A DNA stretch of 64,000 nt from the IMG/VR virus record IMGVR_UViG_3300009104_001210, positions 1-64,000 of that record; one strand, given 5' to 3'. Positions within the stretch are counted from its first letter, which is position 1; each line of letters begins with the position of its first letter. The DNA comes from a virus. A model generated the notes under the pieces. That model ran no database searches. It saw nothing but the letters and a program-made list of their open reading frames with translations, and was not told the DNA's origin. A program made the position numbers and the translations under genes. Below are positions 1 through 64,000 of the stretch, one piece after another.

Positions 1-1851
1 GGAACAGTTAACGCAAGTGGTGGTACATTTACGGGTAATGTTGATGTAGATGGAACACTTACTGCTGGAACTGCTAAATTTGGTGAGAATGTTGCAAGTA
101 CTAATGATGGTCTTTGGTTAGACGCTGACAATTATTGGTACGATAGTGGAGTTATGAAAGCTACATCAGGTACTGTCGGTGGTTGGACTATGACGGATAC
201 AAAATTACAAAACGCTACAAACCTTTTAACATTGGATTCACAGAATCCCAAGATATACGTTGGAAGTAGTGGTGGTAGTTCTACAAGTTTATTTCTTTCT
301 GGAGATGGTCTTTATAGAATATGGATTGGTGGCACAGCCTCAGGATCTGCCCCATTCAGAGTACATAGGGATGGTACATTAACTGCAACTGGTGTAGATA
401 TCACAGGAAATATTACAGCAACGACTGGTACATTTACAGGAACAGTTAACGCAAGCGGTGGAACATTCACAGGTAGAGTTAGAGCGGGAGATGCATATTT
501 TGGAGTAGGTGCTGATGGAGGATCAAATGACGGCATTTATTTAAACTCTAACAATTATTGGTATGATACTGGAACTATAAAAGCACAAGATGGAACAATT
601 GGTGGATTTACACTTGGAAGTTCTAAATTAACTACTACAGGAGGAGCTAACGATCAATCTACAATTGGATTTGGTATATCTACTCCAGAATCTAAACTTC
701 ATGTTATTCAGGATGCTACTGATAGTGATACATTCACAATTGGTTCAACACCATCTTGGGAATGTAAAGATGGAAAAACTGCTTGGGCTGCGAGAATTGG
801 TGTAGATCCATATACAGGCGGAACAGCAAACAATTTTTATCAAGGTGCAATCGGTATGTTAGGTATTAAAGATTCATATCGAATACGAAATTTTGGTCTG
901 TACATGGAAACCATACAGGGTCAAAATAAAGGATGGGCTGGCAGTGATATAGATGTTAGTGGTTCTTATGGTTACGGAGTACAATTTAGTTTTGCTTCAT
1001 CTAAAGTTCAATATGGAGTAAGATCAATTCAAGCGTTTGGACCTGGCCAAGGTACTGCAGGATCTGCTACGGGTGAAATTATGCATATTGGAGCATTGTA
1101 TGATCAGGGAGATGGTTTAGATGTTCAAAGTAACACCCGCACATGGACTACAAGTGGTGGATTAATGCAGAGGGGAGTACAAATCGTCTGTAAGGGAAAC
1201 TATGATGTAGCTATAACATCACACCCAACTAATGCTTCGAATGCAATGAGGGATCTAAGTTATGTATCGGCTTTATCTTTGAATAATTTGCGTACTGGTA
1301 CTAATGGTCAATCAGCTGGACATGGTATTTTTGCTACTGGCTCACAATGGAAACATTTTATTGGTGCATCCACGTTAATTGGAGATCCTTCAGATGGAAA
1401 TAATAAAACACCTTCTTATACGTTAGATGTAAGGGGAGATATACGAGCAACAGGTAACATTACAGCATATTCTGATATTAGAGATAAAGAAAATATAGAA
1501 ACCATTTCTGGGTCTCTTGGTATAATTAATGATATTAGAGGAGTTAAGTTTGATTGGAATGAAGATTATAAATTTGAACACAGAGATAGGAATAAAGGTT
1601 CTGACCGATATATAAAAGCGCTTGCATCAGGATCAGCACCTATGTTAGATCCAAACTTAGAGGGAAGACAAATTGGCGTCATCGCTCAGGAAATAGAGTC
1701 GGTACTACCAGAATTGGTGTTTGAGGATGATAGGGGACGTAAAAATGTATCATATTCAAACTTGACAGCGGTTTTGATAGAGGCTGTTAAGGAACAACAA
1801 GAACAAATCGAAGAATTGAAACAAGAAATAAAGGAGATAAAAGATGCCTGA
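1..1851 (+). CDS. Tail fibre/tailspike with C-terminal S74 chaperone (5' partial)
   Basis: The reading frame is open from base 1, so the gene begins upstream of the window; about 616 codons are visible. The visible N-terminal part is Gly/Thr/Ser-rich beta-structured fibre sequence with an internal repeat: GTVNASGGTFTG occurs at base 1 and again at 439, and NYWYD at 130 and 553. The last 130 residues are an intramolecular chaperone of the endosialidase type (peptidase S74): SDIRDKENI at 1471-1497, then IGVIAQEIESVLPELV, and a C-terminal coiled coil (EQQEQIEELKQEIKEI). In this family Ser (1471) and Lys (1486) form the self-cleavage dyad after trimerisation, and both are present. It probably recognises a host surface glycan; the receptor is unknown. 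Confidence 0.9.
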   Translation, partial: GTVNASGGTFTGNVDVDGTLTAGTAKFGENVASTNDGLWLDADNYWYDSGVMKATSGTVGGWTMTDTKLQNATNLLTLDSQNPKIYVGSSGGSSTSLFLSGDGLYRIWIGGTASGSAPFRVHRDGTLTATGVDITGNITATTGTFTGTVNASGGTFTGRVRAGDAYFGVGADGGSNDGIYLNSNNYWYDTGTIKAQDGTIGGFTLGSSKLTTTGGANDQSTIGFGISTPESKLHVIQDATDSDTFTIGSTPSWECKDGKTAWAARIGVDPYTGGTANNFYQGAIGMLGIKDSYRIRNFGLYMETIQGQNKGWAGSDIDVSGSYGYGVQFSFASSKVQYGVRSIQAFGPGQGTAGSATGEIMHIGALYDQGDGLDVQSNTRTWTTSGGLMQRGVQIVCKGNYDVAITSHPTNASNAMRDLSYVSALSLNNLRTGTNGQSAGHGIFATGSQWKHFIGASTLIGDPSDGNNKTPSYTLDVRGDIRATGNITAYSDIRDKENIETISGSLGIINDIRGVKFDWNEDYKFEHRDRNKGSDRYIKALASGSAPMLDPNLEGRQIGVIAQEIESVLPELVFEDDRGRKNVSYSNLTAVLIEAVKEQQEQIEELKQEIKEIKDA

Positions 1852-2014
1852 AGAAACACCCGTCGTTAAATGTGATTGCCCAGAATGTTCGGATACTTGT
1901 AAAAGAGATTATCCATGCCAAAGTAATGGTTGTGATTGTGATTGTTGTTGTCATGCTTCTGAATCTGGTTATTACACCATAACAGATAAAATGAAAGAAA
2001 AGGCTAATGGCTAG
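1844..2014 (+). CDS. Small cysteine-rich protein (56 aa)
   Basis: ATG at 1844 overlaps the last eight bases of the fibre gene, and the stop at 2012-2014 overlaps the next start (2007), so this frame fills the junction exactly. It is preceded by AAGGAG at 1831-1836. The peptide has ten cysteines in its first 36 residues, in CxC, CxxC and CCCH patterns, followed by a short polar tail. This looks like a metal-binding (zinc or Fe-S) or disulfide-rich knot, but I know of no named family. Its place between the fibre and a Hint-domain structural protein suggests a virion or fibre-assembly role. Function unknown. Confidence 0.7.
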   Translation: MPEETPVVKCDCPECSDTCKRDYPCQSNGCDCDCCCHASESGYYTITDKMKEKANG

Positions 2015-2975
2015 AAGTAATGGAGATACTTTAGGATTAGGAGAAATGGGGTATGCAACCGGCGATAGCGCCAATACTACCACAACGGTAAGTATGCAGG
2101 ATACTTCAGGAGGAACATCTACAGTTTCATTTGATGATTTTGGAATTGATGCTTGTACTAATCCAACAGCCAATGATAGTAATGCTTTACATCCAGAAGA
2201 TACTGCTGAAACTTATACTGCAAATTTTACATCTGCAGGTTCACTTTTTTTATCTAAAATAGGAAATCAAACTCGTAATTTTACTTGGTCTATTTCCCCA
2301 GATGTCGGAGCATTTACATCAGCTGATGTAGGTGCGATATATACAGCACCATTAGTATCTTCAGATACAGCTGCAACTATATCATATAAATTTCATGATT
2401 CGTTTAATGATCACGCAACAGATTATAATACAAATAAATCAATAAGTATAACTATTACAGATACATATGGAGCAGGATGCTTTTCTTTAGATACTAAAAT
2501 TTTGTTATCTGATGGAACGGAAAAAGAAATACAAGATTTAGATATGTCTGATAAGTTAATGGGGATGAAAATGCCAGGTATGCCAACAAAAGGAAAATCA
2601 GCTGATGATTGGCATACCTATGCAAGTTGGACTACAAGCTCTATTGATTTATTTGAAACTTGTGAAGTTGAAATAGAAAGTTTGTGGTTTGATTATTTTG
2701 AAAGTTATTATAAGATTACTACAGAAGAAGATAAAGTTTTAACTGTAACATATGAACACCCTCTTTTTATATTGAGAGAAGGAATTTATCAATGGACACA
2801 TGCTCAAACTTTACAAGAAACAGATAAACTTGTAAATTATAAAAAAGAAGTAGTATCAATAACCAATATAGAGTTTAGAGATGAAGAACTTGAAACTTGT
2901 AATGTTGATGTTGAACCCGAAGACGTTTATTTTGCAGAACATTTTTTAGTGCATAATACTTTTCATGATAAATAG
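2007..2975 (+). CDS. Structural protein with C-terminal Hint/BIL autoprocessing domain
   Basis: 322 aa. Residues 1-157 are a Thr/Ser-rich beta-type domain paralogous to that of the gene at 4029 (shared features: AET..., NFTW, NDHAT.YNT). Residues 158-317 are a Hint domain: nucleophile Cys158 (CFSLDTKILLSDGT), block B TYEH, and the terminal VYFAEHFLVHN ending in His316-Asn317. Only five residues (TFHDK) follow. A hydroxyl residue (Thr318) directly after HN is compatible with splicing or C-terminal cleavage as in type A bacterial intein-like domains. No homing endonuclease is present. Likely a tail or fibre-associated protein that self-cleaves. The overlap with the Cys-rich gene implies co-translation. 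Confidence 0.8.
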   Translation: MARSNGDTLGLGEMGYATGDSANTTTTVSMQDTSGGTSTVSFDDFGIDACTNPTANDSNALHPEDTAETYTANFTSAGSLFLSKIGNQTRNFTWSISPDVGAFTSADVGAIYTAPLVSSDTAATISYKFHDSFNDHATDYNTNKSISITITDTYGAGCFSLDTKILLSDGTEKEIQDLDMSDKLMGMKMPGMPTKGKSADDWHTYASWTTSSIDLFETCEVEIESLWFDYFESYYKITTEEDKVLTVTYEHPLFILREGIYQWTHAQTLQETDKLVNYKKEVVSITNIEFRDEELETCNVDVEPEDVYFAEHFLVHNTFHDK

Positions 2976-2987
2976 GGATAGTATCAT

Positions 2988-3992
2988 ATGAGTTATGATG
3001 TTTATTATAGTACAGGTGGTGGTTCACTTATTATGGGGGGATCTGATGTATGGGTTAATTATTGGTTACAAAATATAGCACCAAAATTAAAACGACCATC
3101 TAAGTTATTAATTCATAGAGCACCAAATTCAATTGTAGAATTTGATTCACCAATTGAAGTTGTTTGGCAAAATGAACCTGAAGTATTTAAAAAAGTATTA
3201 GGAGAAGCTGAAAGAATTCATATTTTACATGGTTATTATCATCCTAAAAAAGAAATAATGGATAATTTGGATAAAATTTATTCTAATATCTTACACGTAA
3301 CAGTAGAAAAATCTTTACGAGCAGGTGTTTATTTAGGATTAAAAAAGTTGAAACATTTTGCTGCAAATATATCTTATGAAAAAGAAATATTAAAAGCATC
3401 TAAAAATAATATATGGATTGGAGTAGATGATACAACATATCATAAAGATAATGATATAATTGATATTCCAAATTTTTATGAATTTAAGAGAAAAAAAGAT
3501 GTGGTTATGAATGATAGAGTTGGATTTTTAGCTAGAATGGAAACAAGAAAAGCACCACACTTTATAAACGATATAGATTCTTGCATGCTTACAGATATAA
3601 GTGATGTTCAATGGTGGAGAGATAATTTAGAATTTCAATGGAATAAAACAAAAGTATTTCAATTTCAATATAAAAATTTACAAAAGTTTTTAGAAAGGGA
3701 TGATTGGGGAATATCACATTCAGCTCACGTATATGAACCATTTGGCTATTCTATATTTGAAGCAATTGATTATGGTAAGTTACCAATATTAGCAGCTGAT
3801 TGGTTATTTGGTAAGTTAGAGTATCCTTTTAGAGCAGCAAATAAACAAGAATTTGAAAATACACATTCTCAAATTTGTAAACTGAGTGAAAAAGAAAGAC
3901 AGTATTGGTTATTAAAGTTAAGAGCTTATTTATCAAGATATGATAATAAAGATGAATGGATCAACAAATATTTGGAAATATACAATTCTTGA
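2988..3992 (+). CDS. GT4-like glycosyltransferase (GT-B fold)
   Basis: 334 aa. The N-terminal segment carries a Gly-rich loop (STGGGSLIMGGSDVW) as in GT-B enzymes, and the C-terminal half ends with a textbook E-x7-E nucleotide-sugar motif, EPFGYSIFE (Glu250 to Glu258), followed by a hydrophobic strand and AADWLFG. RVGFLARMETRKAPHF is the usual start of the second Rossmann domain. GT4 enzymes are retaining transferases using NDP-sugars; donor and acceptor cannot be read here. It lies between the two Hint-domain structural genes, so glycosylation of those proteins or of the fibre is a reasonable inference. It has an ATG start 12 bases after the upstream stop. Confidence 0.75.
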   Translation: MSYDVYYSTGGGSLIMGGSDVWVNYWLQNIAPKLKRPSKLLIHRAPNSIVEFDSPIEVVWQNEPEVFKKVLGEAERIHILHGYYHPKKEIMDNLDKIYSNILHVTVEKSLRAGVYLGLKKLKHFAANISYEKEILKASKNNIWIGVDDTTYHKDNDIIDIPNFYEFKRKKDVVMNDRVGFLARMETRKAPHFINDIDSCMLTDISDVQWWRDNLEFQWNKTKVFQFQYKNLQKFLERDDWGISHSAHVYEPFGYSIFEAIDYGKLPILAADWLFGKLEYPFRAANKQEFENTHSQICKLSEKERQYWLLKLRAYLSRYDNKDEWINKYLEIYNS

Positions 3993-4005
3993 TATTTATA
4001 ATTGA
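3993..4005 (+). promoter_or_regulatory. Promoter-like motif TATTTATA-N2-TGA
   Basis: TATTTATA at 3993-4000 followed by AT and TGA, 24 bases upstream of the start at 4029. The same arrangement recurs in the other rare gaps of this window. T4 late promoters carry TATAAATA, the reverse complement of the core seen here, so the assignment to a promoter is inferred from recurrence and position only. Confidence 0.45.
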
Positions 4006-4028
4006 TAAACTATATATAGGAATGTTTA

Positions 4029-5144
4029 ATGGCAACAGATGCAAATCAAGATTTATCGTTAGGAAAACTGAGAAGAGCGGTAGATGGAAATGACTCATAT
4101 ACAGCAGAATCTAAATTAGGAGAAGATGCTGGCGGCACTACTTCTGCAGATTCAGATGTAGGAATGTCCAATTTTTCTATTTCAGCAGTTAGTTCAACTC
4201 TTTCTGGAAGTAAACACCAAGATGAAGGTACAGCTGAAACCGTAACAATGGAATTTTCAGATGCAGGTTCAAGGTTTATTTCACGAATAGCTGGTCGTTC
4301 TGAGAACTTTACTTGGGCAAAAAACAACGCCGTTGGTTCAGGAACTTATACAATAGAATCTGGAGATTATACGGCGACGGGAACAGCAGGTGCTATTTCT
4401 AGTGTAGATACAGCAAATACAGTAGGTGATGGTGTTAGGGGAACATTTCATGCTGCACATACAGGAGATTGGCGAGTAGGAATTAGTGCTTCATTTCATG
4501 AAGATGGACAATCAGATGGATATAATGATCACGCAACAAGATATAATACTGCTATAAAGAAAAAAACTCAAGTAGAAGACGTATATAATAGTGTTGCTAT
4601 AACTTGTTTTACACCTGATACTGAAATGCTTATGGCAGATGGAACATCTAAACAGATACAAGATGTACTTATTGGTGATGAGATTGTTGCTATGACATTA
4701 CCAAACGATGTAGAAGATTTTAAAGATTATAGTGTTGATAGTATAGATGGATTAGAACAAACTACAGCAAAAGTTGTTAATATGTTCTTTGATTTTGCTG
4801 ATGAGTATTATATTATTAATGGTGATATTAAAGTAACAGGAGAACATCCTATTTTTATTCAGGTTCCTGAAGGATTTTATGTAGATGTTGAAGATTCTTC
4901 TGAATTTTATTGTTGGGAATATGTTGTTAACTTGAAAGTTGGTCAAATTATGTATAATAAGAATTTGAATGAAGTTCCAATTGATGTTATTGAGAAAGTA
5001 GAAAAAGAAATAGAAATTGTAAATGTAGATGTTGATGGTCCAAATACATATTTTGCAGGTGGAGTATTGGTTCATAATAAAGGAGCAGCATCAGTATCAG
5101 ATACAGGTGATGGAATAGGACACTCATTTACTGAAGACGGATAG
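4029..5144 (+). CDS. Structural protein with C-terminal Hint/BIL domain, second copy
   Basis: 371 aa, a paralogue of the gene at 2007. Residues 1-192 are the structural part (AETVTMEFSDAG, ENFTW, NDHATRYNT match the first copy). Residues 193-350 form the Hint domain: Cys193 (CFTPDTEMLMADGT), block B VTGEHPIF, terminal YFAGGVLVHN with His349-Asn350. The residue after HN is Lys351, not Cys/Ser/Thr, so splicing is unlikely; cleavage at either end, as in type B bacterial intein-like domains, fits better. A 21-residue Gly/Ser-rich tail follows. It has its own promoter-like motif 24 bases upstream and an AGGA ribosome site. Confidence 0.8.
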   Translation: MATDANQDLSLGKLRRAVDGNDSYTAESKLGEDAGGTTSADSDVGMSNFSISAVSSTLSGSKHQDEGTAETVTMEFSDAGSRFISRIAGRSENFTWAKNNAVGSGTYTIESGDYTATGTAGAISSVDTANTVGDGVRGTFHAAHTGDWRVGISASFHEDGQSDGYNDHATRYNTAIKKKTQVEDVYNSVAITCFTPDTEMLMADGTSKQIQDVLIGDEIVAMTLPNDVEDFKDYSVDSIDGLEQTTAKVVNMFFDFADEYYIINGDIKVTGEHPIFIQVPEGFYVDVEDSSEFYCWEYVVNLKVGQIMYNKNLNEVPIDVIEKVEKEIEIVNVDVDGPNTYFAGGVLVHNKGAASVSDTGDGIGHSFTEDG

Positions 5145-5180
5145 GAGCAATAAATCCTTTAATTTGAGAAGAGTTTTTTA

Positions 5181-5193
5181 TATTTATAACTGA
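5181..5193 (+). promoter_or_regulatory. Promoter-like motif TATTTATA-N2-TGA
   Basis: TATTTATA at 5181-5188, then AC and TGA at 5191-5193, 17 bases before the ATG at 5210. It heads the first half of the accessory block, in which genes run without a gap of more than a few bases to 27978. Inferred from recurrence of the motif in the other gaps. Confidence 0.45.
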
Positions 5194-5209
5194 GTAATAG
5201 CAGGTTTTA

Positions 5210-6793
5210 ATGGATAATAGGTTAGCAATAATTGTTCCTTATCGAGATAGAAGAAAACAGTTAGATGTTTTCATTCCGCATATGGATTCCTTTTTTCAAA
5301 ATAAAGGAATTGATTATCAGATAATAGTAGCAGAACAAAGAGATGATAGGCCTTTTAACAGAGGTAAATTATGTAACGCCGTGTTTGATTTAATTAAAGA
5401 CGACTTTGATTATTTTTGCTTTCACGACGTAGACTTGTTGCCATTAACAGATGATTGTGATTATTCTTATGTAGATAAACCAACTCATGTAGCAGCTATC
5501 ATTGACGATGTATATCTACCATATGAAGAGTTTATTGGTGGAGTATTCTTAATCAATAAAGAGCATTTCGAACAAATTAATGGATTTTCTGATGAATATT
5601 GGGGATGGGGATATGAAGATAATGATTTGTTAGAAAGAATGAGAAAAAATGATATTCCATTAAATACAGTTATAGATATTTCTTCTGTTTCAAAAAATCC
5701 AAGATATTCTTTTGATCAAGTACATTTACACAATAATTTTAAAACTAAGATATTAAATACTATTAAACTACATGGTGATATTTGTATAGAAGTACCAACA
5801 TCGGATTCTATAGATAATTTAACTAATGGTAGTTTTTCTTTTTCTATTTGGGCAAAACCAACAATAGAAGATTATGAACAATTTATATTATCAAGACCAC
5901 CAATTGGGTTAGGAATGTTATATACAGTAGAAGGTGAATTTAAATTTTTATTGTGGGATGAGAATGATGAAGCTCATGTTATAAAAGATTATAGAATACC
6001 AAATGAATGGTATCATTTATGTATGACATATGATACTAAAACTAAAATGTTTAGTGCATATATTAATGGTTCTTTAATAAAAACGATTAAAGTTGAATCA
6101 TTAAAAAACTTTAGTGGAGAGTGGTTTTATATTGGAGCAGATTCTTCTAATGAAAATAATTTTAGAGGAAGTGTTAGTGAAGCAACATTATGGAATGTTT
6201 GTTTAGATGAAAACGAAACTAAAAAATTATATTTTGAACAAGTAACTAATTTGATACATAGTCCAATAATGTGGCATAAGTTTGATAAGTGTTACGGAAG
6301 TTATATATTAGGTACAGAAGTTAATAGTGGAAATTTTCAAAAAATAAAAGTATATATTATGCTAGATGAATCTACTTATGAAAATAACGGAACAGTTAAA
6401 AGTTTTTCTAAGGAAATAAAACCTCTTCAATCGAAAGCTACAATAAATCCTATATTAGAAAAGATAATATTGGGTACTACTATAAAGATACCTAATAGAA
6501 GATATGGAATTTATAAAACTTTAGTTAATGATAAAACATGGAAAAGAGGAAGACAGGTTACAGATAAAGATTATGTTCATAGTAGAGTAAGACATTATAA
6601 GTCTACTGATGGAAAGGATATTGTAACTAAATTAAAATCATATGATCCAGATATTTTAGAAAATTCAGATATATTTTTTGATGAAGTTAGAGAAGGATCA
6701 GTGATTAATGTTGGTTTAAATAAATTAGATTATAAAGTTAGAAACAGACAAGAATTTGAAGATATTCATGAATGGATAGAAATAATAACATAG
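5210..6793 (+). CDS. GT7 galactosyltransferase-like enzyme with inserted LamG domain (copy 1)
   Basis: 527 aa. Residues 1-150 match the beta-1,4-galactosyltransferase (GT7) core: IIVPYRDR, PFNRGKL, metal-binding FHDVDLLP (Asp73-x-Asp75), FIGGVFL, and WGWGYEDND at 131-139. About 185-355 is a concanavalin-like LamG domain (SFSFSIWAKP, WYHLCMTYD, FYIGADS, FRGSVSEATLWN). The end of the GT7 fold then resumes: NRRYGIYK at 429 and GLNKLDYKV at 502, the counterpart of the family's RY...DGLNxLxY. The lectin-like domain is therefore inserted inside the enzyme, not appended. Related copies lie at 7176 and 12067. Donor probably a UDP-hexose; acceptor unknown. Confidence 0.8.
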   Translation: MDNRLAIIVPYRDRRKQLDVFIPHMDSFFQNKGIDYQIIVAEQRDDRPFNRGKLCNAVFDLIKDDFDYFCFHDVDLLPLTDDCDYSYVDKPTHVAAIIDDVYLPYEEFIGGVFLINKEHFEQINGFSDEYWGWGYEDNDLLERMRKNDIPLNTVIDISSVSKNPRYSFDQVHLHNNFKTKILNTIKLHGDICIEVPTSDSIDNLTNGSFSFSIWAKPTIEDYEQFILSRPPIGLGMLYTVEGEFKFLLWDENDEAHVIKDYRIPNEWYHLCMTYDTKTKMFSAYINGSLIKTIKVESLKNFSGEWFYIGADSSNENNFRGSVSEATLWNVCLDENETKKLYFEQVTNLIHSPIMWHKFDKCYGSYILGTEVNSGNFQKIKVYIMLDESTYENNGTVKSFSKEIKPLQSKATINPILEKIILGTTIKIPNRRYGIYKTLVNDKTWKRGRQVTDKDYVHSRVRHYKSTDGKDIVTKLKSYDPDILENSDIFFDEVREGSVINVGLNKLDYKVRNRQEFEDIHEWIEIIT

Positions 6794-6801
6794 GAGTTGA
6801 T

Positions 6802-6981
6802 ATGATAAGTATTTTTAACGATGAAAAGAAAGTAATTGAGTTAGAAAGAATAGCGGATTGGTTACATTCTGCAACTTCAACTATGAAATTTAATAAAAGT
6901 ATGTCTCAATTTGTTATTTGGACAAATTTATTAAAATTAATGTTTACTAATGAAGTAGATAAGGAGAATACAAATGGCTAA
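6802..6981 (+). CDS. Small hypothetical protein (59 aa)
   Basis: ATG at 6802 follows TAGGAG at 6791-6796 with normal spacing and is preferred over the in-frame ATG at 6772, which lies within the end of the upstream gene. The sequence is mixed charged/aromatic (ELERIADWLHSATSTMKF) and probably helical. Its stop overlaps the next start (6974). It sits between two GT7/LamG genes with the equally small gene at 6974. No family recognised. Confidence 0.55.
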   Translation: MISIFNDEKKVIELERIADWLHSATSTMKFNKSMSQFVIWTNLLKLMFTNEVDKENTNG

Positions 6982-7186
6982 AACATTAGAAGAAAGAGGA
7001 GTAGATGCTTTAGAAAAGATATCTGAATCCTTACAAACTATAGAAGATGCCGTATTGGAGTTTGATGTTCCAGCATGGAGCGAAAGATTAGAATGGTATA
7101 TGAATGAATACTATGCTATTTTAAAAGCTAAAGTTGTTGGAAATCCAAATAGACCATCTCGTGATAGAGATGTAAATGAGTCATAA
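6974..7186 (+). CDS. Small hypothetical protein (70 aa)
   Basis: ATG at 6974 follows AAGGAG at 6960-6965 and overlaps the upstream stop. Predicted helical and acidic (ALEKISESLQTIEDAVLEF), with a Pro/Arg-rich end. The stop overlaps the start of the next GT7/LamG gene (7176). Translational coupling on both sides makes it a real gene of the block. No function can be assigned. Confidence 0.55.
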   Translation: MAKTLEERGVDALEKISESLQTIEDAVLEFDVPAWSERLEWYMNEYYAILKAKVVGNPNRPSRDRDVNES

Positions 7187-8654
7187 TATAGGTCCACTCG
7201 GATTAAGATCACTTAATCCTAAGTTAGCAATAATAGTACCTTATAGAGATAGAAAGAAGCAGCTTGATAAATTTATAAAGCACATGACGAACTTCTTTCT
7301 AGATACGGATGTAAAGTATCATATATTTGTAATAGAACAAGAAGATGATAAACCATTTAATCAAGGAAAGTTATTAAATGTTGGGTTTTCTTTAGCAGAA
7401 CACGATTTTAATTATTTTTGTTTCCATGATGTAGATTTACTTCCCGAAAAGGATTGTGATTATTCGTATCCTGATGATAAACCATTACACTTAGGTGGGT
7501 TTACAAGTGAATATGATTACGAATTACAGTTTCAAGACTATTTTGGTGGAGTAACTTTGTTTAGAAAAGAAGATTATGAAGCAGCAAATGGTAGGTCAAA
7601 TAACTATTGGGGGTGGGGATTTGAAGATGATGATTTATTGTTTAGATGTAAACAAGCAGGACTTCCAATTGACACAAAGTTTTTTGGTGTAGCTAAAACA
7701 AACTGTTATTCTTATCTTGAGTTTGATGGATATGATGATTTTGTTGAAATAAAAGTTACAGATGAACTAAAAGAATTAACAAAAGATAGTTTCTCAGTAA
7801 CAGTTTCTATACATCCAGAATTACAACACCAAGTAGAAGATATTCCATACGATGAACATTTTGCTTTTTCTATACCTGGCTATCATTGTGGTTTATCTTA
7901 TACAAGTCATAGAAGATATAAAGCAGATATATTTGATTCTAATATAAAATCACAAGCAGTTCTTACAGATATAGAAACAGAATATTTTAATCATTTAACT
8001 ATGGTTTATAATAAGGAAATAGATAGATTTTTATTTTATCAAAATGGAAAATTAGTAGATTCTACAAGAATTGAAAAATTATATGATTATACTAAAGAAG
8101 AGTATTTATATTTAGGATGTGCTAATCCAGCAAATAAAGAATATTCATATAACTTTAAAGGTAAGATAGTAGAAGTTGCTATTTGGAATAACGCATTGGA
8201 TGAGGGAGATGTGAGTTCTTTATATAAAAATAATTTTGTAAGAAGTTTGACTACAAACTTTTTTGATTATAGAAGTTCGGAAAGCTTAGTTTTATATTAT
8301 GATTTTAAACATATAGTTGGAAATCAAGTTTTTGATAATAGTGGATGGTATAATAATGGTGTTATACATGGAGCAACTAACGGTAGTAAAATAGGCAAGA
8401 GAGGAAGATGGTTAACTGTACCTCATAGAAGATATGGTAGATATACTTCACAACAACATTCAAAATCAGCATGGGCAGCAGAAGGTTTACATTGGTTATA
8501 TTCAGAAACAAGAGATAATCAAACAAGATTTTTTAATAAAGTTAAAACAGGTTATGAAGATTGGCATATTGATGGATTAAATACTTTAAAATATTCATTA
8601 AATTCAAGAGAAGAGTTATCAGATAAAGCAACTATATTTAAAGTGGAATTATAA
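7176..8654 (+). CDS. GT7 galactosyltransferase-like enzyme with inserted LamG domain (copy 2)
   Basis: 492 aa. It has the same architecture as the gene at 5210 and the clearest GT7 ends: IIVPYRDRKKQL, PFNQGKL, FHDVDLLP (His84, Asp85, Asp87), YFGGVTLF, WGWGFEDDD (145-153), then after the insert VPHRRYGRY (415-423) and DGLNTLKY (466-473), as in vertebrate beta-1,4-galactosyltransferases. The 240-residue insert between them has LamG features (SFSVTVSIHP, YLYLGCANPA, FKGKIVEVAIWNNALDEGD). All metal and donor motifs are kept, so it is probably active. Tandem near-copies suggest that each builds a different linkage or uses a different acceptor. The start overlaps the upstream stop. Confidence 0.82.
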   Translation: MSHNIGPLGLRSLNPKLAIIVPYRDRKKQLDKFIKHMTNFFLDTDVKYHIFVIEQEDDKPFNQGKLLNVGFSLAEHDFNYFCFHDVDLLPEKDCDYSYPDDKPLHLGGFTSEYDYELQFQDYFGGVTLFRKEDYEAANGRSNNYWGWGFEDDDLLFRCKQAGLPIDTKFFGVAKTNCYSYLEFDGYDDFVEIKVTDELKELTKDSFSVTVSIHPELQHQVEDIPYDEHFAFSIPGYHCGLSYTSHRRYKADIFDSNIKSQAVLTDIETEYFNHLTMVYNKEIDRFLFYQNGKLVDSTRIEKLYDYTKEEYLYLGCANPANKEYSYNFKGKIVEVAIWNNALDEGDVSSLYKNNFVRSLTTNFFDYRSSESLVLYYDFKHIVGNQVFDNSGWYNNGVIHGATNGSKIGKRGRWLTVPHRRYGRYTSQQHSKSAWAAEGLHWLYSETRDNQTRFFNKVKTGYEDWHIDGLNTLKYSLNSREELSDKATIFKVEL

Positions 8655-9592
8655 TGGAAAAAATAAATAATATGAATGTTTTAATAACAGGAGGAGCGGG
8701 GTTTATAGGATCTACTTTTATTAAAAAATTACATAAATATCCTACTTTTGAAAAAGCTGGTAATTTTATATCTTTGGATAACTATTCTACAGGTACAAAA
8801 GATAATCATCTTAGAGATGATAAAAATAAAAAAATGACGGGTATAGAAGAAAAATATGTATCAGGAGATATTGGAAATCCACACCGTGATCCTGATGAAT
8901 ATAGGGAACTTGCTGGTGGTTGGGTACATTCTAGGAGAACAGGGGCAATATTTGATAATTTAATTGATTGTAATTTAACACAAGGAGATGAAAAGGAATA
9001 TGGAACACACCAAAGACTTGGTAATCCAGATTTAATAGTACATTTTGCTGATGTTCCAAGAATAACAGATACTACAAAACCATTTACAGAATATCAAAAT
9101 AAAGATTATCCATCAGATTTATTTGATACTAATGTTGTTGGAACTAAAAATATACTTGAATTTGCAAGACATGGACAGCAACCTGAAGATCGTGAAAAGA
9201 GAAAATCTTGGGGTTGGAAAAATATAGATTATTCACAAGTGTTTTATATTGGTTCTACTCCAGACAAAACTTTTTATCAGAATGATCACACATTTACTAA
9301 ATGGCAAGGAGAAGAATTGTGCAAATTTTATTATAAAACATTTGGTATGAATATTGGAATTTTTAAATTTGGAAAAGTTTTTGGTGATGAACATAAAATT
9401 CAAAAAGATAATAATTTTTATATAGGTGGTAAAGCAAGTGTTTATGATGTGGGATCAGGAGTTTATAATGATAAAGATAGAATACACGTTGATGATGTTT
9501 GTATGCAATTATTATCAATGATAGGTAAAGATCTTGGTGGAAAAACTTATCATTTAAGTGCTAATTTGGATTGGATGGATGAGTACTTATAA
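8654..9592 (+). CDS. NDP-sugar epimerase/dehydratase-like SDR, C-terminally short
   Basis: 312 aa extended-SDR protein. The NAD-binding loop is intact (VLITGGAGFIGSTF, residues 9-22), as are DTNVVGTKNILEFAR and the HVDDV segment. The active-site YxxxK position reads HTFTK (in NDHTFTKWQGEEL), so the catalytic Tyr appears to be replaced by His. The protein ends soon after the YHLSAN strand, whereas family members usually continue for about 50 residues. It may be catalytically altered or a binding or scaffold version. The start forms a TAATG overlap with the GT7 gene, suggesting coupling in NDP-sugar supply. Confidence 0.7.
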   Translation: MEKINNMNVLITGGAGFIGSTFIKKLHKYPTFEKAGNFISLDNYSTGTKDNHLRDDKNKKMTGIEEKYVSGDIGNPHRDPDEYRELAGGWVHSRRTGAIFDNLIDCNLTQGDEKEYGTHQRLGNPDLIVHFADVPRITDTTKPFTEYQNKDYPSDLFDTNVVGTKNILEFARHGQQPEDREKRKSWGWKNIDYSQVFYIGSTPDKTFYQNDHTFTKWQGEELCKFYYKTFGMNIGIFKFGKVFGDEHKIQKDNNFYIGGKASVYDVGSGVYNDKDRIHVDDVCMQLLSMIGKDLGGKTYHLSANLDWMDEYL

Positions 9593-10607
9593 TAAATCAG
9601 ATATATTAAATTTTAAAAAACACTTTGATATAAAAACACAATCTCTTTTAACAAAAAATTTTAATGTAATACCTTATCATGAAAAAGTATTAACACCACT
9701 TATACAATCTTCAAAAAAGAACACAATTTTAAATTTAGGAGAATTTTTTGAAAATCAAATTTTTGATACAGCAAATTTGGTTAATCTTCATAAATTTTTA
9801 GAAAAAATAGGTTCATTAAATAATATTATATTGCTTAGTGAAGATTGTAATTTTGAAAAATTATATGAAGAGTGGTGTGAAAAAAGGAAAATTAAAAATA
9901 GAGTTAATGTTATTGGGTATCCATTTCTTTTTTATGAAAGAGCTAGAGAGTATCTTATATATTTTAAAGAGAATTACAAAATATTGAGATATGAAGATAG
10001 AGATGAGTTACCAACTAAAAAGTTTATGTGTTTAATGGGCAGAACAATGGAAGATAGAAATTCTCTTTATTATTTTTTTAAAAAAAGAGATTTATTTGAT
10101 AATAATTATATCAGTTATCTTGGTAGACGGATGATATTACCTGATAGTGGTAATATTAATTTAATAGGTATAGGAAATTCTACAGCAGAAACAGATAATT
10201 TAGGATTCTATTTTAAGGATTCTTATTTTTCAGTAATCCCAGAAACAGAACTTTGGTATGCTAGTCCACATTCATTATTTTTTACAGAAAAAACAACTAA
10301 AGTATTATATCATGGTCATCCGTTTATTATTTTGAGTTCTGTGGGAGCATTAAAACAATTAAGAGAGTGGGGATTCGAAACTTTTCCTGAATTATTTGAT
10401 GAAAGTTATGATGAGATAGAGAAACCATTTGATAGAATAGAGTTTATTAAAAAAGAAATTATGAAATTAATAACTATGGATGAAAAAAAATTATTAAAAT
10501 TATGTAAAAGTGTTGAAGATAAATGTATTCATAATAAAGAAGTTTTATTTAGTTTAAAAGTAATAGAAGAAAAAGTGTATAAAAAATTATCGAGTATGTG
10601 TATATGA
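9579..10607 (+). CDS. Unassigned GT-B-like family, subgroup A (copy 1)
   Basis: 342 aa from ATG 9579, chosen over a GTG at 9558 deeper inside the upstream gene. It belongs to a six-member paralogous family in this window. Shared features: a strand plus basic turn (KFMCLMGRTMEDR), a Ser-x-x-Pro-Glu strand (YFSVIPETE), a TEKTTKVLYHGHPFI motif around His245, then LREWGFETFPELFDESYD and a C-terminal helix with HN. The order (R-containing strand, EK helix, HPF loop) resembles the donor-binding half of GT10 fucosyltransferases and exostosin-type GT-B enzymes; this is inference from motif layout. Probably a glycosyltransferase of unknown specificity. Confidence 0.6.
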   Translation: MSTYNKSDILNFKKHFDIKTQSLLTKNFNVIPYHEKVLTPLIQSSKKNTILNLGEFFENQIFDTANLVNLHKFLEKIGSLNNIILLSEDCNFEKLYEEWCEKRKIKNRVNVIGYPFLFYERAREYLIYFKENYKILRYEDRDELPTKKFMCLMGRTMEDRNSLYYFFKKRDLFDNNYISYLGRRMILPDSGNINLIGIGNSTAETDNLGFYFKDSYFSVIPETELWYASPHSLFFTEKTTKVLYHGHPFIILSSVGALKQLREWGFETFPELFDESYDEIEKPFDRIEFIKKEIMKLITMDEKKLLKLCKSVEDKCIHNKEVLFSLKVIEEKVYKKLSSMCI

Positions 10608-12070
10608 AAAGGAAAGGAGCAACAAAAAAATGGAAGGAAAAGAAAAAACTTCATGGAGAAATGTATGTAGATGCATTTGATACTGGAATTGAATATTATA
10701 GTTCTAATATAGGAAAAGAATTGAAATATTTAAAAGATGAATGGAATATGTCATATTTGGGAGTGATATGGGGATATGCAAAATCATTTAAAAAAGAAAC
10801 TTGGGATTGGTTAATAGAAAATACTTTTATATTTCCAGATGTAGCAAGATTAAAGAAAGATATATCAGATAGTTTACATCCAGAACTTTTTAATTTTTCA
10901 TATGAAGTGATAAAAAAATTAAATAAACATTTTATTACGATTATTGAAGATACTGAAGGTCATTGTATACAACTTAAAGTACCTGAAAAAGTACATAAAG
11001 TTTGTGAAAAAACAGAAATTCCTGTAGAAAAAATATTAATAATTACTAATGATATTAATGCTAAATCTGATTATGATAATTGGTTTGAAAAAATAAAAAA
11101 ATATGAAACAAAACTTAATATTGTAAGTTATCCTTGTTTTGTAAATAGAATGGTAGGGGATTTTTATGAAAAAATAGCAAAAAGTTTATATAAAGAACAT
11201 TCAAGTACTAGATTTGGTCGTACTACACTTGAATCGGGTATAACTATTCCTATTATTGATATTAAAGAACACATTTATAAACCGAAACGCAGATTAAAAC
11301 CAAATAAGAAATTTATATGTCTTATGGGAAGAGGTACAGATGATAGAAGTTTTTTTTGGGAATATTTTCAAAATGGTGTTAATGTTGATATTTTAAATAC
11401 AATGATTAAACGAATTAAATCCAGAAAATTATCTACAAAATGGGGGAAAGTTGTTGATCCAAAAACAAATTATATTTCTTTTGATGCTTTTAACTATGCA
11501 GTTTTTAAAACAAAACATAAGAAAGAGAACAAAGAAATAGCAAATTTATTACAAGAAAGTGGTCATATATCTTATGTTGCAGAAGATGTAATTTTAGAAA
11601 ATAGTTATGAAGATATAGATACTGGAAATTCCTTAACGCCCAGAGAAAATATTTTGTATGGTAGGTCAGGACCATTAACAGATAAGTTAGAATACTATTA
11701 TGAAGATTCTTATTTTTCTATAGTACCAGAATGTGTAAGTGGAACAATGTTATCAGAAAAGTGGGTAAAACCTATATATCATGGACACCCATTTATGATT
11801 TTATCGCCACTTGGGTGTGGAATATTAAAGAAGATGAGAGAGTGGGGATTTGAAACTTTTCCAGAAATATTTGATGAATCATATGATGAAATGGATAATA
11901 GATTAGATAGAGTGTCTCATATAGAAAATGAAATTTTAAGATTGTGTAAAATGGATATGAAAGAATTACAAAAGTTGCGTGATTCTGTATATGAAAAACT
12001 TGTCCATAATCAGAAAACTTTATTTGATATGAAATTAACACAAAAACCCTTTACGGATATATTAAAATGA
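10604..12070 (+). CDS. Unassigned GT-B-like family, subgroup A (copy 2)
   Basis: 488 aa from ATG 10604, which makes an ATGA overlap with the upstream stop; a GTG at 10598 is less likely. It is a longer relative of the gene at 9579, with KKFICLMGRGTDDR, YFSIVPECV, LSEKWVKPIYHGHPF (His393), then MREWGFETFPEIFDESYD and VHNQKTLF. About 60 extra residues sit between the first strand and the PE strand. The N-terminal region (residues 1-160) is highly charged and unlike other families I know. Likely a glycosyltransferase; donor and acceptor unknown. Confidence 0.6.
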   Translation: MKRKGATKKWKEKKKLHGEMYVDAFDTGIEYYSSNIGKELKYLKDEWNMSYLGVIWGYAKSFKKETWDWLIENTFIFPDVARLKKDISDSLHPELFNFSYEVIKKLNKHFITIIEDTEGHCIQLKVPEKVHKVCEKTEIPVEKILIITNDINAKSDYDNWFEKIKKYETKLNIVSYPCFVNRMVGDFYEKIAKSLYKEHSSTRFGRTTLESGITIPIIDIKEHIYKPKRRLKPNKKFICLMGRGTDDRSFFWEYFQNGVNVDILNTMIKRIKSRKLSTKWGKVVDPKTNYISFDAFNYAVFKTKHKKENKEIANLLQESGHISYVAEDVILENSYEDIDTGNSLTPRENILYGRSGPLTDKLEYYYEDSYFSIVPECVSGTMLSEKWVKPIYHGHPFMILSPLGCGILKKMREWGFETFPEIFDESYDEMDNRLDRVSHIENEILRLCKMDMKELQKLRDSVYEKLVHNQKTLFDMKLTQKPFTDILK

Positions 12071-13479
12071 AAGAACATTACTTAGGAGTATGTATTCCTT
12101 ATAGAGATAACGGAGATGGTGTAAGAAAAAAACATTTAGATACATTAGTTCCTTATCTTACTAAGTTTCTCGATGAAAGGAATATAAAACATAAAATGTT
12201 TATTGGTCATCAAGTAGATGATAAGTTATTTAATCGTAGTGGTACAAAGAATGCCGCATTTTTAGCAGCTAAAGAAGAGGGTTGTGATTATGTAGCATTT
12301 CATGATGTAGATATGTTGCCCGAAGACGGAGCAGATTACAGCTATCCCGAAGACAACCCAATCCACATAGCAACCTATCTATCTCAATGGGATTACAATC
12401 TCAGAGATGTAGAATACTTTGGTGGAGTTGTGTTGTTTACTATAGAGCAGTTTGAAGCAGTCAATGGATATCATACCAATTATTGGGGTTGGGGTATGGA
12501 AGATGATGACTTGTTTTGGAGATGTCATTTAAAGGGAATGACAAACGATAGATATGTTGAAGGACCAGGTGAAACAAATATTTGTACACTAAATGGTGAA
12601 TCAGATTTTATACAAATACCTTCTTCTAGAACGCTTCATAGTATTGGTAGTAGAAGTCATGAAATTGAGTTATTAGTAAGACCACATCAGTTTGCTGAAA
12701 AACAATATTTGATAGGAGATGAAAATAAAAAATATATTGAATATCCTATTTTTATTAGATATGGTTGGGATTATAGTATAAGTTATAATAATTCAAAAGC
12801 TATATCAAGTATGATTTGGACTTGGAAAAATGATTTATTATATAATTGGGCTAAAAGATATCCGAATGAATGGACATTAGTTAATGTAAAAGTTGATGAT
12901 GTTAAAAGAGAAATTAGATTGTTAATTAATGGAGAAGAAACAGATGCACGACATGGAACAGGAACAGAATCACCATTAGTATATAATATGCCACTTAAAA
13001 GATATGGTGGGTCTCCGATTTATCTTGGTAAAGCAAATAGTAATAATGCAAAACAACAAAATTTTATGGGAGATATAGCACATATTAAAATAAAAAATAA
13101 TAGAGATAAAGTAGTTTTACATTATGACTTTGATGAAGTTATAGATAATATAGTTATTGATAAGAGTGGTAATGATAATAATGGAATTATGAATGGTTGT
13201 GAGATAAAAAAGGAAGTTGTTGATAAAATACCATTTACAGTTGTACCACATAGAAGGTTTAGTAAATTTGAATGTTTATTTCATGAAGATGAAGGTATTG
13301 TTAAAGGAAATTTTGTGAGTGATACTACACCTAGAAATGAAAGAATATATAAGTTAAAGATGCAACAGAAAAAAATAGATATAGATACAGATGAGTATGG
13401 AGTAAAAAATATGGAATATGAATTAGTTAGTATAGAAGATTGTTATAATTATCATAAAATGGTTAATGTAAAGTTCTAA
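12067..13479 (+). CDS. GT7 galactosyltransferase-like enzyme with inserted LamG domain (copy 3)
   Basis: 470 aa, ATGA overlap with the previous gene. GT7 front part: CIPYRDNGDG, LFNRSGTKNAAF, FHDVDMLP (His79, Asp80, Asp82), YFGGVVLF, WGWGMEDDD (140-148). After a LamG-like insert (IYLGKANSN, FMGDIAHIKIKN, VLHYDF) the GT7 end returns as VPHRRFSKF (393-401) and EYGVKNMEYEL, a degenerate form of DGLNxLxYxL. The usual FNxGKLLNVG stretch is altered (RSGTKN), so specificity may differ from copies 1 and 2. It is the most diverged copy and is followed directly by a radical SAM gene. Confidence 0.78.
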   Translation: MKEHYLGVCIPYRDNGDGVRKKHLDTLVPYLTKFLDERNIKHKMFIGHQVDDKLFNRSGTKNAAFLAAKEEGCDYVAFHDVDMLPEDGADYSYPEDNPIHIATYLSQWDYNLRDVEYFGGVVLFTIEQFEAVNGYHTNYWGWGMEDDDLFWRCHLKGMTNDRYVEGPGETNICTLNGESDFIQIPSSRTLHSIGSRSHEIELLVRPHQFAEKQYLIGDENKKYIEYPIFIRYGWDYSISYNNSKAISSMIWTWKNDLLYNWAKRYPNEWTLVNVKVDDVKREIRLLINGEETDARHGTGTESPLVYNMPLKRYGGSPIYLGKANSNNAKQQNFMGDIAHIKIKNNRDKVVLHYDFDEVIDNIVIDKSGNDNNGIMNGCEIKKEVVDKIPFTVVPHRRFSKFECLFHEDEGIVKGNFVSDTTPRNERIYKLKMQQKKIDIDTDEYGVKNMEYELVSIEDCYNYHKMVNVKF

Positions 13480-15008
13480 TGAGTAATTACGAACATGAAA
13501 GAATAAAGAAAGTTTTACCTCAAATAGAGGCAAAGACTTCACCAACATTTTGTCTTGCTAAATGGCACCATGTTACTATCTATCTACATTTAGGTGAAAC
13601 TCATAGTTGTTATCACCCACAACCACACGCAATTTCTTTAGAAGAGTTAAAAAACAATCCTTCAGCATTACATAATACCGTACAAAAGAAGTTTGAAAGA
13701 AAGCAGATGTTAGAGGGTAAGAAACCTGAAGGATGTACTTATTGTTGGAATGTAGAAGCATTAGGTGAAGATTATATAAGTGATAGGAAACAAAGAACTC
13801 TTTCTATATATGAGGGAGATAAGAGTAGATTAGATGATATTATAAATAATCCCTGGGATATGAATGTTAATCCTGAATATATCGAACTTTCTTTTGGTAA
13901 TCAATGTAATTTTAAATGTGGTTATTGTCATCCAAGATATAGTTCAAGATTTTATGATGAAATTAAAGAATATGGTTCTTATTACAAAAATTATACAGGC
14001 AAATATGATGTTGAGTGGTTTGAAGATAGGTTATATAAAAATGATGAAGATAATCCATATGTAAAGGCTTGGTGGAAATGGTGGCCAGAAGTTTCTAAGA
14101 CATTAAATATATTGAGAATTACAGGTGGTGAACCAACAATTCATGGTAGTACTTATAGATTATTAGATGAGATTAATAAAAACCCTATGCCAAATCTTGA
14201 ATTGAATATAAATTCTAATCTTGGTGCAAATCCAAAACTTTTTGATAAATTTGTAGAGAAGTTAAAACCAATTATAGAAGAAAAGAAAGTTAGAGAGTTC
14301 AAGTTATTTACTTCTATAGATAGCTGGGATAAACCTAAAGCTGAATATATGAGATATGGTTTAGATTTAGATTTATTTGAAAGAAATTTTAATAAGTATT
14401 TAACTGAAATTGATAATTCAAAATTATCTTTAATGATAACATTTAATAACTTATGTGTTTCTAACTTTGATTCTTTATTAGAACAAATATTAGTGTGGAG
14501 AGAAAAATATAATACTAAAGCAGCTAGAGAAAAAGGAAATGTTAATCAACCTATACCTTTACAGAGAATTCAAATAGATACACCATATTTAAAAGAACCG
14601 CCACATTATGATATGAATATTTTACCTAAAGAAGAGTTTACACATTATATGGATGATCATTTAAAGTTTATGATTGACAATCAAGATGATGAGGATAATA
14701 CAAAATTTAGAACTATAGAAGTTGAAAAATTTAGAAGGGTTGTAGATTATTTTAAAAGTTCAGAGATAGAACATAGACCATATCCAACCGTTGAGGAATA
14801 TATTAAGAAAGGAAGAAGTGATTTTTATAATTTTTTTAAGGAACACGATAATAGAAGGGGAACAAATTTTTTAAAATCTTTTCCCGAATACACAGAGTTT
14901 TTTAATTCTTGTAAGAGTGAAATAATTAATACTGCTAGAAGTTCTAGGTTAGCTGAAAAAAGAATGAGATTATTAGAGAGAAGGAGAAAAAATGATAAAA
15001 CTAATTAA
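13479..15008 (+). CDS. Radical SAM protein, N-terminal twitch type (copy 1)
   Basis: 509 aa. An N-terminal auxiliary iron-sulfur (twitch-like) segment carries FCLAKWHHVTIYLHLGETH..C and CTYCWN. The radical SAM core follows, with CNFKCGYC (Cys143, 147, 150) binding the 4Fe-4S cluster and SAM, and a GGEPT SAM-contact motif (RITGGEPTIHG). The C-terminal third is charged and helical. This order (twitch before core) fits the N_twi_rSAM family, whose substrates are largely unknown. TAATG overlap with the GT7/LamG gene. In this context a radical modification of a sugar, or of a peptide to be glycosylated, is possible. Confidence 0.8.
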   Translation: MSNYEHERIKKVLPQIEAKTSPTFCLAKWHHVTIYLHLGETHSCYHPQPHAISLEELKNNPSALHNTVQKKFERKQMLEGKKPEGCTYCWNVEALGEDYISDRKQRTLSIYEGDKSRLDDIINNPWDMNVNPEYIELSFGNQCNFKCGYCHPRYSSRFYDEIKEYGSYYKNYTGKYDVEWFEDRLYKNDEDNPYVKAWWKWWPEVSKTLNILRITGGEPTIHGSTYRLLDEINKNPMPNLELNINSNLGANPKLFDKFVEKLKPIIEEKKVREFKLFTSIDSWDKPKAEYMRYGLDLDLFERNFNKYLTEIDNSKLSLMITFNNLCVSNFDSLLEQILVWREKYNTKAAREKGNVNQPIPLQRIQIDTPYLKEPPHYDMNILPKEEFTHYMDDHLKFMIDNQDDEDNTKFRTIEVEKFRRVVDYFKSSEIEHRPYPTVEEYIKKGRSDFYNFFKEHDNRRGTNFLKSFPEYTEFFNSCKSEIINTARSSRLAEKRMRLLERRRKNDKTN

Positions 15009-15096
15009 ACGATTGATTACTAAAATAAAATTAGAAATAAGATATCGTAAAAAAATTAAAGAACTTAAAAAAAGAGATCCTTTTATATACAAATAA
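14992..15096 (+). CDS. 34-residue basic peptide between two radical SAM genes
   Basis: ATG at 14992 has an excellent ribosome site (AAGGAG at 14981-14986) and overlaps the end of the upstream radical SAM gene; its stop abuts the next ATG (15097). The peptide is strongly basic and probably a single amphipathic helix (MIKLIKRLITKIKLEIRY at the start; ends FIYK). It fills exactly the gap between two twitch-type radical SAM genes. It could be a substrate peptide, a small subunit or a membrane-active peptide. Nothing in the sequence decides between these. Confidence 0.55.
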   Translation: MIKLIKRLITKIKLEIRYRKKIKELKKRDPFIYK

Positions 15097-16332
15097 ATGA
15101 GTATTAGAGAAAAATATAAAAAGTTAAAAGGATCTAAGGTTTTTTGTATGATGCCCTGGATACATACACACGTGTGGCCAAGTGGTAAAGCATTTCCTTG
15201 TTGTATGTCGGATAGTACAGTTGAATATGGTAATTTAAATGATAATAGTTTAGCAGAGATTTGGAATGATGAAAAGTATAAACAACTTCGTTTAAATATG
15301 TTAAATGAAAAAGAAAGTTTAGAATGTAATAGATGTTATGAAATGGAGAAATCCAATGTGTGGACTTTACGAAAAATGGTAAATCAGACATATGATAAGC
15401 ATTGGGATAGAGTAGAGACAACACAAGATGATGGTACGGTAGAAGAAGTAAATATGGGATATATGGATATTAGAGTTTCTAATATATGTAATTTCAGATG
15501 TAGAACTTGTGGTCCAGAGTTGAGTAGTGCTTGGCATGAAGATCATATTAAACTTTATGGAGAAAAACCACAATGGCCTAAGATAATGAATATAGCAAAT
15601 AATGAAAGGTTTTGGAAAGATTTACAACCATTATTATTTACGGTAGAGGAAGCGTGTTGGGCAGGTGGAGAACCAATTATTACAGAAGAACATTATAAGA
15701 TATTAGATTTTTGGGTTGAAAATAACATGAAAGATGTTAGATTAAGATATACAACAAATTTTAGTAATCTTTATTTTAAGAAAAAAAGTATATTAGAGTA
15801 TTGGAATTCTTTTAATGATGTTAGAATAGCTGCAAGTCTTGATGCTATGGGTAAAAGAGGTGAGTTGATTAGGGCAGGAATGGAATGGAATGTTATAGAA
15901 GACAATCGTAGACAAATGATAAAAGAATGTCCTGATGTATATTTTGAAATAACACCTACAGTTAGTATTATGAATGTGTATCATCTACCAGACTTTCATA
16001 AGGATTGGGTAGATAAAGAACTTTTAGAACCAAATAATATAAGAGTAAATATATTAACACATCCAGAAGATTATAGAATACAAATTATACCAAAAGAAGA
16101 AAGAAAGAAATTTATAGACAAGTATAATGAACATATAAAATGGATTGATGATAATTTTGGTGAAGGTGTTGCTAAAAATGGATTTATGTCTATATTAGAT
16201 TTTTTAGAACAAGGTAATTATGAAGATAGTATATCTAATTTTATTAATAGAAATAAAGCATTAGATAAAACAAGAGAAGAATCTTTATTTGATGTTTGTA
16301 CTGAATTAAAGTTTTTAAAAGATTATGAATAG
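15097..16332 (+). CDS. Radical SAM protein, N-terminal twitch type (copy 2)
   Basis: 411 aa. N-terminal auxiliary cluster segment: VFCMMPWIHTHVWPSG, then FPCCMSD and ECNRCYEME. Core: SNICNFRCRTC (Cys131, 135, 138) with a GGEP-type motif (AGGEPIITEEH). ITPTVSIMNVYHLPDF is typical of the later core strands in this family. The length is close to the usual 400-450 for N-terminal-twitch radical SAM proteins. No SPASM domain follows the core. The substrate is unknown, and its neighbours on both sides are further accessory enzymes. Confidence 0.82.
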   Translation: MSIREKYKKLKGSKVFCMMPWIHTHVWPSGKAFPCCMSDSTVEYGNLNDNSLAEIWNDEKYKQLRLNMLNEKESLECNRCYEMEKSNVWTLRKMVNQTYDKHWDRVETTQDDGTVEEVNMGYMDIRVSNICNFRCRTCGPELSSAWHEDHIKLYGEKPQWPKIMNIANNERFWKDLQPLLFTVEEACWAGGEPIITEEHYKILDFWVENNMKDVRLRYTTNFSNLYFKKKSILEYWNSFNDVRIAASLDAMGKRGELIRAGMEWNVIEDNRRQMIKECPDVYFEITPTVSIMNVYHLPDFHKDWVDKELLEPNNIRVNILTHPEDYRIQIIPKEERKKFIDKYNEHIKWIDDNFGEGVAKNGFMSILDFLEQGNYEDSISNFINRNKALDKTREESLFDVCTELKFLKDYE

Positions 16333-17047
16333 AGAATTTATATTTTATAAGAATAAACACAAGGATAAAACTGCTATTTTATTTGCAAGTGGTCCAACCT
16401 TAGAATTATATAACTTTGATTCTTCTAAGGATTGGGTTAGAGTAGGGGTTAATTCTGTAATTTATAAAGAAGATTTAAAATTAGATTATTTTTTTGGTGG
16501 ACAAAATGTAAAGAGAGAAAGTTGGAATCATCCACACCATGATTTAGAAATTAAATCACCAATATTTAATCAGTTGGATAAAAGAAAAGATGAAATGGAA
16601 ATTTTTCTATTAAATAAAATAGTGTATGATATACAAAATAAACCAACGTGGGTAGATAAAGCTAATGATGAACTTTTTACAAATGAAGAAATTCAAATGT
16701 TAGATGCAATTTCTTTCGAATGTCATACGGAAAGAGGAGTATCAGCATTTCAAATTGATATAAATACTAATCCATTATATGATAGAAGAATTGTTTTTCC
16801 TGCATTACAATTTTTACTTTATACAGGAGTTAAAGAAATATATTTGGTTGGATGTGATTGTGGATATGGTGCTTCTTATTTAGAACCAAATAAACGATGG
16901 GATCATGATATAAAAAATAAAACAGAAGGAACTATTTCATTTTGGAAAGAATTTAAAGAGTTTGTTGATATAAATTTTAAAGATGTAAAAATAATATCTA
17001 TTAATCCAAAGGGATTAAAAGGAATGTTTCAGGATGTTTATGAATAA
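16325..17047 (+). CDS. MptE/DUF115-like Rossmann protein
   Basis: 240 aa. TAILFASGPTLELYNF resembles the Gly-Pro-Ser/Thr-Leu loop of 6-hydroxymethylpterin pyrophosphokinase MptE-like (DUF115) proteins and of GT42-type sialyltransferases. RVGVNSVIY, LDYFFGGQN, and the late strand EIYLVGCDCGYGAS support the same fold. Bacterial DUF115 proteins are associated with glycosylation of flagellin by nonulosonic acids. A glycosyl or phospho-glycosyl transfer role here is inferred from context. The start overlaps the upstream stop by eight bases. Confidence 0.6.
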   Translation: MNREFIFYKNKHKDKTAILFASGPTLELYNFDSSKDWVRVGVNSVIYKEDLKLDYFFGGQNVKRESWNHPHHDLEIKSPIFNQLDKRKDEMEIFLLNKIVYDIQNKPTWVDKANDELFTNEEIQMLDAISFECHTERGVSAFQIDINTNPLYDRRIVFPALQFLLYTGVKEIYLVGCDCGYGASYLEPNKRWDHDIKNKTEGTISFWKEFKEFVDINFKDVKIISINPKGLKGMFQDVYE

Positions 17048-17666
17048 GTTAGTTACATTTGGAGATAGTTTTGTGGAACAATCTGTTCATACAGAACCAT
17101 TGACCTGGTTAGATTATGTTTGTCAAGAAAATGATTTAATACTTGATTCACGTGGTGTAGGTGGTATTGGTCCTTGGAGCACAATAATGAATTTTTTAGA
17201 TTATGATAAAGATTTTGATATTTGTTTCTTTGCTTGGTCCACCTTACACAGAGAAATGGATATAAAAAAAGATTCGAATGATTATATTTTTTTAAAAGGA
17301 ATTGCTTTATTACAATGGTTTGATAGATTTTTACAAAAAAATTATTCAGATAAAAAAATTATTCATTTATATTCTTTTAAAGAATCAGATTATATTTCAG
17401 ATGACGGATCGGGCCATGAAGTGAATATTTTAAACAAGAACAATATACATTTTGATTTTTATCCTCATATATTTGAACAAGGAATAAATATAAAACCAGA
17501 ACTTTTAGAATTTTCGAAGTTATTAGATTTTAATTTTACAAAAGATATTAGATCATTACATATGGCACCTCAAGTTCATGAATCATTTGCTAAACAACTT
17601 AATAAAGTATTAAAAGACGAATCATTAAATAATGGTGATATGGTGGAGTTCAATCTTGAATATTAA
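17040..17666 (+). CDS. SGNH/GDSL-like hydrolase (copy 1)
   Basis: 208 aa from ATG 17040 (an in-frame ATG at 17034 is equally possible). Block I is LVTFGDSF with the nucleophile Ser; block II is the Gly in VGGIGPW; a late SLHMAPQVHESFAKQL supplies the His region. SGNH enzymes remove or transfer acyl groups, often acetyl groups on sugars. Two other SGNH-like genes (28628, 44988) are in the block. No signal peptide, so it acts in the cytoplasm. Confidence 0.6.
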   Translation: MNKLVTFGDSFVEQSVHTEPLTWLDYVCQENDLILDSRGVGGIGPWSTIMNFLDYDKDFDICFFAWSTLHREMDIKKDSNDYIFLKGIALLQWFDRFLQKNYSDKKIIHLYSFKESDYISDDGSGHEVNILNKNNIHFDFYPHIFEQGINIKPELLEFSKLLDFNFTKDIRSLHMAPQVHESFAKQLNKVLKDESLNNGDMVEFNLEY

Positions 17667-19083
17667 ATCTAAAACATTTTGTCCTTTTCCTTTTATGAAC
17701 CTCAATAATAATACTGATGGTTCTATGAAGATATGTTGTGCTCAAAATGAAAACTTACATTTAAAGAAAGATGATGGTTCTACATTCAATGTAGCAACTG
17801 ATGATATAGATGAAGTTTGGAATTCAAAGCACATGAGAGATATCAGAAAGAAACTTTTGAATGGAGAGCAAATACAAGAATGTAACGTGTGTTGGAATGT
17901 AGAAAATTTAGAAAAAACATATGGTGGTCATGAAGCACCAACAAGTACAAGATTAGATAGTATTAAAAGTTATATGGAAGAAGATGGTATTTATTCGCAT
18001 ATGAAAGAGGTGATAGAAAATAATATTAAGATGATGGATGATGATGGATTTATTAAAGATACACTTAATAGTTTAGAACTTAGATTAGGAAATCATTGTA
18101 ATTTAAAGTGTACAATGTGTTGGGGATATAGTAGTAGTAGAATTAACGCTGAACGATTAGACATAGTAAAAAAGTATGGATCAAAAATGCCAGTATGGTT
18201 ATATGATATGTGGTATCCAGCCGAGTATAATATATCCAAAATCAATATGATGTGGCATGAAAATCCGCAGTTTTTAGACAACTTTAAAAAAGTAGCACCT
18301 ACATTAAAAAGATTATATGTAACGGGTGGTGAACCAAGTATAATAAAAGCTAATGATGATATGATAAATCATTTGATTGAGATAGGTAATAAAGAATGTC
18401 ATGTATCATTTACTACTAATCTTACAACTTGGAATATGAACTTGTATGATAAACTATCTTTCTTTGATAAGAGTGAAGTTCAGGTTAGTATTGATGGTTA
18501 TAAAGAATCACAAGAGTATATAAGATATGGTTCAGCTTGGGAAGATATAGAAACAAATTTTAAAAGGTTGATAGAATTACCAGATAAAGTAAGAATTCAG
18601 ATATATAATGTATTTCAGATTTATAATATGTTTGAAACATATAAATTAATGAAATGGTTAGACTCTTTGAGTTTAAAAAGGCATGTATCTTTTTGGCCTA
18701 TATTAATAGATCAACCATTACATTTAAGATCAAATATAATTCCCTGGTCTTTAAGAGATAAAGCTATGGAATTATATAGAGAATTTTATGATTATTCAAC
18801 ATATGATAATAAATACTTAGACTTACATGGTGCAGCTAATAGAATTATTTCTTATTTAGAAAGTGATTGGGAAGCGCACGGTAGTTATGGAAAATATTGT
18901 CAAGGTGTAGAACAAACAGAAGTAAATCAAAGATATATGTTTTATCAATATACAAATTTTATGGATAGGTGTAGAGATACAGATTTTTTTAAAACTTTTA
19001 TTCAATTTGAAGAATTGAGAGAAGAATATGAAAACAGTCTTGATAAAAAAATAGTAACACCTAATTGGTGGATAGATGACTGA
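17656..19083 (+). CDS. Radical SAM protein, N-terminal twitch type (copy 3)
   Basis: 475 aa with a TTG start at 17656, chosen because GGTGGAG lies seven to nine bases upstream; an ATG at 17632 would have no site. N-terminal twitch segment: TFCPFPFMNLNNNTDGSM, ICCAQ, ECNVCWN. Radical SAM core: NHCNLKCTMC (Cys148, 152, 155), VTGGEPS, and VSIDGYKESQEYIRYG, a motif typical of this family. The start overlaps the SGNH gene. Substrate unknown. Confidence 0.8.
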   Translation: MNIKSKTFCPFPFMNLNNNTDGSMKICCAQNENLHLKKDDGSTFNVATDDIDEVWNSKHMRDIRKKLLNGEQIQECNVCWNVENLEKTYGGHEAPTSTRLDSIKSYMEEDGIYSHMKEVIENNIKMMDDDGFIKDTLNSLELRLGNHCNLKCTMCWGYSSSRINAERLDIVKKYGSKMPVWLYDMWYPAEYNISKINMMWHENPQFLDNFKKVAPTLKRLYVTGGEPSIIKANDDMINHLIEIGNKECHVSFTTNLTTWNMNLYDKLSFFDKSEVQVSIDGYKESQEYIRYGSAWEDIETNFKRLIELPDKVRIQIYNVFQIYNMFETYKLMKWLDSLSLKRHVSFWPILIDQPLHLRSNIIPWSLRDKAMELYREFYDYSTYDNKYLDLHGAANRIISYLESDWEAHGSYGKYCQGVEQTEVNQRYMFYQYTNFMDRCRDTDFFKTFIQFEELREEYENSLDKKIVTPNWWIDD

Positions 19084-20110
19084 GTTATTAAAAATATTAC
19101 CAGGTGAAAATAAGTATATAAATGTAACTTGGCAAGTAAATGATTGGTGTAATTTTAGATGTTCTTATTGTAATGAGGGTAATTGGGGTGGTAACAATTT
19201 AAATAAAGATACAGATAAGTACATAGAGTTTTTAGATTCTTTGATATCAAAATATCAATCATTTGGTTATGAGTCTTTTAAATTCTTTTTTTCGGGAGGA
19301 GAACCAACATATTGGAAATCATTAATACCAATAGCAAAATTTTTACATAAAAAATGTGATAAACCATTATTAGCTATAAATACAAATTTAAGCAATCCTT
19401 TGAGTTGGTGGTTAGATAATTATTATTACTTTCAAGATGTTGTAGCTAGTTATCATATTGAATATATTAAATACAATAAGTATATTAAGAATGCTAAGTT
19501 TTTACAAGATAGAGTAAATTATTTAGCATTGAGAATTATGATGGAAGAAAGTAGGTTTCAAGAGTGTATTGATATTGGTAGAAAGATGTATAGCGACATG
19601 GATAATTGTGTTGTAGAATGGGTCCCACTACTTAAAGATTTATCAGTAGATGCAGAAATGTGGGATTATGACGAAGAATGGAAAAATGATTTTTTCAAAA
19701 AGACGGATGGTTATATGAGAAAATGGGGAAAAGTAAATGAAAGACGAAAGTTTAAACCTGCTTATAGTTTAGAGGTTTGGAGTGATGGTAAAATTAGACC
19801 TGTAAACTCTAATAGATTATCAGCAGAGAAGTTAACTAATTTTCAAGGATGGACTTGTTTTTTAAATGATGCTATTTTTATAAATACAAGGGGTGATGTT
19901 AGCGCTGGTAGTTGTGGTGTTAGTGATATATTTACTAATATAAACACATGGAAACAAGAAGATTTAGAAAATTTAGGAAATCCTGTTATTTGTCCAAAGA
20001 ATCATTGTACTTGTGGTACGGATGTAATAATACCAAAAATAAATCCAAAAGTTTATAAAGATGTAGGAGATTATAAGATTATTAAAAAGGAAAATATAAA
20101 TGCAACCTAA
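19076..20110 (+). CDS. Radical SAM protein (compact)
   Basis: 344 aa. The radical SAM core begins almost at the N-terminus: VNDWCNFRCSYC (Cys25, 29, 32), followed by FFFSGGEPTYWKSL. C-terminal Cys residues (SAGSCGVSDIF, VICPKNHCTCGTD) may bind an auxiliary cluster, SPASM/twitch-like. There is no N-terminal twitch segment, in contrast to its neighbours. ATG overlaps the upstream stop. Substrate unknown; it probably works with the flanking radical SAM enzymes on one product. Confidence 0.75.
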   Translation: MTELLKILPGENKYINVTWQVNDWCNFRCSYCNEGNWGGNNLNKDTDKYIEFLDSLISKYQSFGYESFKFFFSGGEPTYWKSLIPIAKFLHKKCDKPLLAINTNLSNPLSWWLDNYYYFQDVVASYHIEYIKYNKYIKNAKFLQDRVNYLALRIMMEESRFQECIDIGRKMYSDMDNCVVEWVPLLKDLSVDAEMWDYDEEWKNDFFKKTDGYMRKWGKVNERRKFKPAYSLEVWSDGKIRPVNSNRLSAEKLTNFQGWTCFLNDAIFINTRGDVSAGSCGVSDIFTNINTWKQEDLENLGNPVICPKNHCTCGTDVIIPKINPKVYKDVGDYKIIKKENINAT

Positions 20111-22331
20111 GATAGCAGTTTGTATGTTGCCAGCTTGGTCTTTAGAGACACCACCATTGAGTCTTGGACTGTTAGCAGGTGCTTTAAAAACAAGAGATAG
20201 AGTTGCGAAACAATTTCATATTAACTTACTATCTGCTGAATATGTAGATGAAGAAGCTAGAGAAGAATTATGGGCACCTACGGGTCACTTCTTTTGGACT
20301 AATGATCATTCATTCAATGATAAAATTCTTCCTACTTATAAAGAATATTGGGATAGTTTGATAGATGAACTTAAAGATTATGATATAGTTACTTTTACAA
20401 CATATTTTTCTAATATAGTTGTTACTGATTATTTTGCTGAAAGATTATATAAGGCTAATCCAAAACTTCATATTTTTTATGGTGGACCATATTGTTGGAA
20501 TGCACCTAAAGGTGGACTTTGTATATCATCACCCGATGGTGAACCCGATAGGTATTGGATAAAATTATCATGTGATAATGAAGGAGAAATTGTTATTAAT
20601 GATTTGGTAGATTGTTATGAGAAAGGTATTAGTTATGAAACTGTAAAAGGAATATGGACATTTGGTTCAACTTCTAAAGATAGACATAAATTTACAGGTA
20701 TGAGAATACCAGAAAAAGAGTTAGATACAATACCAACGCCTATTTGGGATGGTGTAGATTTGGAAATTTACGCTAAACATCACTATTCAGGACATGCACA
20801 TTTACCATTACAAGGTTCACGTGGTTGTACTTATAAATGTACATTTTGTTCAGAGACAAGAATTTTTAGATTTAAGAAAGGTAGAAAGATTAAAGAAGAA
20901 ATTTTAGAACAAACAAGAAAATATGGAATTACTCATTTCTCATTTGTGGATTCTCTTGTTAATGGTTCTATGCCACAATTTAAAATATTAGTAAATGAAT
21001 TAGCAGAAGAGGTTGAAAAAGATCCAAAATTGAAAGATTTAAGTCTTGGTGGATATGCAAGAACCCATAAAGAAATGGATAGTAAATTGATGAGAAAGGC
21101 TGCTAAAGCAGGATTTAAATGGTTATCTATTGGAGTGGAAAGTGGAACGCCTAAAATACTTGAGGTTATAGAGAAAAGACAAACAGTTGAGGGAATCGAA
21201 CAATTGTGGAAAGCTTGTTGGAGACACGGAATACGTATGGATGCTAATTGGATATCAGGCTATCCAAGAGAAAATCATATTGATTGGATAATGAGTTTAC
21301 ATTTTTTATATAAGAATAAACATTATATACCCGTAGTAGCAGCAAATCAGTTTCCTGCAGGAGTAACTCCAGGTACAGCACTTGATCAATATAGAGATGT
21401 ATTTAATATTTCACCATTAGGAAATATATTTTATGATTGGATTAGTAATGATGTAAAAAATACTTATGTTAATAGATTTTTAAGAGTGAAGTTATGTCAT
21501 ATGTTTTTAGAAATATGGAAAATTTACTATTCGGGATTTTGGACTGTAAGAGAGAATATTAAACACATAAAATTTAAAGATCCTAAATCAATGTTTAATA
21601 AAGAACAGTATCAAGAATGGGATCAAAGAGCAAATGGAACATTTTGGCAACAGAGACATAATTGGCATGGAAATAGAGAACAATTTAAGATTAGAAACTT
21701 AAATTATAATGTACCATATTTAGAATTTGCTAATAAAGCTGATACAGGAGAATACGATGCTTCAGTTAGTATTGAAGATACTATAAAAATACAAACAAGA
21801 AACGAAATAAGAGTTTGGTGTTGGCTAATGTATCAGATAGCCGGACCATTTGATATTGAAGTGGAGTTTGATGAAGATTATAGTGAACGAAATATAGATG
21901 GTGCTAGAATGATTAGTAAATTTAAATTTCAATCAGAAATGGATGGTAGTTATAGATTATCAATAGATAATAAATTGACAATAGATAAAAGAGCAAAAAG
22001 AACTATTCATATACAATTACCTATAGAATTAAAACATAGTGATAAAGAAATGTGGAAAAAAAGAAAAAAACAAATAGCGAGAAGATTTCATGAAGATGAA
22101 GAACCTTTACATATAGGTGATCATTTAAAAATTAATAAGGATGGTACTATGGTAACTTTTTATGATATTAGTTTTCATGATAAGTATCACGATGTTGGAA
22201 ATATGAATGATGAGTATGAAGACGAAGATTATTTTCGGAAAAAATATGGAGTACCAAATTATCTTGATGCATTAGATATAGAAAAATATAAACTTAATTT
22301 AAAAAGAACTTTTATGACAGGAAAACATTAA
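20100..22331 (+). CDS. B12-binding-type radical SAM protein with long C-terminal extension
   Basis: 743 aa. The N-terminal 200 residues have the layout of a cobalamin-binding-like domain (MLPAWSLETPPLSLGLLAGAL, DIVTFTTYFSNIV, HIFYGGPYCW). The radical SAM core has GSRGCTYKCTFC (Cys243, 247, 250), IGVESGTPKIL and ISGYPRENH. From about residue 530 a 200-residue, charged, beta-rich extension follows (EIRVWCWLMYQIAGPFDIEV, then YRLSIDNKLTIDKRAKR); I cannot assign it. Class B enzymes often methylate unactivated carbons. RBS AAGGAAAA before ATG 20100. Confidence 0.78.
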   Translation: MQPKIAVCMLPAWSLETPPLSLGLLAGALKTRDRVAKQFHINLLSAEYVDEEAREELWAPTGHFFWTNDHSFNDKILPTYKEYWDSLIDELKDYDIVTFTTYFSNIVVTDYFAERLYKANPKLHIFYGGPYCWNAPKGGLCISSPDGEPDRYWIKLSCDNEGEIVINDLVDCYEKGISYETVKGIWTFGSTSKDRHKFTGMRIPEKELDTIPTPIWDGVDLEIYAKHHYSGHAHLPLQGSRGCTYKCTFCSETRIFRFKKGRKIKEEILEQTRKYGITHFSFVDSLVNGSMPQFKILVNELAEEVEKDPKLKDLSLGGYARTHKEMDSKLMRKAAKAGFKWLSIGVESGTPKILEVIEKRQTVEGIEQLWKACWRHGIRMDANWISGYPRENHIDWIMSLHFLYKNKHYIPVVAANQFPAGVTPGTALDQYRDVFNISPLGNIFYDWISNDVKNTYVNRFLRVKLCHMFLEIWKIYYSGFWTVRENIKHIKFKDPKSMFNKEQYQEWDQRANGTFWQQRHNWHGNREQFKIRNLNYNVPYLEFANKADTGEYDASVSIEDTIKIQTRNEIRVWCWLMYQIAGPFDIEVEFDEDYSERNIDGARMISKFKFQSEMDGSYRLSIDNKLTIDKRAKRTIHIQLPIELKHSDKEMWKKRKKQIARRFHEDEEPLHIGDHLKINKDGTMVTFYDISFHDKYHDVGNMNDEYEDEDYFRKKYGVPNYLDALDIEKYKLNLKRTFMTGKH

Positions 22332-23599
22332 TGGAAGATTTAAAATATTTTTGTTCACATCTTTTCACTTCTTTAAGTTTTGATCAAAGAGGTCGAGTTA
22401 GGGTATGTTGTAATAATTATGAAATACCAAAAGATGAGAATGGGAAACCAATATTAGTTACAGACGAAGATTTTAGTATGAAAAAAGCTTTTGCGAGTGA
22501 TGTTCATATGAGAATTAGAAAAAATATATTAGCAAATAAACAAGATCCTGGTTGTATTAGATGTTGGCAAACAGAAGATAATGGAGCAGAGAGTTATAGA
22601 ACTATTTGGAATAATACTTTAGCAAGTGGGTTTTATAAAGATATAATGCTAGAGTCTGTAAATTCAGATGGTTACATTGATAATCCATATGTTACTTTTT
22701 TAGATTTTACTCTTGGTAATAAGTGTAATTTAATATGTAGAATGTGTAATGTAGATAATTCACATATATGGGAAAAAGAATCTAAATTACTTTATCCAAA
22801 TCAAGAATTAAATATACCTGAATCTACCGTATCTGTAAATGAAGATTTTTTAAGTGATGAATTTTTTGCAACTAATTTAACGCATTTAAAGCAAGTTAAT
22901 TTTCTTGGTGGTGAACCATTAATTATACAAGAACATATTGATTTTTTGAAACAATGTATTAAATTTGATATAAGTCAAAATATAGTATTATTTTATACAA
23001 CAAATTTAACAACAGTAAAAGATGAGTTATTTGATTTGTGGGAAGAATTTAGACACATTTATCTTGGTGTGAGTATAGATGGTTATAAAGAAGTAGATGA
23101 TTATATTAGATACCCATCTAAGTGGGCAAAGTTAGAAAAGAATATAAAGAAAGTTTCTAAATGGAAAAAAGATCTTAGTATGGACTTACAGATTCACGCA
23201 ACATTTCAAGTATTAAATGTTTTAAACTATGATAAGTTGTTAGAGTGGGTATATTCATTGGGTGATTTAGGTTTTTGGAGAATACCATTTGCTAATTGGG
23301 TAACATATCCTTCTTGGTATGATTGTAGAATATTACCTGATGATTTAAAAGATATTGCTGTAGAGAGAGTAAATAAATTTCTTGATAGTAAAAAAGATGT
23401 TAAGTGGGATGTAGGTGAAGAACAATGGTTAGGTATTTTGAAAAGTAATTTAGTAACTTTAAAAGATGAGTTACCTGAAACAGAACAATATGATGCTATT
23501 GCTAGATTTAAAATTTATACAAAAAAATTGGATATGAATAGAAAACAACATATAAGTAATTATATTCCTGAATTAGAGTATTTTGTTTATGAGTCTTAA
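22331..23599 (+). CDS. Radical SAM protein, N-terminal twitch type (copy 4)
   Basis: 422 aa, TAATG overlap with the previous gene. Twitch segment: YFCSHLFTSLSFDQRGRV, RVCCNN, GCIRCWQTED. Core: NKCNLICRMC (Cys132, 136, 139), NFLGGEPLIIQEH, FYTTNLTT and VSIDGYKEVDDYIRYP. The latter closely matches copy 3 (17656), so the two are probably a duplicated pair with different partners. Substrate unknown. Confidence 0.82.
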   Translation: MEDLKYFCSHLFTSLSFDQRGRVRVCCNNYEIPKDENGKPILVTDEDFSMKKAFASDVHMRIRKNILANKQDPGCIRCWQTEDNGAESYRTIWNNTLASGFYKDIMLESVNSDGYIDNPYVTFLDFTLGNKCNLICRMCNVDNSHIWEKESKLLYPNQELNIPESTVSVNEDFLSDEFFATNLTHLKQVNFLGGEPLIIQEHIDFLKQCIKFDISQNIVLFYTTNLTTVKDELFDLWEEFRHIYLGVSIDGYKEVDDYIRYPSKWAKLEKNIKKVSKWKKDLSMDLQIHATFQVLNVLNYDKLLEWVYSLGDLGFWRIPFANWVTYPSWYDCRILPDDLKDIAVERVNKFLDSKKDVKWDVGEEQWLGILKSNLVTLKDELPETEQYDAIARFKIYTKKLDMNRKQHISNYIPELEYFVYES

Positions 23600-25154
23600 T
23601 ATATATTTTGGTTGGGATTATTATAACTATTCTCAAAAATCTGAAGTTAAAAATATAATTGAAAAAAAGTTTACAGATTGTAGACCAAAAAATGTTTGGC
23701 CAAATGATGCAGATACGTTGCCATTATTTGATGACAGTTATGATATTCCAAATGGTTGGCATAACTTATATTCTGTAATACGATATTTTTATAATCAAAA
23801 TTATGAAATTCATGACAGAGATACAAGTGATTTAATAAAAGAAGATATACCTTTTATTTATGTAATTGGAACAAAATCTGGACCATTTACTTGGTCAGAA
23901 GATAGAGCTAAATTATTTCTTAATATAAAACAGCACACTAAAGATTATATTAAAAAAGGTAAAGTATTATTGGTTGTTGATATGTCCGATGAAGGATTTC
24001 CAATGAAATCTACAGAAGAAATGACAGTTTCAGAAGCAGGTTATTATGAACATATAGGAGAGGAAGTTTATAAAAAAGCATTACAAGAAGATTTTCCATT
24101 AGAAAATATAGTTTATTTAACTTCAAATTATAAAATTGCTAAAAAGTATAAATCAATTAAACAAATGGTATTACCCTGGACAGAACTTATTATGAAAAAT
24201 AGTTCCCCAAATCCAATTCCAAAATTAAATCAATATCATTTAAGTACTATAGATACATGGAATGGTTATGGAACTGATATTGCAGATTTGGGAGACATAA
24301 CTTTAGATGATTGGGCAGAAAAAAGATTTGAAAAGGTTTTCAATTATAAAAAAGATAATTTATCTGATATGAAAAGTTTTTTATGTCTTTGTAAATTAGT
24401 AAAAGATTGGAGATTATTTCATTCATTAGGATTAAACTATTATGGATTGCATGAAAAAGGTTTAACTTCATTAATATTGTCAAGAGAAAAATTGATTTTA
24501 TCACCTTATATGTTAGGAAAAGTTGAAAATAAAAAAGAAATGTTAGATTATGAGTTTAATACTAGTTTAATAGAAGATGATTTATTAGATGAATATATAG
24601 AAACTGTAATATTACAATGTAGTTTATTTGGAAAGAAAACTTCATTAAAAAAGGTTAAAACTAAAAATAACATTAAGAATTTATTTGAGAAGTTACCTTT
24701 ATATATTGATAGAAAATCTTTTGATGATGTGAATGGATTTACTGCTTGGGATGAAAGTTTTTATAATGACACTTTCTTTTCTTATACATATAACACTTTT
24801 GCTACAAGTAATAAGACTATATATTTAACAGAAAAAATTTGGAAGGATATAATGTGTTTTCATCCAACAATTTTAGTTTCAAATCCAGGATCACTTAAAC
24901 AGTTAAGAAAGTTAGGATATAAAACACACTCACCTTTTATAGATGAACGATATGATAATTTAGCAGATTTTGATTTGAGGTCAGAAGCACTGTTTTTAGA
25001 AATGAATAAATTGTGTAAGATGAGTAAGAAAGAACTTTTAACTTGGTATGAAAAACAATCAGATATATTATTGTTTAATTTTAAGCATTTTGTTAAATCA
25101 AATCCTTCAAAAAAGACAGTTGATGATATAGTAACGTTATATAAAATATTATGA
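23589..25154 (+). CDS. Unassigned GT-B-like family, subgroup B (copy 1)
   Basis: 521 aa from ATG 23589; a TTG at 23583 lies further inside the upstream gene. The N-terminus (YFGWDYYNYSQ) is nearly identical to that of the next gene, showing tandem duplication. Family features: SFLCLCKLVKDWR, DTFFSYTYNT, YLTEKIWKDIMCFHPTI (His425), then LRKLGYKTHSPFIDERYD and a helix ending in FNFKHF. Subgroup B differs from subgroup A (9579, 10604, 31580) by FHP in place of HGHP and SPxIDE in place of FPExFDE. Glycosyltransferase-like; specificity unknown. Confidence 0.58.
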   Translation: MSLNIYFGWDYYNYSQKSEVKNIIEKKFTDCRPKNVWPNDADTLPLFDDSYDIPNGWHNLYSVIRYFYNQNYEIHDRDTSDLIKEDIPFIYVIGTKSGPFTWSEDRAKLFLNIKQHTKDYIKKGKVLLVVDMSDEGFPMKSTEEMTVSEAGYYEHIGEEVYKKALQEDFPLENIVYLTSNYKIAKKYKSIKQMVLPWTELIMKNSSPNPIPKLNQYHLSTIDTWNGYGTDIADLGDITLDDWAEKRFEKVFNYKKDNLSDMKSFLCLCKLVKDWRLFHSLGLNYYGLHEKGLTSLILSREKLILSPYMLGKVENKKEMLDYEFNTSLIEDDLLDEYIETVILQCSLFGKKTSLKKVKTKNNIKNLFEKLPLYIDRKSFDDVNGFTAWDESFYNDTFFSYTYNTFATSNKTIYLTEKIWKDIMCFHPTILVSNPGSLKQLRKLGYKTHSPFIDERYDNLADFDLRSEALFLEMNKLCKMSKKELLTWYEKQSDILLFNFKHFVKSNPSKKTVDDIVTLYKIL

Positions 25155-26701
25155 AGAAAATTAAACTTGGTTGGGATTATTATAATTATTCTCAACAACC
25201 AGAGATAAAAGAGATTATAAGTAAGAATTTTCAAGGATTTAGTCCTGATGGAACTTACCCAAATGATTCAGATACACTTCCACTATTTGATTCAAATTAT
25301 CAACCGACAAATGCTTGGCACAATCTTGTCAATATTTTATGGAGACATTTACCTGAAAGAAATGAATTAATACATAAAGATACTGTAGATTTTATAAAAG
25401 ACGATGAATCTTTTATTTATTTAATAGCCACTAATGGGGGACCAAAAGATTGGTGTGGTGGTGATACAGAAAGAAATACTTTATTTCATAATATAAAAGA
25501 ACATACAAAAGAACATATTAGAAAAGGTAAAGTACTTGTTACTATTGATTTATCATTTGAGGGATTTCCAATGGATGGAACTGATAGATTGAGTACAATA
25601 GATATGGGAGACCACCCACATATAGCAGAACAACTACATAGTAGAGCAGAAATAGAAAAGTTTCCAATTGAAAATATTGTTTTTTTAAGTGCTAATCATA
25701 AAGATCCTGAAAATTATAAAAAGTGGTGTGAAAAAAATAATAAAACACCTGTTAATTGGATTTTACTTGATTGGTGTGAGAGAGCCATTTCTTCCGACTA
25801 TGAACATTTAGAAGATACATTTGAAGACAATTTCAATTATAAAAAAGATAATATAGATAAATTAAAACACTATCTTTGTTTAATGAGAAGATGGAAGATG
25901 CCAAGAGTGTTTCATCATATGGCATTAAATTATTTTGATTTATTAGATAAAGGGTCTGTTTCAGGTATATTGTCAAGATGGGATTTGTGGAGTATCTTTC
26001 CAGATGTAGATAGAACAAAACTTGAAATGGCACACGAAGGTGAGGTAACTTTTAGTGATTGTGCAACTTCAGATGATTATGATTTTAATAAAAATTTAAG
26101 ACATAGTTCATTGTTAAACGTTGCTACAGATGAGTTTAAAACAAGATTAAGATCTGATCTTACATCATTGGGTAATAATAAATATTTGTGGCAAGTTCGT
26201 AGTTCTGAAAACATTAAAAGTTTTTTAAAGAAACTTCCATTGGTAGTAGATAGAAAAACTTTTGATACTTTAGATTCATTTCATCATTGGGATAGTAAAA
26301 TATATAAAGATACTGTTTTTTCTTATATATATGAAACTTGGTGTTTATCTACAAATATGGTTTTTTATTCAGAAAAGATTTATAAAGCTATTTTAAATTT
26401 TCATCCAATATTGGCTTGGGCTAATCCACAAACAATGGAGTTTTTAAGAAAAAATGGATATAAGACATTTTCTCCCTGGATAAATGAAGATTATGACAAT
26501 CAAGTTGATCCTGATGTTAGAAGTGTATTTTTATTAAAAGAAATGCAAAGGTTATGTGATATGCCAATTAATAAATTATTAGATTGGTATGGAGAACAAT
26601 CAGATATATTGATTCATAATTATAATCATTTTATGAATAACACACATCTTGAGAATAGTGGTGCAGAATTTTTAAAGGTTTATGATAAAGTAGTTAAATG
26701 A
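25151..26701 (+). CDS. Unassigned GT-B-like family, subgroup B (copy 2)
   Basis: 516 aa, ATGA overlap. Tandem paralogue of the gene at 23589: LGWDYYNYSQQPEI, DSDTLPLFD and AWHNL recur near the N-terminus. Family C-terminal half: HYLCLMRRWKMPR, TVFSYIYETWCLS, YSEKIYKAILNFHPIL (His418), LRKNGYKTFSPWINEDYD and IHNYNHF. Both copies also share SDTLPLF and VxxDxSxEGFPM segments in the first half, which subgroup A lacks. Probably a glycosyltransferase. Confidence 0.58.
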   Translation: MKKIKLGWDYYNYSQQPEIKEIISKNFQGFSPDGTYPNDSDTLPLFDSNYQPTNAWHNLVNILWRHLPERNELIHKDTVDFIKDDESFIYLIATNGGPKDWCGGDTERNTLFHNIKEHTKEHIRKGKVLVTIDLSFEGFPMDGTDRLSTIDMGDHPHIAEQLHSRAEIEKFPIENIVFLSANHKDPENYKKWCEKNNKTPVNWILLDWCERAISSDYEHLEDTFEDNFNYKKDNIDKLKHYLCLMRRWKMPRVFHHMALNYFDLLDKGSVSGILSRWDLWSIFPDVDRTKLEMAHEGEVTFSDCATSDDYDFNKNLRHSSLLNVATDEFKTRLRSDLTSLGNNKYLWQVRSSENIKSFLKKLPLVVDRKTFDTLDSFHHWDSKIYKDTVFSYIYETWCLSTNMVFYSEKIYKAILNFHPILAWANPQTMEFLRKNGYKTFSPWINEDYDNQVDPDVRSVFLLKEMQRLCDMPINKLLDWYGEQSDILIHNYNHFMNNTHLENSGAEFLKVYDKVVK

Positions 26702-27978
26702 AACAATTAAGATTATATTACGATTGCTTAACAGAAGATATAATTTGGAATGACAACCAAGAAGAAATAAATTTAATTCCAAATTGTATGCCAAATGATA
26801 AAGGATTCACATTTAGCCATTTTGGTTTTTTGATAACAAGAGCTACGGGTGAAGAAAATTGGAAAGAATATAAGAATAAATTTGAAATAACATTAACTAA
26901 TGATAGAAGTCAGAAATATGTTTATGTAGTAGAACCACAAGGTATAAGTACTTTGTTATTTGAATCTTTACCAACACTTATTGATAAAAATGTATTTAAA
27001 GATATTCAAAATGGTAGAGCTACATTGTGTATGTGTTATATACAAGAGGGAGATCATTATAAAGAGTTTTATGATGATGTTGATAAGTTTTGTAGTGATA
27101 ATTCTATATCTTCAGAGAATTTTATGTTTGTAACTAACAATCCAAATATAAAACAAACAGATAATATTTTTAGTATAGATTATTATTATAACCACGTATC
27201 TACGGTTTATCAAAATGATTATAGATATGCAAAAGATGATTGTAGAATTAATAAATTAGAAAATCTTGATTATGATAAAATAAGAGATAACTATTTTTTA
27301 TGTTTTAATAGATCACCAAAGTTGCATAGAACTATACTAATATCATTTTTATTGAAAGAAAACTTGTTAGATAAAGGATTGATTAGTTTAGGACCTATGG
27401 ATAAGATAAATACAGAAGAGGGGAGCAATTGGCAAGAAAGTTCAAGAAATTGGAGAACGCCAATATATTCTGAATTAAAAAAAGAAATTATGCCATATTG
27501 GGAAAAAGTAAAAGAAATGTCGCCAATGACAGTTGATCTTTCAAGTGAAGTGATGATTGATGGTTATATATCTTCTTGGATAGGAATAGATCCTACAATA
27601 TATAATCAATCTTATTTTTCTTTAGTTACCTCTACAAGTTTTGATACTCCCTGGTTTCATCCCGATGAAAAGTTTTGGAAACCACTTGGTCAGTTTCATC
27701 CGTTTATTTGGATTGGTCCACCAAATTCATTAGATAATTTAAGAAAATTAGGGTTTAAATCATTTTCTCCCTGGATTGATGAGTCATATGATAAGGAAGA
27801 AGATTGTGAAAAACGAATGTTGATGATAGTGAATGAGATAAAAAGATTATGTGATATGAATTATAATGAGATTCATAGGTGGTATTTAAGTATGAAACTC
27901 GTATTACTTCATAATTGGGAGCGAATATTGTATTATAATCCAAATCCTTTTTTAAAAATGTACACTAAGTTATTATGA
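26698..27978 (+). CDS. Unassigned GT-B-like family, subgroup B (copy 3)
   Basis: 426 aa, ATGA overlap. A shorter member of the family: YFLCFNRSPKLHR, YFSLVTSTSFDTPWFHPDE, EKFWKPLGQFHPFI (His334), then LRKLGFKSFSPWIDESYD and LLHNWERIL. The N-terminal GWDYYNYSQ block of the two upstream copies is absent. It is the last gene before the only sizeable gap of the block. Function inferred as glycosyl transfer. Confidence 0.58.
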   Translation: MKQLRLYYDCLTEDIIWNDNQEEINLIPNCMPNDKGFTFSHFGFLITRATGEENWKEYKNKFEITLTNDRSQKYVYVVEPQGISTLLFESLPTLIDKNVFKDIQNGRATLCMCYIQEGDHYKEFYDDVDKFCSDNSISSENFMFVTNNPNIKQTDNIFSIDYYYNHVSTVYQNDYRYAKDDCRINKLENLDYDKIRDNYFLCFNRSPKLHRTILISFLLKENLLDKGLISLGPMDKINTEEGSNWQESSRNWRTPIYSELKKEIMPYWEKVKEMSPMTVDLSSEVMIDGYISSWIGIDPTIYNQSYFSLVTSTSFDTPWFHPDEKFWKPLGQFHPFIWIGPPNSLDNLRKLGFKSFSPWIDESYDKEEDCEKRMLMIVNEIKRLCDMNYNEIHRWYLSMKLVLLHNWERILYYNPNPFLKMYTKLL

Positions 27979-27998
27979 TGTTTTATTAATGAGTATGA

Positions 27999-28011
27999 TA
28001 TTTATATATGA
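27999..28011 (+). promoter_or_regulatory. Promoter-like motif TATTTATA-N2-TGA
   Basis: TATTTATA at 27999-28006, TA, then TGA at 28009-28011. The 13 bases are identical to those at 60577. It is 117 bases upstream of the start at 28128, leaving room for a structured leader. It would drive the second half of the accessory block (28128 to 51207). Inferred from recurrence. Confidence 0.45.
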
Positions 28012-28127
28012 GTCGGGTAGAGCTAACGCGAGTAAAGAACTTGAAAGTCCAAACCCTCTACAATATAAGACTATAAAACATGGGTGGCATCAAATGTTGA
28101 TGCCTTCATTAATTGGAGGCTTTTTTT
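28007..28127 (+). promoter_or_regulatory. Structured 5' leader with competing hairpins (possible RNA switch)
   Basis: The 149-base gap 27979-28127 holds no gene but several base-paired elements. TAT(G)AGTC (28007-28014) pairs with GACTATA (28069-28075); inside it GTAGAG (28017-28022) pairs with CTCTAC (28056-28061). ACCC (28053-28056) can pair with GGGT at 28015 or at 28082. Downstream, GGCATCAA (28086-28093) pairs perfectly with TTGATGCC (28097-28104). This shares bases 28102-28104 with the next hairpin, so the two exclude each other. The layout resembles aptamer plus expression platform. No ligand can be inferred, and no known class was recognised by eye. Confidence 0.5.
28102..28127 (+). 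terminator. Terminator-like hairpin that also masks the Shine-Dalgarno
   Basis: GCCTTCA (28102-28108) pairs with TGGAGGC (28114-28120) with one G-U pair, loop TTAAT, followed by seven T residues (28121-28127): the form of an intrinsic terminator. The GGAGG ribosome site of the gene at 28128 lies in the 3' arm (28115-28119). The hairpin could therefore stop transcription or block translation. It is mutually exclusive with the hairpin 28086-28104. Confidence 0.55.
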
Positions 28128-28631
28128 ATGTTTAAAACTAATGTTACAAAATCGGAAGTATTTCCTGAAGTTAAAATCTTTCAGCCAGATTCCTGGTTTG
28201 ATTATCGTGGAGAAATGTGGACTTTTTGGGAATCAACATACGATACACCAAAAGAAAAAATTTCTAAATTTACTCGTTCAAGAAAAAATGTTCTTCGTGG
28301 ATTACATGGTGATAATGTAACTTGGAAGCATATTACTTGTGTTTGGGGAGAAATTTACTTAGTAGTAGTTGATAACAGACCAGAATCTAAAAATTATTTA
28401 AAATGGGATAGTTTTATTATATCAGAGAGAAATCATACAAGTGTTTTAGTACCACCTAATTTTTTAAACGGTCATTTGTGTTTAAGTGATGAATGTTTAT
28501 TTCATTACACACAATCTTATCCAAAAGATTATGTTGATTGGATGGATCAAGATGCTTTAAAATGGAATGATGAAAGAATTGGAATAAATTGGCCAATAGA
28601 TAATCCAATATTAAATTGGAGAGATAAATGA
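28128..28631 (+). CDS. dTDP-4-dehydrorhamnose 3,5-epimerase-like (RmlC-like cupin)
   Basis: 167 aa from ATG 28128 with GGAGG at 28115; the in-frame TTG at 28113 lies within the hairpin. RmlC features: SKFTRSRKNVLRGLHGD (LRGLH holds the catalytic His region), WGEIYLVVVDNRPESKNY, LVPPNFLNGHLCLS, and LKWNDERIGINWP near the end. RmlC epimerises C3 and C5 of a 4-keto-6-deoxy nucleotide sugar. No RmlA, RmlB or RmlD orthologue is evident beside it, so it may work on host intermediates or on products of the SDR genes. First gene behind the structured leader. Confidence 0.8.
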   Translation: MFKTNVTKSEVFPEVKIFQPDSWFDYRGEMWTFWESTYDTPKEKISKFTRSRKNVLRGLHGDNVTWKHITCVWGEIYLVVVDNRPESKNYLKWDSFIISERNHTSVLVPPNFLNGHLCLSDECLFHYTQSYPKDYVDWMDQDALKWNDERIGINWPIDNPILNWRDK

Positions 28632-29569
28632 AACATATAGTAACAGGTGGCTGCAGTTTTTCAGAAACTAAAAATTGTGTTGACTATACAGTTAAGGGTG
28701 TATCTTATGATAATCTTGAGTATGATACATATAAACCTTGGCCATTACATTTAGAAGATGTAGTTTCAAATTCTAAAGTACATAATATGGCAGTTCCTGG
28801 TGCTGGTAATGGTTATATTATAAGATCTGTTATATGGAAAGTTGATAAGTTGTTAAGAGAAGGAATAAAGCCACAGGTTTTTGTACAATTAACTTCAATG
28901 GATAGAAAAGAATTATTATTAGATGTAGATGACGCTAGCAGTGAAACAGATAAAAATTTATTGATTCATTACATAACCACATTAGATGCTCGGTTTAAAA
29001 GAAAAGATGGTGGTATACAATGGGAAAATGTTAAAAAACATAATCTTAATAAATTGTGGATAAAACATTCATATAGTGAAGATTCTATTATGAAATATTG
29101 GTACAAATATTATAATAGTAAAGAAAGTTCATTTGTAGAAACAATTGAACAAATATTAAGATTACAATGGTATTTAAAATTACATAAGATTAATTATAAA
29201 ATATTTTCAGGATGGAATATCTTTATAGGTCAAACTTCAGCAGTAACCGAAGATTTTGATATGAATCAAAGAGAAACAAATGTAGCAAGTAAACATTTAG
29301 GTAGTTATTTAAAATCAAATTTTAAAGAATTATATACTTTATGGGAAATGGTTGATTGGGATAATTTTTGGTTTCAATCAACTACTCAGCATCCATATAT
29401 ATCTGGATATGGTGGAATAACTGAATGGTCAGATAATAATTTACCATTTAAAGATAGATATATTACAGGAGATAGAACTTATGAAGATGGTTCACCATTG
29501 GATTCTCACCCTTCAGATAAAGCACACAAAGAATTTGCAAAACAGGTAGTAAAAAAATGGGTAAAATAG
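28628..29569 (+). CDS. SGNH-like hydrolase (copy 2)
   Basis: 313 aa, ATGA overlap. Block I GGCSFSE with the presumed Ser nucleophile; AVPGAGNGYIIRS gives the Gly/Asn blocks; near the C-terminus SHPSDKAHKEFAKQVV has the Asp-x-x-His-like region. The central part (about 100-230) is a larger insert than in simple GDSL esterases. Probable sugar O-acyl esterase or transferase. No signal peptide. Confidence 0.6.
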   Translation: MKHIVTGGCSFSETKNCVDYTVKGVSYDNLEYDTYKPWPLHLEDVVSNSKVHNMAVPGAGNGYIIRSVIWKVDKLLREGIKPQVFVQLTSMDRKELLLDVDDASSETDKNLLIHYITTLDARFKRKDGGIQWENVKKHNLNKLWIKHSYSEDSIMKYWYKYYNSKESSFVETIEQILRLQWYLKLHKINYKIFSGWNIFIGQTSAVTEDFDMNQRETNVASKHLGSYLKSNFKELYTLWEMVDWDNFWFQSTTQHPYISGYGGITEWSDNNLPFKDRYITGDRTYEDGSPLDSHPSDKAHKEFAKQVVKKWVK

Positions 29570-30150
29570 ATAAACAATATTTAATAGACTTTGAAACAGA
29601 AGTAAAAGAACGATATGAAGCAGGAGAAATTAAAGCACCTGTACATTTAAGTTCTAATAATGAAGAACAACTTATAGAAATCTTTGAACAAGTTAATAAA
29701 GATGATTGGGTATTTTGTAGTTGGAGAAATCATTATCATGCATTACTGCATGGTATTCCAAGAGATACACTTATGGATATGATTGTTCGTGGTAAGAGTA
29801 TGAGTGTATATTCAGATAAACCAAAATTCTATTCATCATCTATTGTTGGTGGAATATTACCGATAGCTCTTGGAACTGCTATGTCAATTAAAATGAAAGG
29901 TGAGGAGAATAAGGTTTGGTGTTTTGTGGGTGATATGACTTTTGAAACAGGATTGTTTTATGAGACATATAAATATGCTAGAAACTTTAACTTACCTTTA
30001 GAGTTTGTAATTGAAGATAATAATCTTTCCACTAATACTCCAGTTGATGAAACTTGGGGTGGAAAGCAAACAGTACCAGCAGATGTATATCACTATGAAT
30101 ATAAAAGTGATTACCCACATCATGGAACAGGAAATTGGGTGTTATTCTAA
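29557..30150 (+). CDS. TPP-dependent enzyme, PP-domain subunit (E1-alpha/transketolase-N-like)
   Basis: 197 aa. The thiamine diphosphate motif is present: GDMTFETG (Gly125-Asp126) and 30 residues on EDNN (Asn155-Asn156), the spacing expected for GDG-x25-30-NN, with Met in place of the third residue. IVGGILPIALGTAMSIKMKG matches the preceding family segment, and the HYHALLHGIPRD region matches E1-alpha subunits. It ends early, without the usual C-terminal extension. It needs a partner Pyr domain, supplied by the next gene (TAATG overlap). Reaction unknown; likely decarboxylation or ketol transfer on a sugar precursor. Confidence 0.75.
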   Translation: MGKIDKQYLIDFETEVKERYEAGEIKAPVHLSSNNEEQLIEIFEQVNKDDWVFCSWRNHYHALLHGIPRDTLMDMIVRGKSMSVYSDKPKFYSSSIVGGILPIALGTAMSIKMKGEENKVWCFVGDMTFETGLFYETYKYARNFNLPLEFVIEDNNLSTNTPVDETWGGKQTVPADVYHYEYKSDYPHHGTGNWVLF

Positions 30151-30680
30151 TGAAGTATAAAGATGAACTAATAAGAAGTATGGAGTGGTTGGCTGAAAAA
30201 GAAGATACAACTTTCATCGGACAATCAGTTGCTTATAGTGGTAATGCAATATACAATACTTTAAAAACAATAGATATTGATAAAAGGATTGAAGTGCCAG
30301 TATTTGAAGAAGTTCAAATGGGTATGTGTACAGGAATGGCAATGAATGGTATAGTTCCTATTTGTTGTTTTCCACGATTTGATTTTATATTAAGATGTAT
30401 GGATGCTTTAGTAAACCATTTAGATAAAATGCAACATATGACAGAGGGAACATTTAAACCTAAAGTTATAATGAGAACTTCTATAGGTTCTACAGATCCA
30501 TTAAATGGTGGTGTACAACATACACAAGATTATACAGACCCAATAAAAAGAATGTTACATGAAGTTAATGTGGTGTTGTTAAATGAACCAGAACAAATAT
30601 TTCCTGAATTTGAGGAAGCATATAATACAGATTGTTCTACATTGTTAATTGAATGGGGTGATTACTACAATGAAAAATAA
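30150..30680 (+). CDS. TPP-dependent enzyme, Pyr-domain subunit (E1-beta-like)
   Basis: 176 aa from ATG 30150 (a TTG at 30135 lies further upstream). TFIGQSVAYSGNAI, then VPVFEEVQMGMCTGMAMNG, with the conserved Glu that activates TPP, and CFPRFDFILRCMDALVNHL match the pyrimidine-binding domain of E1-beta or transketolase-like enzymes. The C-terminal transketolase domain is missing. With the upstream gene it forms a minimal two-chain TPP enzyme. Overlap on both sides indicates stoichiometric co-translation. Confidence 0.72.
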   Translation: MKYKDELIRSMEWLAEKEDTTFIGQSVAYSGNAIYNTLKTIDIDKRIEVPVFEEVQMGMCTGMAMNGIVPICCFPRFDFILRCMDALVNHLDKMQHMTEGTFKPKVIMRTSIGSTDPLNGGVQHTQDYTDPIKRMLHEVNVVLLNEPEQIFPEFEEAYNTDCSTLLIEWGDYYNEK

Positions 30681-31587
30681 GAGTGCACTTATTATTGGTG
30701 GAATGGGAATGGTAGGTAGACAACTTACTAAATTATGTTCTAAAGAATATGGTGAGGTTTGTGTTGTAGATTTAGATTATAGGACACCACAAGATTTATT
30801 ACAAGGAGTTAAGTATCAACAAGCAGATTTAACATTTAAATCAAATGCAAGTATTATAGGAGAGTTTGATCACGTTTATCATTTAGCAGGAATTAAAGGA
30901 TCACCACTTAGAGCAAAAGAGAAGCCTGCAGATTATTTACCAATGTTACAGTTTGATTCAAATGTTATTGAAGCAGTTGGTTATTATCAACCAGATTGGT
31001 TTTTATATACAAGCACTATTGGTGTATATCCACCTATGGAAGAATATAGAGAAAATTTAGTTTGGCATAAAGTTCCAAGTGAAAATGATAGAGTTCCAGC
31101 TTATATAAAACGAATGGGTGAGTTGAGTTGTTATGCGATTAGAGCAACATATGGATATGAAAATATTTCTATTGTAAGACCTGCAAATATTTATGGGCCT
31201 TATGATAATTTTGGAGATGAATCTACAGTTATAGCTTCACTAATCAAAAAAGGATATAATGATGATGTAATAAATGTTTGGGGTGATGGAGAACCAATAA
31301 GAGATTTTATTTATTCTAAAGATGTTGCACAAGGAATGTTACATATGGTACAGAATAAAATAAATGTACCAGTAAATCTTGGTAGTGGAGTAGAAGTAAA
31401 AATTTCAGATATAGCAAATACAATTGGAGAATATTTTGATAAAGAAGTTAAGTATGATAAATTAAAACCAAATGGTGATATGAGACGACAAATGGATACA
31501 CGTAGAGCAGAGTCGGTTGGATTTAAACCAAAGTATACTTTAGAAGATGGAATTAAAGAAACTATAGATTGGTATACAAATGTTTGA
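30670..31587 (+). CDS. NDP-sugar epimerase/reductase-like SDR
   Basis: 305 aa from ATG 30670. NAD(P) loop ALIIGGMGMVGRQL, HLAGIKGSP, STIGVYPP, RPANIYGPYDNFGDES, DGEPIRDFIYSKDVAQGM, and the C-terminal FKPKYTLEDGIKETIDWY make this a GDP-fucose-synthase or UDP-glucose-epimerase-like extended SDR. At the active site, relatives read YGWxK-R; here it is PAYIKR, so the catalytic Tyr appears displaced by Pro while Lys is kept. Activity is therefore uncertain. Function in nucleotide-sugar remodelling is inferred. Confidence 0.72.
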   Translation: MKNKSALIIGGMGMVGRQLTKLCSKEYGEVCVVDLDYRTPQDLLQGVKYQQADLTFKSNASIIGEFDHVYHLAGIKGSPLRAKEKPADYLPMLQFDSNVIEAVGYYQPDWFLYTSTIGVYPPMEEYRENLVWHKVPSENDRVPAYIKRMGELSCYAIRATYGYENISIVRPANIYGPYDNFGDESTVIASLIKKGYNDDVINVWGDGEPIRDFIYSKDVAQGMLHMVQNKINVPVNLGSGVEVKISDIANTIGEYFDKEVKYDKLKPNGDMRRQMDTRRAESVGFKPKYTLEDGIKETIDWYTNV

Positions 31588-32680
31588 CGAATCATTACAA
31601 AAACAAAACATACAAGATTTAAAAGACGTAGGTGTACTTCCATTAGAGATTTGTGAATATCTTGAACAAAATACGATATGTACTGATGATGGATCTTGGG
31701 GTACTTGGATAAATGAAATTGAAAATGAAAATGAGATAGAATGGGTACAACGTCGAATTGTACTTTTTACGAGTAAAGGTAAACCTCTCATTGTAACTAT
31801 TGATGCAGGAGAAGCAAATTGGTATGAAAATGAAGTTCATATAAGAATACACAATTTGTGTGAAAAATATAGTATTTCAGCAGATAAATTTATTTTTATT
31901 ACTAATGATGCTGAAATTGAGAATAGATATAACGAGTGGTTTAAAACAAGTAATTATAAAAAGAAAATTAATGTACTTAGTTATCCAATGCTTTTTCAAA
32001 GATATATTTCATTATATTATAAAGAAGGTTATACTGGTTACGATTTATTTGACATAAAAAAATATAAAAATCCAACAAAAAAGTTTTTATGTTTGATAGG
32101 AAAAGAAACTACAGAAAGAAGTTTACTTTGGAATTGGTTTAATATGTGGAAAGAAATAAAAGATTGTGGATATGTTTCTAATATTGCAAAAAATATAGTT
32201 TTACCAAATAGTTATAAAACATCTAAAAAAGATGTTTTAGAAGGTCGTTCATATGCAGGAATTGATAGTTTAGAACAATATTATGAAGATACTTATTTTT
32301 CTATAGTTCCTGAAAATACTGTAGATCATGGAGAGAAATGGGTAACAGAGAAAATAACTAAAGTATTATATCATGGTCATCCATTTATTGTAGTAGGAAC
32401 ACACGGAATTCTTAAATTGTTAAAATCTTGGGGATTTGAAACTTTTCCTGAATTATTTGACGAAAGTTATGATGATATAGAAGATTGGAGAGAAAGAATA
32501 GAGTATATTAAAAAAGAAATTATAAAATTTTGTTTATTAAAAGATGATAAAGAATTAAGTAAATTATATGATAGTGTTTATGAAAAATGTGTTCATAATC
32601 AAAAAACTTTACTTAATCTTAAAATACCAGGCGAAGAATTATTAAGTAAGTTAAAAAATATTGTGGAAACAAATGGGTAA
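31580..32680 (+). CDS. Unassigned GT-B-like family, subgroup A (copy 3)
   Basis: 366 aa, start overlapping the SDR stop. Closest to the genes at 9579 and 10604: KFLCLIGKETTER, YFSIVPENTVDHGEK, TEKITKVLYHGHPFI (His265), then LKSWGFETFPELFDESYD and VHNQKTLL. The same family occurring in both halves of the block suggests that the halves build parts of one pathway. Likely glycosyltransferase; specificity unknown. Confidence 0.6.
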   Translation: MFDESLQKQNIQDLKDVGVLPLEICEYLEQNTICTDDGSWGTWINEIENENEIEWVQRRIVLFTSKGKPLIVTIDAGEANWYENEVHIRIHNLCEKYSISADKFIFITNDAEIENRYNEWFKTSNYKKKINVLSYPMLFQRYISLYYKEGYTGYDLFDIKKYKNPTKKFLCLIGKETTERSLLWNWFNMWKEIKDCGYVSNIAKNIVLPNSYKTSKKDVLEGRSYAGIDSLEQYYEDTYFSIVPENTVDHGEKWVTEKITKVLYHGHPFIVVGTHGILKLLKSWGFETFPELFDESYDDIEDWRERIEYIKKEIIKFCLLKDDKELSKLYDSVYEKCVHNQKTLLNLKIPGEELLSKLKNIVETNG

Positions 32681-33257
32681 AATAGAAATAACATTATATT
32701 ACCGTAAAGAAAAAGATGGTACTAAAGGGCTTGATTATGAAGCAATAGCAGAAGATTTTGAGGATAAGTTAAGTAATATAGTTGATGTACCTGTAATGTG
32801 TTCTGTAACTGAAGATGTCAAATATGAAGATAGAGTCGCAAATGAAGGTGGTCCAGGCATTGAATATGATATACCAACTGATGGTTTATTTCAAGTACAT
32901 TGGCCAAACGGAAAACTTAGATATGAATGGTATTATAAAGACGGAAAAAGGGCAGATGGAGTATCGAGAGGTTGGTGGCCAAATGGTAATTTAAAACAAG
33001 CAATAAGTTTCAAGAATGGGAAATGGGATGGATTATACGATGAACGGTATCAGAGTGGACAGCATTGGAGAGAAAGAACGTTCAGTAAAGGCAGACTTGC
33101 TGGAACTTGTACAGAATGGTATGAGAATGGACAGATGAAATCTAAAGGATCATGGAAAGTGGTAAGTGTAAAAGATGGTAAATGGACTGAGTGGTATGAG
33201 AATGGACAGATAAAAAGTAAAGAAGAATATGATGCAAAACAAGAGACGATTATATGA
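32673..33257 (+). CDS. MORN/YwqK-like repeat protein
   Basis: 194 aa from ATG 32673. Residues about 75-190 carry MORN_2-type repeats as in YwqK-like proteins: HWPNGKLRYEWYYKDGK, GWWPNGNLKQAISFKNGK, EWYENGQMKSKGSW, EWYENGQIKSKEEY. These repeats form beta hairpins used for binding; YwqK in Bacillus is annotated as an antitoxin, but the repeat is widespread. The first 70 residues (MGKIEITLYYRKEKDG) are unlike known domains. It sits between a GT-like and a dehydrogenase gene. Function unknown. Confidence 0.7.
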   Translation: MGKIEITLYYRKEKDGTKGLDYEAIAEDFEDKLSNIVDVPVMCSVTEDVKYEDRVANEGGPGIEYDIPTDGLFQVHWPNGKLRYEWYYKDGKRADGVSRGWWPNGNLKQAISFKNGKWDGLYDERYQSGQHWRERTFSKGRLAGTCTEWYENGQMKSKGSWKVVSVKDGKWTEWYENGQIKSKEEYDAKQETII

Positions 33258-34087
33258 AAATAGGAATAATAGGATTAGGATATGTAGGAACTGCTATTAA
33301 AAGTGGTTTCGAGAAACATTATAAATTAGAGACATATGATAAGTATGATGAGTCTAAGAGTACTTGTGAATTATTTGATATGGTTGCAGAGTGTGAAGTA
33401 ATATTTGTATGTGTTCCAACACCAATGAATAAAGATGGTAGTTGCCACACAGATATAGTTGAGAGTGTTGTAAAAGAAATAGATAAATGGACAGATAGTT
33501 ATTGGAAAGACATTAAACCAACTATTGTAATTAAATCTACAGTTCCACCTGGCACAACAAATAGACTACATAAGAAATATAAAAACGTTGATGTTATATT
33601 TAATCCAGAATTTCTTACAGAAGCTAATTTTCTTGAAGATTTTAAGAATCAGAATAGAATTATATTAGGTGGTATTCGTAGAGGAACTACTAAATTAAGA
33701 CAAGTCTATAGTAAAGTATTTCCACACGCAACGATTGTGAAGACAAATGCAAAGTATGCAGAAACTGTAAAGTATTTCATCAACTGTTTCTTAGGAACTA
33801 AGGTATCATTTGCTAATGAGATGAAGATGTTGTGTGATGAGATAGATATTGATTATGATAAGGTTGTAGAGTATGCCACATATGATGAACGATTAGGTAA
33901 ATCACATTGGGCTGTTCCAGGTCCCGATGGAGATTATGGATTCGGTGGACATTGTTTACCAAAAGACATTTCAGCAATAGTAAAAGGATATAGTGATATG
34001 AAATTATTAAAAGCTGTATTAGAAGTTAATAAAAAAGTGAGAAAGAACAAAGATTGGGAAGATATGAAAGGGAGGGCAGTAATATGA
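33254..34087 (+). CDS. UDP-glucose 6-dehydrogenase-like, C-terminally truncated
   Basis: 277 aa, ATGA overlap. NAD loop IGIIGLGYVGTAI, VFVCVPTPMN-type strand, STVPPGTT, FNPEFLTE, and the catalytic GFGGHCLPKD (Cys234) define the nucleotide-sugar dehydrogenase family, oxidising C6 of UDP-hexose to the acid. Normal enzymes are about 390-450 aa; here the third (UDP-binding) domain is absent. It may pair with the neighbouring full-length dehydrogenase or be a natural short form. Followed directly by that second dehydrogenase. Confidence 0.82.
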   Translation: MKIGIIGLGYVGTAIKSGFEKHYKLETYDKYDESKSTCELFDMVAECEVIFVCVPTPMNKDGSCHTDIVESVVKEIDKWTDSYWKDIKPTIVIKSTVPPGTTNRLHKKYKNVDVIFNPEFLTEANFLEDFKNQNRIILGGIRRGTTKLRQVYSKVFPHATIVKTNAKYAETVKYFINCFLGTKVSFANEMKMLCDEIDIDYDKVVEYATYDERLGKSHWAVPGPDGDYGFGGHCLPKDISAIVKGYSDMKLLKAVLEVNKKVRKNKDWEDMKGRAVI

Positions 34088-35331
34088 AAATAGGATTTGT
34101 AGGATTAGGGAAATTAGGATTACCTGTAGCTTTAGCAGTTGAAATGAAGGGGCATGATGTTATAGGATATGATCCTTCATCTGAAGTTCAAAAAATAATT
34201 GCAGAGAAAAAATTACCATATAAAGAAGTTTTTGCTCAAGATTATTTAGATAAAAGTAAAATAGAAATAAAGGAAATAGAAGAAGTAGTTAAACATTCTG
34301 ATATTATTTTTGTTCCAATACAAACACCACACGATCCAAAGTTTGAGGGAGCTACAAGAATACCCGATGAAAGAAAAGATTTTGATTATTCTTATTTAAA
34401 GAAAGGACTTATAGATTTAGATGCTGAATTGCAAAGACAGGATAAAAAAGTAGTTGTAGTAGTAATTTCTACAGTTTTACCAGGAACAATTCGTAGAGAG
34501 ATTTTACCAATTTTAAGTAAGCATACTAAATTATGTTATAATCCATTTTTTATTGCTATGGGAACTGTAATAGAAGATTTTCTTAGACCAGAGATTATTT
34601 TATTTGGTGTAGATGATGAAGAAGCTGCAAAGAAGGCAAAGAAGTTTTATAGAACCATTAATCACGCACCATTTTATGAAACAACGATTGAGAATGCAGA
34701 ATTAATTAAGGTTGCGTATAATACTTTTATAGGAACTAAGATAGCATATGTAAATACACTTATGGAGATGTGTCATCTTTTACCAAATACAAATGTAGAT
34801 GAGGTTATGAACGGATTGAAGATGTGTAATAAACGTATTATATCAGACAAGTATTTAAGTGGTGGTATGGGAGATGGTGGTGGTTGTCATCCAAGAGATA
34901 ATATAGCATTGAGTTGGTTAAGTGATGAACTTGGATTGAGATTTAATTGGTTTGATAATATAATGAAACAGAGAGAAGTTCAAACAGAGTGGTTAGCAGA
35001 CTTAATTGAATATCATCACTTACCTGGAGAAGTTATAATATTGGGAAAATCTTTTAAATCGGAAACTAATATAGAAACAGGAAGCCCTGCACATTTGTTA
35101 GTTAATATATTGAAGGAAAGAAATATAGAAACTATACATTGGGATCCATATGTAGATGATTATCAGTTAGATATTGATAGACCAAGAACATTTTTTATAG
35201 CAACAAAACATCAAGAGTTCGCAACGTTTAACTTTCCTATAGAATCAATAATTATTGATCCATGGCGGTATATATCTGAGGTGGATAGATGTACAATAAT
35301 TAAATTAGGTGATAATATAAGTGAAAAATAA
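34084..35331 (+). CDS. Nucleotide-sugar dehydrogenase, full length
   Basis: 415 aa from ATG 34084 with GGAGGG at 34071; the frame is open from 34054 but has no site. IGFVGLGKLGLPVALAV, FVPIQTPHD, STVLPGT, and MGDGGGCHPRDN with Cys268 as the thiohemiacetal nucleophile. The C-terminal domain is present (VIILGKSFKSETN, GSPAHLLVN). UDP-Glc, UDP-ManNAc or GDP-Man dehydrogenase cannot be separated by eye. The paired arrangement suggests that the product sugar is a uronic acid. Confidence 0.82.
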   Translation: MKIGFVGLGKLGLPVALAVEMKGHDVIGYDPSSEVQKIIAEKKLPYKEVFAQDYLDKSKIEIKEIEEVVKHSDIIFVPIQTPHDPKFEGATRIPDERKDFDYSYLKKGLIDLDAELQRQDKKVVVVVISTVLPGTIRREILPILSKHTKLCYNPFFIAMGTVIEDFLRPEIILFGVDDEEAAKKAKKFYRTINHAPFYETTIENAELIKVAYNTFIGTKIAYVNTLMEMCHLLPNTNVDEVMNGLKMCNKRIISDKYLSGGMGDGGGCHPRDNIALSWLSDELGLRFNWFDNIMKQREVQTEWLADLIEYHHLPGEVIILGKSFKSETNIETGSPAHLLVNILKERNIETIHWDPYVDDYQLDIDRPRTFFIATKHQEFATFNFPIESIIIDPWRYISEVDRCTIIKLGDNISEK

Positions 35332-37294
35332 ATTATATTTAGTTGAACCATCATTTTTATTCGAAGACATTCAAGTAAGATTGCCTTATTCTACAGGTTT
35401 GCTTTGGTCTCATTGTAGATTAAACAAAACTATTAAAGAAAATTATGAATTGGCAGATTATTTATTTATTAGAACTGATGTAGATGATTTTATTAATGAA
35501 ATAGAAAATCCATCAATAATTGGTTTCTCTTGCTTTGTTTGGAATTGGGCATTCAATAATGAAGTAGCTAAAATAGTAAAAGAAAGGTATCCTGATTGTG
35601 TTATTGTATATGGTGGACAACATCAACCTTCTGTAGATAGGTTAAAACATGAAAAAGACTTTTTTGAAAGACACCCATATGTAGATATGTTAGTTCATGG
35701 TGAAGGTGAGTTAACTTTTGAACAAATTCTTTTAGAAAATTTAGAGGAAAAGGATTGGTCTAAAGTAACAGGTATAACTTATCAAACAAATGATTATAAA
35801 TTTGTTACAACTTTAACAACACCAAGAATTACAGATATAGATTCTATGCCAAGTCCATATTTAGATGGAACTTTTGATAAAATTCTTAAAAAATATAAAA
35901 ATAAAGATTTTAATTTCACTTGTACAGTAGAAGGTACAAGAGGGTGTCCATATAGATGTACTTATTGTGAAATAGGTAGTTTATATTTTCAAAAATTACA
36001 AAAACAGAGTTTTAAAAAGTTAAAAAGAGAGTTTGAGTGGATTTCAAAGAATAATATTGATTATGTTGATAATGGAGATTCGAATTTTGGACTTTTTGCG
36101 GATAGGGATTTAAAAACAGCAAAACTTTTAGTTGAATTGAAAAATAAAAATGGATTTCCAATTCGTTTTAGAAATGATTGGGCAAAAGATAGAGGTGAAC
36201 AATGTATACCTATTGCAAAGGTTTTGAAAGAAGGAGATTTAAATAAAGGATTGACTTTAGCACTACAATCATTACACGAACCAACTTTAAAAGCAATAAT
36301 GAGAAAGAATGTGAGTGGAAAAGATATAGAGGGGTTTTTAAAAAGATGTAAAGAAGAAAATCTTCCTGTATATTGTGAACTTATTGTTGGTTTACCCGAA
36401 GAAACATTAGAATCATTTAAAAAGGGTATATTCACTTTAATAAATCATAATCAACATAACTATATTGGTGTTTATCCATTAAGTATTTTACCAAATACAC
36501 CATTTGGTGATCCTGAGTATACTAAAAAATATGGAATAAAATATAAAACTACTAAAGCTCTTTATTATCATATTACAAAAACAGAGATGAGTGAACAAGA
36601 AGATGAACAAATTGTTTATGAATCAAATACTATGACACACGAAGAAGTATTAGAGGCTTATAATTTTAGATGGTTTATGATGGTTTGTCATTTTTTTGGA
36701 ACTACTCAATTTATAGCAAGATTTTTCAAAAATTATTTAGATGTTTCTTATGAAAGTTTTTATGATAAATTGTATGAGTATTTTACAAAAAAAGAAGATA
36801 CTGTTTTAGGAGAAGAAATTAAAAAGTTTAAAGTAGCAATAGATGAAGTTTTTAATGAGTTAAGATATTGGGGATGGTATTTGGAAGATGGTAGAACATG
36901 GGAATTTGATGAAGGCAGTATGTTTAGAATTTTTAAACAAAAAGATAAATTTTATAAAGAAATTAAAAAGTTTATTGTTGAAGAAATATATACCGATAGT
37001 TTAGAAATCGTAGATTCAGTAATGGAATATCAAGAGAACGCATTGATTGTTCCCGATAAACAATATCCATATAAATTAAATTTAGATTATAATATTCATG
37101 ATGTAGTAAGAAATAATAAAAATTTGACGAATAGTGGTCATGTATATGATATTGATGGAATGCCGAAGTCAAAAAATTATAAAGGAAATATGATAAAATG
37201 GTGTCGTGAGTTGTATTGGTGGGGAAGAAAAGAAGGTAGATATAAGTCAATAATAAGGAGTTATAATGATTTACAAAAAAAGAGAGTGGGATAA
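35321..37294 (+). CDS. B12-binding-type radical SAM protein
   Basis: 657 aa, GTG start at 35321 (AGGTGA upstream; no better ATG). Cobalamin-binding-like N-terminal domain: VEPSFLFEDIQVRLPYSTG, IIGFSCFVWNWAF, VIVYGGQHQPSV, VHGEGELTF. Core: EGTRGCPYRCTYC (Cys209, 213, 216), ALQSLHEPTLKAI, GLPEETLESFKKG. The last 230 residues are helical and charged (FRWFMMVCHFFGTTQF), similar to DUF4070-like extensions. Substrate unknown. Confidence 0.8.
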   Translation: MKNKLYLVEPSFLFEDIQVRLPYSTGLLWSHCRLNKTIKENYELADYLFIRTDVDDFINEIENPSIIGFSCFVWNWAFNNEVAKIVKERYPDCVIVYGGQHQPSVDRLKHEKDFFERHPYVDMLVHGEGELTFEQILLENLEEKDWSKVTGITYQTNDYKFVTTLTTPRITDIDSMPSPYLDGTFDKILKKYKNKDFNFTCTVEGTRGCPYRCTYCEIGSLYFQKLQKQSFKKLKREFEWISKNNIDYVDNGDSNFGLFADRDLKTAKLLVELKNKNGFPIRFRNDWAKDRGEQCIPIAKVLKEGDLNKGLTLALQSLHEPTLKAIMRKNVSGKDIEGFLKRCKEENLPVYCELIVGLPEETLESFKKGIFTLINHNQHNYIGVYPLSILPNTPFGDPEYTKKYGIKYKTTKALYYHITKTEMSEQEDEQIVYESNTMTHEEVLEAYNFRWFMMVCHFFGTTQFIARFFKNYLDVSYESFYDKLYEYFTKKEDTVLGEEIKKFKVAIDEVFNELRYWGWYLEDGRTWEFDEGSMFRIFKQKDKFYKEIKKFIVEEIYTDSLEIVDSVMEYQENALIVPDKQYPYKLNLDYNIHDVVRNNKNLTNSGHVYDIDGMPKSKNYKGNMIKWCRELYWWGRKEGRYKSIIRSYNDLQKKRVG

Positions 37295-37958
37295 TTCACC
37301 CGTTCCGTTTATATATGTAGATAATTTTTTAGATGAAAAAACTTGTTTAGAGTTACATAATGAATGTTTACAAGCACCTAAAGGTGGGTGGACATTATTC
37401 AGTAGAGCAGGTTCTGCTATGGAAGAATATAATGATTTATTTTATACAAAAACAGCACATAAAATAACTTATGATTTATTACATAGTGGAGAATTTCTTT
37501 ATGAGTTAGAACAACTCACAGGTATTGTAGGATTAATGCCTGATCCACATTTAGTTGGTGCTGGTTTTAGTAGATTTAGAAAAGGTAAAGATTTGAAAAT
37601 CCATCATGATTTTAATTGGAACGATAGACTAAGATTACATAGAAAATTAACTTGTTTTTTATTCTTGAATCCAGATTGGAAAGAAACTTGGGGTGGTCAT
37701 CAACAATATTGGGAATCAAGAGATGGTGAGATGATTGATGAAGTAGCACCAATGTTTAATAGGTTTATTATGTTTGAAAATAAAAAAGAATCACCATACC
37801 ATTCAGTAAGAAAATTAACTTGTCCTAAAAATGAAATAAGAACTGCATTGAGGGTTTTTTATTATGTTAGTTCAAGTGAATATGATGAAAATGATCCACC
37901 ACATAGAAGTATTTATGATTCTGATGAATATACACATACGAGGTTATATGATGAATAA
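37266..37958 (+). CDS. 2OG-Fe(II) oxygenase (copy 1)
   Basis: 230 aa, strong site AAGGAG at 37254. A prolyl-4-hydroxylase-like double-stranded beta helix: FIYVDNFLDEKTC, iron ligands His113-x-Asp115 (IHHDFNW), distal His179 (YHSVRKL), and an Arg for 2-oxoglutarate in EIRTALRVFYY. HRKLTCFLFLNPDW and WGGHQQYW are the intervening strands. Such enzymes hydroxylate amino acids or sugars. It overlaps the end of the radical SAM gene. Target unknown. Confidence 0.8.
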   Translation: MIYKKREWDNSPVPFIYVDNFLDEKTCLELHNECLQAPKGGWTLFSRAGSAMEEYNDLFYTKTAHKITYDLLHSGEFLYELEQLTGIVGLMPDPHLVGAGFSRFRKGKDLKIHHDFNWNDRLRLHRKLTCFLFLNPDWKETWGGHQQYWESRDGEMIDEVAPMFNRFIMFENKKESPYHSVRKLTCPKNEIRTALRVFYYVSSSEYDENDPPHRSIYDSDEYTHTRLYDE

Positions 37959-38469
37959 ATGGAAAATAGGTAATATAGAACCATTTTGGGATGAACAATA
38001 TAAAGATTTAAATTATTATAAAGTTGTTCATAATAACCCTCAAGATATGGAAAGATGGAGAAAACAAGGATATACACATCCTGATGAACTTTTTACAGGT
38101 GCTATGTGTCCTCATGGTGAGAAACATCCAACTTGGAGTCATAAAATAGTAGAGTGGTTAGAAAAAGATTTTGATTGGAAAGATATAGGATTAAATTATT
38201 ATAGAATGGAAACAGGAGTTATATTACCATCACATGCGGATTTGTATCAAGAATATACAAAAAAATTTAATTTAACTCAACGTCAAGCAGAACGAGTTCT
38301 TCTTTTGTTAGAAGATTGGAAACCTGGTCATTATCTTGAAGTAGATGGTGAAGCAGTAGTAAATTGGGAAGCAGGTGATTGGGTGTGGTGGCCAGGTGAT
38401 ATGGAACACGCTGCGTCAAATATAGGACCTGAGTATAGATATTCATTACAATTGACAGGACACAAATAA
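37951..38469 (+). CDS. 2OG-Fe(II) oxygenase-like cupin (copy 2)
   Basis: 172 aa from ATG 37951 (ATG 37948 is equivalent); the frame continues upstream but overlaps the preceding gene. His95-Ala-Asp97 (LPSHADLYQEY), a later GDMEHAASN His, and an Arg in YRYSLQLTG give the H-x-D...H...R pattern of non-haem oxygenases, closest to aspartyl/asparaginyl hydroxylase-like folds. DWVWWPGD resembles the turn before the distal His. Adjacent oxygenases suggest successive oxidations. Assignment from motifs only. Confidence 0.65.
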   Translation: MNKWKIGNIEPFWDEQYKDLNYYKVVHNNPQDMERWRKQGYTHPDELFTGAMCPHGEKHPTWSHKIVEWLEKDFDWKDIGLNYYRMETGVILPSHADLYQEYTKKFNLTQRQAERVLLLLEDWKPGHYLEVDGEAVVNWEAGDWVWWPGDMEHAASNIGPEYRYSLQLTGHK

Positions 38470-39845
38470 TGGAAGATTTTAAATTTTTATCAGTAGACAA
38501 TCTTTTTGAAGAGGTTAGAGATGAAGTTGTTCATATAAAGATGAAACATTTAGTAATTAGAACAGGAGAGTGGATTGATAAGGATGGAAACTATAAACCA
38601 GGTAATCATCCAAGTAAAAAAAGAGTTTCTGCGGTTGATGCTGAAATGTTTATTCATAATTGGTATAGTGCGGAAGATTTTGAGAAACAAGAAAATTGGG
38701 AATATGAACTTATGGAAGAAAGTATTCTTAAACATGGTTTGAAAGAACCTATTATGATTAGACCTAGATTTGATACAGGAGATTATGAAATGTGGGATGG
38801 GTCTCATCGTATGGTAACTATAAAACATATTTTATTAACAAGACATCCTGAAGTTGATATTAATGAAGTAGAAATACCTTGTATAGAGAGAGAAACTTTT
38901 GAAGATCAACTTGACGAATATTATAAAGTAAAAGATAGAGCTAAAGAATTTGAAAAGACTATAGATTTTGGGATGGAACGATATAAAGGAGCTACAGCAT
39001 TTCCAGATGTGGAAGTTAATGAATTTTGGAAAACTATTAATAAAGAAATAGATATTAGTTATATTTTTTCATTGACAAGTTTATCACAAGCATTTTGTAA
39101 CGTATTTCATAAGTACATTAAAGCATCTAAATTAAATAAATTAAAAGGGTTGGATGATTATAAATATAAATCTTATACTAATGGAACAAGTCAAGCATTT
39201 GATTCATTTTGGATGAGACATAAAGATAAAAGATTTAAATGTTTTAAAGGGGAGTTCTTTTATCATAAAGCAAATTGGAGAAAATATTATAGGTGGGATT
39301 ATATAGAAGATACGGGTGTTAGTTCTAATGATGCAGTAGTTATTAGTTTCCCATTTAGTGATTATTGTAAAATACACCCTAAAATGATAGAAGTGTTAGA
39401 TAAGTGTGAAGAGTTAAAAGTTCCTGTTTTGATTGATTGTGCTTGGTATTTAATTGCAAAAAATATAAAATTTGATTTTTCAAAATATACTTGTATTGAA
39501 GATATAACTTTTAGTTTGAGTAAGGGATTTTATGGCGCACCTAAATTGAGAGCAGGTATTAGATATTCAAGAAATTATTACGATGATAATATTAATATTA
39601 TGAATGAATGGAAACAATATAATTATCTATCAGCATATATTGGTATTAAATTATTAGAAGAGTTTGAACCAGATTTTGCTTGGACAAAACGGGGTGAAGA
39701 ATATAAAAGATATTGTAAATCTAATAATTTTGAAGAAACTGATTGTGTTGGATTTGTTTTTGGTGGAGATGAATATAAAGAATTAAATAGAGGTACGGAA
39801 GTAAATAGATTGTGCATTGTTAACGACATTGGAGATAATTTTTGA
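38469..39845 (+). CDS. Fusion of ParB/Srx-like domain and PLP aminotransferase-like domain
   Basis: 458 aa, TAATG overlap. Residues about 70-140 look like a ParB/sulfiredoxin fold (EESILKHGLKEPIMIRP, DYEMWDGSHRM). From about 230 a fold-type I PLP domain follows: YTNGTSQAFDSFW, VPVLIDCAW (Asp323 for the pyridine nitrogen), SLSKGF (Lys352 for the Schiff base), and LRAGIRY with a phosphate-binding Arg. The spacing Asp323-Lys352 fits aminotransferases. ParB-like folds can bind nucleotides (CTP in ParB), so a nucleotide-linked substrate is conceivable. I do not know this fusion from described enzymes. Confidence 0.7.
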   Translation: MEDFKFLSVDNLFEEVRDEVVHIKMKHLVIRTGEWIDKDGNYKPGNHPSKKRVSAVDAEMFIHNWYSAEDFEKQENWEYELMEESILKHGLKEPIMIRPRFDTGDYEMWDGSHRMVTIKHILLTRHPEVDINEVEIPCIERETFEDQLDEYYKVKDRAKEFEKTIDFGMERYKGATAFPDVEVNEFWKTINKEIDISYIFSLTSLSQAFCNVFHKYIKASKLNKLKGLDDYKYKSYTNGTSQAFDSFWMRHKDKRFKCFKGEFFYHKANWRKYYRWDYIEDTGVSSNDAVVISFPFSDYCKIHPKMIEVLDKCEELKVPVLIDCAWYLIAKNIKFDFSKYTCIEDITFSLSKGFYGAPKLRAGIRYSRNYYDDNINIMNEWKQYNYLSAYIGIKLLEEFEPDFAWTKRGEEYKRYCKSNNFEETDCVGFVFGGDEYKELNRGTEVNRLCIVNDIGDNF

Positions 39846-40807
39846 ATATATTAGTTACAGGTGGTGCAGGATATCTTGGTTCAGTAATTGTTCCTTTGTT
39901 ATTAGATAAAGGTTATGATGTAACCGTATATGATAATTTGATGTATAATCAGTTAACATTGAGTGATTTATGTTATAAATCTAATTTTAAATTTGTATAT
40001 GGAGATGTTAGAGATTATAAAAAATTAAATGAGTATGTACAGAAAGCAGATGTGATAATACCATTGGCTGCGATAGTTGGTTTTCCTGCTTGTGAAAAAG
40101 ATAAACAATTAGCAGAAGAGGTAAATTATAATCAGATATATGATTTAATAACTAATACATCTAAAGAACAAACTATTATTTTTCCAAATACAAATAGTGG
40201 TTATGGAACTCGTTCAAGTGGTATATGTACGGAAGATCAAAAATTACAACCAATTAGTCATTATGGAATAACCAAATGTAATGCAGAAGATATATTATTA
40301 CAAAATGGTAATGCAATTATCTTTAGATTTGCTACGGTGTTTGGTGTATCACCAAGAATGAGATTAGATTTATTAGTTAATGAATTTGTTTATAAAGCAT
40401 TGACGGATAAATATATTACTATCTTTGAAAGAAAAGCAGTTCGTAACTATATTCATATCAGAGATGTAGCTTCAGTATTTGAATGGATGGTTGTTCTTCG
40501 TGATATACATAGAGGTGAGATATTCAATGTAGGATTATCAAACGCTAATATCAATAAACAACAATTAGCTGAAATGATTAAAAAATATATTTCAGATTTT
40601 GCTATTACTTATTCTGATTATTATGAGGATCCTGACAAAAGAGATTACATTGTAAGTAATGAAAAAGTAGAAAGCACAGGTTGGCTACCTAAATATACTT
40701 TACACGATGGTATAAAAGAATTAATAATGGCTTATCAAATAATAATAAATAATGATACAAGTCATTTTAGAAATGGATTTCCTTTAACATATGGGGCAGC
40801 ATTATGA
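39842..40807 (+). CDS. NAD-dependent sugar epimerase/dehydratase (SDR, intact active site)
   Basis: 321 aa, TTG start at 39842 placed seven bases after GGAG; no ATG is nearby. ILVTGGAGYLGSVI for NAD, PLAAIVGFPAC, FPNTNSGYGT, HYGITKCNAE with an intact YxxxK, RFATVFG, RNYIHIRDVA and VNEKVE-like C-terminus (GWLPKYTLHDGIKELI). It is the only one of the four SDRs in the block with the canonical Tyr-Lys pair, so it probably carries the real epimerase or dehydratase activity. Confidence 0.8.
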   Translation: MNILVTGGAGYLGSVIVPLLLDKGYDVTVYDNLMYNQLTLSDLCYKSNFKFVYGDVRDYKKLNEYVQKADVIIPLAAIVGFPACEKDKQLAEEVNYNQIYDLITNTSKEQTIIFPNTNSGYGTRSSGICTEDQKLQPISHYGITKCNAEDILLQNGNAIIFRFATVFGVSPRMRLDLLVNEFVYKALTDKYITIFERKAVRNYIHIRDVASVFEWMVVLRDIHRGEIFNVGLSNANINKQQLAEMIKKYISDFAITYSDYYEDPDKRDYIVSNEKVESTGWLPKYTLHDGIKELIMAYQIIINNDTSHFRNGFPLTYGAAL

Positions 40808-41712
40808 GAATATTAATAACAGGAGTAACAGGTTTAATAGGTTCTAATCTTTATAGACTATTAAAAGAAAATAATTATGAAGTAGATGGAATATCATCTA
40901 AAGATGGAGATTTAACATCACTTGATGTTTGTAAAGATTTGATACAAGGTTATGATACAATTGTTCATTGTGCAGCAAATACATCAAACGCTTTTGATAC
41001 AGAGAAATCACCATTGGTTCACGTTACACCAAATGTTGCTATGAATGCTAATGTGATGGATGCAGCTTATCATAGTGGAGTTAAAAAATTTATTTTTATT
41101 AGTAGTTCCACAATATATCCACCATCAGATGAAAGACCAGTAAAAGAAACTGATCATATTTTTGATGAACCATATCCTGCATATTTTCCTGTTGGGTGGA
41201 TGAAAAGATATGCAGAAGTATTATGTGATATGTATTCTAATCGTTTAGATAAAACTATGCAGTGTATAGTTGTTAGACCTGCGAATGTATTTGGACCAGG
41301 AGACAAATGGGATTTTGATAAATGTCATGTAACACCTGCTACAATTAGAAAAGTAGTTGATAAACACAATCCAATTAAAGTTTGGGGAGATGGTTCTGAA
41401 ATAAGAGATTTGATTTATGTAAATGATGTTGCAGAAGCACTTAAACTTATCATAGATAAAGTAGATAAGTATTCTATTTGGAATGTAGGTAGTAATACTG
41501 CTTATTCTGTAAATGATGTTTTAGATATGTGTATGGAAATAGAAAATTATGAAGCACCAATAGAATATGTTGGTGGTATGAAACCAATGATTCCTATAAG
41601 AAAAATAAATTCTAATAAGATGGGTGATGATCTTAAATGGGAATGTAAGTATACGTTGAAAGAGGGATTAGAAAAAACAATTAAATGGTATAAAGAAAAT
41701 TATGTTAAGTGA
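40804..41712 (+). CDS. GDP-fucose-synthase-like SDR with altered active site
   Basis: 302 aa, ATGA overlap with the intact SDR. ILITGVTGLIGSNLYRLL, HCAANTSNAFD, ISSSTIYPPS, RPANVFGPGDKW, GSEIRDLIYVNDVAEAL. The active-site segment is PVGWMKRYAE, where relatives have YGWxKR: Lys is kept and Tyr reads as Val. The pairing of an intact and an altered SDR may indicate a heterodimer. Role in nucleotide-sugar synthesis inferred. Confidence 0.74.
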   Translation: MRILITGVTGLIGSNLYRLLKENNYEVDGISSKDGDLTSLDVCKDLIQGYDTIVHCAANTSNAFDTEKSPLVHVTPNVAMNANVMDAAYHSGVKKFIFISSSTIYPPSDERPVKETDHIFDEPYPAYFPVGWMKRYAEVLCDMYSNRLDKTMQCIVVRPANVFGPGDKWDFDKCHVTPATIRKVVDKHNPIKVWGDGSEIRDLIYVNDVAEALKLIIDKVDKYSIWNVGSNTAYSVNDVLDMCMEIENYEAPIEYVGGMKPMIPIRKINSNKMGDDLKWECKYTLKEGLEKTIKWYKENYVK

Positions 41713-42343
41713 GTACGAAAAAAATAGTTATATAATAATAGATAATCTTTTAGAACAATCTTTATATAATCAACTTCTTGAGTTGTGTGTATCTTCTAAA
41801 TATGAAGAGGTGAACCAAATTAGAGAGGGTAGATATAAAACTTGGGAAACTAAAGGAGACGAAAACTTTCCATCAGAAGATGAAGATTATTTAGCTCATA
41901 TGTGGGCAAGTAATTCTATACTTGAAACAGATTTATTTAAAAATGTTTTTGAGAATTATATTAAACCACATATGCTTACTTTAACTGATAATAAAGTATC
42001 AAGGTTTATGCACCAAGCAAACAAATATAATAATGATGGAAAAGATTTTATTAGATTACATTATGATGATTATATGGGTATGTGTGGTTATATATTTTAT
42101 GTGAATGAAATTCAATGGAAATATGATTGGGGTGGTTTATTACAATTTACAAAAGATGATAAAATAAGCACGGTATTACCTAATCCAAATAGATTGGTAT
42201 TGACAAACCATTCTGCAAGAATAGGACATTGGGTCACACCAACAAATGTATGGGCTAAAGCAAATAGATATGTCTTAACAGGATTTTCATTAGAAGAAGA
42301 TAGAGAATTACCTGAGACTTGGAAAAAGAGGATAGATGAATAA
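41702..42343 (+). CDS. 2OG-Fe(II) oxygenase (copy 3)
   Basis: 213 aa. YIIIDNLLEQSLYNQL start typical of P4Hc-type proteins; iron ligands His120-Tyr-Asp122 (LHYDDYMGMCGY), distal His in ARIGHWVTP, and Arg in NRYVLTGFSL. WGGLLQFTKDD is the connecting strand. Third oxygenase of the block; sits between an SDR and a fucosyltransferase-like gene, so sugar hydroxylation is one option. Overlaps both neighbours. Confidence 0.75.
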   Translation: MLSEYEKNSYIIIDNLLEQSLYNQLLELCVSSKYEEVNQIREGRYKTWETKGDENFPSEDEDYLAHMWASNSILETDLFKNVFENYIKPHMLTLTDNKVSRFMHQANKYNNDGKDFIRLHYDDYMGMCGYIFYVNEIQWKYDWGGLLQFTKDDKISTVLPNPNRLVLTNHSARIGHWVTPTNVWAKANRYVLTGFSLEEDRELPETWKKRIDE

Positions 42344-43487
42344 TTTAAGATGGAGAGAACCCTGGGGTGGTTCTATGAGTCCTGAAGATACGGGATTGTG
42401 CAATAGACTTTTCCATTGGGAAATAGCATATGGTTTATGTAAAGCTAATGATTTTAAATTTAATATATTATTAGAAGAAAATTATTGGCCAGAATTACAA
42501 TATATAGAACTTCCATATACAAGAGGAGTACATCACGATGAGTTAAGAGATGAAAAATATAATTATGTTAGTTCTAAATTTTATAAAGGTACTACACCGA
42601 TTACTTATAAAAAATTAAAACAAATGTCGGATAAAAAGAATTATAAATTAAATATAAGTAAAGATTATTATTCTAATTTTGGATTTCATTTTATTGATGA
42701 GTTTAGTGATTTTGATGAAGATACAGGTGCATTATTATCTAGACCATCTCAGTTAATAACACTTCAAGATCAGTTTCTTGAAATGTTTATCAAAAAATAT
42801 ACAGAAAAAACTGTAGGATTACATATACGAAGGTGGCCAACGGGAGTTTTTAGAGATGAAGATGATGTTAAAGGATTTAGAGATGGAGAACCTGTAGATT
42901 GGGAAGTTGACGAATCAGATTTGTTAAATTTAGAAAATGTAGGAATTGCAGGAAAGCCACCAGATAATCTTTACTTTCTTAAAGATGACTCTGAAGTGGT
43001 AAAGGAGAGATTAAGACAATTAAAAAGCCCTATGAAAGATGGAAAGTTACTTTTACAGTACTCAGGAGATCCTGTGGGATATACTGCTGTGAATAATAGT
43101 GTATATATGTATATAATGGATGAGATGTTAAAAATAAATCCCAATCAAAAATTTTACCTTAGTAGTGATGTTAATAAAAAGAATTTGAAAATATTTTATG
43201 ATAATTATGACATTATTGATTTTGATACAATTATGAACGAATCGCCATTGATGAGAAGACATTTTAGACGTACTAAAACTTTACATCCACCTGAAGGATT
43301 CCACCAATATGTTTTAAAAAATGTAGTGGATTTGTTTTCATTAGCTAATTCTTATTTTTTAATTGCATTTGGAGATTCAACTTTTAGTACATTTGCACAA
43401 GATTATAAAATTATACCTGGAATTTTTCCACAAGATAAATTTAATGAAGAAGATAAACAAGCTTATATAAAGGTTATTGAATCATGA
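42336..43487 (+). CDS. Fucosyltransferase-like protein (GT11/GT23-type motifs)
   Basis: 383 aa. GLCNRLFHWEIAYGLC near the start corresponds to the GGLGNQLFQ segment of alpha-1,2-fucosyltransferases; VGLHIRRWPTG is the basic H-x-R-R donor motif shared by GT11, GT23 and related families; LIAFGDSTFSTFA near the end matches their S/G-x-S-T-F-S motif. Donor probably GDP-fucose or a GDP-deoxysugar. It lies next to SDRs related to GDP-fucose synthase, which fits. Overall length and C-terminus are usual. Confidence 0.65.
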   Translation: MNNLRWREPWGGSMSPEDTGLCNRLFHWEIAYGLCKANDFKFNILLEENYWPELQYIELPYTRGVHHDELRDEKYNYVSSKFYKGTTPITYKKLKQMSDKKNYKLNISKDYYSNFGFHFIDEFSDFDEDTGALLSRPSQLITLQDQFLEMFIKKYTEKTVGLHIRRWPTGVFRDEDDVKGFRDGEPVDWEVDESDLLNLENVGIAGKPPDNLYFLKDDSEVVKERLRQLKSPMKDGKLLLQYSGDPVGYTAVNNSVYMYIMDEMLKINPNQKFYLSSDVNKKNLKIFYDNYDIIDFDTIMNESPLMRRHFRRTKTLHPPEGFHQYVLKNVVDLFSLANSYFLIAFGDSTFSTFAQDYKIIPGIFPQDKFNEEDKQAYIKVIES

Positions 43488-44272
43488 ATGTAGTAGTTAT
43501 AGGAGATAGTTGTAATGATATTTTTATTTATGGAGACATAGAAAGAATAAGTCCAGAAGCACCTATACCAGTTTTTAAACCAACACATAAAGAATCAAAT
43601 GGTGGTATGGCAAAAAATGTTGTAAACAATGTAGAATCATTAGAAATGACTATCTATACAGTTACAAATGAAAATACAATTGTGAAAAAACGATATGTAG
43701 ATAATCGTTCAGGACAAATGGTATTAAGAGTTGATGAACATGATTATTGTGATAGAGTAGAAATAAAAAAATTACAAGGTATAAAAAATAATAAATTTAA
43801 ATCTTATGGGTTGGGTGGTAATATAGATAAAATTGATGCAATTATTATTTCAGATTATTGTAAAGGATTTTTAGAAGAAAGTGATATAGAACATATTTGT
43901 AAATACAATAAAAATGTATTCGTGGATACTAAAAAGAAACTCGGTAAGTGGATTAAAGACGCAGATTATATTAAAATAAATGAGTTAGAATATAAAAAGA
44001 ATTACGAGTTATTATCAGATAAAGGATTTAGAGATAAACTTATTGTTACATTAGGTAGTAAAGGTTGTAGATATAAAGGATTAGAATATCCAGTAAAAGA
44101 AGTTCCTGTAAGGGATGTAAGTGGAGCAGGGGATACATTTATTGCAGGATTAGTTCGTGGTTATTTAGATACCAATAACATATATGAAGCAATTAAGTTT
44201 GCACAGAAATGTACTACAGTAGTTGTACAGAAACATGGAGTTGCAACAGTTACATTAGAGGAGATTTTATGA
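43484..44272 (+). CDS. PfkB sugar kinase, HldE heptose-kinase-like
   Basis: 262 aa, ATGA overlap. VVIGDSCNDIFIYGD, RISPEAPIPVFKP and GGMAKNVVNNV are the N-terminal signature of HldE/RfaE heptose-7-phosphate kinases; DVSGAGDTFIAG with catalytic Asp217 is the PfkB C-terminal motif. Known family members phosphorylate D-glycero-manno-heptose 7-phosphate at C1. It is shorter than usual (about 320) owing to a compressed middle. No guanylyl- or adenylyltransferase domain is attached. Provides a sugar-1-phosphate for activation. Confidence 0.82.
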   Translation: MNVVVIGDSCNDIFIYGDIERISPEAPIPVFKPTHKESNGGMAKNVVNNVESLEMTIYTVTNENTIVKKRYVDNRSGQMVLRVDEHDYCDRVEIKKLQGIKNNKFKSYGLGGNIDKIDAIIISDYCKGFLEESDIEHICKYNKNVFVDTKKKLGKWIKDADYIKINELEYKKNYELLSDKGFRDKLIVTLGSKGCRYKGLEYPVKEVPVRDVSGAGDTFIAGLVRGYLDTNNIYEAIKFAQKCTTVVVQKHGVATVTLEEIL

Positions 44273-44988
44273 AAGTTAAGTATTTAGCTTGGCCTTATGG
44301 AAAATTAGGAAGTAAAGAACGTCCAGAACTTACTGAATTAAAAGATGCTGGATATGAATTTTCAGATCCATTTGATGTTATAGATATTTTTGAGAAAAAA
44401 GTAGCAAAATTTGCAGGAAGTAAATATGCTTGTGCTGTAAATAGTTCAAGTAGTGGATTGTTTCTTTGTTTAAAATATTATTGGGATCAGTTTTATGGGA
44501 TGAGAAATTTTCCTCAAACAGTAAAAATTCCTGGTAGAACTTATGTTTCAGTTCCAATGACAATTATCAATGCAGGATATAAAGTAGAGTTTGAGGATTT
44601 AAAATGGAAAGGTATTTATCAATTAAAACCATATACTATATGGGATGGTGCTTGTAGATGGACAAAGGATATGTATGTTGGTGATAATGCTTTACAAATA
44701 GTATCTTTTAATATTAAAAAGAGAATACCAATAGGTGCAGGTGGAATGGTATTAACTGACGATAAAAAAGCATATGAATGGATAAAACTTGCAAGTCATG
44801 ATGGTCGTAATGTTAATGTTCATTATGGAGATGATGATTTTGCTATGATAGGATGGCATATGTATATGTTACCCGAAGATGCTGCTAGAGGAATATTATT
44901 AATGGATTCAGTACCAGAAGTAAACGAAGATGTTTATAGTTGGGAAAACTATTATGACGTATCAGATAAAGAGGTTTTTAATAAATAA
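44269..44988 (+). CDS. DegT/DnrJ/EryC1/StrS aminotransferase, short form
   Basis: 239 aa from ATG 44269 with AGAGGAG upstream. FEKKVAKFAGSKYACAVNS, SSSGLFLCLKYYW, IPGRTYVSVPMTI, IWDGACRW, and SFNIKKRIPIGAGGMV with the PLP Lys at 150 or 151 are sugar aminotransferase motifs (keto to amino sugar). The usual length is about 370; the C-terminal small domain is largely missing, as in several enzymes of this block. Possibly still active as a dimer, or partnered with another chain. Confidence 0.78.
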   Translation: MKVKYLAWPYGKLGSKERPELTELKDAGYEFSDPFDVIDIFEKKVAKFAGSKYACAVNSSSSGLFLCLKYYWDQFYGMRNFPQTVKIPGRTYVSVPMTIINAGYKVEFEDLKWKGIYQLKPYTIWDGACRWTKDMYVGDNALQIVSFNIKKRIPIGAGGMVLTDDKKAYEWIKLASHDGRNVNVHYGDDDFAMIGWHMYMLPEDAARGILLMDSVPEVNEDVYSWENYYDVSDKEVFNK

Positions 44989-45860
44989 TGGGACGAGGTA
45001 ATTTAACATTATATAATACTGAACACAAATCTTTTGAGTGGAATCAATTTCCTTTATTAATTGATACTAATAAAGTGGGTATTAGGGATCTTAAATGGCA
45101 CAGTACTGATAAAGAAGAATTCTTTAAAATGAATTTAGAAGAACTTGGTTCAGATTGGGAATATGCAGATAGTGAAAAAACATTGCGATATGATTTTAAT
45201 AGTTGGGGTTATAGAGCAAAAGAATTAGATTATTTAGATAAAGATAATATATTAGTAATGGGTTGTAGTATTACAGAAGGAGTTGGATTACATAAAAATG
45301 ATATATGGTGTCATCAACTTAGTCAAGCATTAGATATAGATATTTTAAATTTGGGTAAAGGGGGAGTTGGACCAGATACTCTTTATATTAATACTGTTTT
45401 ATTTATTAAAAACATATATCCAAAACTCAGAAAGAAAAAACCAAATTTAATAATTTATCAATGGCCTCAAAGTTTTAGAAGAAGTTTTGCTTATGTTAAT
45501 GTTAATTATGATAAAAAAACTACAGATTTAGAGTTTACACATTATAATATAAATACGGTAGCTAGTGATAGAGATTATACTTGGTTTAGAACAAGATATT
45601 TGAGAGAAAATGGTGAAATGTATAGAGATCATTATATTAATTTTTGTGCAATAAATAATATGTGGAAAGCATTAGATATACCTGTTTTACATTGGTCTTA
45701 TTTACAAGATTTTGAATTACAGTTAGATATTAAAAGTGTACAAAAGGTAGAAATAACAAGTCAGAATAAGGATAAAGCTAGAGATTTAAAACATGATGGT
45801 AAGTTAGCACACAGCCAAGTAGTAGACGAATTAATACCTAATGTAAAGAAAATGTTATGA
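44988..45860 (+). CDS. SGNH-like hydrolase (copy 3)
   Basis: 290 aa, TAATG overlap. FNSWGYRAKELDYL precedes block I VMGCSITEGVGL with the Ser nucleophile; LNLGKGGVGPDTLY is the Gly/Asn block; DLKHDGKLAHSQVVDEL near the end gives the Asp-x-x-His motif. It is the clearest SGNH member of the three. Probable acyl-esterase or O-acyltransferase on a glycan; cytosolic. Confidence 0.68.
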   Translation: MGRGNLTLYNTEHKSFEWNQFPLLIDTNKVGIRDLKWHSTDKEEFFKMNLEELGSDWEYADSEKTLRYDFNSWGYRAKELDYLDKDNILVMGCSITEGVGLHKNDIWCHQLSQALDIDILNLGKGGVGPDTLYINTVLFIKNIYPKLRKKKPNLIIYQWPQSFRRSFAYVNVNYDKKTTDLEFTHYNINTVASDRDYTWFRTRYLRENGEMYRDHYINFCAINNMWKALDIPVLHWSYLQDFELQLDIKSVQKVEITSQNKDKARDLKHDGKLAHSQVVDELIPNVKKML

Positions 45861-47002
45861 GTGAAGGATTAGTTAATAAAGCGCAATATCATTTTGAAAG
45901 ATTAAATGATACTATTAATGGTAGTAGAATGCCTGTTCCTTTGAGTCTTGAGTTACAAATAACTAATACTTGCCATCAAGCCTGCTATTATTGTAATTCA
46001 GAAATATTTAGAGAACATAATCCTGATAAAGCAACTACTGAAGATTGGATAAATTTTATAGATAATTTACCTGAAGGAATTAAAGATGTTACCTTTTCGG
46101 GAGGTGGAGAACCATTAGATCATTTAGATGCAGATAAAATTATAAATTATGTTTTACATAAGGGATATAAGGTAGGATTGATAACTAATGGAGCAAGATT
46201 TAGACATTTAAATTTTACAAAAGAATATAGACCAAATTGGGTAGGTATTGATTTTGATACTGCAGATTCTAAAAAATATTTTCAAATAAGAAAAGGTAAT
46301 TTAGAAAAAGTAAAGAAAAGTATTTCTGAAAAAATGAGTGAGTTTCAAAGTTATGGTACTTTTTTTACTTATAAAGTTTTAATTAATGATTATAATTCAG
46401 AAATAGAAGATTTAAAAGCTAGCGTTGATTTAGCAGTAGAAATGGGATTTGATGAATATTTTCAGAGAATAGTTTATTTTGGTTATAGAACAGAAGATAT
46501 GGAAGGAGCAGGTAATAGAACATTAAAACCACCTAAAGGATATACGTGGGAAGAAGTTGAAAATGAAGTTAGAGATTATTGTGAAAAGAAAGGAATTTCA
46601 TATAAAGGTACATTTGGAAAACAAAGGCATTCTAAATTAATTAGAAATGCTGATTCCAATATAGAAAATTATGAATGGAATGAATCAACTCAAACTCATA
46701 TGGTAAAACAATGTTTTGCACCTTTATTTTATGTGGTTGTTAATTCAAACGGTGATATTTTGTGGTGCTGTGAACATTTAGGAAATAAAGATTATGTGGT
46801 AGATAATTGGATAGATAATGGATTATCATTTTTAGAAGAAAAGGGATTACTTGATAAAATGAAAAATTTTATTGATTGGAGAAAATGTGATAGTCAATGT
46901 AGATATTATGATTATAATAAGTTTTCAGCTAGAGTTAGTGATGGTTATTACAAGTATTCAGAAAATGAAATAAGAACAGGTCATGAAAAAGGATTTTTTT
47001 AA
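45857..47002 (+). CDS. Radical SAM/SPASM protein
   Basis: 381 aa, ATGA overlap. Core near the N-terminus: NTCHQACYYC (Cys39, 43, 46), TFSGGGEPLDH. C-terminal SPASM-type cluster site: CFAPLFYVVVNSNGDILWCC, then WRKCDSQCRYY. SPASM enzymes often modify peptides or aminoglycoside-like sugars. It is directly followed by an amidinotransferase, a combination that suggests amino-sugar or cyclitol tailoring. Substrate unknown. Confidence 0.82.
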   Translation: MSEGLVNKAQYHFERLNDTINGSRMPVPLSLELQITNTCHQACYYCNSEIFREHNPDKATTEDWINFIDNLPEGIKDVTFSGGGEPLDHLDADKIINYVLHKGYKVGLITNGARFRHLNFTKEYRPNWVGIDFDTADSKKYFQIRKGNLEKVKKSISEKMSEFQSYGTFFTYKVLINDYNSEIEDLKASVDLAVEMGFDEYFQRIVYFGYRTEDMEGAGNRTLKPPKGYTWEEVENEVRDYCEKKGISYKGTFGKQRHSKLIRNADSNIENYEWNESTQTHMVKQCFAPLFYVVVNSNGDILWCCEHLGNKDYVVDNWIDNGLSFLEEKGLLDKMKNFIDWRKCDSQCRYYDYNKFSARVSDGYYKYSENEIRTGHEKGFF

Positions 47003-48021
47003 TGGTAAGAGTTAATAACGAATGGGATAGGTTAAGAGAAGTATTCGTTGGTACAGTAGAAAATGCAAATAATCCAATTAAGGGTAAAGATTTACATGCG
47101 ATTAATTATGCAGATAAAAATAATATAGATGATGTAAAAGAGGGTTATTATCCTGAACAAGTTATAGAAGAAACAAAAGAAGATTTAGATATTCTTGTAC
47201 AATCTTTAAAATCTTTTTTTGATATTAAAGTTCGTAGAATGAAACCGAATCAAAATAATAAAATATTTCAAACAATTGATTGGGTTTCAGATGGATATTA
47301 TACATTTTGTCCGAGAGATAGTGTTACAGTAATTGGAGATACGATTATAGAATCACCAATGACGTTACGTTCACGATATTTTGAGACATTTGGATTTAGA
47401 GATCAGTTTATTGAGTATATGGAAGATGGTGCAAGGTGGGTATCAGCACCAAAACCAAGATTAACCGATGATAATTATCAAAGAAGAGATTTAACTAAAT
47501 TAACACTTACAAATGTAGAACCCGTTTTTGATGCGGCTAACATTTTACGGTGTAATAAAGATATATTATATTTATTATCGAACACAGGTAATAAACTTGG
47601 TGCAAAATGGTTACAAAACTTTTTAGGTGATGAATATAAGGTTCATGTTCTTGAAAATATGTATTCTTATGTTCATATTGATTCAACTATAGCACTTTTA
47701 AGGGAAGGATTGTGTTTATTGAACCCAGAAAGAGTGAATGATGACAATATGCCTGAAATTTTAAAGTCGTGGGATAAGATTTGGTGTCCACCTTGTGTAG
47801 ATATTGGATATTATGGTAATTTTAACCACGCATCTACTTGGATTGGGTTAAATTTGTTATCAATTGATGAAAATACTGTTATTGTAGATGAAAGTCAAGT
47901 AGAGTTACATAAATTATTGAAAAAGCATAATGTTGATAGTTTACCATTACGAATAAGACATTCGAGAACACTTGGTGGCTCATTTCATTGTGTAACTACG
48001 GATATACATAGGCAAAGTTAA
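47002..48021 (+). CDS. Amidinotransferase (glycine/inosamine-phosphate type)
   Basis: 339 aa, TAATG overlap. EPVFDAANILRC with the catalytic Asp, YSYVHIDSTIALLREGL with the catalytic His, LLNPERV, and LGGSFHCVTTDIHR with nucleophile Cys330 match the L-arginine:glycine / L-arginine:scyllo-inosamine-phosphate amidinotransferase family. These move the amidino group of arginine to an amine, making a guanidino compound. All catalytic residues are kept. Full length for the family. In this setting the acceptor may be an aminosugar made by the PLP enzymes. Confidence 0.87.
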   Translation: MVRVNNEWDRLREVFVGTVENANNPIKGKDLHAINYADKNNIDDVKEGYYPEQVIEETKEDLDILVQSLKSFFDIKVRRMKPNQNNKIFQTIDWVSDGYYTFCPRDSVTVIGDTIIESPMTLRSRYFETFGFRDQFIEYMEDGARWVSAPKPRLTDDNYQRRDLTKLTLTNVEPVFDAANILRCNKDILYLLSNTGNKLGAKWLQNFLGDEYKVHVLENMYSYVHIDSTIALLREGLCLLNPERVNDDNMPEILKSWDKIWCPPCVDIGYYGNFNHASTWIGLNLLSIDENTVIVDESQVELHKLLKKHNVDSLPLRIRHSRTLGGSFHCVTTDIHRQS

Positions 48022-48022
48022 T

Positions 48023-49309
48023 ATGGAAAAAGTAATCATAGTAAATCCCGACGCTAAAATGGATGCAAAGCAATTTGCATATGCACCTTTGGGTCCATTA
48101 TACATTGCGGCTGTCTTAGAAAGAGATGGTTTCGAATGTGAGTTGTGGGATTTAAGAGAAGATTACAATTCTTATGATAATCCACCAAAAGGTGATATCT
48201 ACTGTATCACTGCCGTTACACCACAAATAGATGATATGAAAGAAGTGGCTCGTAACATTAAAAAGAAGTATGGTGATAAAGCATATACAATTTTAGGTGG
48301 CCCACACGCAACTTGGTTACCAGATGATTGTGTTGACCATTTTGATTGTGTAGTTCAAGATGAAGCTGAAGGAATTATAACCAAAATATGTACAGAGAAA
48401 CCAACAGGTGTTCAAAGAGGTGATAGGATTGTTGATTTAGATACAATACCACATCCAGCAAGGCACTTACTTCCCGACCATAGAGCAGCAAGTACAGATT
48501 TGTGGGGTGGATATAACTACGAAAGTAATGTGATTGGTGCGACACTTATGTCAAGTAGAGGTTGTCCTTTCGCCTGTGCCTTTTGTGCCAACCTACAACA
48601 AAAAACAAGATTTAGAAGTGCAGAAAATGTTATAGAAGAAATAGAACTAATGATTGAAAAGTATGGTGTAAAACATTTTAGATTCTTAGATGACAATATA
48701 ATCATAGATAAGAAAAGGTTTGAAAGATTAGCACCAATGTTACACGAATTAGATATTAGGTTTAGATGTTCGATTAGTTCAGTATTATTAAATGATGAGT
48801 ATTGTGAATTATTATATCACGCAGGATGTAGAGAGGTTGGTATAGGTTTTGAATCGGCAGATGACGACATACTAAAACTTATTAATAAAGCTGGTAAAGC
48901 AACCAACAATATGCACAAAGATGCAGTTCAAGTTATACAGAAGTGGGGAATGAAAGCTAAGGTTTATATTATTACAGGTTTACCTGGTGAAACAAAAGAA
49001 TCAATAGAAGCAACAAAGAAGTTTGTATTAGATTTAAAACCCGATAAGTGGATTTGTTTATTATTCACACCATATCCTGGTACACCTATTTATATGAATC
49101 CTGATTTCTATGGTGTAGAGATAATACATAAAAGGTTTAGAGAATATGTTCAGTCTTACCCATCAAAGAGTCATGTAAATCTTAAAAAGATAGGTAATGG
49201 TGAGATATTGGCAACAAATAAAGATTTAGAAGAAAGGTTTGAAGATTTGTATCATTGGTTAAACAAATTAAATCCAGAATCTATGGAGTATAGTTCTTTT
49301 AATGGATAA
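48023..49309 (+). CDS. B12-binding-type radical SAM protein (compact)
   Basis: 428 aa. Cobalamin-binding-like N-terminal domain (IVNPDAKMDAKQFAYAPLGP, YTILGGPHATW) and core SSRGCPFACAFC (Cys181, 185, 188), FLDDNIIIDKKRF, GIGFESADDDIL, ITGLPGETKESI, FTPYPGTPIY. The layout is that of hopanoid- or oxidative-cyclase-like class B enzymes. It is short and without extension. Follows the amidinotransferase after one base. Confidence 0.82.
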   Translation: MEKVIIVNPDAKMDAKQFAYAPLGPLYIAAVLERDGFECELWDLREDYNSYDNPPKGDIYCITAVTPQIDDMKEVARNIKKKYGDKAYTILGGPHATWLPDDCVDHFDCVVQDEAEGIITKICTEKPTGVQRGDRIVDLDTIPHPARHLLPDHRAASTDLWGGYNYESNVIGATLMSSRGCPFACAFCANLQQKTRFRSAENVIEEIELMIEKYGVKHFRFLDDNIIIDKKRFERLAPMLHELDIRFRCSISSVLLNDEYCELLYHAGCREVGIGFESADDDILKLINKAGKATNNMHKDAVQVIQKWGMKAKVYIITGLPGETKESIEATKKFVLDLKPDKWICLLFTPYPGTPIYMNPDFYGVEIIHKRFREYVQSYPSKSHVNLKKIGNGEILATNKDLEERFEDLYHWLNKLNPESMEYSSFNG

Positions 49310-49312
49310 TTT

Positions 49313-49738
49313 ATGATAATGGCAATTTTATATAATAAAAGTTATAAAGATATTGCAGTTAGTACAAGAGAAGAAATAATTAATTATTTTTCTCATATGC
49401 CTGGAAAGAAGAATACACCACATCGGTTGGTATCAGATCATAAAAATTTCGTAGATAATTTTCAAATGGAATCACGTAATACATTTGATGTTTTTGAAGT
49501 TTATATAAAAGGGCCTCAAGATAAAAATGCAGAATATAATGAAATTTGGCCAAAAAACTATGTTACAACTGTTTTTAGTAAAAGAGAACTTAATAGATTG
49601 CCAAAAGAAAATGAAATAATAGAAACTTTAGATACGATATCTGATTTTGAAAAAGGTCTTTATATAAGAAGAAGAGTTATAGTTGAAGGCGCAGATATAA
49701 GGGATCCAAGTGATCCAGGAGTAGAACATTTGGTATGA
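49313..49738 (+). CDS. Hypothetical protein (141 aa)
   Basis: Begins ATGATAATG; either ATG (49313 or 49319) may be used. No recognised family. It is basic in the first half (TREEIINYFSHMPGKKNTPHR) and ends with an acidic, Pro-containing tail (GADIRDPSDPGVEHLV). Overlaps the start of the carbamoyltransferase, so probably co-translated with it. Confidence 0.55.
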   Translation: MIMAILYNKSYKDIAVSTREEIINYFSHMPGKKNTPHRLVSDHKNFVDNFQMESRNTFDVFEVYIKGPQDKNAEYNEIWPKNYVTTVFSKRELNRLPKENEIIETLDTISDFEKGLYIRRRVIVEGADIRDPSDPGVEHLV

Positions 49739-51207
49739 GAATATTTGGTTTTAATGCATTGAATCATGATGCAGCTTTAAGTGTTATAGAAGATGGTGAA
49801 ATACTTTTCGCAGGTCATTCAGAAAGATATAGTGGTAAAAAGTTTGATGCTGAATTAAATGAAGAAATGGTACACGAAGCGCTTTCATATGGAATGCCTG
49901 ATAAGGTAGCATGGTTTGAAAAACCATATCTTAAAAAGACAAGACAACTTTGGGCAGGTCAATACGGAGAAGTATTTAATACATCTAATATTCCATCTCA
50001 ATATCTAAAACAATTCGGTATATATAATAAAGTTCAGTATGTTCCACATCATTTATCTCATGCTTCAGCAGGATATTACACTTCACCTTATGATGAAGCG
50101 GCAATTGTAGTTATAGATGCTATTGGTGAATGGGATGTAATGTCTATATGGTATGGGTGTGGAAATAAATTAGAAAAACGTTGGTCAAAGAAGTATCCAC
50201 ATTCACTTGGGTTATTTTATTCAGCTATGACACAAAGACTTGGATTGAAACCACAAGAAGATGAATATATTCTAATGGGAATGGATGCTTGGGGTCAGAG
50301 AGATAAAAAAATAAAAAATAGAATATATGATGATTTAATTAGAACTCGTATGAATCTTCATCGAGGATGTTCGGCTTGGGATTTAGATTTTTATCCTGAC
50401 GATGATAGTGATAAGTGGAAATTTGATGTAGCAGCAAATGTACAATGGATATGTGAAGAAGAAATCCAAAAAATATTTAAATTAACACAACGGTTAGTAC
50501 CCGAAACTAAAAATTGTGTTTATATGGGTGGAGTAGCATTGAATTGTGTAGCTAATTCAATTATAGCAAAAGATTATTATCCTAATTTATGGATATTTCC
50601 AAATCCAGGAGATGCAGGTTCATCACTTGGTTGTGCGGCATATGTATATGGTGAACATATTAATTGGAAAACACCATTTACAGGATATAATATAAAAGGT
50701 GAGTACCCTGTTACTCAAGTGAGTAAAGAACTACTCAAGGGAAATATAGTTGGTGTGGCAAATGGTAAAGCAGAATTTGGACCAAGAGCATTAGGGAATA
50801 GAAGTTTACTTGCTGACCCAAGAGGTGATGATATAAAAGATAAAGTAAACAAAATTAAACATAGACAAGAATTTAGACCTTTTGCACCATCTGTATTAGA
50901 GGAATATGCACATGAAATCTTTGATATGCCTGTTCGGAAATCTCAGTTTATGCAGTTTGTAGCAGATTGTAAGTATCCTGAAAAATATCCTGCTATTTGT
51001 CATGTGGATGGAACTTCAAGAGTTCAGACGGTAAGTAAAGATGATAATCCTGCTTATTATGAGTTAATAAAACAATTTTTTGAAGAAACAAGGTGTCCTA
51101 TGGTATTAAACACAAGTTTAAACATAAAAGGACAGCCAATTGTTAATGATGAGACAGATGCTTTAGATTTTCAAAAGCGTTATGGAGTAAAGGTTTTTAC
51201 TAAATAA
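49735..51207 (+). CDS. NodU/CmcH-family carbamoyltransferase
   Basis: 490 aa, ATGA overlap. N-terminal Kae1-like ATPase: IFGFNALNHDAALSVIEDG, HHLSHASAGYYTSPYDEA with metal-binding His105/106 and His109, VYMGGVALNCVAN, and PGDAGSSLGCAAY. C-terminal YrdC-like carbamoyl-transfer part: EFGPRALGNRSLLADPR at 347, FRPFAPSVLEE, and MVLNTSLNIKGQPIV. These enzymes transfer carbamoyl phosphate through carbamoyl-AMP to a sugar hydroxyl. All key motifs are kept. Last gene of the accessory block. Confidence 0.9.
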   Translation: MRIFGFNALNHDAALSVIEDGEILFAGHSERYSGKKFDAELNEEMVHEALSYGMPDKVAWFEKPYLKKTRQLWAGQYGEVFNTSNIPSQYLKQFGIYNKVQYVPHHLSHASAGYYTSPYDEAAIVVIDAIGEWDVMSIWYGCGNKLEKRWSKKYPHSLGLFYSAMTQRLGLKPQEDEYILMGMDAWGQRDKKIKNRIYDDLIRTRMNLHRGCSAWDLDFYPDDDSDKWKFDVAANVQWICEEEIQKIFKLTQRLVPETKNCVYMGGVALNCVANSIIAKDYYPNLWIFPNPGDAGSSLGCAAYVYGEHINWKTPFTGYNIKGEYPVTQVSKELLKGNIVGVANGKAEFGPRALGNRSLLADPRGDDIKDKVNKIKHRQEFRPFAPSVLEEYAHEIFDMPVRKSQFMQFVADCKYPEKYPAICHVDGTSRVQTVSKDDNPAYYELIKQFFEETRCPMVLNTSLNIKGQPIVNDETDALDFQKRYGVKVFTK

Positions 51208-51209
51208 GA

Positions 51210-51217
51210 TATTTATT
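51210..51217 (+). promoter_or_regulatory. Weak promoter-like motif TATTTATT
   Basis: TATTTATT directly after the carbamoyltransferase stop and 22 bases before the ATG at 51240. It differs from the other copies by one base and lacks the TGA spaced downstream. It separates the accessory block from the lysis and head genes, which is where a promoter would be expected. Confidence 0.3.
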
Positions 51218-51239
51218 AGTAATATAATGGGGCTTTTTT

Positions 51240-51989
51240 ATGATCAAATTAATGGATTTATTAACCGAAGGTATAAACGATCCAGGAATATTCAAGGCAG
51301 TTTTTCTTGCAGGTGGACCTGGTAGTGGTAAATCATATGTCGCTAGTCAATTGTTTGGTATTCCAAATAACGTGAATATTTCTGCCTATGGTCTTAAAAT
51401 GGTTAATCAAGATACAGAGTTGGAAACGTTTTTGAAAAAGTATTTTGGAAGTGTTGATATAGATATGATGCCTGATGAGTTATTTAAACAATTAACTGAT
51501 CCAAAATCTGATGATTATAGTGGAATGAGAACACATACTAAGACATTAAGTAAACAAAGATTGAAACTTTATACTAATGGTAGATTAGGAGTTGTTATTG
51601 ATGGAACAGGTCACAAATATGGTGATGTAAAGGCAGAACGACAAAAATTGATTAATATGGGTTATGATACTTTTATGGTTTTTGTGAATACAAGTTTAGA
51701 TGTAGCTCAAAAAAGAAATATGGAAAGAGCGAGAAAACTTCCATCAGAGATTGTAGAAAAGTATTGGCAAGATGTACAAAAAAATATGGCATATTTTCAA
51801 GGTTTATTTGGAAATGCTAATTTTTTATTAGTTGATAATAATGCTACATTAAATTCAAAACAAGCGTTAAGAAAATTTAATATGTTAGTGGGGAAAGGTA
51901 TTGCTAAATTTATTAAGAAACCTATTAAGAATGCTATTGCAAAAAAATGGGTTAAAAAACAACAAATCCTTAAAAAACAAGGAAAATAA
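51240..51989 (+). CDS. P-loop kinase, zeta-toxin-like
   Basis: 249 aa. Walker A GGPGSGKS (25-32) after a hydrophobic strand, LGVVIDGTGHKYGDV as the Walker B region, and MVFVNTSLDVAQKRNMERAR as the lid. The C-terminal 50 residues are very Lys-rich. Such proteins occur near structural or DNA-handling genes of T4-like phages and phosphorylate nucleotides or nucleic-acid ends; the substrate is not evident. Site GGGG at 51229 before a T-rich spacer. Confidence 0.72.
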   Translation: MIKLMDLLTEGINDPGIFKAVFLAGGPGSGKSYVASQLFGIPNNVNISAYGLKMVNQDTELETFLKKYFGSVDIDMMPDELFKQLTDPKSDDYSGMRTHTKTLSKQRLKLYTNGRLGVVIDGTGHKYGDVKAERQKLINMGYDTFMVFVNTSLDVAQKRNMERARKLPSEIVEKYWQDVQKNMAYFQGLFGNANFLLVDNNATLNSKQALRKFNMLVGKGIAKFIKKPIKNAIAKKWVKKQQILKKQGK

Positions 51990-51990
51990 T

Positions 51991-52473
51991 ATGTTAACAA
52001 CATTCGATGAGATTATTGAGTTAACTCTAGAACACGAGGGTGGATATGTCCATGATCCGAAAGATTTGGGTGGTGAGACTAATTTTGGTATTGCTAAAAG
52101 GTTTTATCCTGACGTAGATATCAAAAATCTTACCGTAGAGGGTGCTAAAGAAATCTATAAAAAAGATTATTGGGATAAAAATAAAGTAGATGCTTTACCC
52201 GATAATTTAAAACATATCTTTTTTGATATGTGTGTAAATCAAGGTAGAGGAGCCGCTGTAAAGATTTTACAACGAGCAATTAATGGTAAAGGTGGAAAAA
52301 TATCAGTTGATGGTGGATTTGGGCCAGGTACTAAAGCCGCATTAGCAAAACATACACCTGAATTAGAAAGAGTTCGTTGTTACAGATTAAAACACTATTA
52401 TGATATAGTGAATAAGAAACCTGAACAAGAAAGATTTTTGTTTGGATGGTATCGTAGGGCATTGTCAGTATAA
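51991..52473 (+). CDS. Endolysin, GH108 N-acetylmuramidase
   Basis: 160 aa from ATG 51991. LTLEHEGGYVHDPKDLGGET (catalytic Glu16) and NFGIAKRFYP match the GH108 lysozyme-like domain; VNQGRGAAVKILQRAING and VDGGFGPGTKAAL form the C-terminal PG_binding_3 domain. It cleaves the peptidoglycan sugar backbone at lysis. No signal peptide, so a holin is needed; none is visible in this window. In-frame sequence upstream of 51991 belongs to the preceding gene. Confidence 0.88.
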   Translation: MLTTFDEIIELTLEHEGGYVHDPKDLGGETNFGIAKRFYPDVDIKNLTVEGAKEIYKKDYWDKNKVDALPDNLKHIFFDMCVNQGRGAAVKILQRAINGKGGKISVDGGFGPGTKAALAKHTPELERVRCYRLKHYYDIVNKKPEQERFLFGWYRRALSV

Positions 52474-52802
52474 TGCCAAAAGGAGATTGCTATAAGGCGA
52501 ATGGTAGAATTGTGATGAAAAAGATGTCCGCTTCTGATGCAAAGAATTGGATACTTTGTCATGGTGTAGGAATTTTACAAACAGATGGTAAACCATTTGG
52601 ACACGCTTGGGTAGAGAATGGTAGTAGGTGTATTGATAAAAGTAATGATCAAGATATTAATTTACCTAAGAAATTATATTATCAGTTAGGTAATTTTCCA
52701 GTTAAAGGATATAAGATTTATAAATATACACCAGAACAAACAGGATTGGCTATGGTAAGAAATAAACATTGGGGTCCTTGGGATTTAAAACCACCGAGAT
52801 AA
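52473..52802 (+). CDS. Hypothetical protein (109 aa)
   Basis: TAATG overlap with the endolysin. Contains WILCHGVGILQTDGKP, FGHAWVENG and a KHWGPWD end. A Cys and a His in conserved-looking contexts (LCHG, GHAWVE) hint at a papain- or transglutaminase-like hydrolase, but I cannot confirm a family. Association with lysis is inferred only from position. Confidence 0.55.
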   Translation: MPKGDCYKANGRIVMKKMSASDAKNWILCHGVGILQTDGKPFGHAWVENGSRCIDKSNDQDINLPKKLYYQLGNFPVKGYKIYKYTPEQTGLAMVRNKHWGPWDLKPPR

Positions 52803-52805
52803 ATT

Positions 52806-52970
52806 ATGAGAAAATTTCATATAGATGAACCGAGAGAAATCGGAAAAAAGAGATTAAGAGTAACACCAAAAGAGTTAAATATGGTTAAAAATGATTTAAC
52901 TGAATTGGCAGTTAAGAAAAAATTAAAAGAGTTAGTTAAAAAGGAAATAGCAGAACGACAAATAAGGTAA
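52806..52970 (+). CDS. Small basic protein (54 aa)
   Basis: ATG at 52806, stop at 52968-52970, filling the gap between 52802 and 52977. Basic and helical (GKKRLRVTPKELNMV, then KKKLKELVKKEIAERQIR). No strong ribosome site; coupling to the upstream gene, whose stop is three bases away, is likely. No family recognised. Confidence 0.5.
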   Translation: MRKFHIDEPREIGKKRLRVTPKELNMVKNDLTELAVKKKLKELVKKEIAERQIR

Positions 52971-52976
52971 TTATGA

Positions 52977-55900
52977 ATGAATAAGTTAACTCAATGGCTA
53001 ATTGATCCTTATGTGAAAGAGGAATTTGGTGCACCTGCAGGTGTACTACCTTCACCTAGTAAAAAATACGTAAAGAAAGCTAAGAAAAAAGTAGATCAAT
53101 TAAATAAACAGATAAAGTATACAGATACTTTTAGTACACAACATCTTGATGAGGCACAAGATTGGGATAAGATTATTGCTATATATCCAGGTAGATTTCA
53201 ACCATTTGGACCACATCATTTAAAAGTATATAAATCACTTCAAAAACAATTTGATGATGTTTATATTGTAACTTCTAATATTCAGAAACCACCTCGACAC
53301 CCTTTAAATTTTAAAGAGAAAAAAGCACATATGGTTAAAATGGGAATTCCTTCAAAAAATATATTGATGGATAATCCATATAAACCTGCTAGTTTATATA
53401 GAAAATTTAACCCAAAGAAAACTGTAGCCGTATTTGTAGTTGGAAAGAAGGATAAGGGTAGATTATCAGGTGGTAAATATTTTCAAGATTATAAAAAGAA
53501 TAAAAAAGATTTAAAAGGATTTAGTACACACGGATATGTTCTACAAGCACCACATATATCAGTAAATGTTGCTGGTAAAGAAATTAGTGGAACTACTATG
53601 AGAACTATTTTGGGAAATCCTGAAATAAAACCAAAACAACGACAATTATTGTTTAAAAAACTTTTTGGATATTGGAATGCTTCTGTTTATAAAATGATGA
53701 CAGATAGGTTTGGTAAATTATATGAATATGTTGATAATAATTTAGATAAAGTACGGAATGAATTTCATATGTTGGTTGAGAGTAGTATTATGGCAGGTGC
53801 TCCCGTTGATGATGGACCACCTATATTTTATAATAGTTTTTCAGATTATAAAATAAATACTGAGAAGTGGATAAGAAAAACATTTGAAGATATTGGTTGG
53901 CAAATAATAGATTATATGATTAGTAAAAATGCGGAAGATCCTGGATGGGATTTAACATTAAAAACTAGCATTGTTCCTGCAGTATCATATGGTAAAACAG
54001 GTGGAAGTGAAAAAGAAGCTATTTCTAAATATAAACAACACGTTCAAGATAGAATTTTACAAAATTTGGGTTGGCAAATAGTACAATGGATGGGAATTAA
54101 AAATGATAATACTACTACGGGTGTTGATATAGGAATATCAAAAGTTTTACCTGGTACACATAATGCAGATAAGAATACAGATTTAAAAGAAAGTGTTAAT
54201 TTAGATAAAGAAGTAGAATTTCTTCTTGAAGTAGATGGAATGTTGTTAGAAGAAGGAGTTAAGTTTAATAACTTTTTAAAAGATTGGGCTAAAAAAGGAA
54301 AACAACCATTAGATAAAGTTAGACAAACAATGATGAATAAAAATGCTTTTTCTGTTGCTAAATTAAATGATTTTAGTGTAGATAAAGTATTAGATGGTGC
54401 AAAAAAAGGTTTTAAGCAGTATCAAAAAATTATAAATTATGTTCCTGATAAAATAGCCGATAAATTACACCAAACTAAATTTGGGAAATCTAAAGAAAAA
54501 CATTTGGCAAAACTTGATGATTATTTGAAAAATCATCCAAAACTAAAAAAAGTAATGGGTGTAGCAGCTGCAGCAGGTATAACTTATGCTTGGACTAAGA
54601 TGACATTCATCGGAGATCCTGAGTATGATTTAGATTTATCATCAGCTGCATCAGCAGCCGCTATGGGTGAATATAGTATGCAAGATTTGTTTTCGGGAAA
54701 AATGGGAACTAAATTTTTAGTATTAACCGCAGTAGGTGCTACTACAGGTTTGACAGCACCTTATACAAAGATTTTAGGTAGTGCTGGAACTATGGCAGCA
54801 GGTGTTAGTTTTGGTGCATATAGAGCATATAAAGCACGTAAACAAAAGAAAGCAGGTGCTGAAAAGAAAGCAAAAACATCAGCACCCGATACAGTAAAGA
54901 ATCCTAATCCAAAAGGAAGGAAGAAAACAGTTAATCGCCAAAGTGCAGTTAGGTGGGTAGCAAAGAATAAAGGAAATAAAGCAGCAAAAAAATATGCAAG
55001 TGGGTTATCCGAAATTAATTTAGATGATGAAGTTAATTTATTAATTGAAGGTGGAGCAGCAGGTCATATGAGTCATCCATTTGATGACAATCATTTAACT
55101 TTTGGTGATTTTAAAAATATTATAGATTTGAGTTTGAGTGGACAGTTGAATAGAGAAGATAACGTTACAGAGAAACTTGATGGACAAAACTTAATGGTGA
55201 GTTGGATAGGTGGTAAGTTAAGAGCAGCTAGAAATAAAGGAAATTTACAGAATTTTGGTGCTAGTTCTCTTGATATAAATGGTATGGCTTCTAAATTTGC
55301 AGGTAGGGGTAATATAAAAGATGCTTTTGTATTTGCTATGAAAGATTTAGAAAAGGCAATAGGTTCATTGAGTGATAAACAGAAAGAAAAAGTATTTGGT
55401 AATGGTAATAAATGGATGAATTTAGAAGTGATTTATCCTAAAGCACCAAGAATTATAGATTATGATGTTTCTGAACTATTTTTTCATGGAAGTATTGAGA
55501 TAGATGAAAGTGGTAGAACTATATCTCAAGTAAAAGGTAGTGCAAGAATGTTAGAAGGTATGATTAGACAGGTAAACCAGCACGTACAAAGAAAATTTAA
55601 AATATCAAAACCAATTGCATTAAGTTTACCAAAAGTGCAAAATTATTCAAAAAGAAAAAAATATTTTTTATCTAAGTTGAGAAAGTTACAGACTATTTAT
55701 AAACTAAAGGATAATGATACTTTAGGTATGTATCATGAGATGTATTGGAGAGAGTATATCTTTAATGGTGCAAAACAACATAAATATAAGATATCAAGAC
55801 CAGTTTTAGAGTCATTAGTAAGAAGGTGGGCTTATTTAGATAAGTCATTCAGATTGGATAATAAAAATATAGAAAATGATAAGTTTTTAAGTTGGGCAAA

Positions 55901-56270
55901 AGGAGTTGACAAGTTTAATTTGAAAAAGTTACAAGAAGACCATATAAAACCATTTGAATTGTTGTTTTTAGAGTTAGGTGCTGAGATTTTAAAGAATTTG
56001 GAAGGATTTTTGGCAGTAAATCCGAAAAGCGCCGCTAAAAAATTGAAAAATGAGTTAGGAAAAGCAGTTTCTGTATTAAAATCATCAAAAGATATAAAAA
56101 AATTAAATGTATTAAAGAAAAATTTAGAAAAAATCAATTCTTTAGGTGGATCGTCTGCAATAGTTCCATCAGAGGGTTTAGTTTTTAAATATAAAGGTAA
56201 AATGTATAAATTTACGGGCTTATTTGCACCTGTAAATCAAATATTGGGCGCAATGAAGTTTGTGAGGTAA
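52977..56270 (+). CDS. Fusion: cytidylyltransferase-like domain plus nucleotide-ligase-like domain
   Basis: 1097 aa. Residues 65-230 are an NMN-adenylyltransferase/cytidylyltransferase-like fold: AIYPGRFQPFGPHHLKVY (His80-His81) and KEISGTTMRTIL. The middle (about 260-700) is helical, with an Ala/Gly-rich hydrophobic part (MGVAAAAGITYAW, VGATTGLTAPYTK). From about 705 comes a covalent nucleotidyltransferase-like domain: EKLDGQNL (Lys733, motif I), WMNLEVIYP (motif III-like), SEGLVFKYKG (Glu1066, motif IV). Together these suggest nucleotide adenylation and transfer, perhaps RNA/DNA end repair or capping. T4 RNA ligase 1 (gp63) also has a tail-fibre role, which is a loose parallel. Exact reaction unknown. 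Confidence 0.7.
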   Translation: MNKLTQWLIDPYVKEEFGAPAGVLPSPSKKYVKKAKKKVDQLNKQIKYTDTFSTQHLDEAQDWDKIIAIYPGRFQPFGPHHLKVYKSLQKQFDDVYIVTSNIQKPPRHPLNFKEKKAHMVKMGIPSKNILMDNPYKPASLYRKFNPKKTVAVFVVGKKDKGRLSGGKYFQDYKKNKKDLKGFSTHGYVLQAPHISVNVAGKEISGTTMRTILGNPEIKPKQRQLLFKKLFGYWNASVYKMMTDRFGKLYEYVDNNLDKVRNEFHMLVESSIMAGAPVDDGPPIFYNSFSDYKINTEKWIRKTFEDIGWQIIDYMISKNAEDPGWDLTLKTSIVPAVSYGKTGGSEKEAISKYKQHVQDRILQNLGWQIVQWMGIKNDNTTTGVDIGISKVLPGTHNADKNTDLKESVNLDKEVEFLLEVDGMLLEEGVKFNNFLKDWAKKGKQPLDKVRQTMMNKNAFSVAKLNDFSVDKVLDGAKKGFKQYQKIINYVPDKIADKLHQTKFGKSKEKHLAKLDDYLKNHPKLKKVMGVAAAAGITYAWTKMTFIGDPEYDLDLSSAASAAAMGEYSMQDLFSGKMGTKFLVLTAVGATTGLTAPYTKILGSAGTMAAGVSFGAYRAYKARKQKKAGAEKKAKTSAPDTVKNPNPKGRKKTVNRQSAVRWVAKNKGNKAAKKYASGLSEINLDDEVNLLIEGGAAGHMSHPFDDNHLTFGDFKNIIDLSLSGQLNREDNVTEKLDGQNLMVSWIGGKLRAARNKGNLQNFGASSLDINGMASKFAGRGNIKDAFVFAMKDLEKAIGSLSDKQKEKVFGNGNKWMNLEVIYPKAPRIIDYDVSELFFHGSIEIDESGRTISQVKGSARMLEGMIRQVNQHVQRKFKISKPIALSLPKVQNYSKRKKYFLSKLRKLQTIYKLKDNDTLGMYHEMYWREYIFNGAKQHKYKISRPVLESLVRRWAYLDKSFRLDNKNIENDKFLSWAKGVDKFNLKKLQEDHIKPFELLFLELGAEILKNLEGFLAVNPKSAAKKLKNELGKAVSVLKSSKDIKKLNVLKKNLEKINSLGGSSAIVPSEGLVFKYKGKMYKFTGLFAPVNQILGAMKFVR

Positions 56271-56271
56271 T

Positions 56272-56802
56272 ATGGCTAATAGAGAATCAGAAAGACAAGA
56301 TAAGGCTATGAAAGCTGTTTTACGAGGAGAAACTCCTGAAAAAAGAGTGATGGTTGGGTATGAACCCGAAAAAAAATCATCAAGTAACGGAAAAACGGTA
56401 GAAAGTCATCTAACAGAGATAATGAAAGATGTTAGAATGCCCTGGTTTTGTCCAGAGTGTGATAAGACAATGAAGATAAAACTTGATAATAAGTTTTGGA
56501 GATTATTTGGACATTGTTTTGATTGTCAAGTAAAAATTGAAACTCAACTTCGTATTGAGGGAAAATATGAAGAATGGGCAGAAAATAAGATTAAAGAAAA
56601 CCAAAAGTCATATTATAGGGATATGTTACAATCATTGGCAGAATGGAAGGAAAATGCTTCCAAAGTAGAATTTTTAGAAGAAGTTGGTGCACTTGAACTT
56701 GAAATGGAGAGTGAAAGATGGAAAACACCACAAGAAAACATAGATAAAATAGCTGATGAGGCTGAAGAGTTCATCAGAAAACAACTAAAAGAATTAGAAT
56801 AA
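56272..56802 (+). CDS. Zinc-ribbon protein upstream of the terminase
   Basis: 176 aa. WFCPECDKTM and GHCFDCQVKI give four cysteines (60, 63, 82, 85) in a zinc-ribbon pattern. The N-terminus is charged (RESERQDKAMKAVLRG), and the C-terminal 80 residues are a long acidic helix (EFLEEVGALELEMESERW). Its position just before TerL could suggest a DNA-recognising small-terminase analogue, but there is no sequence match I recognise. Start after TGAGG. Confidence 0.6.
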   Translation: MANRESERQDKAMKAVLRGETPEKRVMVGYEPEKKSSSNGKTVESHLTEIMKDVRMPWFCPECDKTMKIKLDNKFWRLFGHCFDCQVKIETQLRIEGKYEEWAENKIKENQKSYYRDMLQSLAEWKENASKVEFLEEVGALELEMESERWKTPQENIDKIADEAEEFIRKQLKELE

Positions 56803-56803
56803 C

Positions 56804-56818
56804 TATTTATATATATGA
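56804..56818 (+). promoter_or_regulatory. Promoter-like motif TATTTATA-N4-TGA
   Basis: TATTTATA at 56804-56811, TATA, TGA at 56816-56818; 31 bases before the ATG at 56850. Heads the TerL-portal region. The spacer is two bases longer than in the other copies. Confidence 0.4.
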
Positions 56819-56849
56819 CAGAAAATAAACTCTTAAATAGGAGATTAAA

Positions 56850-57149
56850 ATGGCTATAAATGACCATCCAAGTGATTATACTCAATTTCAAAAATTTGGA
56901 CATCCTGGAAAATATCGTTCATTAAAGATAGTAAATAATGCAACGGGAAGTTTCACAGGTTCAGATTATGGAGCAGGTGGACTTATTGTAGGAGAAGCAT
57001 CAACAACTGGACACGCTGATTTATCAGGTGGTGGAAGAGTAAATCTTGCACACTTGACAGTTGGAACACAGTATGATTTTTCACTAAAAGAAGTGGCTTG
57101 TAACGCAAAAGCAGTATATGTACTTATACGTAATCCAAAGCTTGCATAA
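56850..57149 (+). CDS. Small structural-type protein (99 aa)
   Basis: TAGGAG at 56837-56842 precedes the ATG. Gly/Ser/Thr-rich with beta-strand patterns (GSFTGSDYGAGGLIVG, VNLAHLTVGTQYDF), typical of small phage virion proteins such as head decoration or tail-completion proteins. The name is inferred from composition and from position directly before TerL. No specific family. Confidence 0.5.
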   Translation: MAINDHPSDYTQFQKFGHPGKYRSLKIVNNATGSFTGSDYGAGGLIVGEASTTGHADLSGGGRVNLAHLTVGTQYDFSLKEVACNAKAVYVLIRNPKLA

Positions 57150-58726
57150 TGGATAAAAACTATAAAGATATTATAAAGAAGGAATATATAAAATGTGCAC
57201 AAGATCCCGTGTATTTTTTAAAGAAGTATTCTTATATTCAACACCCAATACGAGGTAAGATACCATTTCATCTTTATGATTTTCAAGAGAAGTCAGTAGA
57301 AGAGTTTAAAGAAAATAGATTTCAAATAATTCTTAAAGCCCGACAACTTGGTATATCTACTATTACTGCTGGCTACTCTTTATGGATGATGACTTTCCAT
57401 TCAGACAAGAATATATTGGTTATTGCTACTAAACAAGATACTGCTAAAAATCTTGTAACAAAAATTAGAGTAATGCACGCAAATCTTCCAAGTTGGTTAA
57501 AACAACCATGTGTTGAAGATAATAAACTTTCATTACGATATAAGAATGGATCACAAGTAAAAGCAATTTCAAGTAGTGATGAAAGTGGTCGTTCAGAGGC
57601 ATTGTCATTATTGATACTTGATGAGGCAGCGTTTATTGAAAAGATTGATAGTATATGGGCAGCTGCATCACAGACGTTATCTACAGGTGGACAATGTATA
57701 GCATTATCTACACCAAACGGTGTTGGTAATTGGTTTCACAGAACTTGGGTTGATGCAGAAGACGGATTGAATGATTTTAATTTTAGTAGATTACATTGGA
57801 CATTACATCCTGAAAGAAATCAAGACTGGAGAGATGAACAAGATAAGTTATTAGGTCCTTCTCTTGCAGCTCAAGAATGTGATTGTGATTTTATCACTTC
57901 AGGGCAAAATGTTATTGATGGTTTAATTTTGGAAGAAATTAAAGAAAATATGATTGTAGATCCAATTGAAAAAAGAGGAGTAGATAGTAATGTTTGGGTA
58001 TGGGAGCCGCCAAATTATACAAAAAATTATTTAGTATGTGCAGACGTTAGTAGAGGAGACTCTACAGACTACTCTGCTTTTCACGTTATTGAATTGGAAG
58101 AAGTAAAACAGGTAGCAGAATATAAAGGTAGAATATCTACAAGAGATTTTGGTAATATGTTAGTTAATATTTCTAATGAATATAATGAAGCATTACTTGT
58201 TGTGGAAAACAATAATATTGGTTGGGCAGCAATTCAACAAGTAATAGATAGGGAATATCCTAATTTATTTTATTCAAGTAAAGATTTAAAGTGGGTAGAT
58301 GTTGAAAGACAGATTACTAATAAGCATTATAGAGAGGAAAAGAAAATGACTCCTGGTTTTACAATGTCTATGAAGACAAGACCATTAGTTATTGCTAAAT
58401 TAGAAGAATTTTTTAGAGAAAAAGCTGTAAGTATTTATTCTCAACGGTTATTAGATGAATTATTTGTATTTATATACAATGGAAGTAAAGCAGAAGCAAT
58501 GAGAGGATATAACGACGATTTGGTTATATCTTTTGGTATTGGTTTGTGGGTAAGAGAAACTGCTTTAAGATTAAAGGCACAGGGAATTGAATTACAGAGA
58601 AAAACTTTAGATAGCTTTCAATTAAATGAAGGCATATACACTCCAGAAGAAAATAGACCTGATTCTTGGGATTGGCACGTTGGCCCAGAGAAAGAAAAAG
58701 AGTCATTGGAGTGGTTAATTAACTAA
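57149..58726 (+). CDS. terL: Terminase large subunit (gp17-type)
   Basis: 525 aa, TAATG overlap. ATPase: IILKARQLGIST (deviant Walker A, 61-71), LLILDEA with Asp158-Glu159 (Walker B and catalytic Glu), and LSTPNGVGN coupling motif. Nuclease: VCADVSRGDSTDYSAF with Asp298, and YNDDLVISFG near the end. Shorter than T4 gp17 (610 aa). It packages DNA into the prohead through the portal encoded next. Confident by motif order and position. Confidence 0.93.
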   Translation: MDKNYKDIIKKEYIKCAQDPVYFLKKYSYIQHPIRGKIPFHLYDFQEKSVEEFKENRFQIILKARQLGISTITAGYSLWMMTFHSDKNILVIATKQDTAKNLVTKIRVMHANLPSWLKQPCVEDNKLSLRYKNGSQVKAISSSDESGRSEALSLLILDEAAFIEKIDSIWAAASQTLSTGGQCIALSTPNGVGNWFHRTWVDAEDGLNDFNFSRLHWTLHPERNQDWRDEQDKLLGPSLAAQECDCDFITSGQNVIDGLILEEIKENMIVDPIEKRGVDSNVWVWEPPNYTKNYLVCADVSRGDSTDYSAFHVIELEEVKQVAEYKGRISTRDFGNMLVNISNEYNEALLVVENNNIGWAAIQQVIDREYPNLFYSSKDLKWVDVERQITNKHYREEKKMTPGFTMSMKTRPLVIAKLEEFFREKAVSIYSQRLLDELFVFIYNGSKAEAMRGYNDDLVISFGIGLWVRETALRLKAQGIELQRKTLDSFQLNEGIYTPEENRPDSWDWHVGPEKEKESLEWLIN

Positions 58727-58737
58727 GTGAGGTAAAA

Positions 58738-60561
58738 ATGGCTGATAAATCATTATTTGGTAGACTACAAAGATTATTTTCTACAAACGTTATTGTTAGA
58801 AACGTTGGTGGTAGAAAATTAAAAGTTGCAGATACAGATAAAACTCAAATGATGGCAAGAAAAAACTTAATTGACAGATATACAAGATTGTATTCTGGTT
58901 ATGGAGTTTCTGCTGTATCGGATGCCGTAGCAAAAAAAGCACAAAGAATAGGATTATTTAAAGATTATGAAACAATGGATAGTGATGGCATAATCTCATC
59001 AGCACTTGATATCTATGCAGATGAATCAACAATGAAATCTGAATATGGTAATGTTATAGAAATTAATAGTGATAATTCTAATATTAAAGAAATATTACAT
59101 AATCTTTTTTATGATATATTGAATGTTGAATTTAATTTGTGGCCTTGGGTTCGTAATATGTGTAAATATGGAGATTTCTTTTTACAATTAGAAATTAATG
59201 AAAAATATGGTATTACAAATGTAAATCCAATGTCTGCATATGATGTTGTAAGAGTAGAAGGTATAGATGCAGAGAATCCACAACTTGTTAAATTCCACCT
59301 TGAACAGTCAGAAAATATACACGCTATGCAAAGTAGGATGCAGTTTGGTAAAGATAAACCATATGAACTTGAAAATTATGAAGTAGCACATTTCAGATTA
59401 CTTTCAGATTCTAATTATCTTCCATATGGTAAGTCTATGATTGAACAAGGAAGAAAAGTATGGAAGCAGTTACAGTTGATGGAAGATGCTATGTTAATAC
59501 ACCGTATTATGAGAGCACCAGAAAAGAGAGTGTTTAGAGTAGATATAGGAAACATACCACCCGCTGAAGTTGATAACTATATGCAAAAAATCATCAATAA
59601 GATGAAGAAAGCGCCTATAATTGATAATACTACAGGTGATTATAATTTGAAATATAATGTTCAAAATGTTACGGAAGATTTTTTCTTGCCTGTACGTGGT
59701 GGAGATAGTGGAACACAAATTGATTCTTTGCCAGGATTGACTTATGAAGCAATAGAAGATATTGAATATCTTAAAAATAAAATGCTAGCAGCACTTCGTG
59801 TTCCAAAAGCATTTCTTGGATATGAAGAAGGACTTGGTAGTAAAGCTACACTTGCAGCAGAAGATGTAAGGTTTGCAAGAACGATTGAAAGAATCCAAAG
59901 AATTACTGTATCTGAATTGACGAAAATTGCAATAGTTCATTTATATGCACAAGGATTTACAGATGAAGAACTTGTAAACTTTGAATTAAATCTTACAAAT
60001 CCATCTACAATTTATGAAACTGAAAAAGTTGAGTTGTGGAATAGTAAAACTACATTAGCTTCGTCTATGATACAAGATGGTTTAGTTTCTACAGAGTGGA
60101 TTTATAAGAATATATTTAATTTTACGGATAAAGAAATTAAAGAAATGGATAATGAAATTGTATTTGATTACAAACAGAAATTCAGACGATCACAGATAGA
60201 AAATGAGGGTAATGATCCTGCAAAGAGTGGTGAAGCACAAGGAACACCCTCAGATGCACAAGCGGGTAGGACAGGACACGAGTTGGATGATATAGGTGGT
60301 TCACCTCCAGGTGGTTGGAACGGTGCAGGAAGACCAAAAGAGGGTGGAAAATATGGAAAAGATAGTGGCGCAAGAGGTAGAGATCCAATAGGTAAGCATG
60401 ATAGAAAAAAGAGTTATAGTCCGCATTTAGCACTTGCACATTTTGATGGATTAAAGAAAAATATGAAGAAATTCACCAAAAAGGATTATAAGTTAATAAA
60501 TGAGGCTGAAATGATAGAAAACGAATATAAAGAAGAACTTGAGGAGTCTAAATTAAAGTAA
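58738..60561 (+). CDS. Portal vertex protein (gp20-type)
   Basis: 607 aa. FGRLQRLFSTN at the start, PWVRNMCKYGDFFLQLE, YEVAHFRLLSDSNYLPYG, MRAPEKRVFRVDIGN, SLPGLTYEAIEDIEYLKNK, and FLGYEEGLGSKATLAAED are T4-type portal signatures. The C-terminal 120 residues are Gly/Lys-rich and low in complexity, then helical. It forms the dodecameric DNA entry ring and docks TerL. In T4, gp18 and gp19 lie between 17 and 20; here they do not. Confidence 0.93.
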   Translation: MADKSLFGRLQRLFSTNVIVRNVGGRKLKVADTDKTQMMARKNLIDRYTRLYSGYGVSAVSDAVAKKAQRIGLFKDYETMDSDGIISSALDIYADESTMKSEYGNVIEINSDNSNIKEILHNLFYDILNVEFNLWPWVRNMCKYGDFFLQLEINEKYGITNVNPMSAYDVVRVEGIDAENPQLVKFHLEQSENIHAMQSRMQFGKDKPYELENYEVAHFRLLSDSNYLPYGKSMIEQGRKVWKQLQLMEDAMLIHRIMRAPEKRVFRVDIGNIPPAEVDNYMQKIINKMKKAPIIDNTTGDYNLKYNVQNVTEDFFLPVRGGDSGTQIDSLPGLTYEAIEDIEYLKNKMLAALRVPKAFLGYEEGLGSKATLAAEDVRFARTIERIQRITVSELTKIAIVHLYAQGFTDEELVNFELNLTNPSTIYETEKVELWNSKTTLASSMIQDGLVSTEWIYKNIFNFTDKEIKEMDNEIVFDYKQKFRRSQIENEGNDPAKSGEAQGTPSDAQAGRTGHELDDIGGSPPGGWNGAGRPKEGGKYGKDSGARGRDPIGKHDRKKSYSPHLALAHFDGLKKNMKKFTKKDYKLINEAEMIENEYKEELEESKLK

Positions 60562-60576
60562 TTTTTCATATTTTTA

Positions 60577-60589
60577 TATTTATATATGA
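60577..60589 (+). promoter_or_regulatory. Promoter-like motif TATTTATA-N2-TGA
   Basis: TATTTATA at 60577-60584, TA, TGA at 60587-60589; identical over 13 bases to the copy at 27999 and 28 bases upstream of the ATG at 60617. Located in the 55-base gap after the portal gene. Confidence 0.45.
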
Positions 60590-60616
60590 CACACTTTTTA
60601 ATGATTGGAGCAATCT

Positions 60617-61474
60617 ATGTTAAATAGAAAACTAGGGCATTCGAAGATAAAAAATGCTGGAATACTTTTTGAACTGTTAACAAGACAAATTACAGTAGAT
60701 TTAATGGAGTCGGATAAATCTAAGGCAGTTGATATTTTAAAAAAATATTTTCATAATAAAACAGAATTGGGAAAAGAATATCAATTATATAAAGTTTTAG
60801 TTGAAAATAAATACAGTTCTGAATCGAGAGCAGAATCTTTGATTGATGCGGTTTTAGAGAGCAGAAAAAAATTAAATAATTCTACTATTAAAAAGGAAAA
60901 ATATAATGCTATTAAAGAAATTAAAGAATGTTATGATATAGGAGACTTTTTTAATGCACGAATTCCTAATTATAAAGTTTTAGCATCAATATATAATGTG
61001 TTTCAAACTCAAGATAGTGTCCAGCCTGAATTGTATGTTAAATCAAAATATACTATTGTTGAAAATTTAACTATTAATTCAAAACCAGCTAAAAAGAATA
61101 AAACTTTTGAATACCTTAAAAAACAAGAAAAAGATTTAAGATTACTAGCATATTCAACTTTAGTAGATAAGTTCAATAAAAAATATAAAAATTTAAATAA
61201 TGAACAAAAAACATTAATAAAAGAATATATCAATAATATTTCTAATACTAATAAATTAAGAGAGTATGTAAATACTGAAGTAGATAAAGTTAAAAAGTCA
61301 TTAAAAAAACAAGTTCAAACTGTAGATGATAAAGTTACACAAATTAAATTAACAGAAGTTGTTAATCAAATTGATGGTTTGAAAAAAGGTAAAATTGTTT
61401 CTGATAAGCAGGTTGTTTCAATGATGAGGTATTACCAACTTATAGAGGAAATAGATCATGTCGCAAACAATTAA
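60617..61474 (+). CDS. Head-region hypothetical protein (285 aa)
   Basis: Start ATG 60617 with TGGAG upstream; the TTG at 60605 is too close to that site. Lys/Asn-rich, mostly helical (GHSKIKNAGILFELLTRQI; KTFEYLKKQEKDLR; EVDKVKKSLKKQVQTVDDKV). It follows the portal, where T4 has small prohead-core genes (67, 68), but it is larger than either. Possibly a scaffold or core protein; not recognised. Confidence 0.6.
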   Translation: MLNRKLGHSKIKNAGILFELLTRQITVDLMESDKSKAVDILKKYFHNKTELGKEYQLYKVLVENKYSSESRAESLIDAVLESRKKLNNSTIKKEKYNAIKEIKECYDIGDFFNARIPNYKVLASIYNVFQTQDSVQPELYVKSKYTIVENLTINSKPAKKNKTFEYLKKQEKDLRLLAYSTLVDKFNKKYKNLNNEQKTLIKEYINNISNTNKLREYVNTEVDKVKKSLKKQVQTVDDKVTQIKLTEVVNQIDGLKKGKIVSDKQVVSMMRYYQLIEEIDHVANN

Positions 61475-62084
61475 ATTATCAAAACTTAAAGAAATTATTA
61501 GAGATCTTTTAACAAAAGAGTTAGAAGAGGCTTCTACAACTGTAACTGCTGGTGGTTCTTATATGACACCTGCCGCATTTACTGCTAAAGGAAAAGATAG
61601 ACGAAAGAAAAATGCTAAACAAAGTGGATATGCTTTAGCAGAGGCTAAGTTTGCAGTCAAGTTTCAGTTAGGCAGTGAAATGGGTGATACGGCTACTATT
61701 ATTGTTAATGCAGGTTCAGCAGGTGCTGCAAAAATGGTAGTTGCTAAACAACTTAAAGGTGGAGCTAAAAAAGTTGTTAGTGTCAAGAGAGTTGAAGCTG
61801 GTAAAGCAAAACAGATTGATAAAAAACTTGAAAATGTAAATGAAGGTAAATATCACGAATATAGAAATGATAAAACAAGAACATCAAAACAAAAGATTGG
61901 TCGTTCTATGATGGAAGTTCGTGATAAGTTGAATGAGCTTGATAAATTAGTTAAAATGAATATTAAGTTAAAGAACGAGTTAGGTGTTGATTCTACATCT
62001 TATTGGAAACGAACTCATTCTGCTATGAAAAAAATTAGTGAAAGGTTAGTAAAATTAGCTAATAAAGTCGGCCAATTACACTAA
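61458..62084 (+). CDS. Head-region hypothetical protein (208 aa), core-like
   Basis: Overlaps the upstream gene by 17 bases. Short helical N-terminus (LKEIIRDLLTKELEEAS), a central Gly/Ala/Lys-rich part (AGSAGAAKMVVAKQLKGGAKK) and a helical basic end. Composition and position between portal and protease fit a prohead scaffold/core protein. No motif is specific. Confidence 0.55.
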   Translation: MSQTIKLSKLKEIIRDLLTKELEEASTTVTAGGSYMTPAAFTAKGKDRRKKNAKQSGYALAEAKFAVKFQLGSEMGDTATIIVNAGSAGAAKMVVAKQLKGGAKKVVSVKRVEAGKAKQIDKKLENVNEGKYHEYRNDKTRTSKQKIGRSMMEVRDKLNELDKLVKMNIKLKNELGVDSTSYWKRTHSAMKKISERLVKLANKVGQLH

Positions 62085-62090
62085 CTTTTT

Positions 62091-62306
62091 ATGAAGTTGA
62101 AAGAAAAGCCAAAATGGGAACATTTTAGGTTTCAACTTATTTACAAACTTTTGGATATTATAACTATAACAAAAAAGTTTTGTGAAGAATCGCTGAAACA
62201 GGGAAAACGAAATAGTTTTAGTAAGGTGGAAGCGTTAGAAAAAGTTGACAAGCTAATAGAAGAGCTTGAAGAGGTTAGAACTGAAATTATTAAAGTTAAA
62301 AGCTAA
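62091..62306 (+). CDS. Small hypothetical protein (71 aa)
   Basis: Starts seven bases after the upstream stop. Helical and highly charged (FQLIYKLLDIITITKKF; LEKVDKLIEELEEVRTEI), probably a coiled coil. In the place of T4 gene 68-type small core proteins; assignment not supported by sequence. Confidence 0.5.
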   Translation: MKLKEKPKWEHFRFQLIYKLLDIITITKKFCEESLKQGKRNSFSKVEALEKVDKLIEELEEVRTEIIKVKS

Positions 62307-62321
62307 TAAGGTGAGATAAAT

Positions 62322-62975
62322 ATGAGACAACTTATAGTAGACTACTTACCATTTGAAGTAAGGCCAGAGACAATAACTGAATCCATGAAATCCAATAATG
62401 GGAAATTAATGGTTAAGGGTGTATTGCAGAGAGCAAATGCTGAAAATCAAAATGGTAGAATCTACCCTAAAGAAATTCTAGTAAGGGAAGCAAAAAAATA
62501 TGGTCAATCATTTATAAAAGAACGTAGAGCAATGGGTGAATTAGACCATCCCGAAAGCTCGGTAGTCAACTTATCAAATGTTTCTCATAATATAAGAGAA
62601 ATGTGGTGGGAAAATGATGATTTAGTAGGAAAGGTAGAAGTTCTACCTACGCCCGCAGGAAACATTTTAAAAGAATTATTCAGATCAGGTATTAAATTAG
62701 GTATCTCTTCAAGAGGTATGGGTTCAGTAGAAACTATAGATGAAAAAGATGATGAAGACCCAAGTAAACAAACTGTAGCAGTACAACCTGATTTTGAACT
62801 TATAGCATTTGATTTTGTATCTAATCCATCTACACAAGGCGCTTTCTTACACCCAACAAACGAGGGTAGACTTAATGAAAGTGTAGATTATAGAGTAGAT
62901 GAAAGAAATCCGAATGAATGTGGACAATGGTGTAAAGTAGAAACTATTGCTAACGATATTATTAGAGAGATGTAA
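62322..62975 (+). CDS. Prohead protease (gp21-type)
   Basis: 217 aa. Catalytic His76 in GELDHPESSVVNLSN and Ser129/130 in LGISSRGMGS, with GRIYPKEIL earlier and FELIAFDFVSNPST later, match the T4 gp21 prohead maturation protease family. It cleaves scaffold and capsid precursors. Start preceded by AAGGTGAG at 62309. Length and position after the portal fit T4 order. Confidence 0.9.
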   Translation: MRQLIVDYLPFEVRPETITESMKSNNGKLMVKGVLQRANAENQNGRIYPKEILVREAKKYGQSFIKERRAMGELDHPESSVVNLSNVSHNIREMWWENDDLVGKVEVLPTPAGNILKELFRSGIKLGISSRGMGSVETIDEKDDEDPSKQTVAVQPDFELIAFDFVSNPSTQGAFLHPTNEGRLNESVDYRVDERNPNECGQWCKVETIANDIIREM

Positions 62976-62977
62976 TT

Positions 62978-63220
62978 ATGCCGAAAACAAAAATAGATAA
63001 AATGTGGGAAACGTGGAAAGATTTTAGATTAGATGATATACCACCTATGTATGAAGGAGCAAAATCTTCAGCTTTAAAAGATGTATCAAGTCTTGAGAAA
63101 AACTTGAAAATGATGATTAAAGATATACATGAAAGTGGTGATAAGAAAAAAGCTGTACGTTTAATGGGGTTATATAAGGAATATGTTCTTGAATTGAAAC
63201 TTGCTTTATCGGAAATGTAA
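62978..63220 (+). CDS. Small hypothetical head protein (80 aa)
   Basis: Follows the protease after two bases; TAATG overlap with the next gene. Acidic/basic helices (SSLEKNLKMMIKDIHESGDKK). Possibly part of the scaffold. No family recognised. Confidence 0.5.
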   Translation: MPKTKIDKMWETWKDFRLDDIPPMYEGAKSSALKDVSSLEKNLKMMIKDIHESGDKKKAVRLMGLYKEYVLELKLALSEM

Positions 63221-63597
63221 TGTCTGTATTACACCGAATAGTCAAGGAATCTATAGCAAATGGCTGGTTTGATGAAGTAACTGAAGATATTCTTAATGAC
63301 GAACAAGAATTCAACACAATGGTTGATGTTTTTGTTAGTGAAATAATGAATAACTTACAAGAATTCAGAAAAAAGAGAGTTATTCGTAATAAAAAACTCA
63401 AACTCAGAGTTATTTGTCCAAAAAATAAAAGATATGTCGCATCAAAAAAGCAATGCGTAAGAGTTTCGGGTGCACAAAGAGTTAAAAAAAGAAGGGCTAT
63501 GAAAAGAGCAGCTATTAAGAAAAGAGGAAAGTCTGCTATGATTAGAAGAAAGAGAATGAAGTCTATGAGAAAAAGACGGGCTATGGGATTACGATAA
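63220..63597 (+). CDS. Small basic head-region protein (125 aa)
   Basis: Begins with an acidic helix (EVTEDILNDEQEFNTMVDVF) and ends in a very Arg/Lys-rich tail with VICPKNKRYVASKKQC, then KKRRAMKRAAIKKRGK and RRKRMKSMRKRR. The two-cysteine hairpin resembles short Cys-loop elements. The basic tail probably binds DNA. Located between the prohead protease and the downstream gene. Function inferred only. Confidence 0.55.
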   Translation: MSVLHRIVKESIANGWFDEVTEDILNDEQEFNTMVDVFVSEIMNNLQEFRKKRVIRNKKLKLRVICPKNKRYVASKKQCVRVSGAQRVKKRRAMKRAAIKKRGKSAMIRRKRMKSMRKRRAMGLR

Positions 63598-64000
63598 TGA
63601 GTGAACGTAACTATAAAGCAGAATACAAGAAATTTCAATCATCTACTAAAGCAAAGAAATATAGAGCTGAGTTAAATCAGTATAATAGAAAAAAAGGTAC
63701 TTATGGTAATGGTGATGGTAAAGATGCTTCACATAAAGGTGGTAGAATAGCAGGATTTGAAGCAGAATCTAAAAATCGTGGTAGAGCAGAAAAAAGTAGA
63801 TTAAAAAAAGAAGCTATAACTATGTTAGAAGCTAAGTTTACTGATGATACTTTAGTTAGTAGAATTAAACATTGGAGTAAACAACATAAAGGTACAGGAA
63901 TCGGATATGGTCATGTACTTGGTCAATTAGCAGTTCATATGAAAGAAATGGGTTGGAATAAAAGTTATAAAGAGGTTGCAAGAATTGCAGTGGAATTAGG
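63597..64000 (+). CDS. Phage HNH-like basic protein (3' partial)
   Basis: ATG at 63597 overlaps the upstream stop; open to the window end (134 codons). NYKAEYKKFQSSTKAKKYRA and GDGKDASHKGGRIAGFEAES, then NRGRAEKSRLKKEA, resemble phage proteins reading GDGKDVDHKDG...NRS, which are HNH-nuclease-like. Here the catalytic-type HKDG reads HKGG and the preceding Asp is Ser. Continuing helices (LAVHMKEMGWNKSYKEVA) may be a second domain. Role unknown. Confidence 0.5.
   Translation, partial: MSERNYKAEYKKFQSSTKAKKYRAELNQYNRKKGTYGNGDGKDASHKGGRIAGFEAESKNRGRAEKSRLKKEAITMLEAKFTDDTLVSRIKHWSKQHKGTGIGYGHVLGQLAVHMKEMGWNKSYKEVARIAVEL

Follow-up and report, generated by a model that had tools for sequence, protein, structure and literature searches.

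Two genes in the window, the 64,000-nucleotide stretch of viral DNA analyzed here, encode proteins that each end in a Hint domain (W1 upstream, W2 downstream), and the gene between them encodes a predicted glycosyltransferase (GT) that is obligately paired with Hint genes. W1 and W2 would be structural proteins of a phage tail, with a role in host recognition, in which a C-terminal A-type-BIL-like Hint domain processes its own precursor. The best explanation of the whole, to which we give a probability of about one in two, combines BIL-type self-processing with a lysine as acceptor and a GT dedicated to the same protein. The object is a variant of the BIL/Hint family, and the strict GT-Hint pairing together with an invariant Lys-Gly after the terminal His-Asn (HN-KG) is the part that a specialist would not expect. 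The features are as follows.

154-1851, plus strand: tail-fibre protein with a C-terminal Peptidase_S74 auto-cleaving chaperone, given for context (PF13884, E 1.2e-11; tail PHROGs).
2007-2477, plus strand: W1 N-terminal structural part, an LGLG.. segment and an Ig-like part, residues 1-157, ending ..DTYGAG157 (homology to the W2 N-terminal part; N-domain family of 110).
2478-2957, plus strand: W1 Hint domain, Cys158-Asn317, with block B at T248..H251 and HN at 316-317 (TIGR01445, 35.7 bits; alignments).
2958-2972, plus strand: W1 C-flank TFHDK; in relatives VHxK, EVGK, GKGE, or AGKAP (alignments).
2988-3992, plus strand: predicted GT-B fold, GT4-like glycosyltransferase, obligate neighbor of Hint genes (AF2, Foldseek, motifs, linkage).
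4029-4604, plus strand: W2 N-terminal structural part, residues 1-192, ending ..VAIT192, with a near-invariant N93-x-S/T inside (homology, family alignment).
4605-5078, plus strand: W2 Hint domain, Cys193-Asn350, with block B at T270..H273 and HN at 349-350 (Foldseek to BIL, intein, and hedgehog structures; invariant columns).
5079-5084, plus strand: W2 +1 Lys351 and +2 Gly352, the invariant HN-KG signature of GT-paired Hints (103/103 distinct proteins; 78/78 in the second GT-first scan).
5085-5141, plus strand: W2 C-flank tail, predicted to be disordered; relatives have FN3-like domains of ~100 residues or LamG-like domains of ~220 residues instead (architecture comparison, model).

Both open reading frames close with a complete Hint domain, comprising Cys1, TxxH, and His-Asn, as the original prediction held, and this was confirmed from the translations, the profiles, and the fold of W2. 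W1 (2007-2975) carries Cys158, T248-Y-E-H251-P, and H316-N317, followed by Thr318-FHDK-stop, a C-flank of 5 residues. W2 (4029-5144) carries Cys193, T270-G-E-H273-P, and H349-N350, followed by Lys351-Gly and a 19-residue tail. The residues before Cys1, which would become new C-termini, are Gly157 and Thr192, respectively, and the residues after HN are Thr and Lys, respectively, all as first described. In the profile search, TIGR01445 (intein_Nterm) scored 35.7 bits in W1, above its cutoff of 24.5, and 18.9 bits in W2, where the sequence-profile support is weaker; PF05203 and PF01079 stayed below cutoff in both proteins. Sequence searches of the PDB with W1, W2, and the GT returned nothing significant, but fold searches with W2 and the GT did match. 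The AlphaFold model of W2, mostly at pLDDT 85-96 in its Hint part, matched BIL, intein, and hedgehog structures in Foldseek with E down to 5e-10, led by Tetrahymena BUBL1 BIL2 and followed in turn by Clostridium BIL4, inteins of classes 1 and 3, and Hedgehog. The 216-kb virus record showed no Hint besides W1 and W2. The description of the two as twin structural proteins also stands: their N-terminal parts are homologous to each other, W1 being among the 110 members of the single family formed by the W2-type N-part, and the Hint domains are fused to proteins of phage structural type.

Across IMG/VR and GenBank phages, the scans recovered 128 distinct Hint proteins, drawn mostly from uncultured metagenomic contigs of related phages, so counts among them are not independent. 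Cys1 was kept in 127, the block-B His and the penultimate His in 126 each, and the terminal Asn in 124, and the Hint domains of W1 and W2 are therefore not a chance resemblance. A search with the N-domain only found a Hint in 80/80 members and no Hint-less relative, which makes the Hint a fixed part of the architecture and not a sporadic intein. Given the invariance of the catalytic residues, a selfish or degenerate domain appears unlikely and, as judged from sequence, the W1- and W2-type Hints very probably self-process. Hint activity is not required everywhere, since the block-B His has been lost from the Hint of phage LR756508 and HN from a few Hints of the W1 type (L004, L014, L006).

A Hint with Cys1 forms a thioester and a terminal HN drives Asn cyclization, and A-type BILs operate without a +1 nucleophile (PMC7664689, PMC7765530, PMC5874633). 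In W1 and W2, fold and residues suggest that an N-S shift would move the acyl group just ahead of Cys1 onto that residue, leaving on the N-terminal structural part the thioester that had been predicted and that is the expected first step for a Hint fold. Cyclization of the terminal Asn would release the C-flank. Both proteins have the Hint fold, Cys1, block-B TxxH, and C-terminal HN of A-type BILs, and neither type has a conserved Cys, Ser, or Thr at +1 (Lys in the W2 type, a Thr in W1 that is not conserved). These traits are shared with the A-type BIL CthBIL4 of Clostridium thermocellum (PDB 2lwy), among the best structural matches to the W2 model (TM 0.85 normalized by target, E 8e-10), as is a position between domains of variable surface-type proteins. 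Unlike A-type BILs, the W2 type has an invariant Lys-Gly after HN, and W1 and W2 are apparently phage tail proteins with an obligate GT-B neighbor gene and a family-specific insert between blocks A and B.

True mini-inteins would join their two flanks by class 1 splicing, and the nucleophile in W1 would be Thr+1. W1 does combine Cys1, TxxH, HN, and Thr+1, but its relatives carry Val, Glu, Gly, or Ala at that position and the W2 type carries Lys, insertion is not sporadic, intein-less alleles and an endonuclease are both absent, and the C-flank of W1 has just 5 residues. A splicing class 1 intein is highly improbable and was rejected for want of Hint-less alleles, an endonuclease, and a conserved +1 nucleophile.

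The difference between Thr and Lys after HN had been read as a sign of two cleavage modes. Two kinds of C-terminal junction do exist, but the pair Thr versus Lys does not mark them: the W1 type has Val, Thr, Glu, Gly, or Ala at +1 and then, 2-5 residues later, a Lys, HN-V-H-x-K being a common end, whereas the W2 type always has HN-KG. The Thr of W1 is thus a local variant and not a conserved splicing nucleophile, and the idea of a Thr/Lys mode switch was rejected. HN-KG was found in 103/103 distinct W2-type Hint proteins, a set grouped by gene position (downstream of the GT) and not by sequence, and is as conserved as the catalytic residues. Clustered by Hint identity, these 103 Hints still make 6 groups at a 40% threshold and 14 at 50%, and identity among members drops below 40%. 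The second GT-first scan gave +1 Lys in 78/78 readable ends, and the ends in the N-domain scan were HNKG in 75 cases, HNKE in 1, and HNKD in 1. An alignment of 34 representatives (median identity 34%) has 9 invariant columns out of 163, namely Cys1, the block-B His, HN, E329, V335, Y341, K351, and G352; as this set was picked as KG-bearing, the position-grouped 103/103 is the valid count for the Lys and Gly. Phage Hints without a GT neighbor have D, A, V, S, T, G, or P at +1 and K in 2/20, and a small background sample of four readable Bacteroidia ends gave HNS, HNS, HNA, and HNK. The +1 Lys thus goes with the GT, being universal downstream of it and rare in GT-less phage Hints.

For the W2 type, we propose that the thioester would mostly be resolved by the amine of the invariant +1 Lys in the C-flank, and not by water or a glycan. 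Attack by the ε-amine would give an isopeptide, and attack by the α-amine an ordinary peptide bond. Lysine is favored because the best structural match to W2, Tetrahymena BUBL1 BIL2 (PDB 6y75, 6tmm; E 5e-10), was reported to transfer the acyl group of its N-flank to a Lys ε-amine as an isopeptide (PMC8616854); BIL2 belongs to a eukaryotic polyubiquitin locus, has ubiquitin-like flanks, and may have its acceptor Lys elsewhere than at +1. Lysine as the main acceptor is a tentative assignment, somewhat less likely than not. The +1 Lys could instead tune Asn cyclization or be fixed by descent. The C-flanks after HNKG are either short (4-30 residues) or form a domain, FN3-like at ~100 residues or LamG-like at ~220 residues, and ligation of a C-flank of a few residues, as in W1, brings no obvious gain, which counts against Lys ligation. 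As a weaker pattern, very short C-flanks carry a Lys in 10/10 families (background-corrected product 8e-5, post hoc), and did so again in 6/6 later proteins from ~4 families, a partly held-out set.

Plain double cleavage would make the Hint a built-in maturation protease or chaperone, with the thioester hydrolyzed, the C-flank freed, no adduct formed, and the +1 Lys merely favoring C-cleavage. Such an outcome would agree with the predominance of cleaved products from A-type BILs (PMC7664689), with the 5-residue C-flank of W1, and with the auto-cleaving S74 fibre encoded just upstream, whose role is similar. It leaves unexplained the absolute invariance of Lys+1 and Gly+2, which is confined to GT-paired Hints, and we consider it rather unlikely.

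The open reading frame at 2988-3992 is predicted to encode a GT-B, GT4-like glycosyltransferase. Its AF2 model reached a pTM of 0.86, the best Foldseek matches were GT-B/GT4-type enzymes (E to 3e-11), and the GT4-type motifs EPFGYSIF(E/Q) and R.E.RK are invariant or nearly so. Pfam gave nothing significant for this frame, with PF00534 at just E 0.037.

The GT was linked to Hint genes from whichever side the loci were approached. Viewed from the Hint genes, the GT lies directly upstream in almost all loci whose sequence extends far enough on that side, usually 8-40 bp ahead of the W2-type gene. Viewed from the GT, a Hint gene was found within 400 bp in 79/80 loci of the first scan (468 bp in the remaining locus) and likewise in 78/80 of the second (one more at about 760 bp, one cut off by the contig end). 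After removal of duplicates, a Hint gene stood within two genes of the GT in 84/85 distinct loci, the last being a contig end. The outer neighbors of the pair vary across these 85 loci, with 9 families upstream and 7 downstream, though part of the linkage may stem from gene order that related phages have kept. Among 50,697 GenBank phage records, the GT occurs in LR756508 (484 kb) alone; there too a Hint gene adjoins it, with the gene order reversed, the N-terminal part unrelated, and HN-K at the junction. GT-adjacent Hint proteins bear several unrelated N-terminal parts (L093, L004, L005, L006, and L019-type), and the constant partner of the GT is therefore the Hint and not one adhesin domain. 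The GT is obligately paired with a Hint gene, the pairing outlasts exchange of the N-terminal domain, and it is probably functional. No published description of a GT-Hint pair was found in the open-access literature, subscription papers and preprints being outside the search.

On the model of adhesin glycosyltransferases encoded together with their targets (PMC8151025), the GT-B enzyme would be a dedicated partner of the Hint-bearing adhesin and would glycosylate it, with the N-x-S/T in the adhesin's N-terminal domain as a possible site. Gene pairs of this kind are ordinary elsewhere, including co-transcribed NGT/adhesin pairs (PMC8151025), precedents that would also suit a reading in which the link to the Hint is incidental: the GT would modify the N-terminal Ig-like domain, for example at N93-x-S/T, and stay adjacent since both serve the same tail part. 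Asn is present at N93 in 109/110 N-domains and the full sequon in 93/110, although the conserved N93-x-S/T may be structural instead of a glycosylation site. Sequon enrichment across the N-domain is unconvincing (4.6 vs 3.8 in shuffles), and the single conserved site alone stands out. An incidental link fits poorly with GT partners that include Hint proteins with unrelated N-terminal parts, the Hint being the constant element, and with a GT fold that resembles GT4-type enzymes and not GT41 NGTs. We regard it as possible but doubtful. The adhesin-dedicated GTs HMW1C/EtpC and BAHT/TibC likewise have their genes beside those of the adhesins they modify (PMC8151025); these adhesins lack a Hint, and the GT at 2988-3992 is GT4-like by fold search.

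The suggestion that a nucleophile from the adjacent glycan pathway joins the thioester had pointed to a real feature, the GT gene that sits between the two open reading frames and is obligately linked to Hint genes. Capture of this kind would involve a sugar that the GT makes or carries, whose hydroxyl or amine would attack the thioester and leave a C-terminal glycan, like cholesterol on Hedgehog. The obligate pairing that survives N-domain exchange would suit it, but a GT reserved for glycosylating the Hint-bearing protein is the simpler account of the linkage, dedicated GT and adhesin gene pairs being common elsewhere (PMC8151025). A glycan acceptor is also unnecessary because the invariant Lys already supplies an amine. 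The Hints retain the HN/C-cleavage apparatus that is absent in Hedgehog, and they end 5 to ~250 residues before the C-terminus without a constant adduct-binding domain. To our knowledge, no Hint uses a sugar, and a glycan as thioester acceptor is very improbable. The Hedgehog autoprocessing domain (PDB 1at0, 6tyy) shares with W2 the Hint fold and the Cys1 thioester step (1at0, E 2.3e-6). Unlike W2, it does not end in HN, and it includes a sterol-recognition region; the C-flanks of W1 and W2 are 5-21 residues long. Hedgehog-like (Hog) membership was rejected, HN being present and an adduct-binding region absent.

Tail parts decide the host range of phages. The GT-Hint pair is conserved in aquatic phages, T4-like and larger, and suggests a phage way, not described until now, to finish and decorate host-binding parts. 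If true, a self-processing Hint adhesin with a private glycosyltransferase would add protein auto-ligation and glycosylation to the ways in which tail parts are built or varied. A more specific version is a two-gene phage system in which the Hint thioester joins the adhesin C-terminus to the ε-amine of the +1 Lys and the dedicated GT has either that protein or the acceptor as its target. We consider this version unlikely as it stands, and a variant with the GT-made glycan itself as acceptor less likely still; if true, the Lys version would mean that a virus ligates through isopeptides without ATP. The invariant HN-KG offers a natural test of whether Lys can replace the Cys, Ser, or Thr of protein splicing, a question prompted by a single eukaryotic example.

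Related Hints also occur in phage NCTB and in jumbo phages of Erwinia, Dickeya, and Yersinia (PHROG 38766). Like W1 and W2, these proteins carry a C-terminal Hint with Cys1, TxxH, and HN on structural proteins of the tail-fibre region, and like W1 they have a short Lys-containing C-flank. They differ in that no such GT adjoins them, their +1 residue is Thr, Ala, or Val, and their N-terminal parts are collagen-like or of other kinds.

The pairing of a glycosyltransferase with a Hint protein was found in reversed gene order in LR756508, a 484-kb uncultured phage.

L093:8629-11017, reversed GT-Hint pair

Its Hint protein had an unrelated N-part (before Cys1) and an HN-KH junction. Gln replaced the block-B His, and this is a natural variant whose N-S shift is probably weakened. 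Two upstream (W1-type) Hint proteins had lost the terminal HN.

L004:2313-3011, upstream Hint protein, ending in CRQ
L014:2223-2921, upstream Hint protein, ending in CHQ

Both retained Cys1 and TxxH and lacked a C-flank (residues after HN); they look like natural N-cleavage-only forms. In one Hint gene, the frame ended right before HN, and the LamG-like C-flank was encoded by a separate downstream ORF. This break is either a sequencing error or a natural split.

L348:4508-5464, Hint gene

Hint domains were also present without this glycosyltransferase (L307) or without an N-part (L007).

L307:2-1827, two tandem Hint proteins, ending HN-KF and HN-GFGK
L007:2822-3283, stand-alone 153-aa Hint-like protein (Phage NCTB BN7874_135), ending HN-KVD

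The tandem proteins are a further example of twins, from a different phage, and the glycosyltransferase is missing there. BN7874_135 lacked the N-part and was flanked on both sides by tail genes, Hint or collagen-like.

Contigs of marine bacterial MAGs encoded two further proteins with Hint-like domains.

L258:985-2922, minus strand
L260:583-2004

Judged by eye, their N-parts read like an ATP-grasp fold. The L260 domain lacked Cys1 and HN.

Immediately 3' of the window's Hint pair (W1/W2) lay two fusions of galactosyltransferase-type GT7 (PF13733/PF02709) and a LamG lectin domain (PF13385).

Window 5210-6793, GT7-LamG fusion
Window 7176-8654, second GT7-LamG fusion
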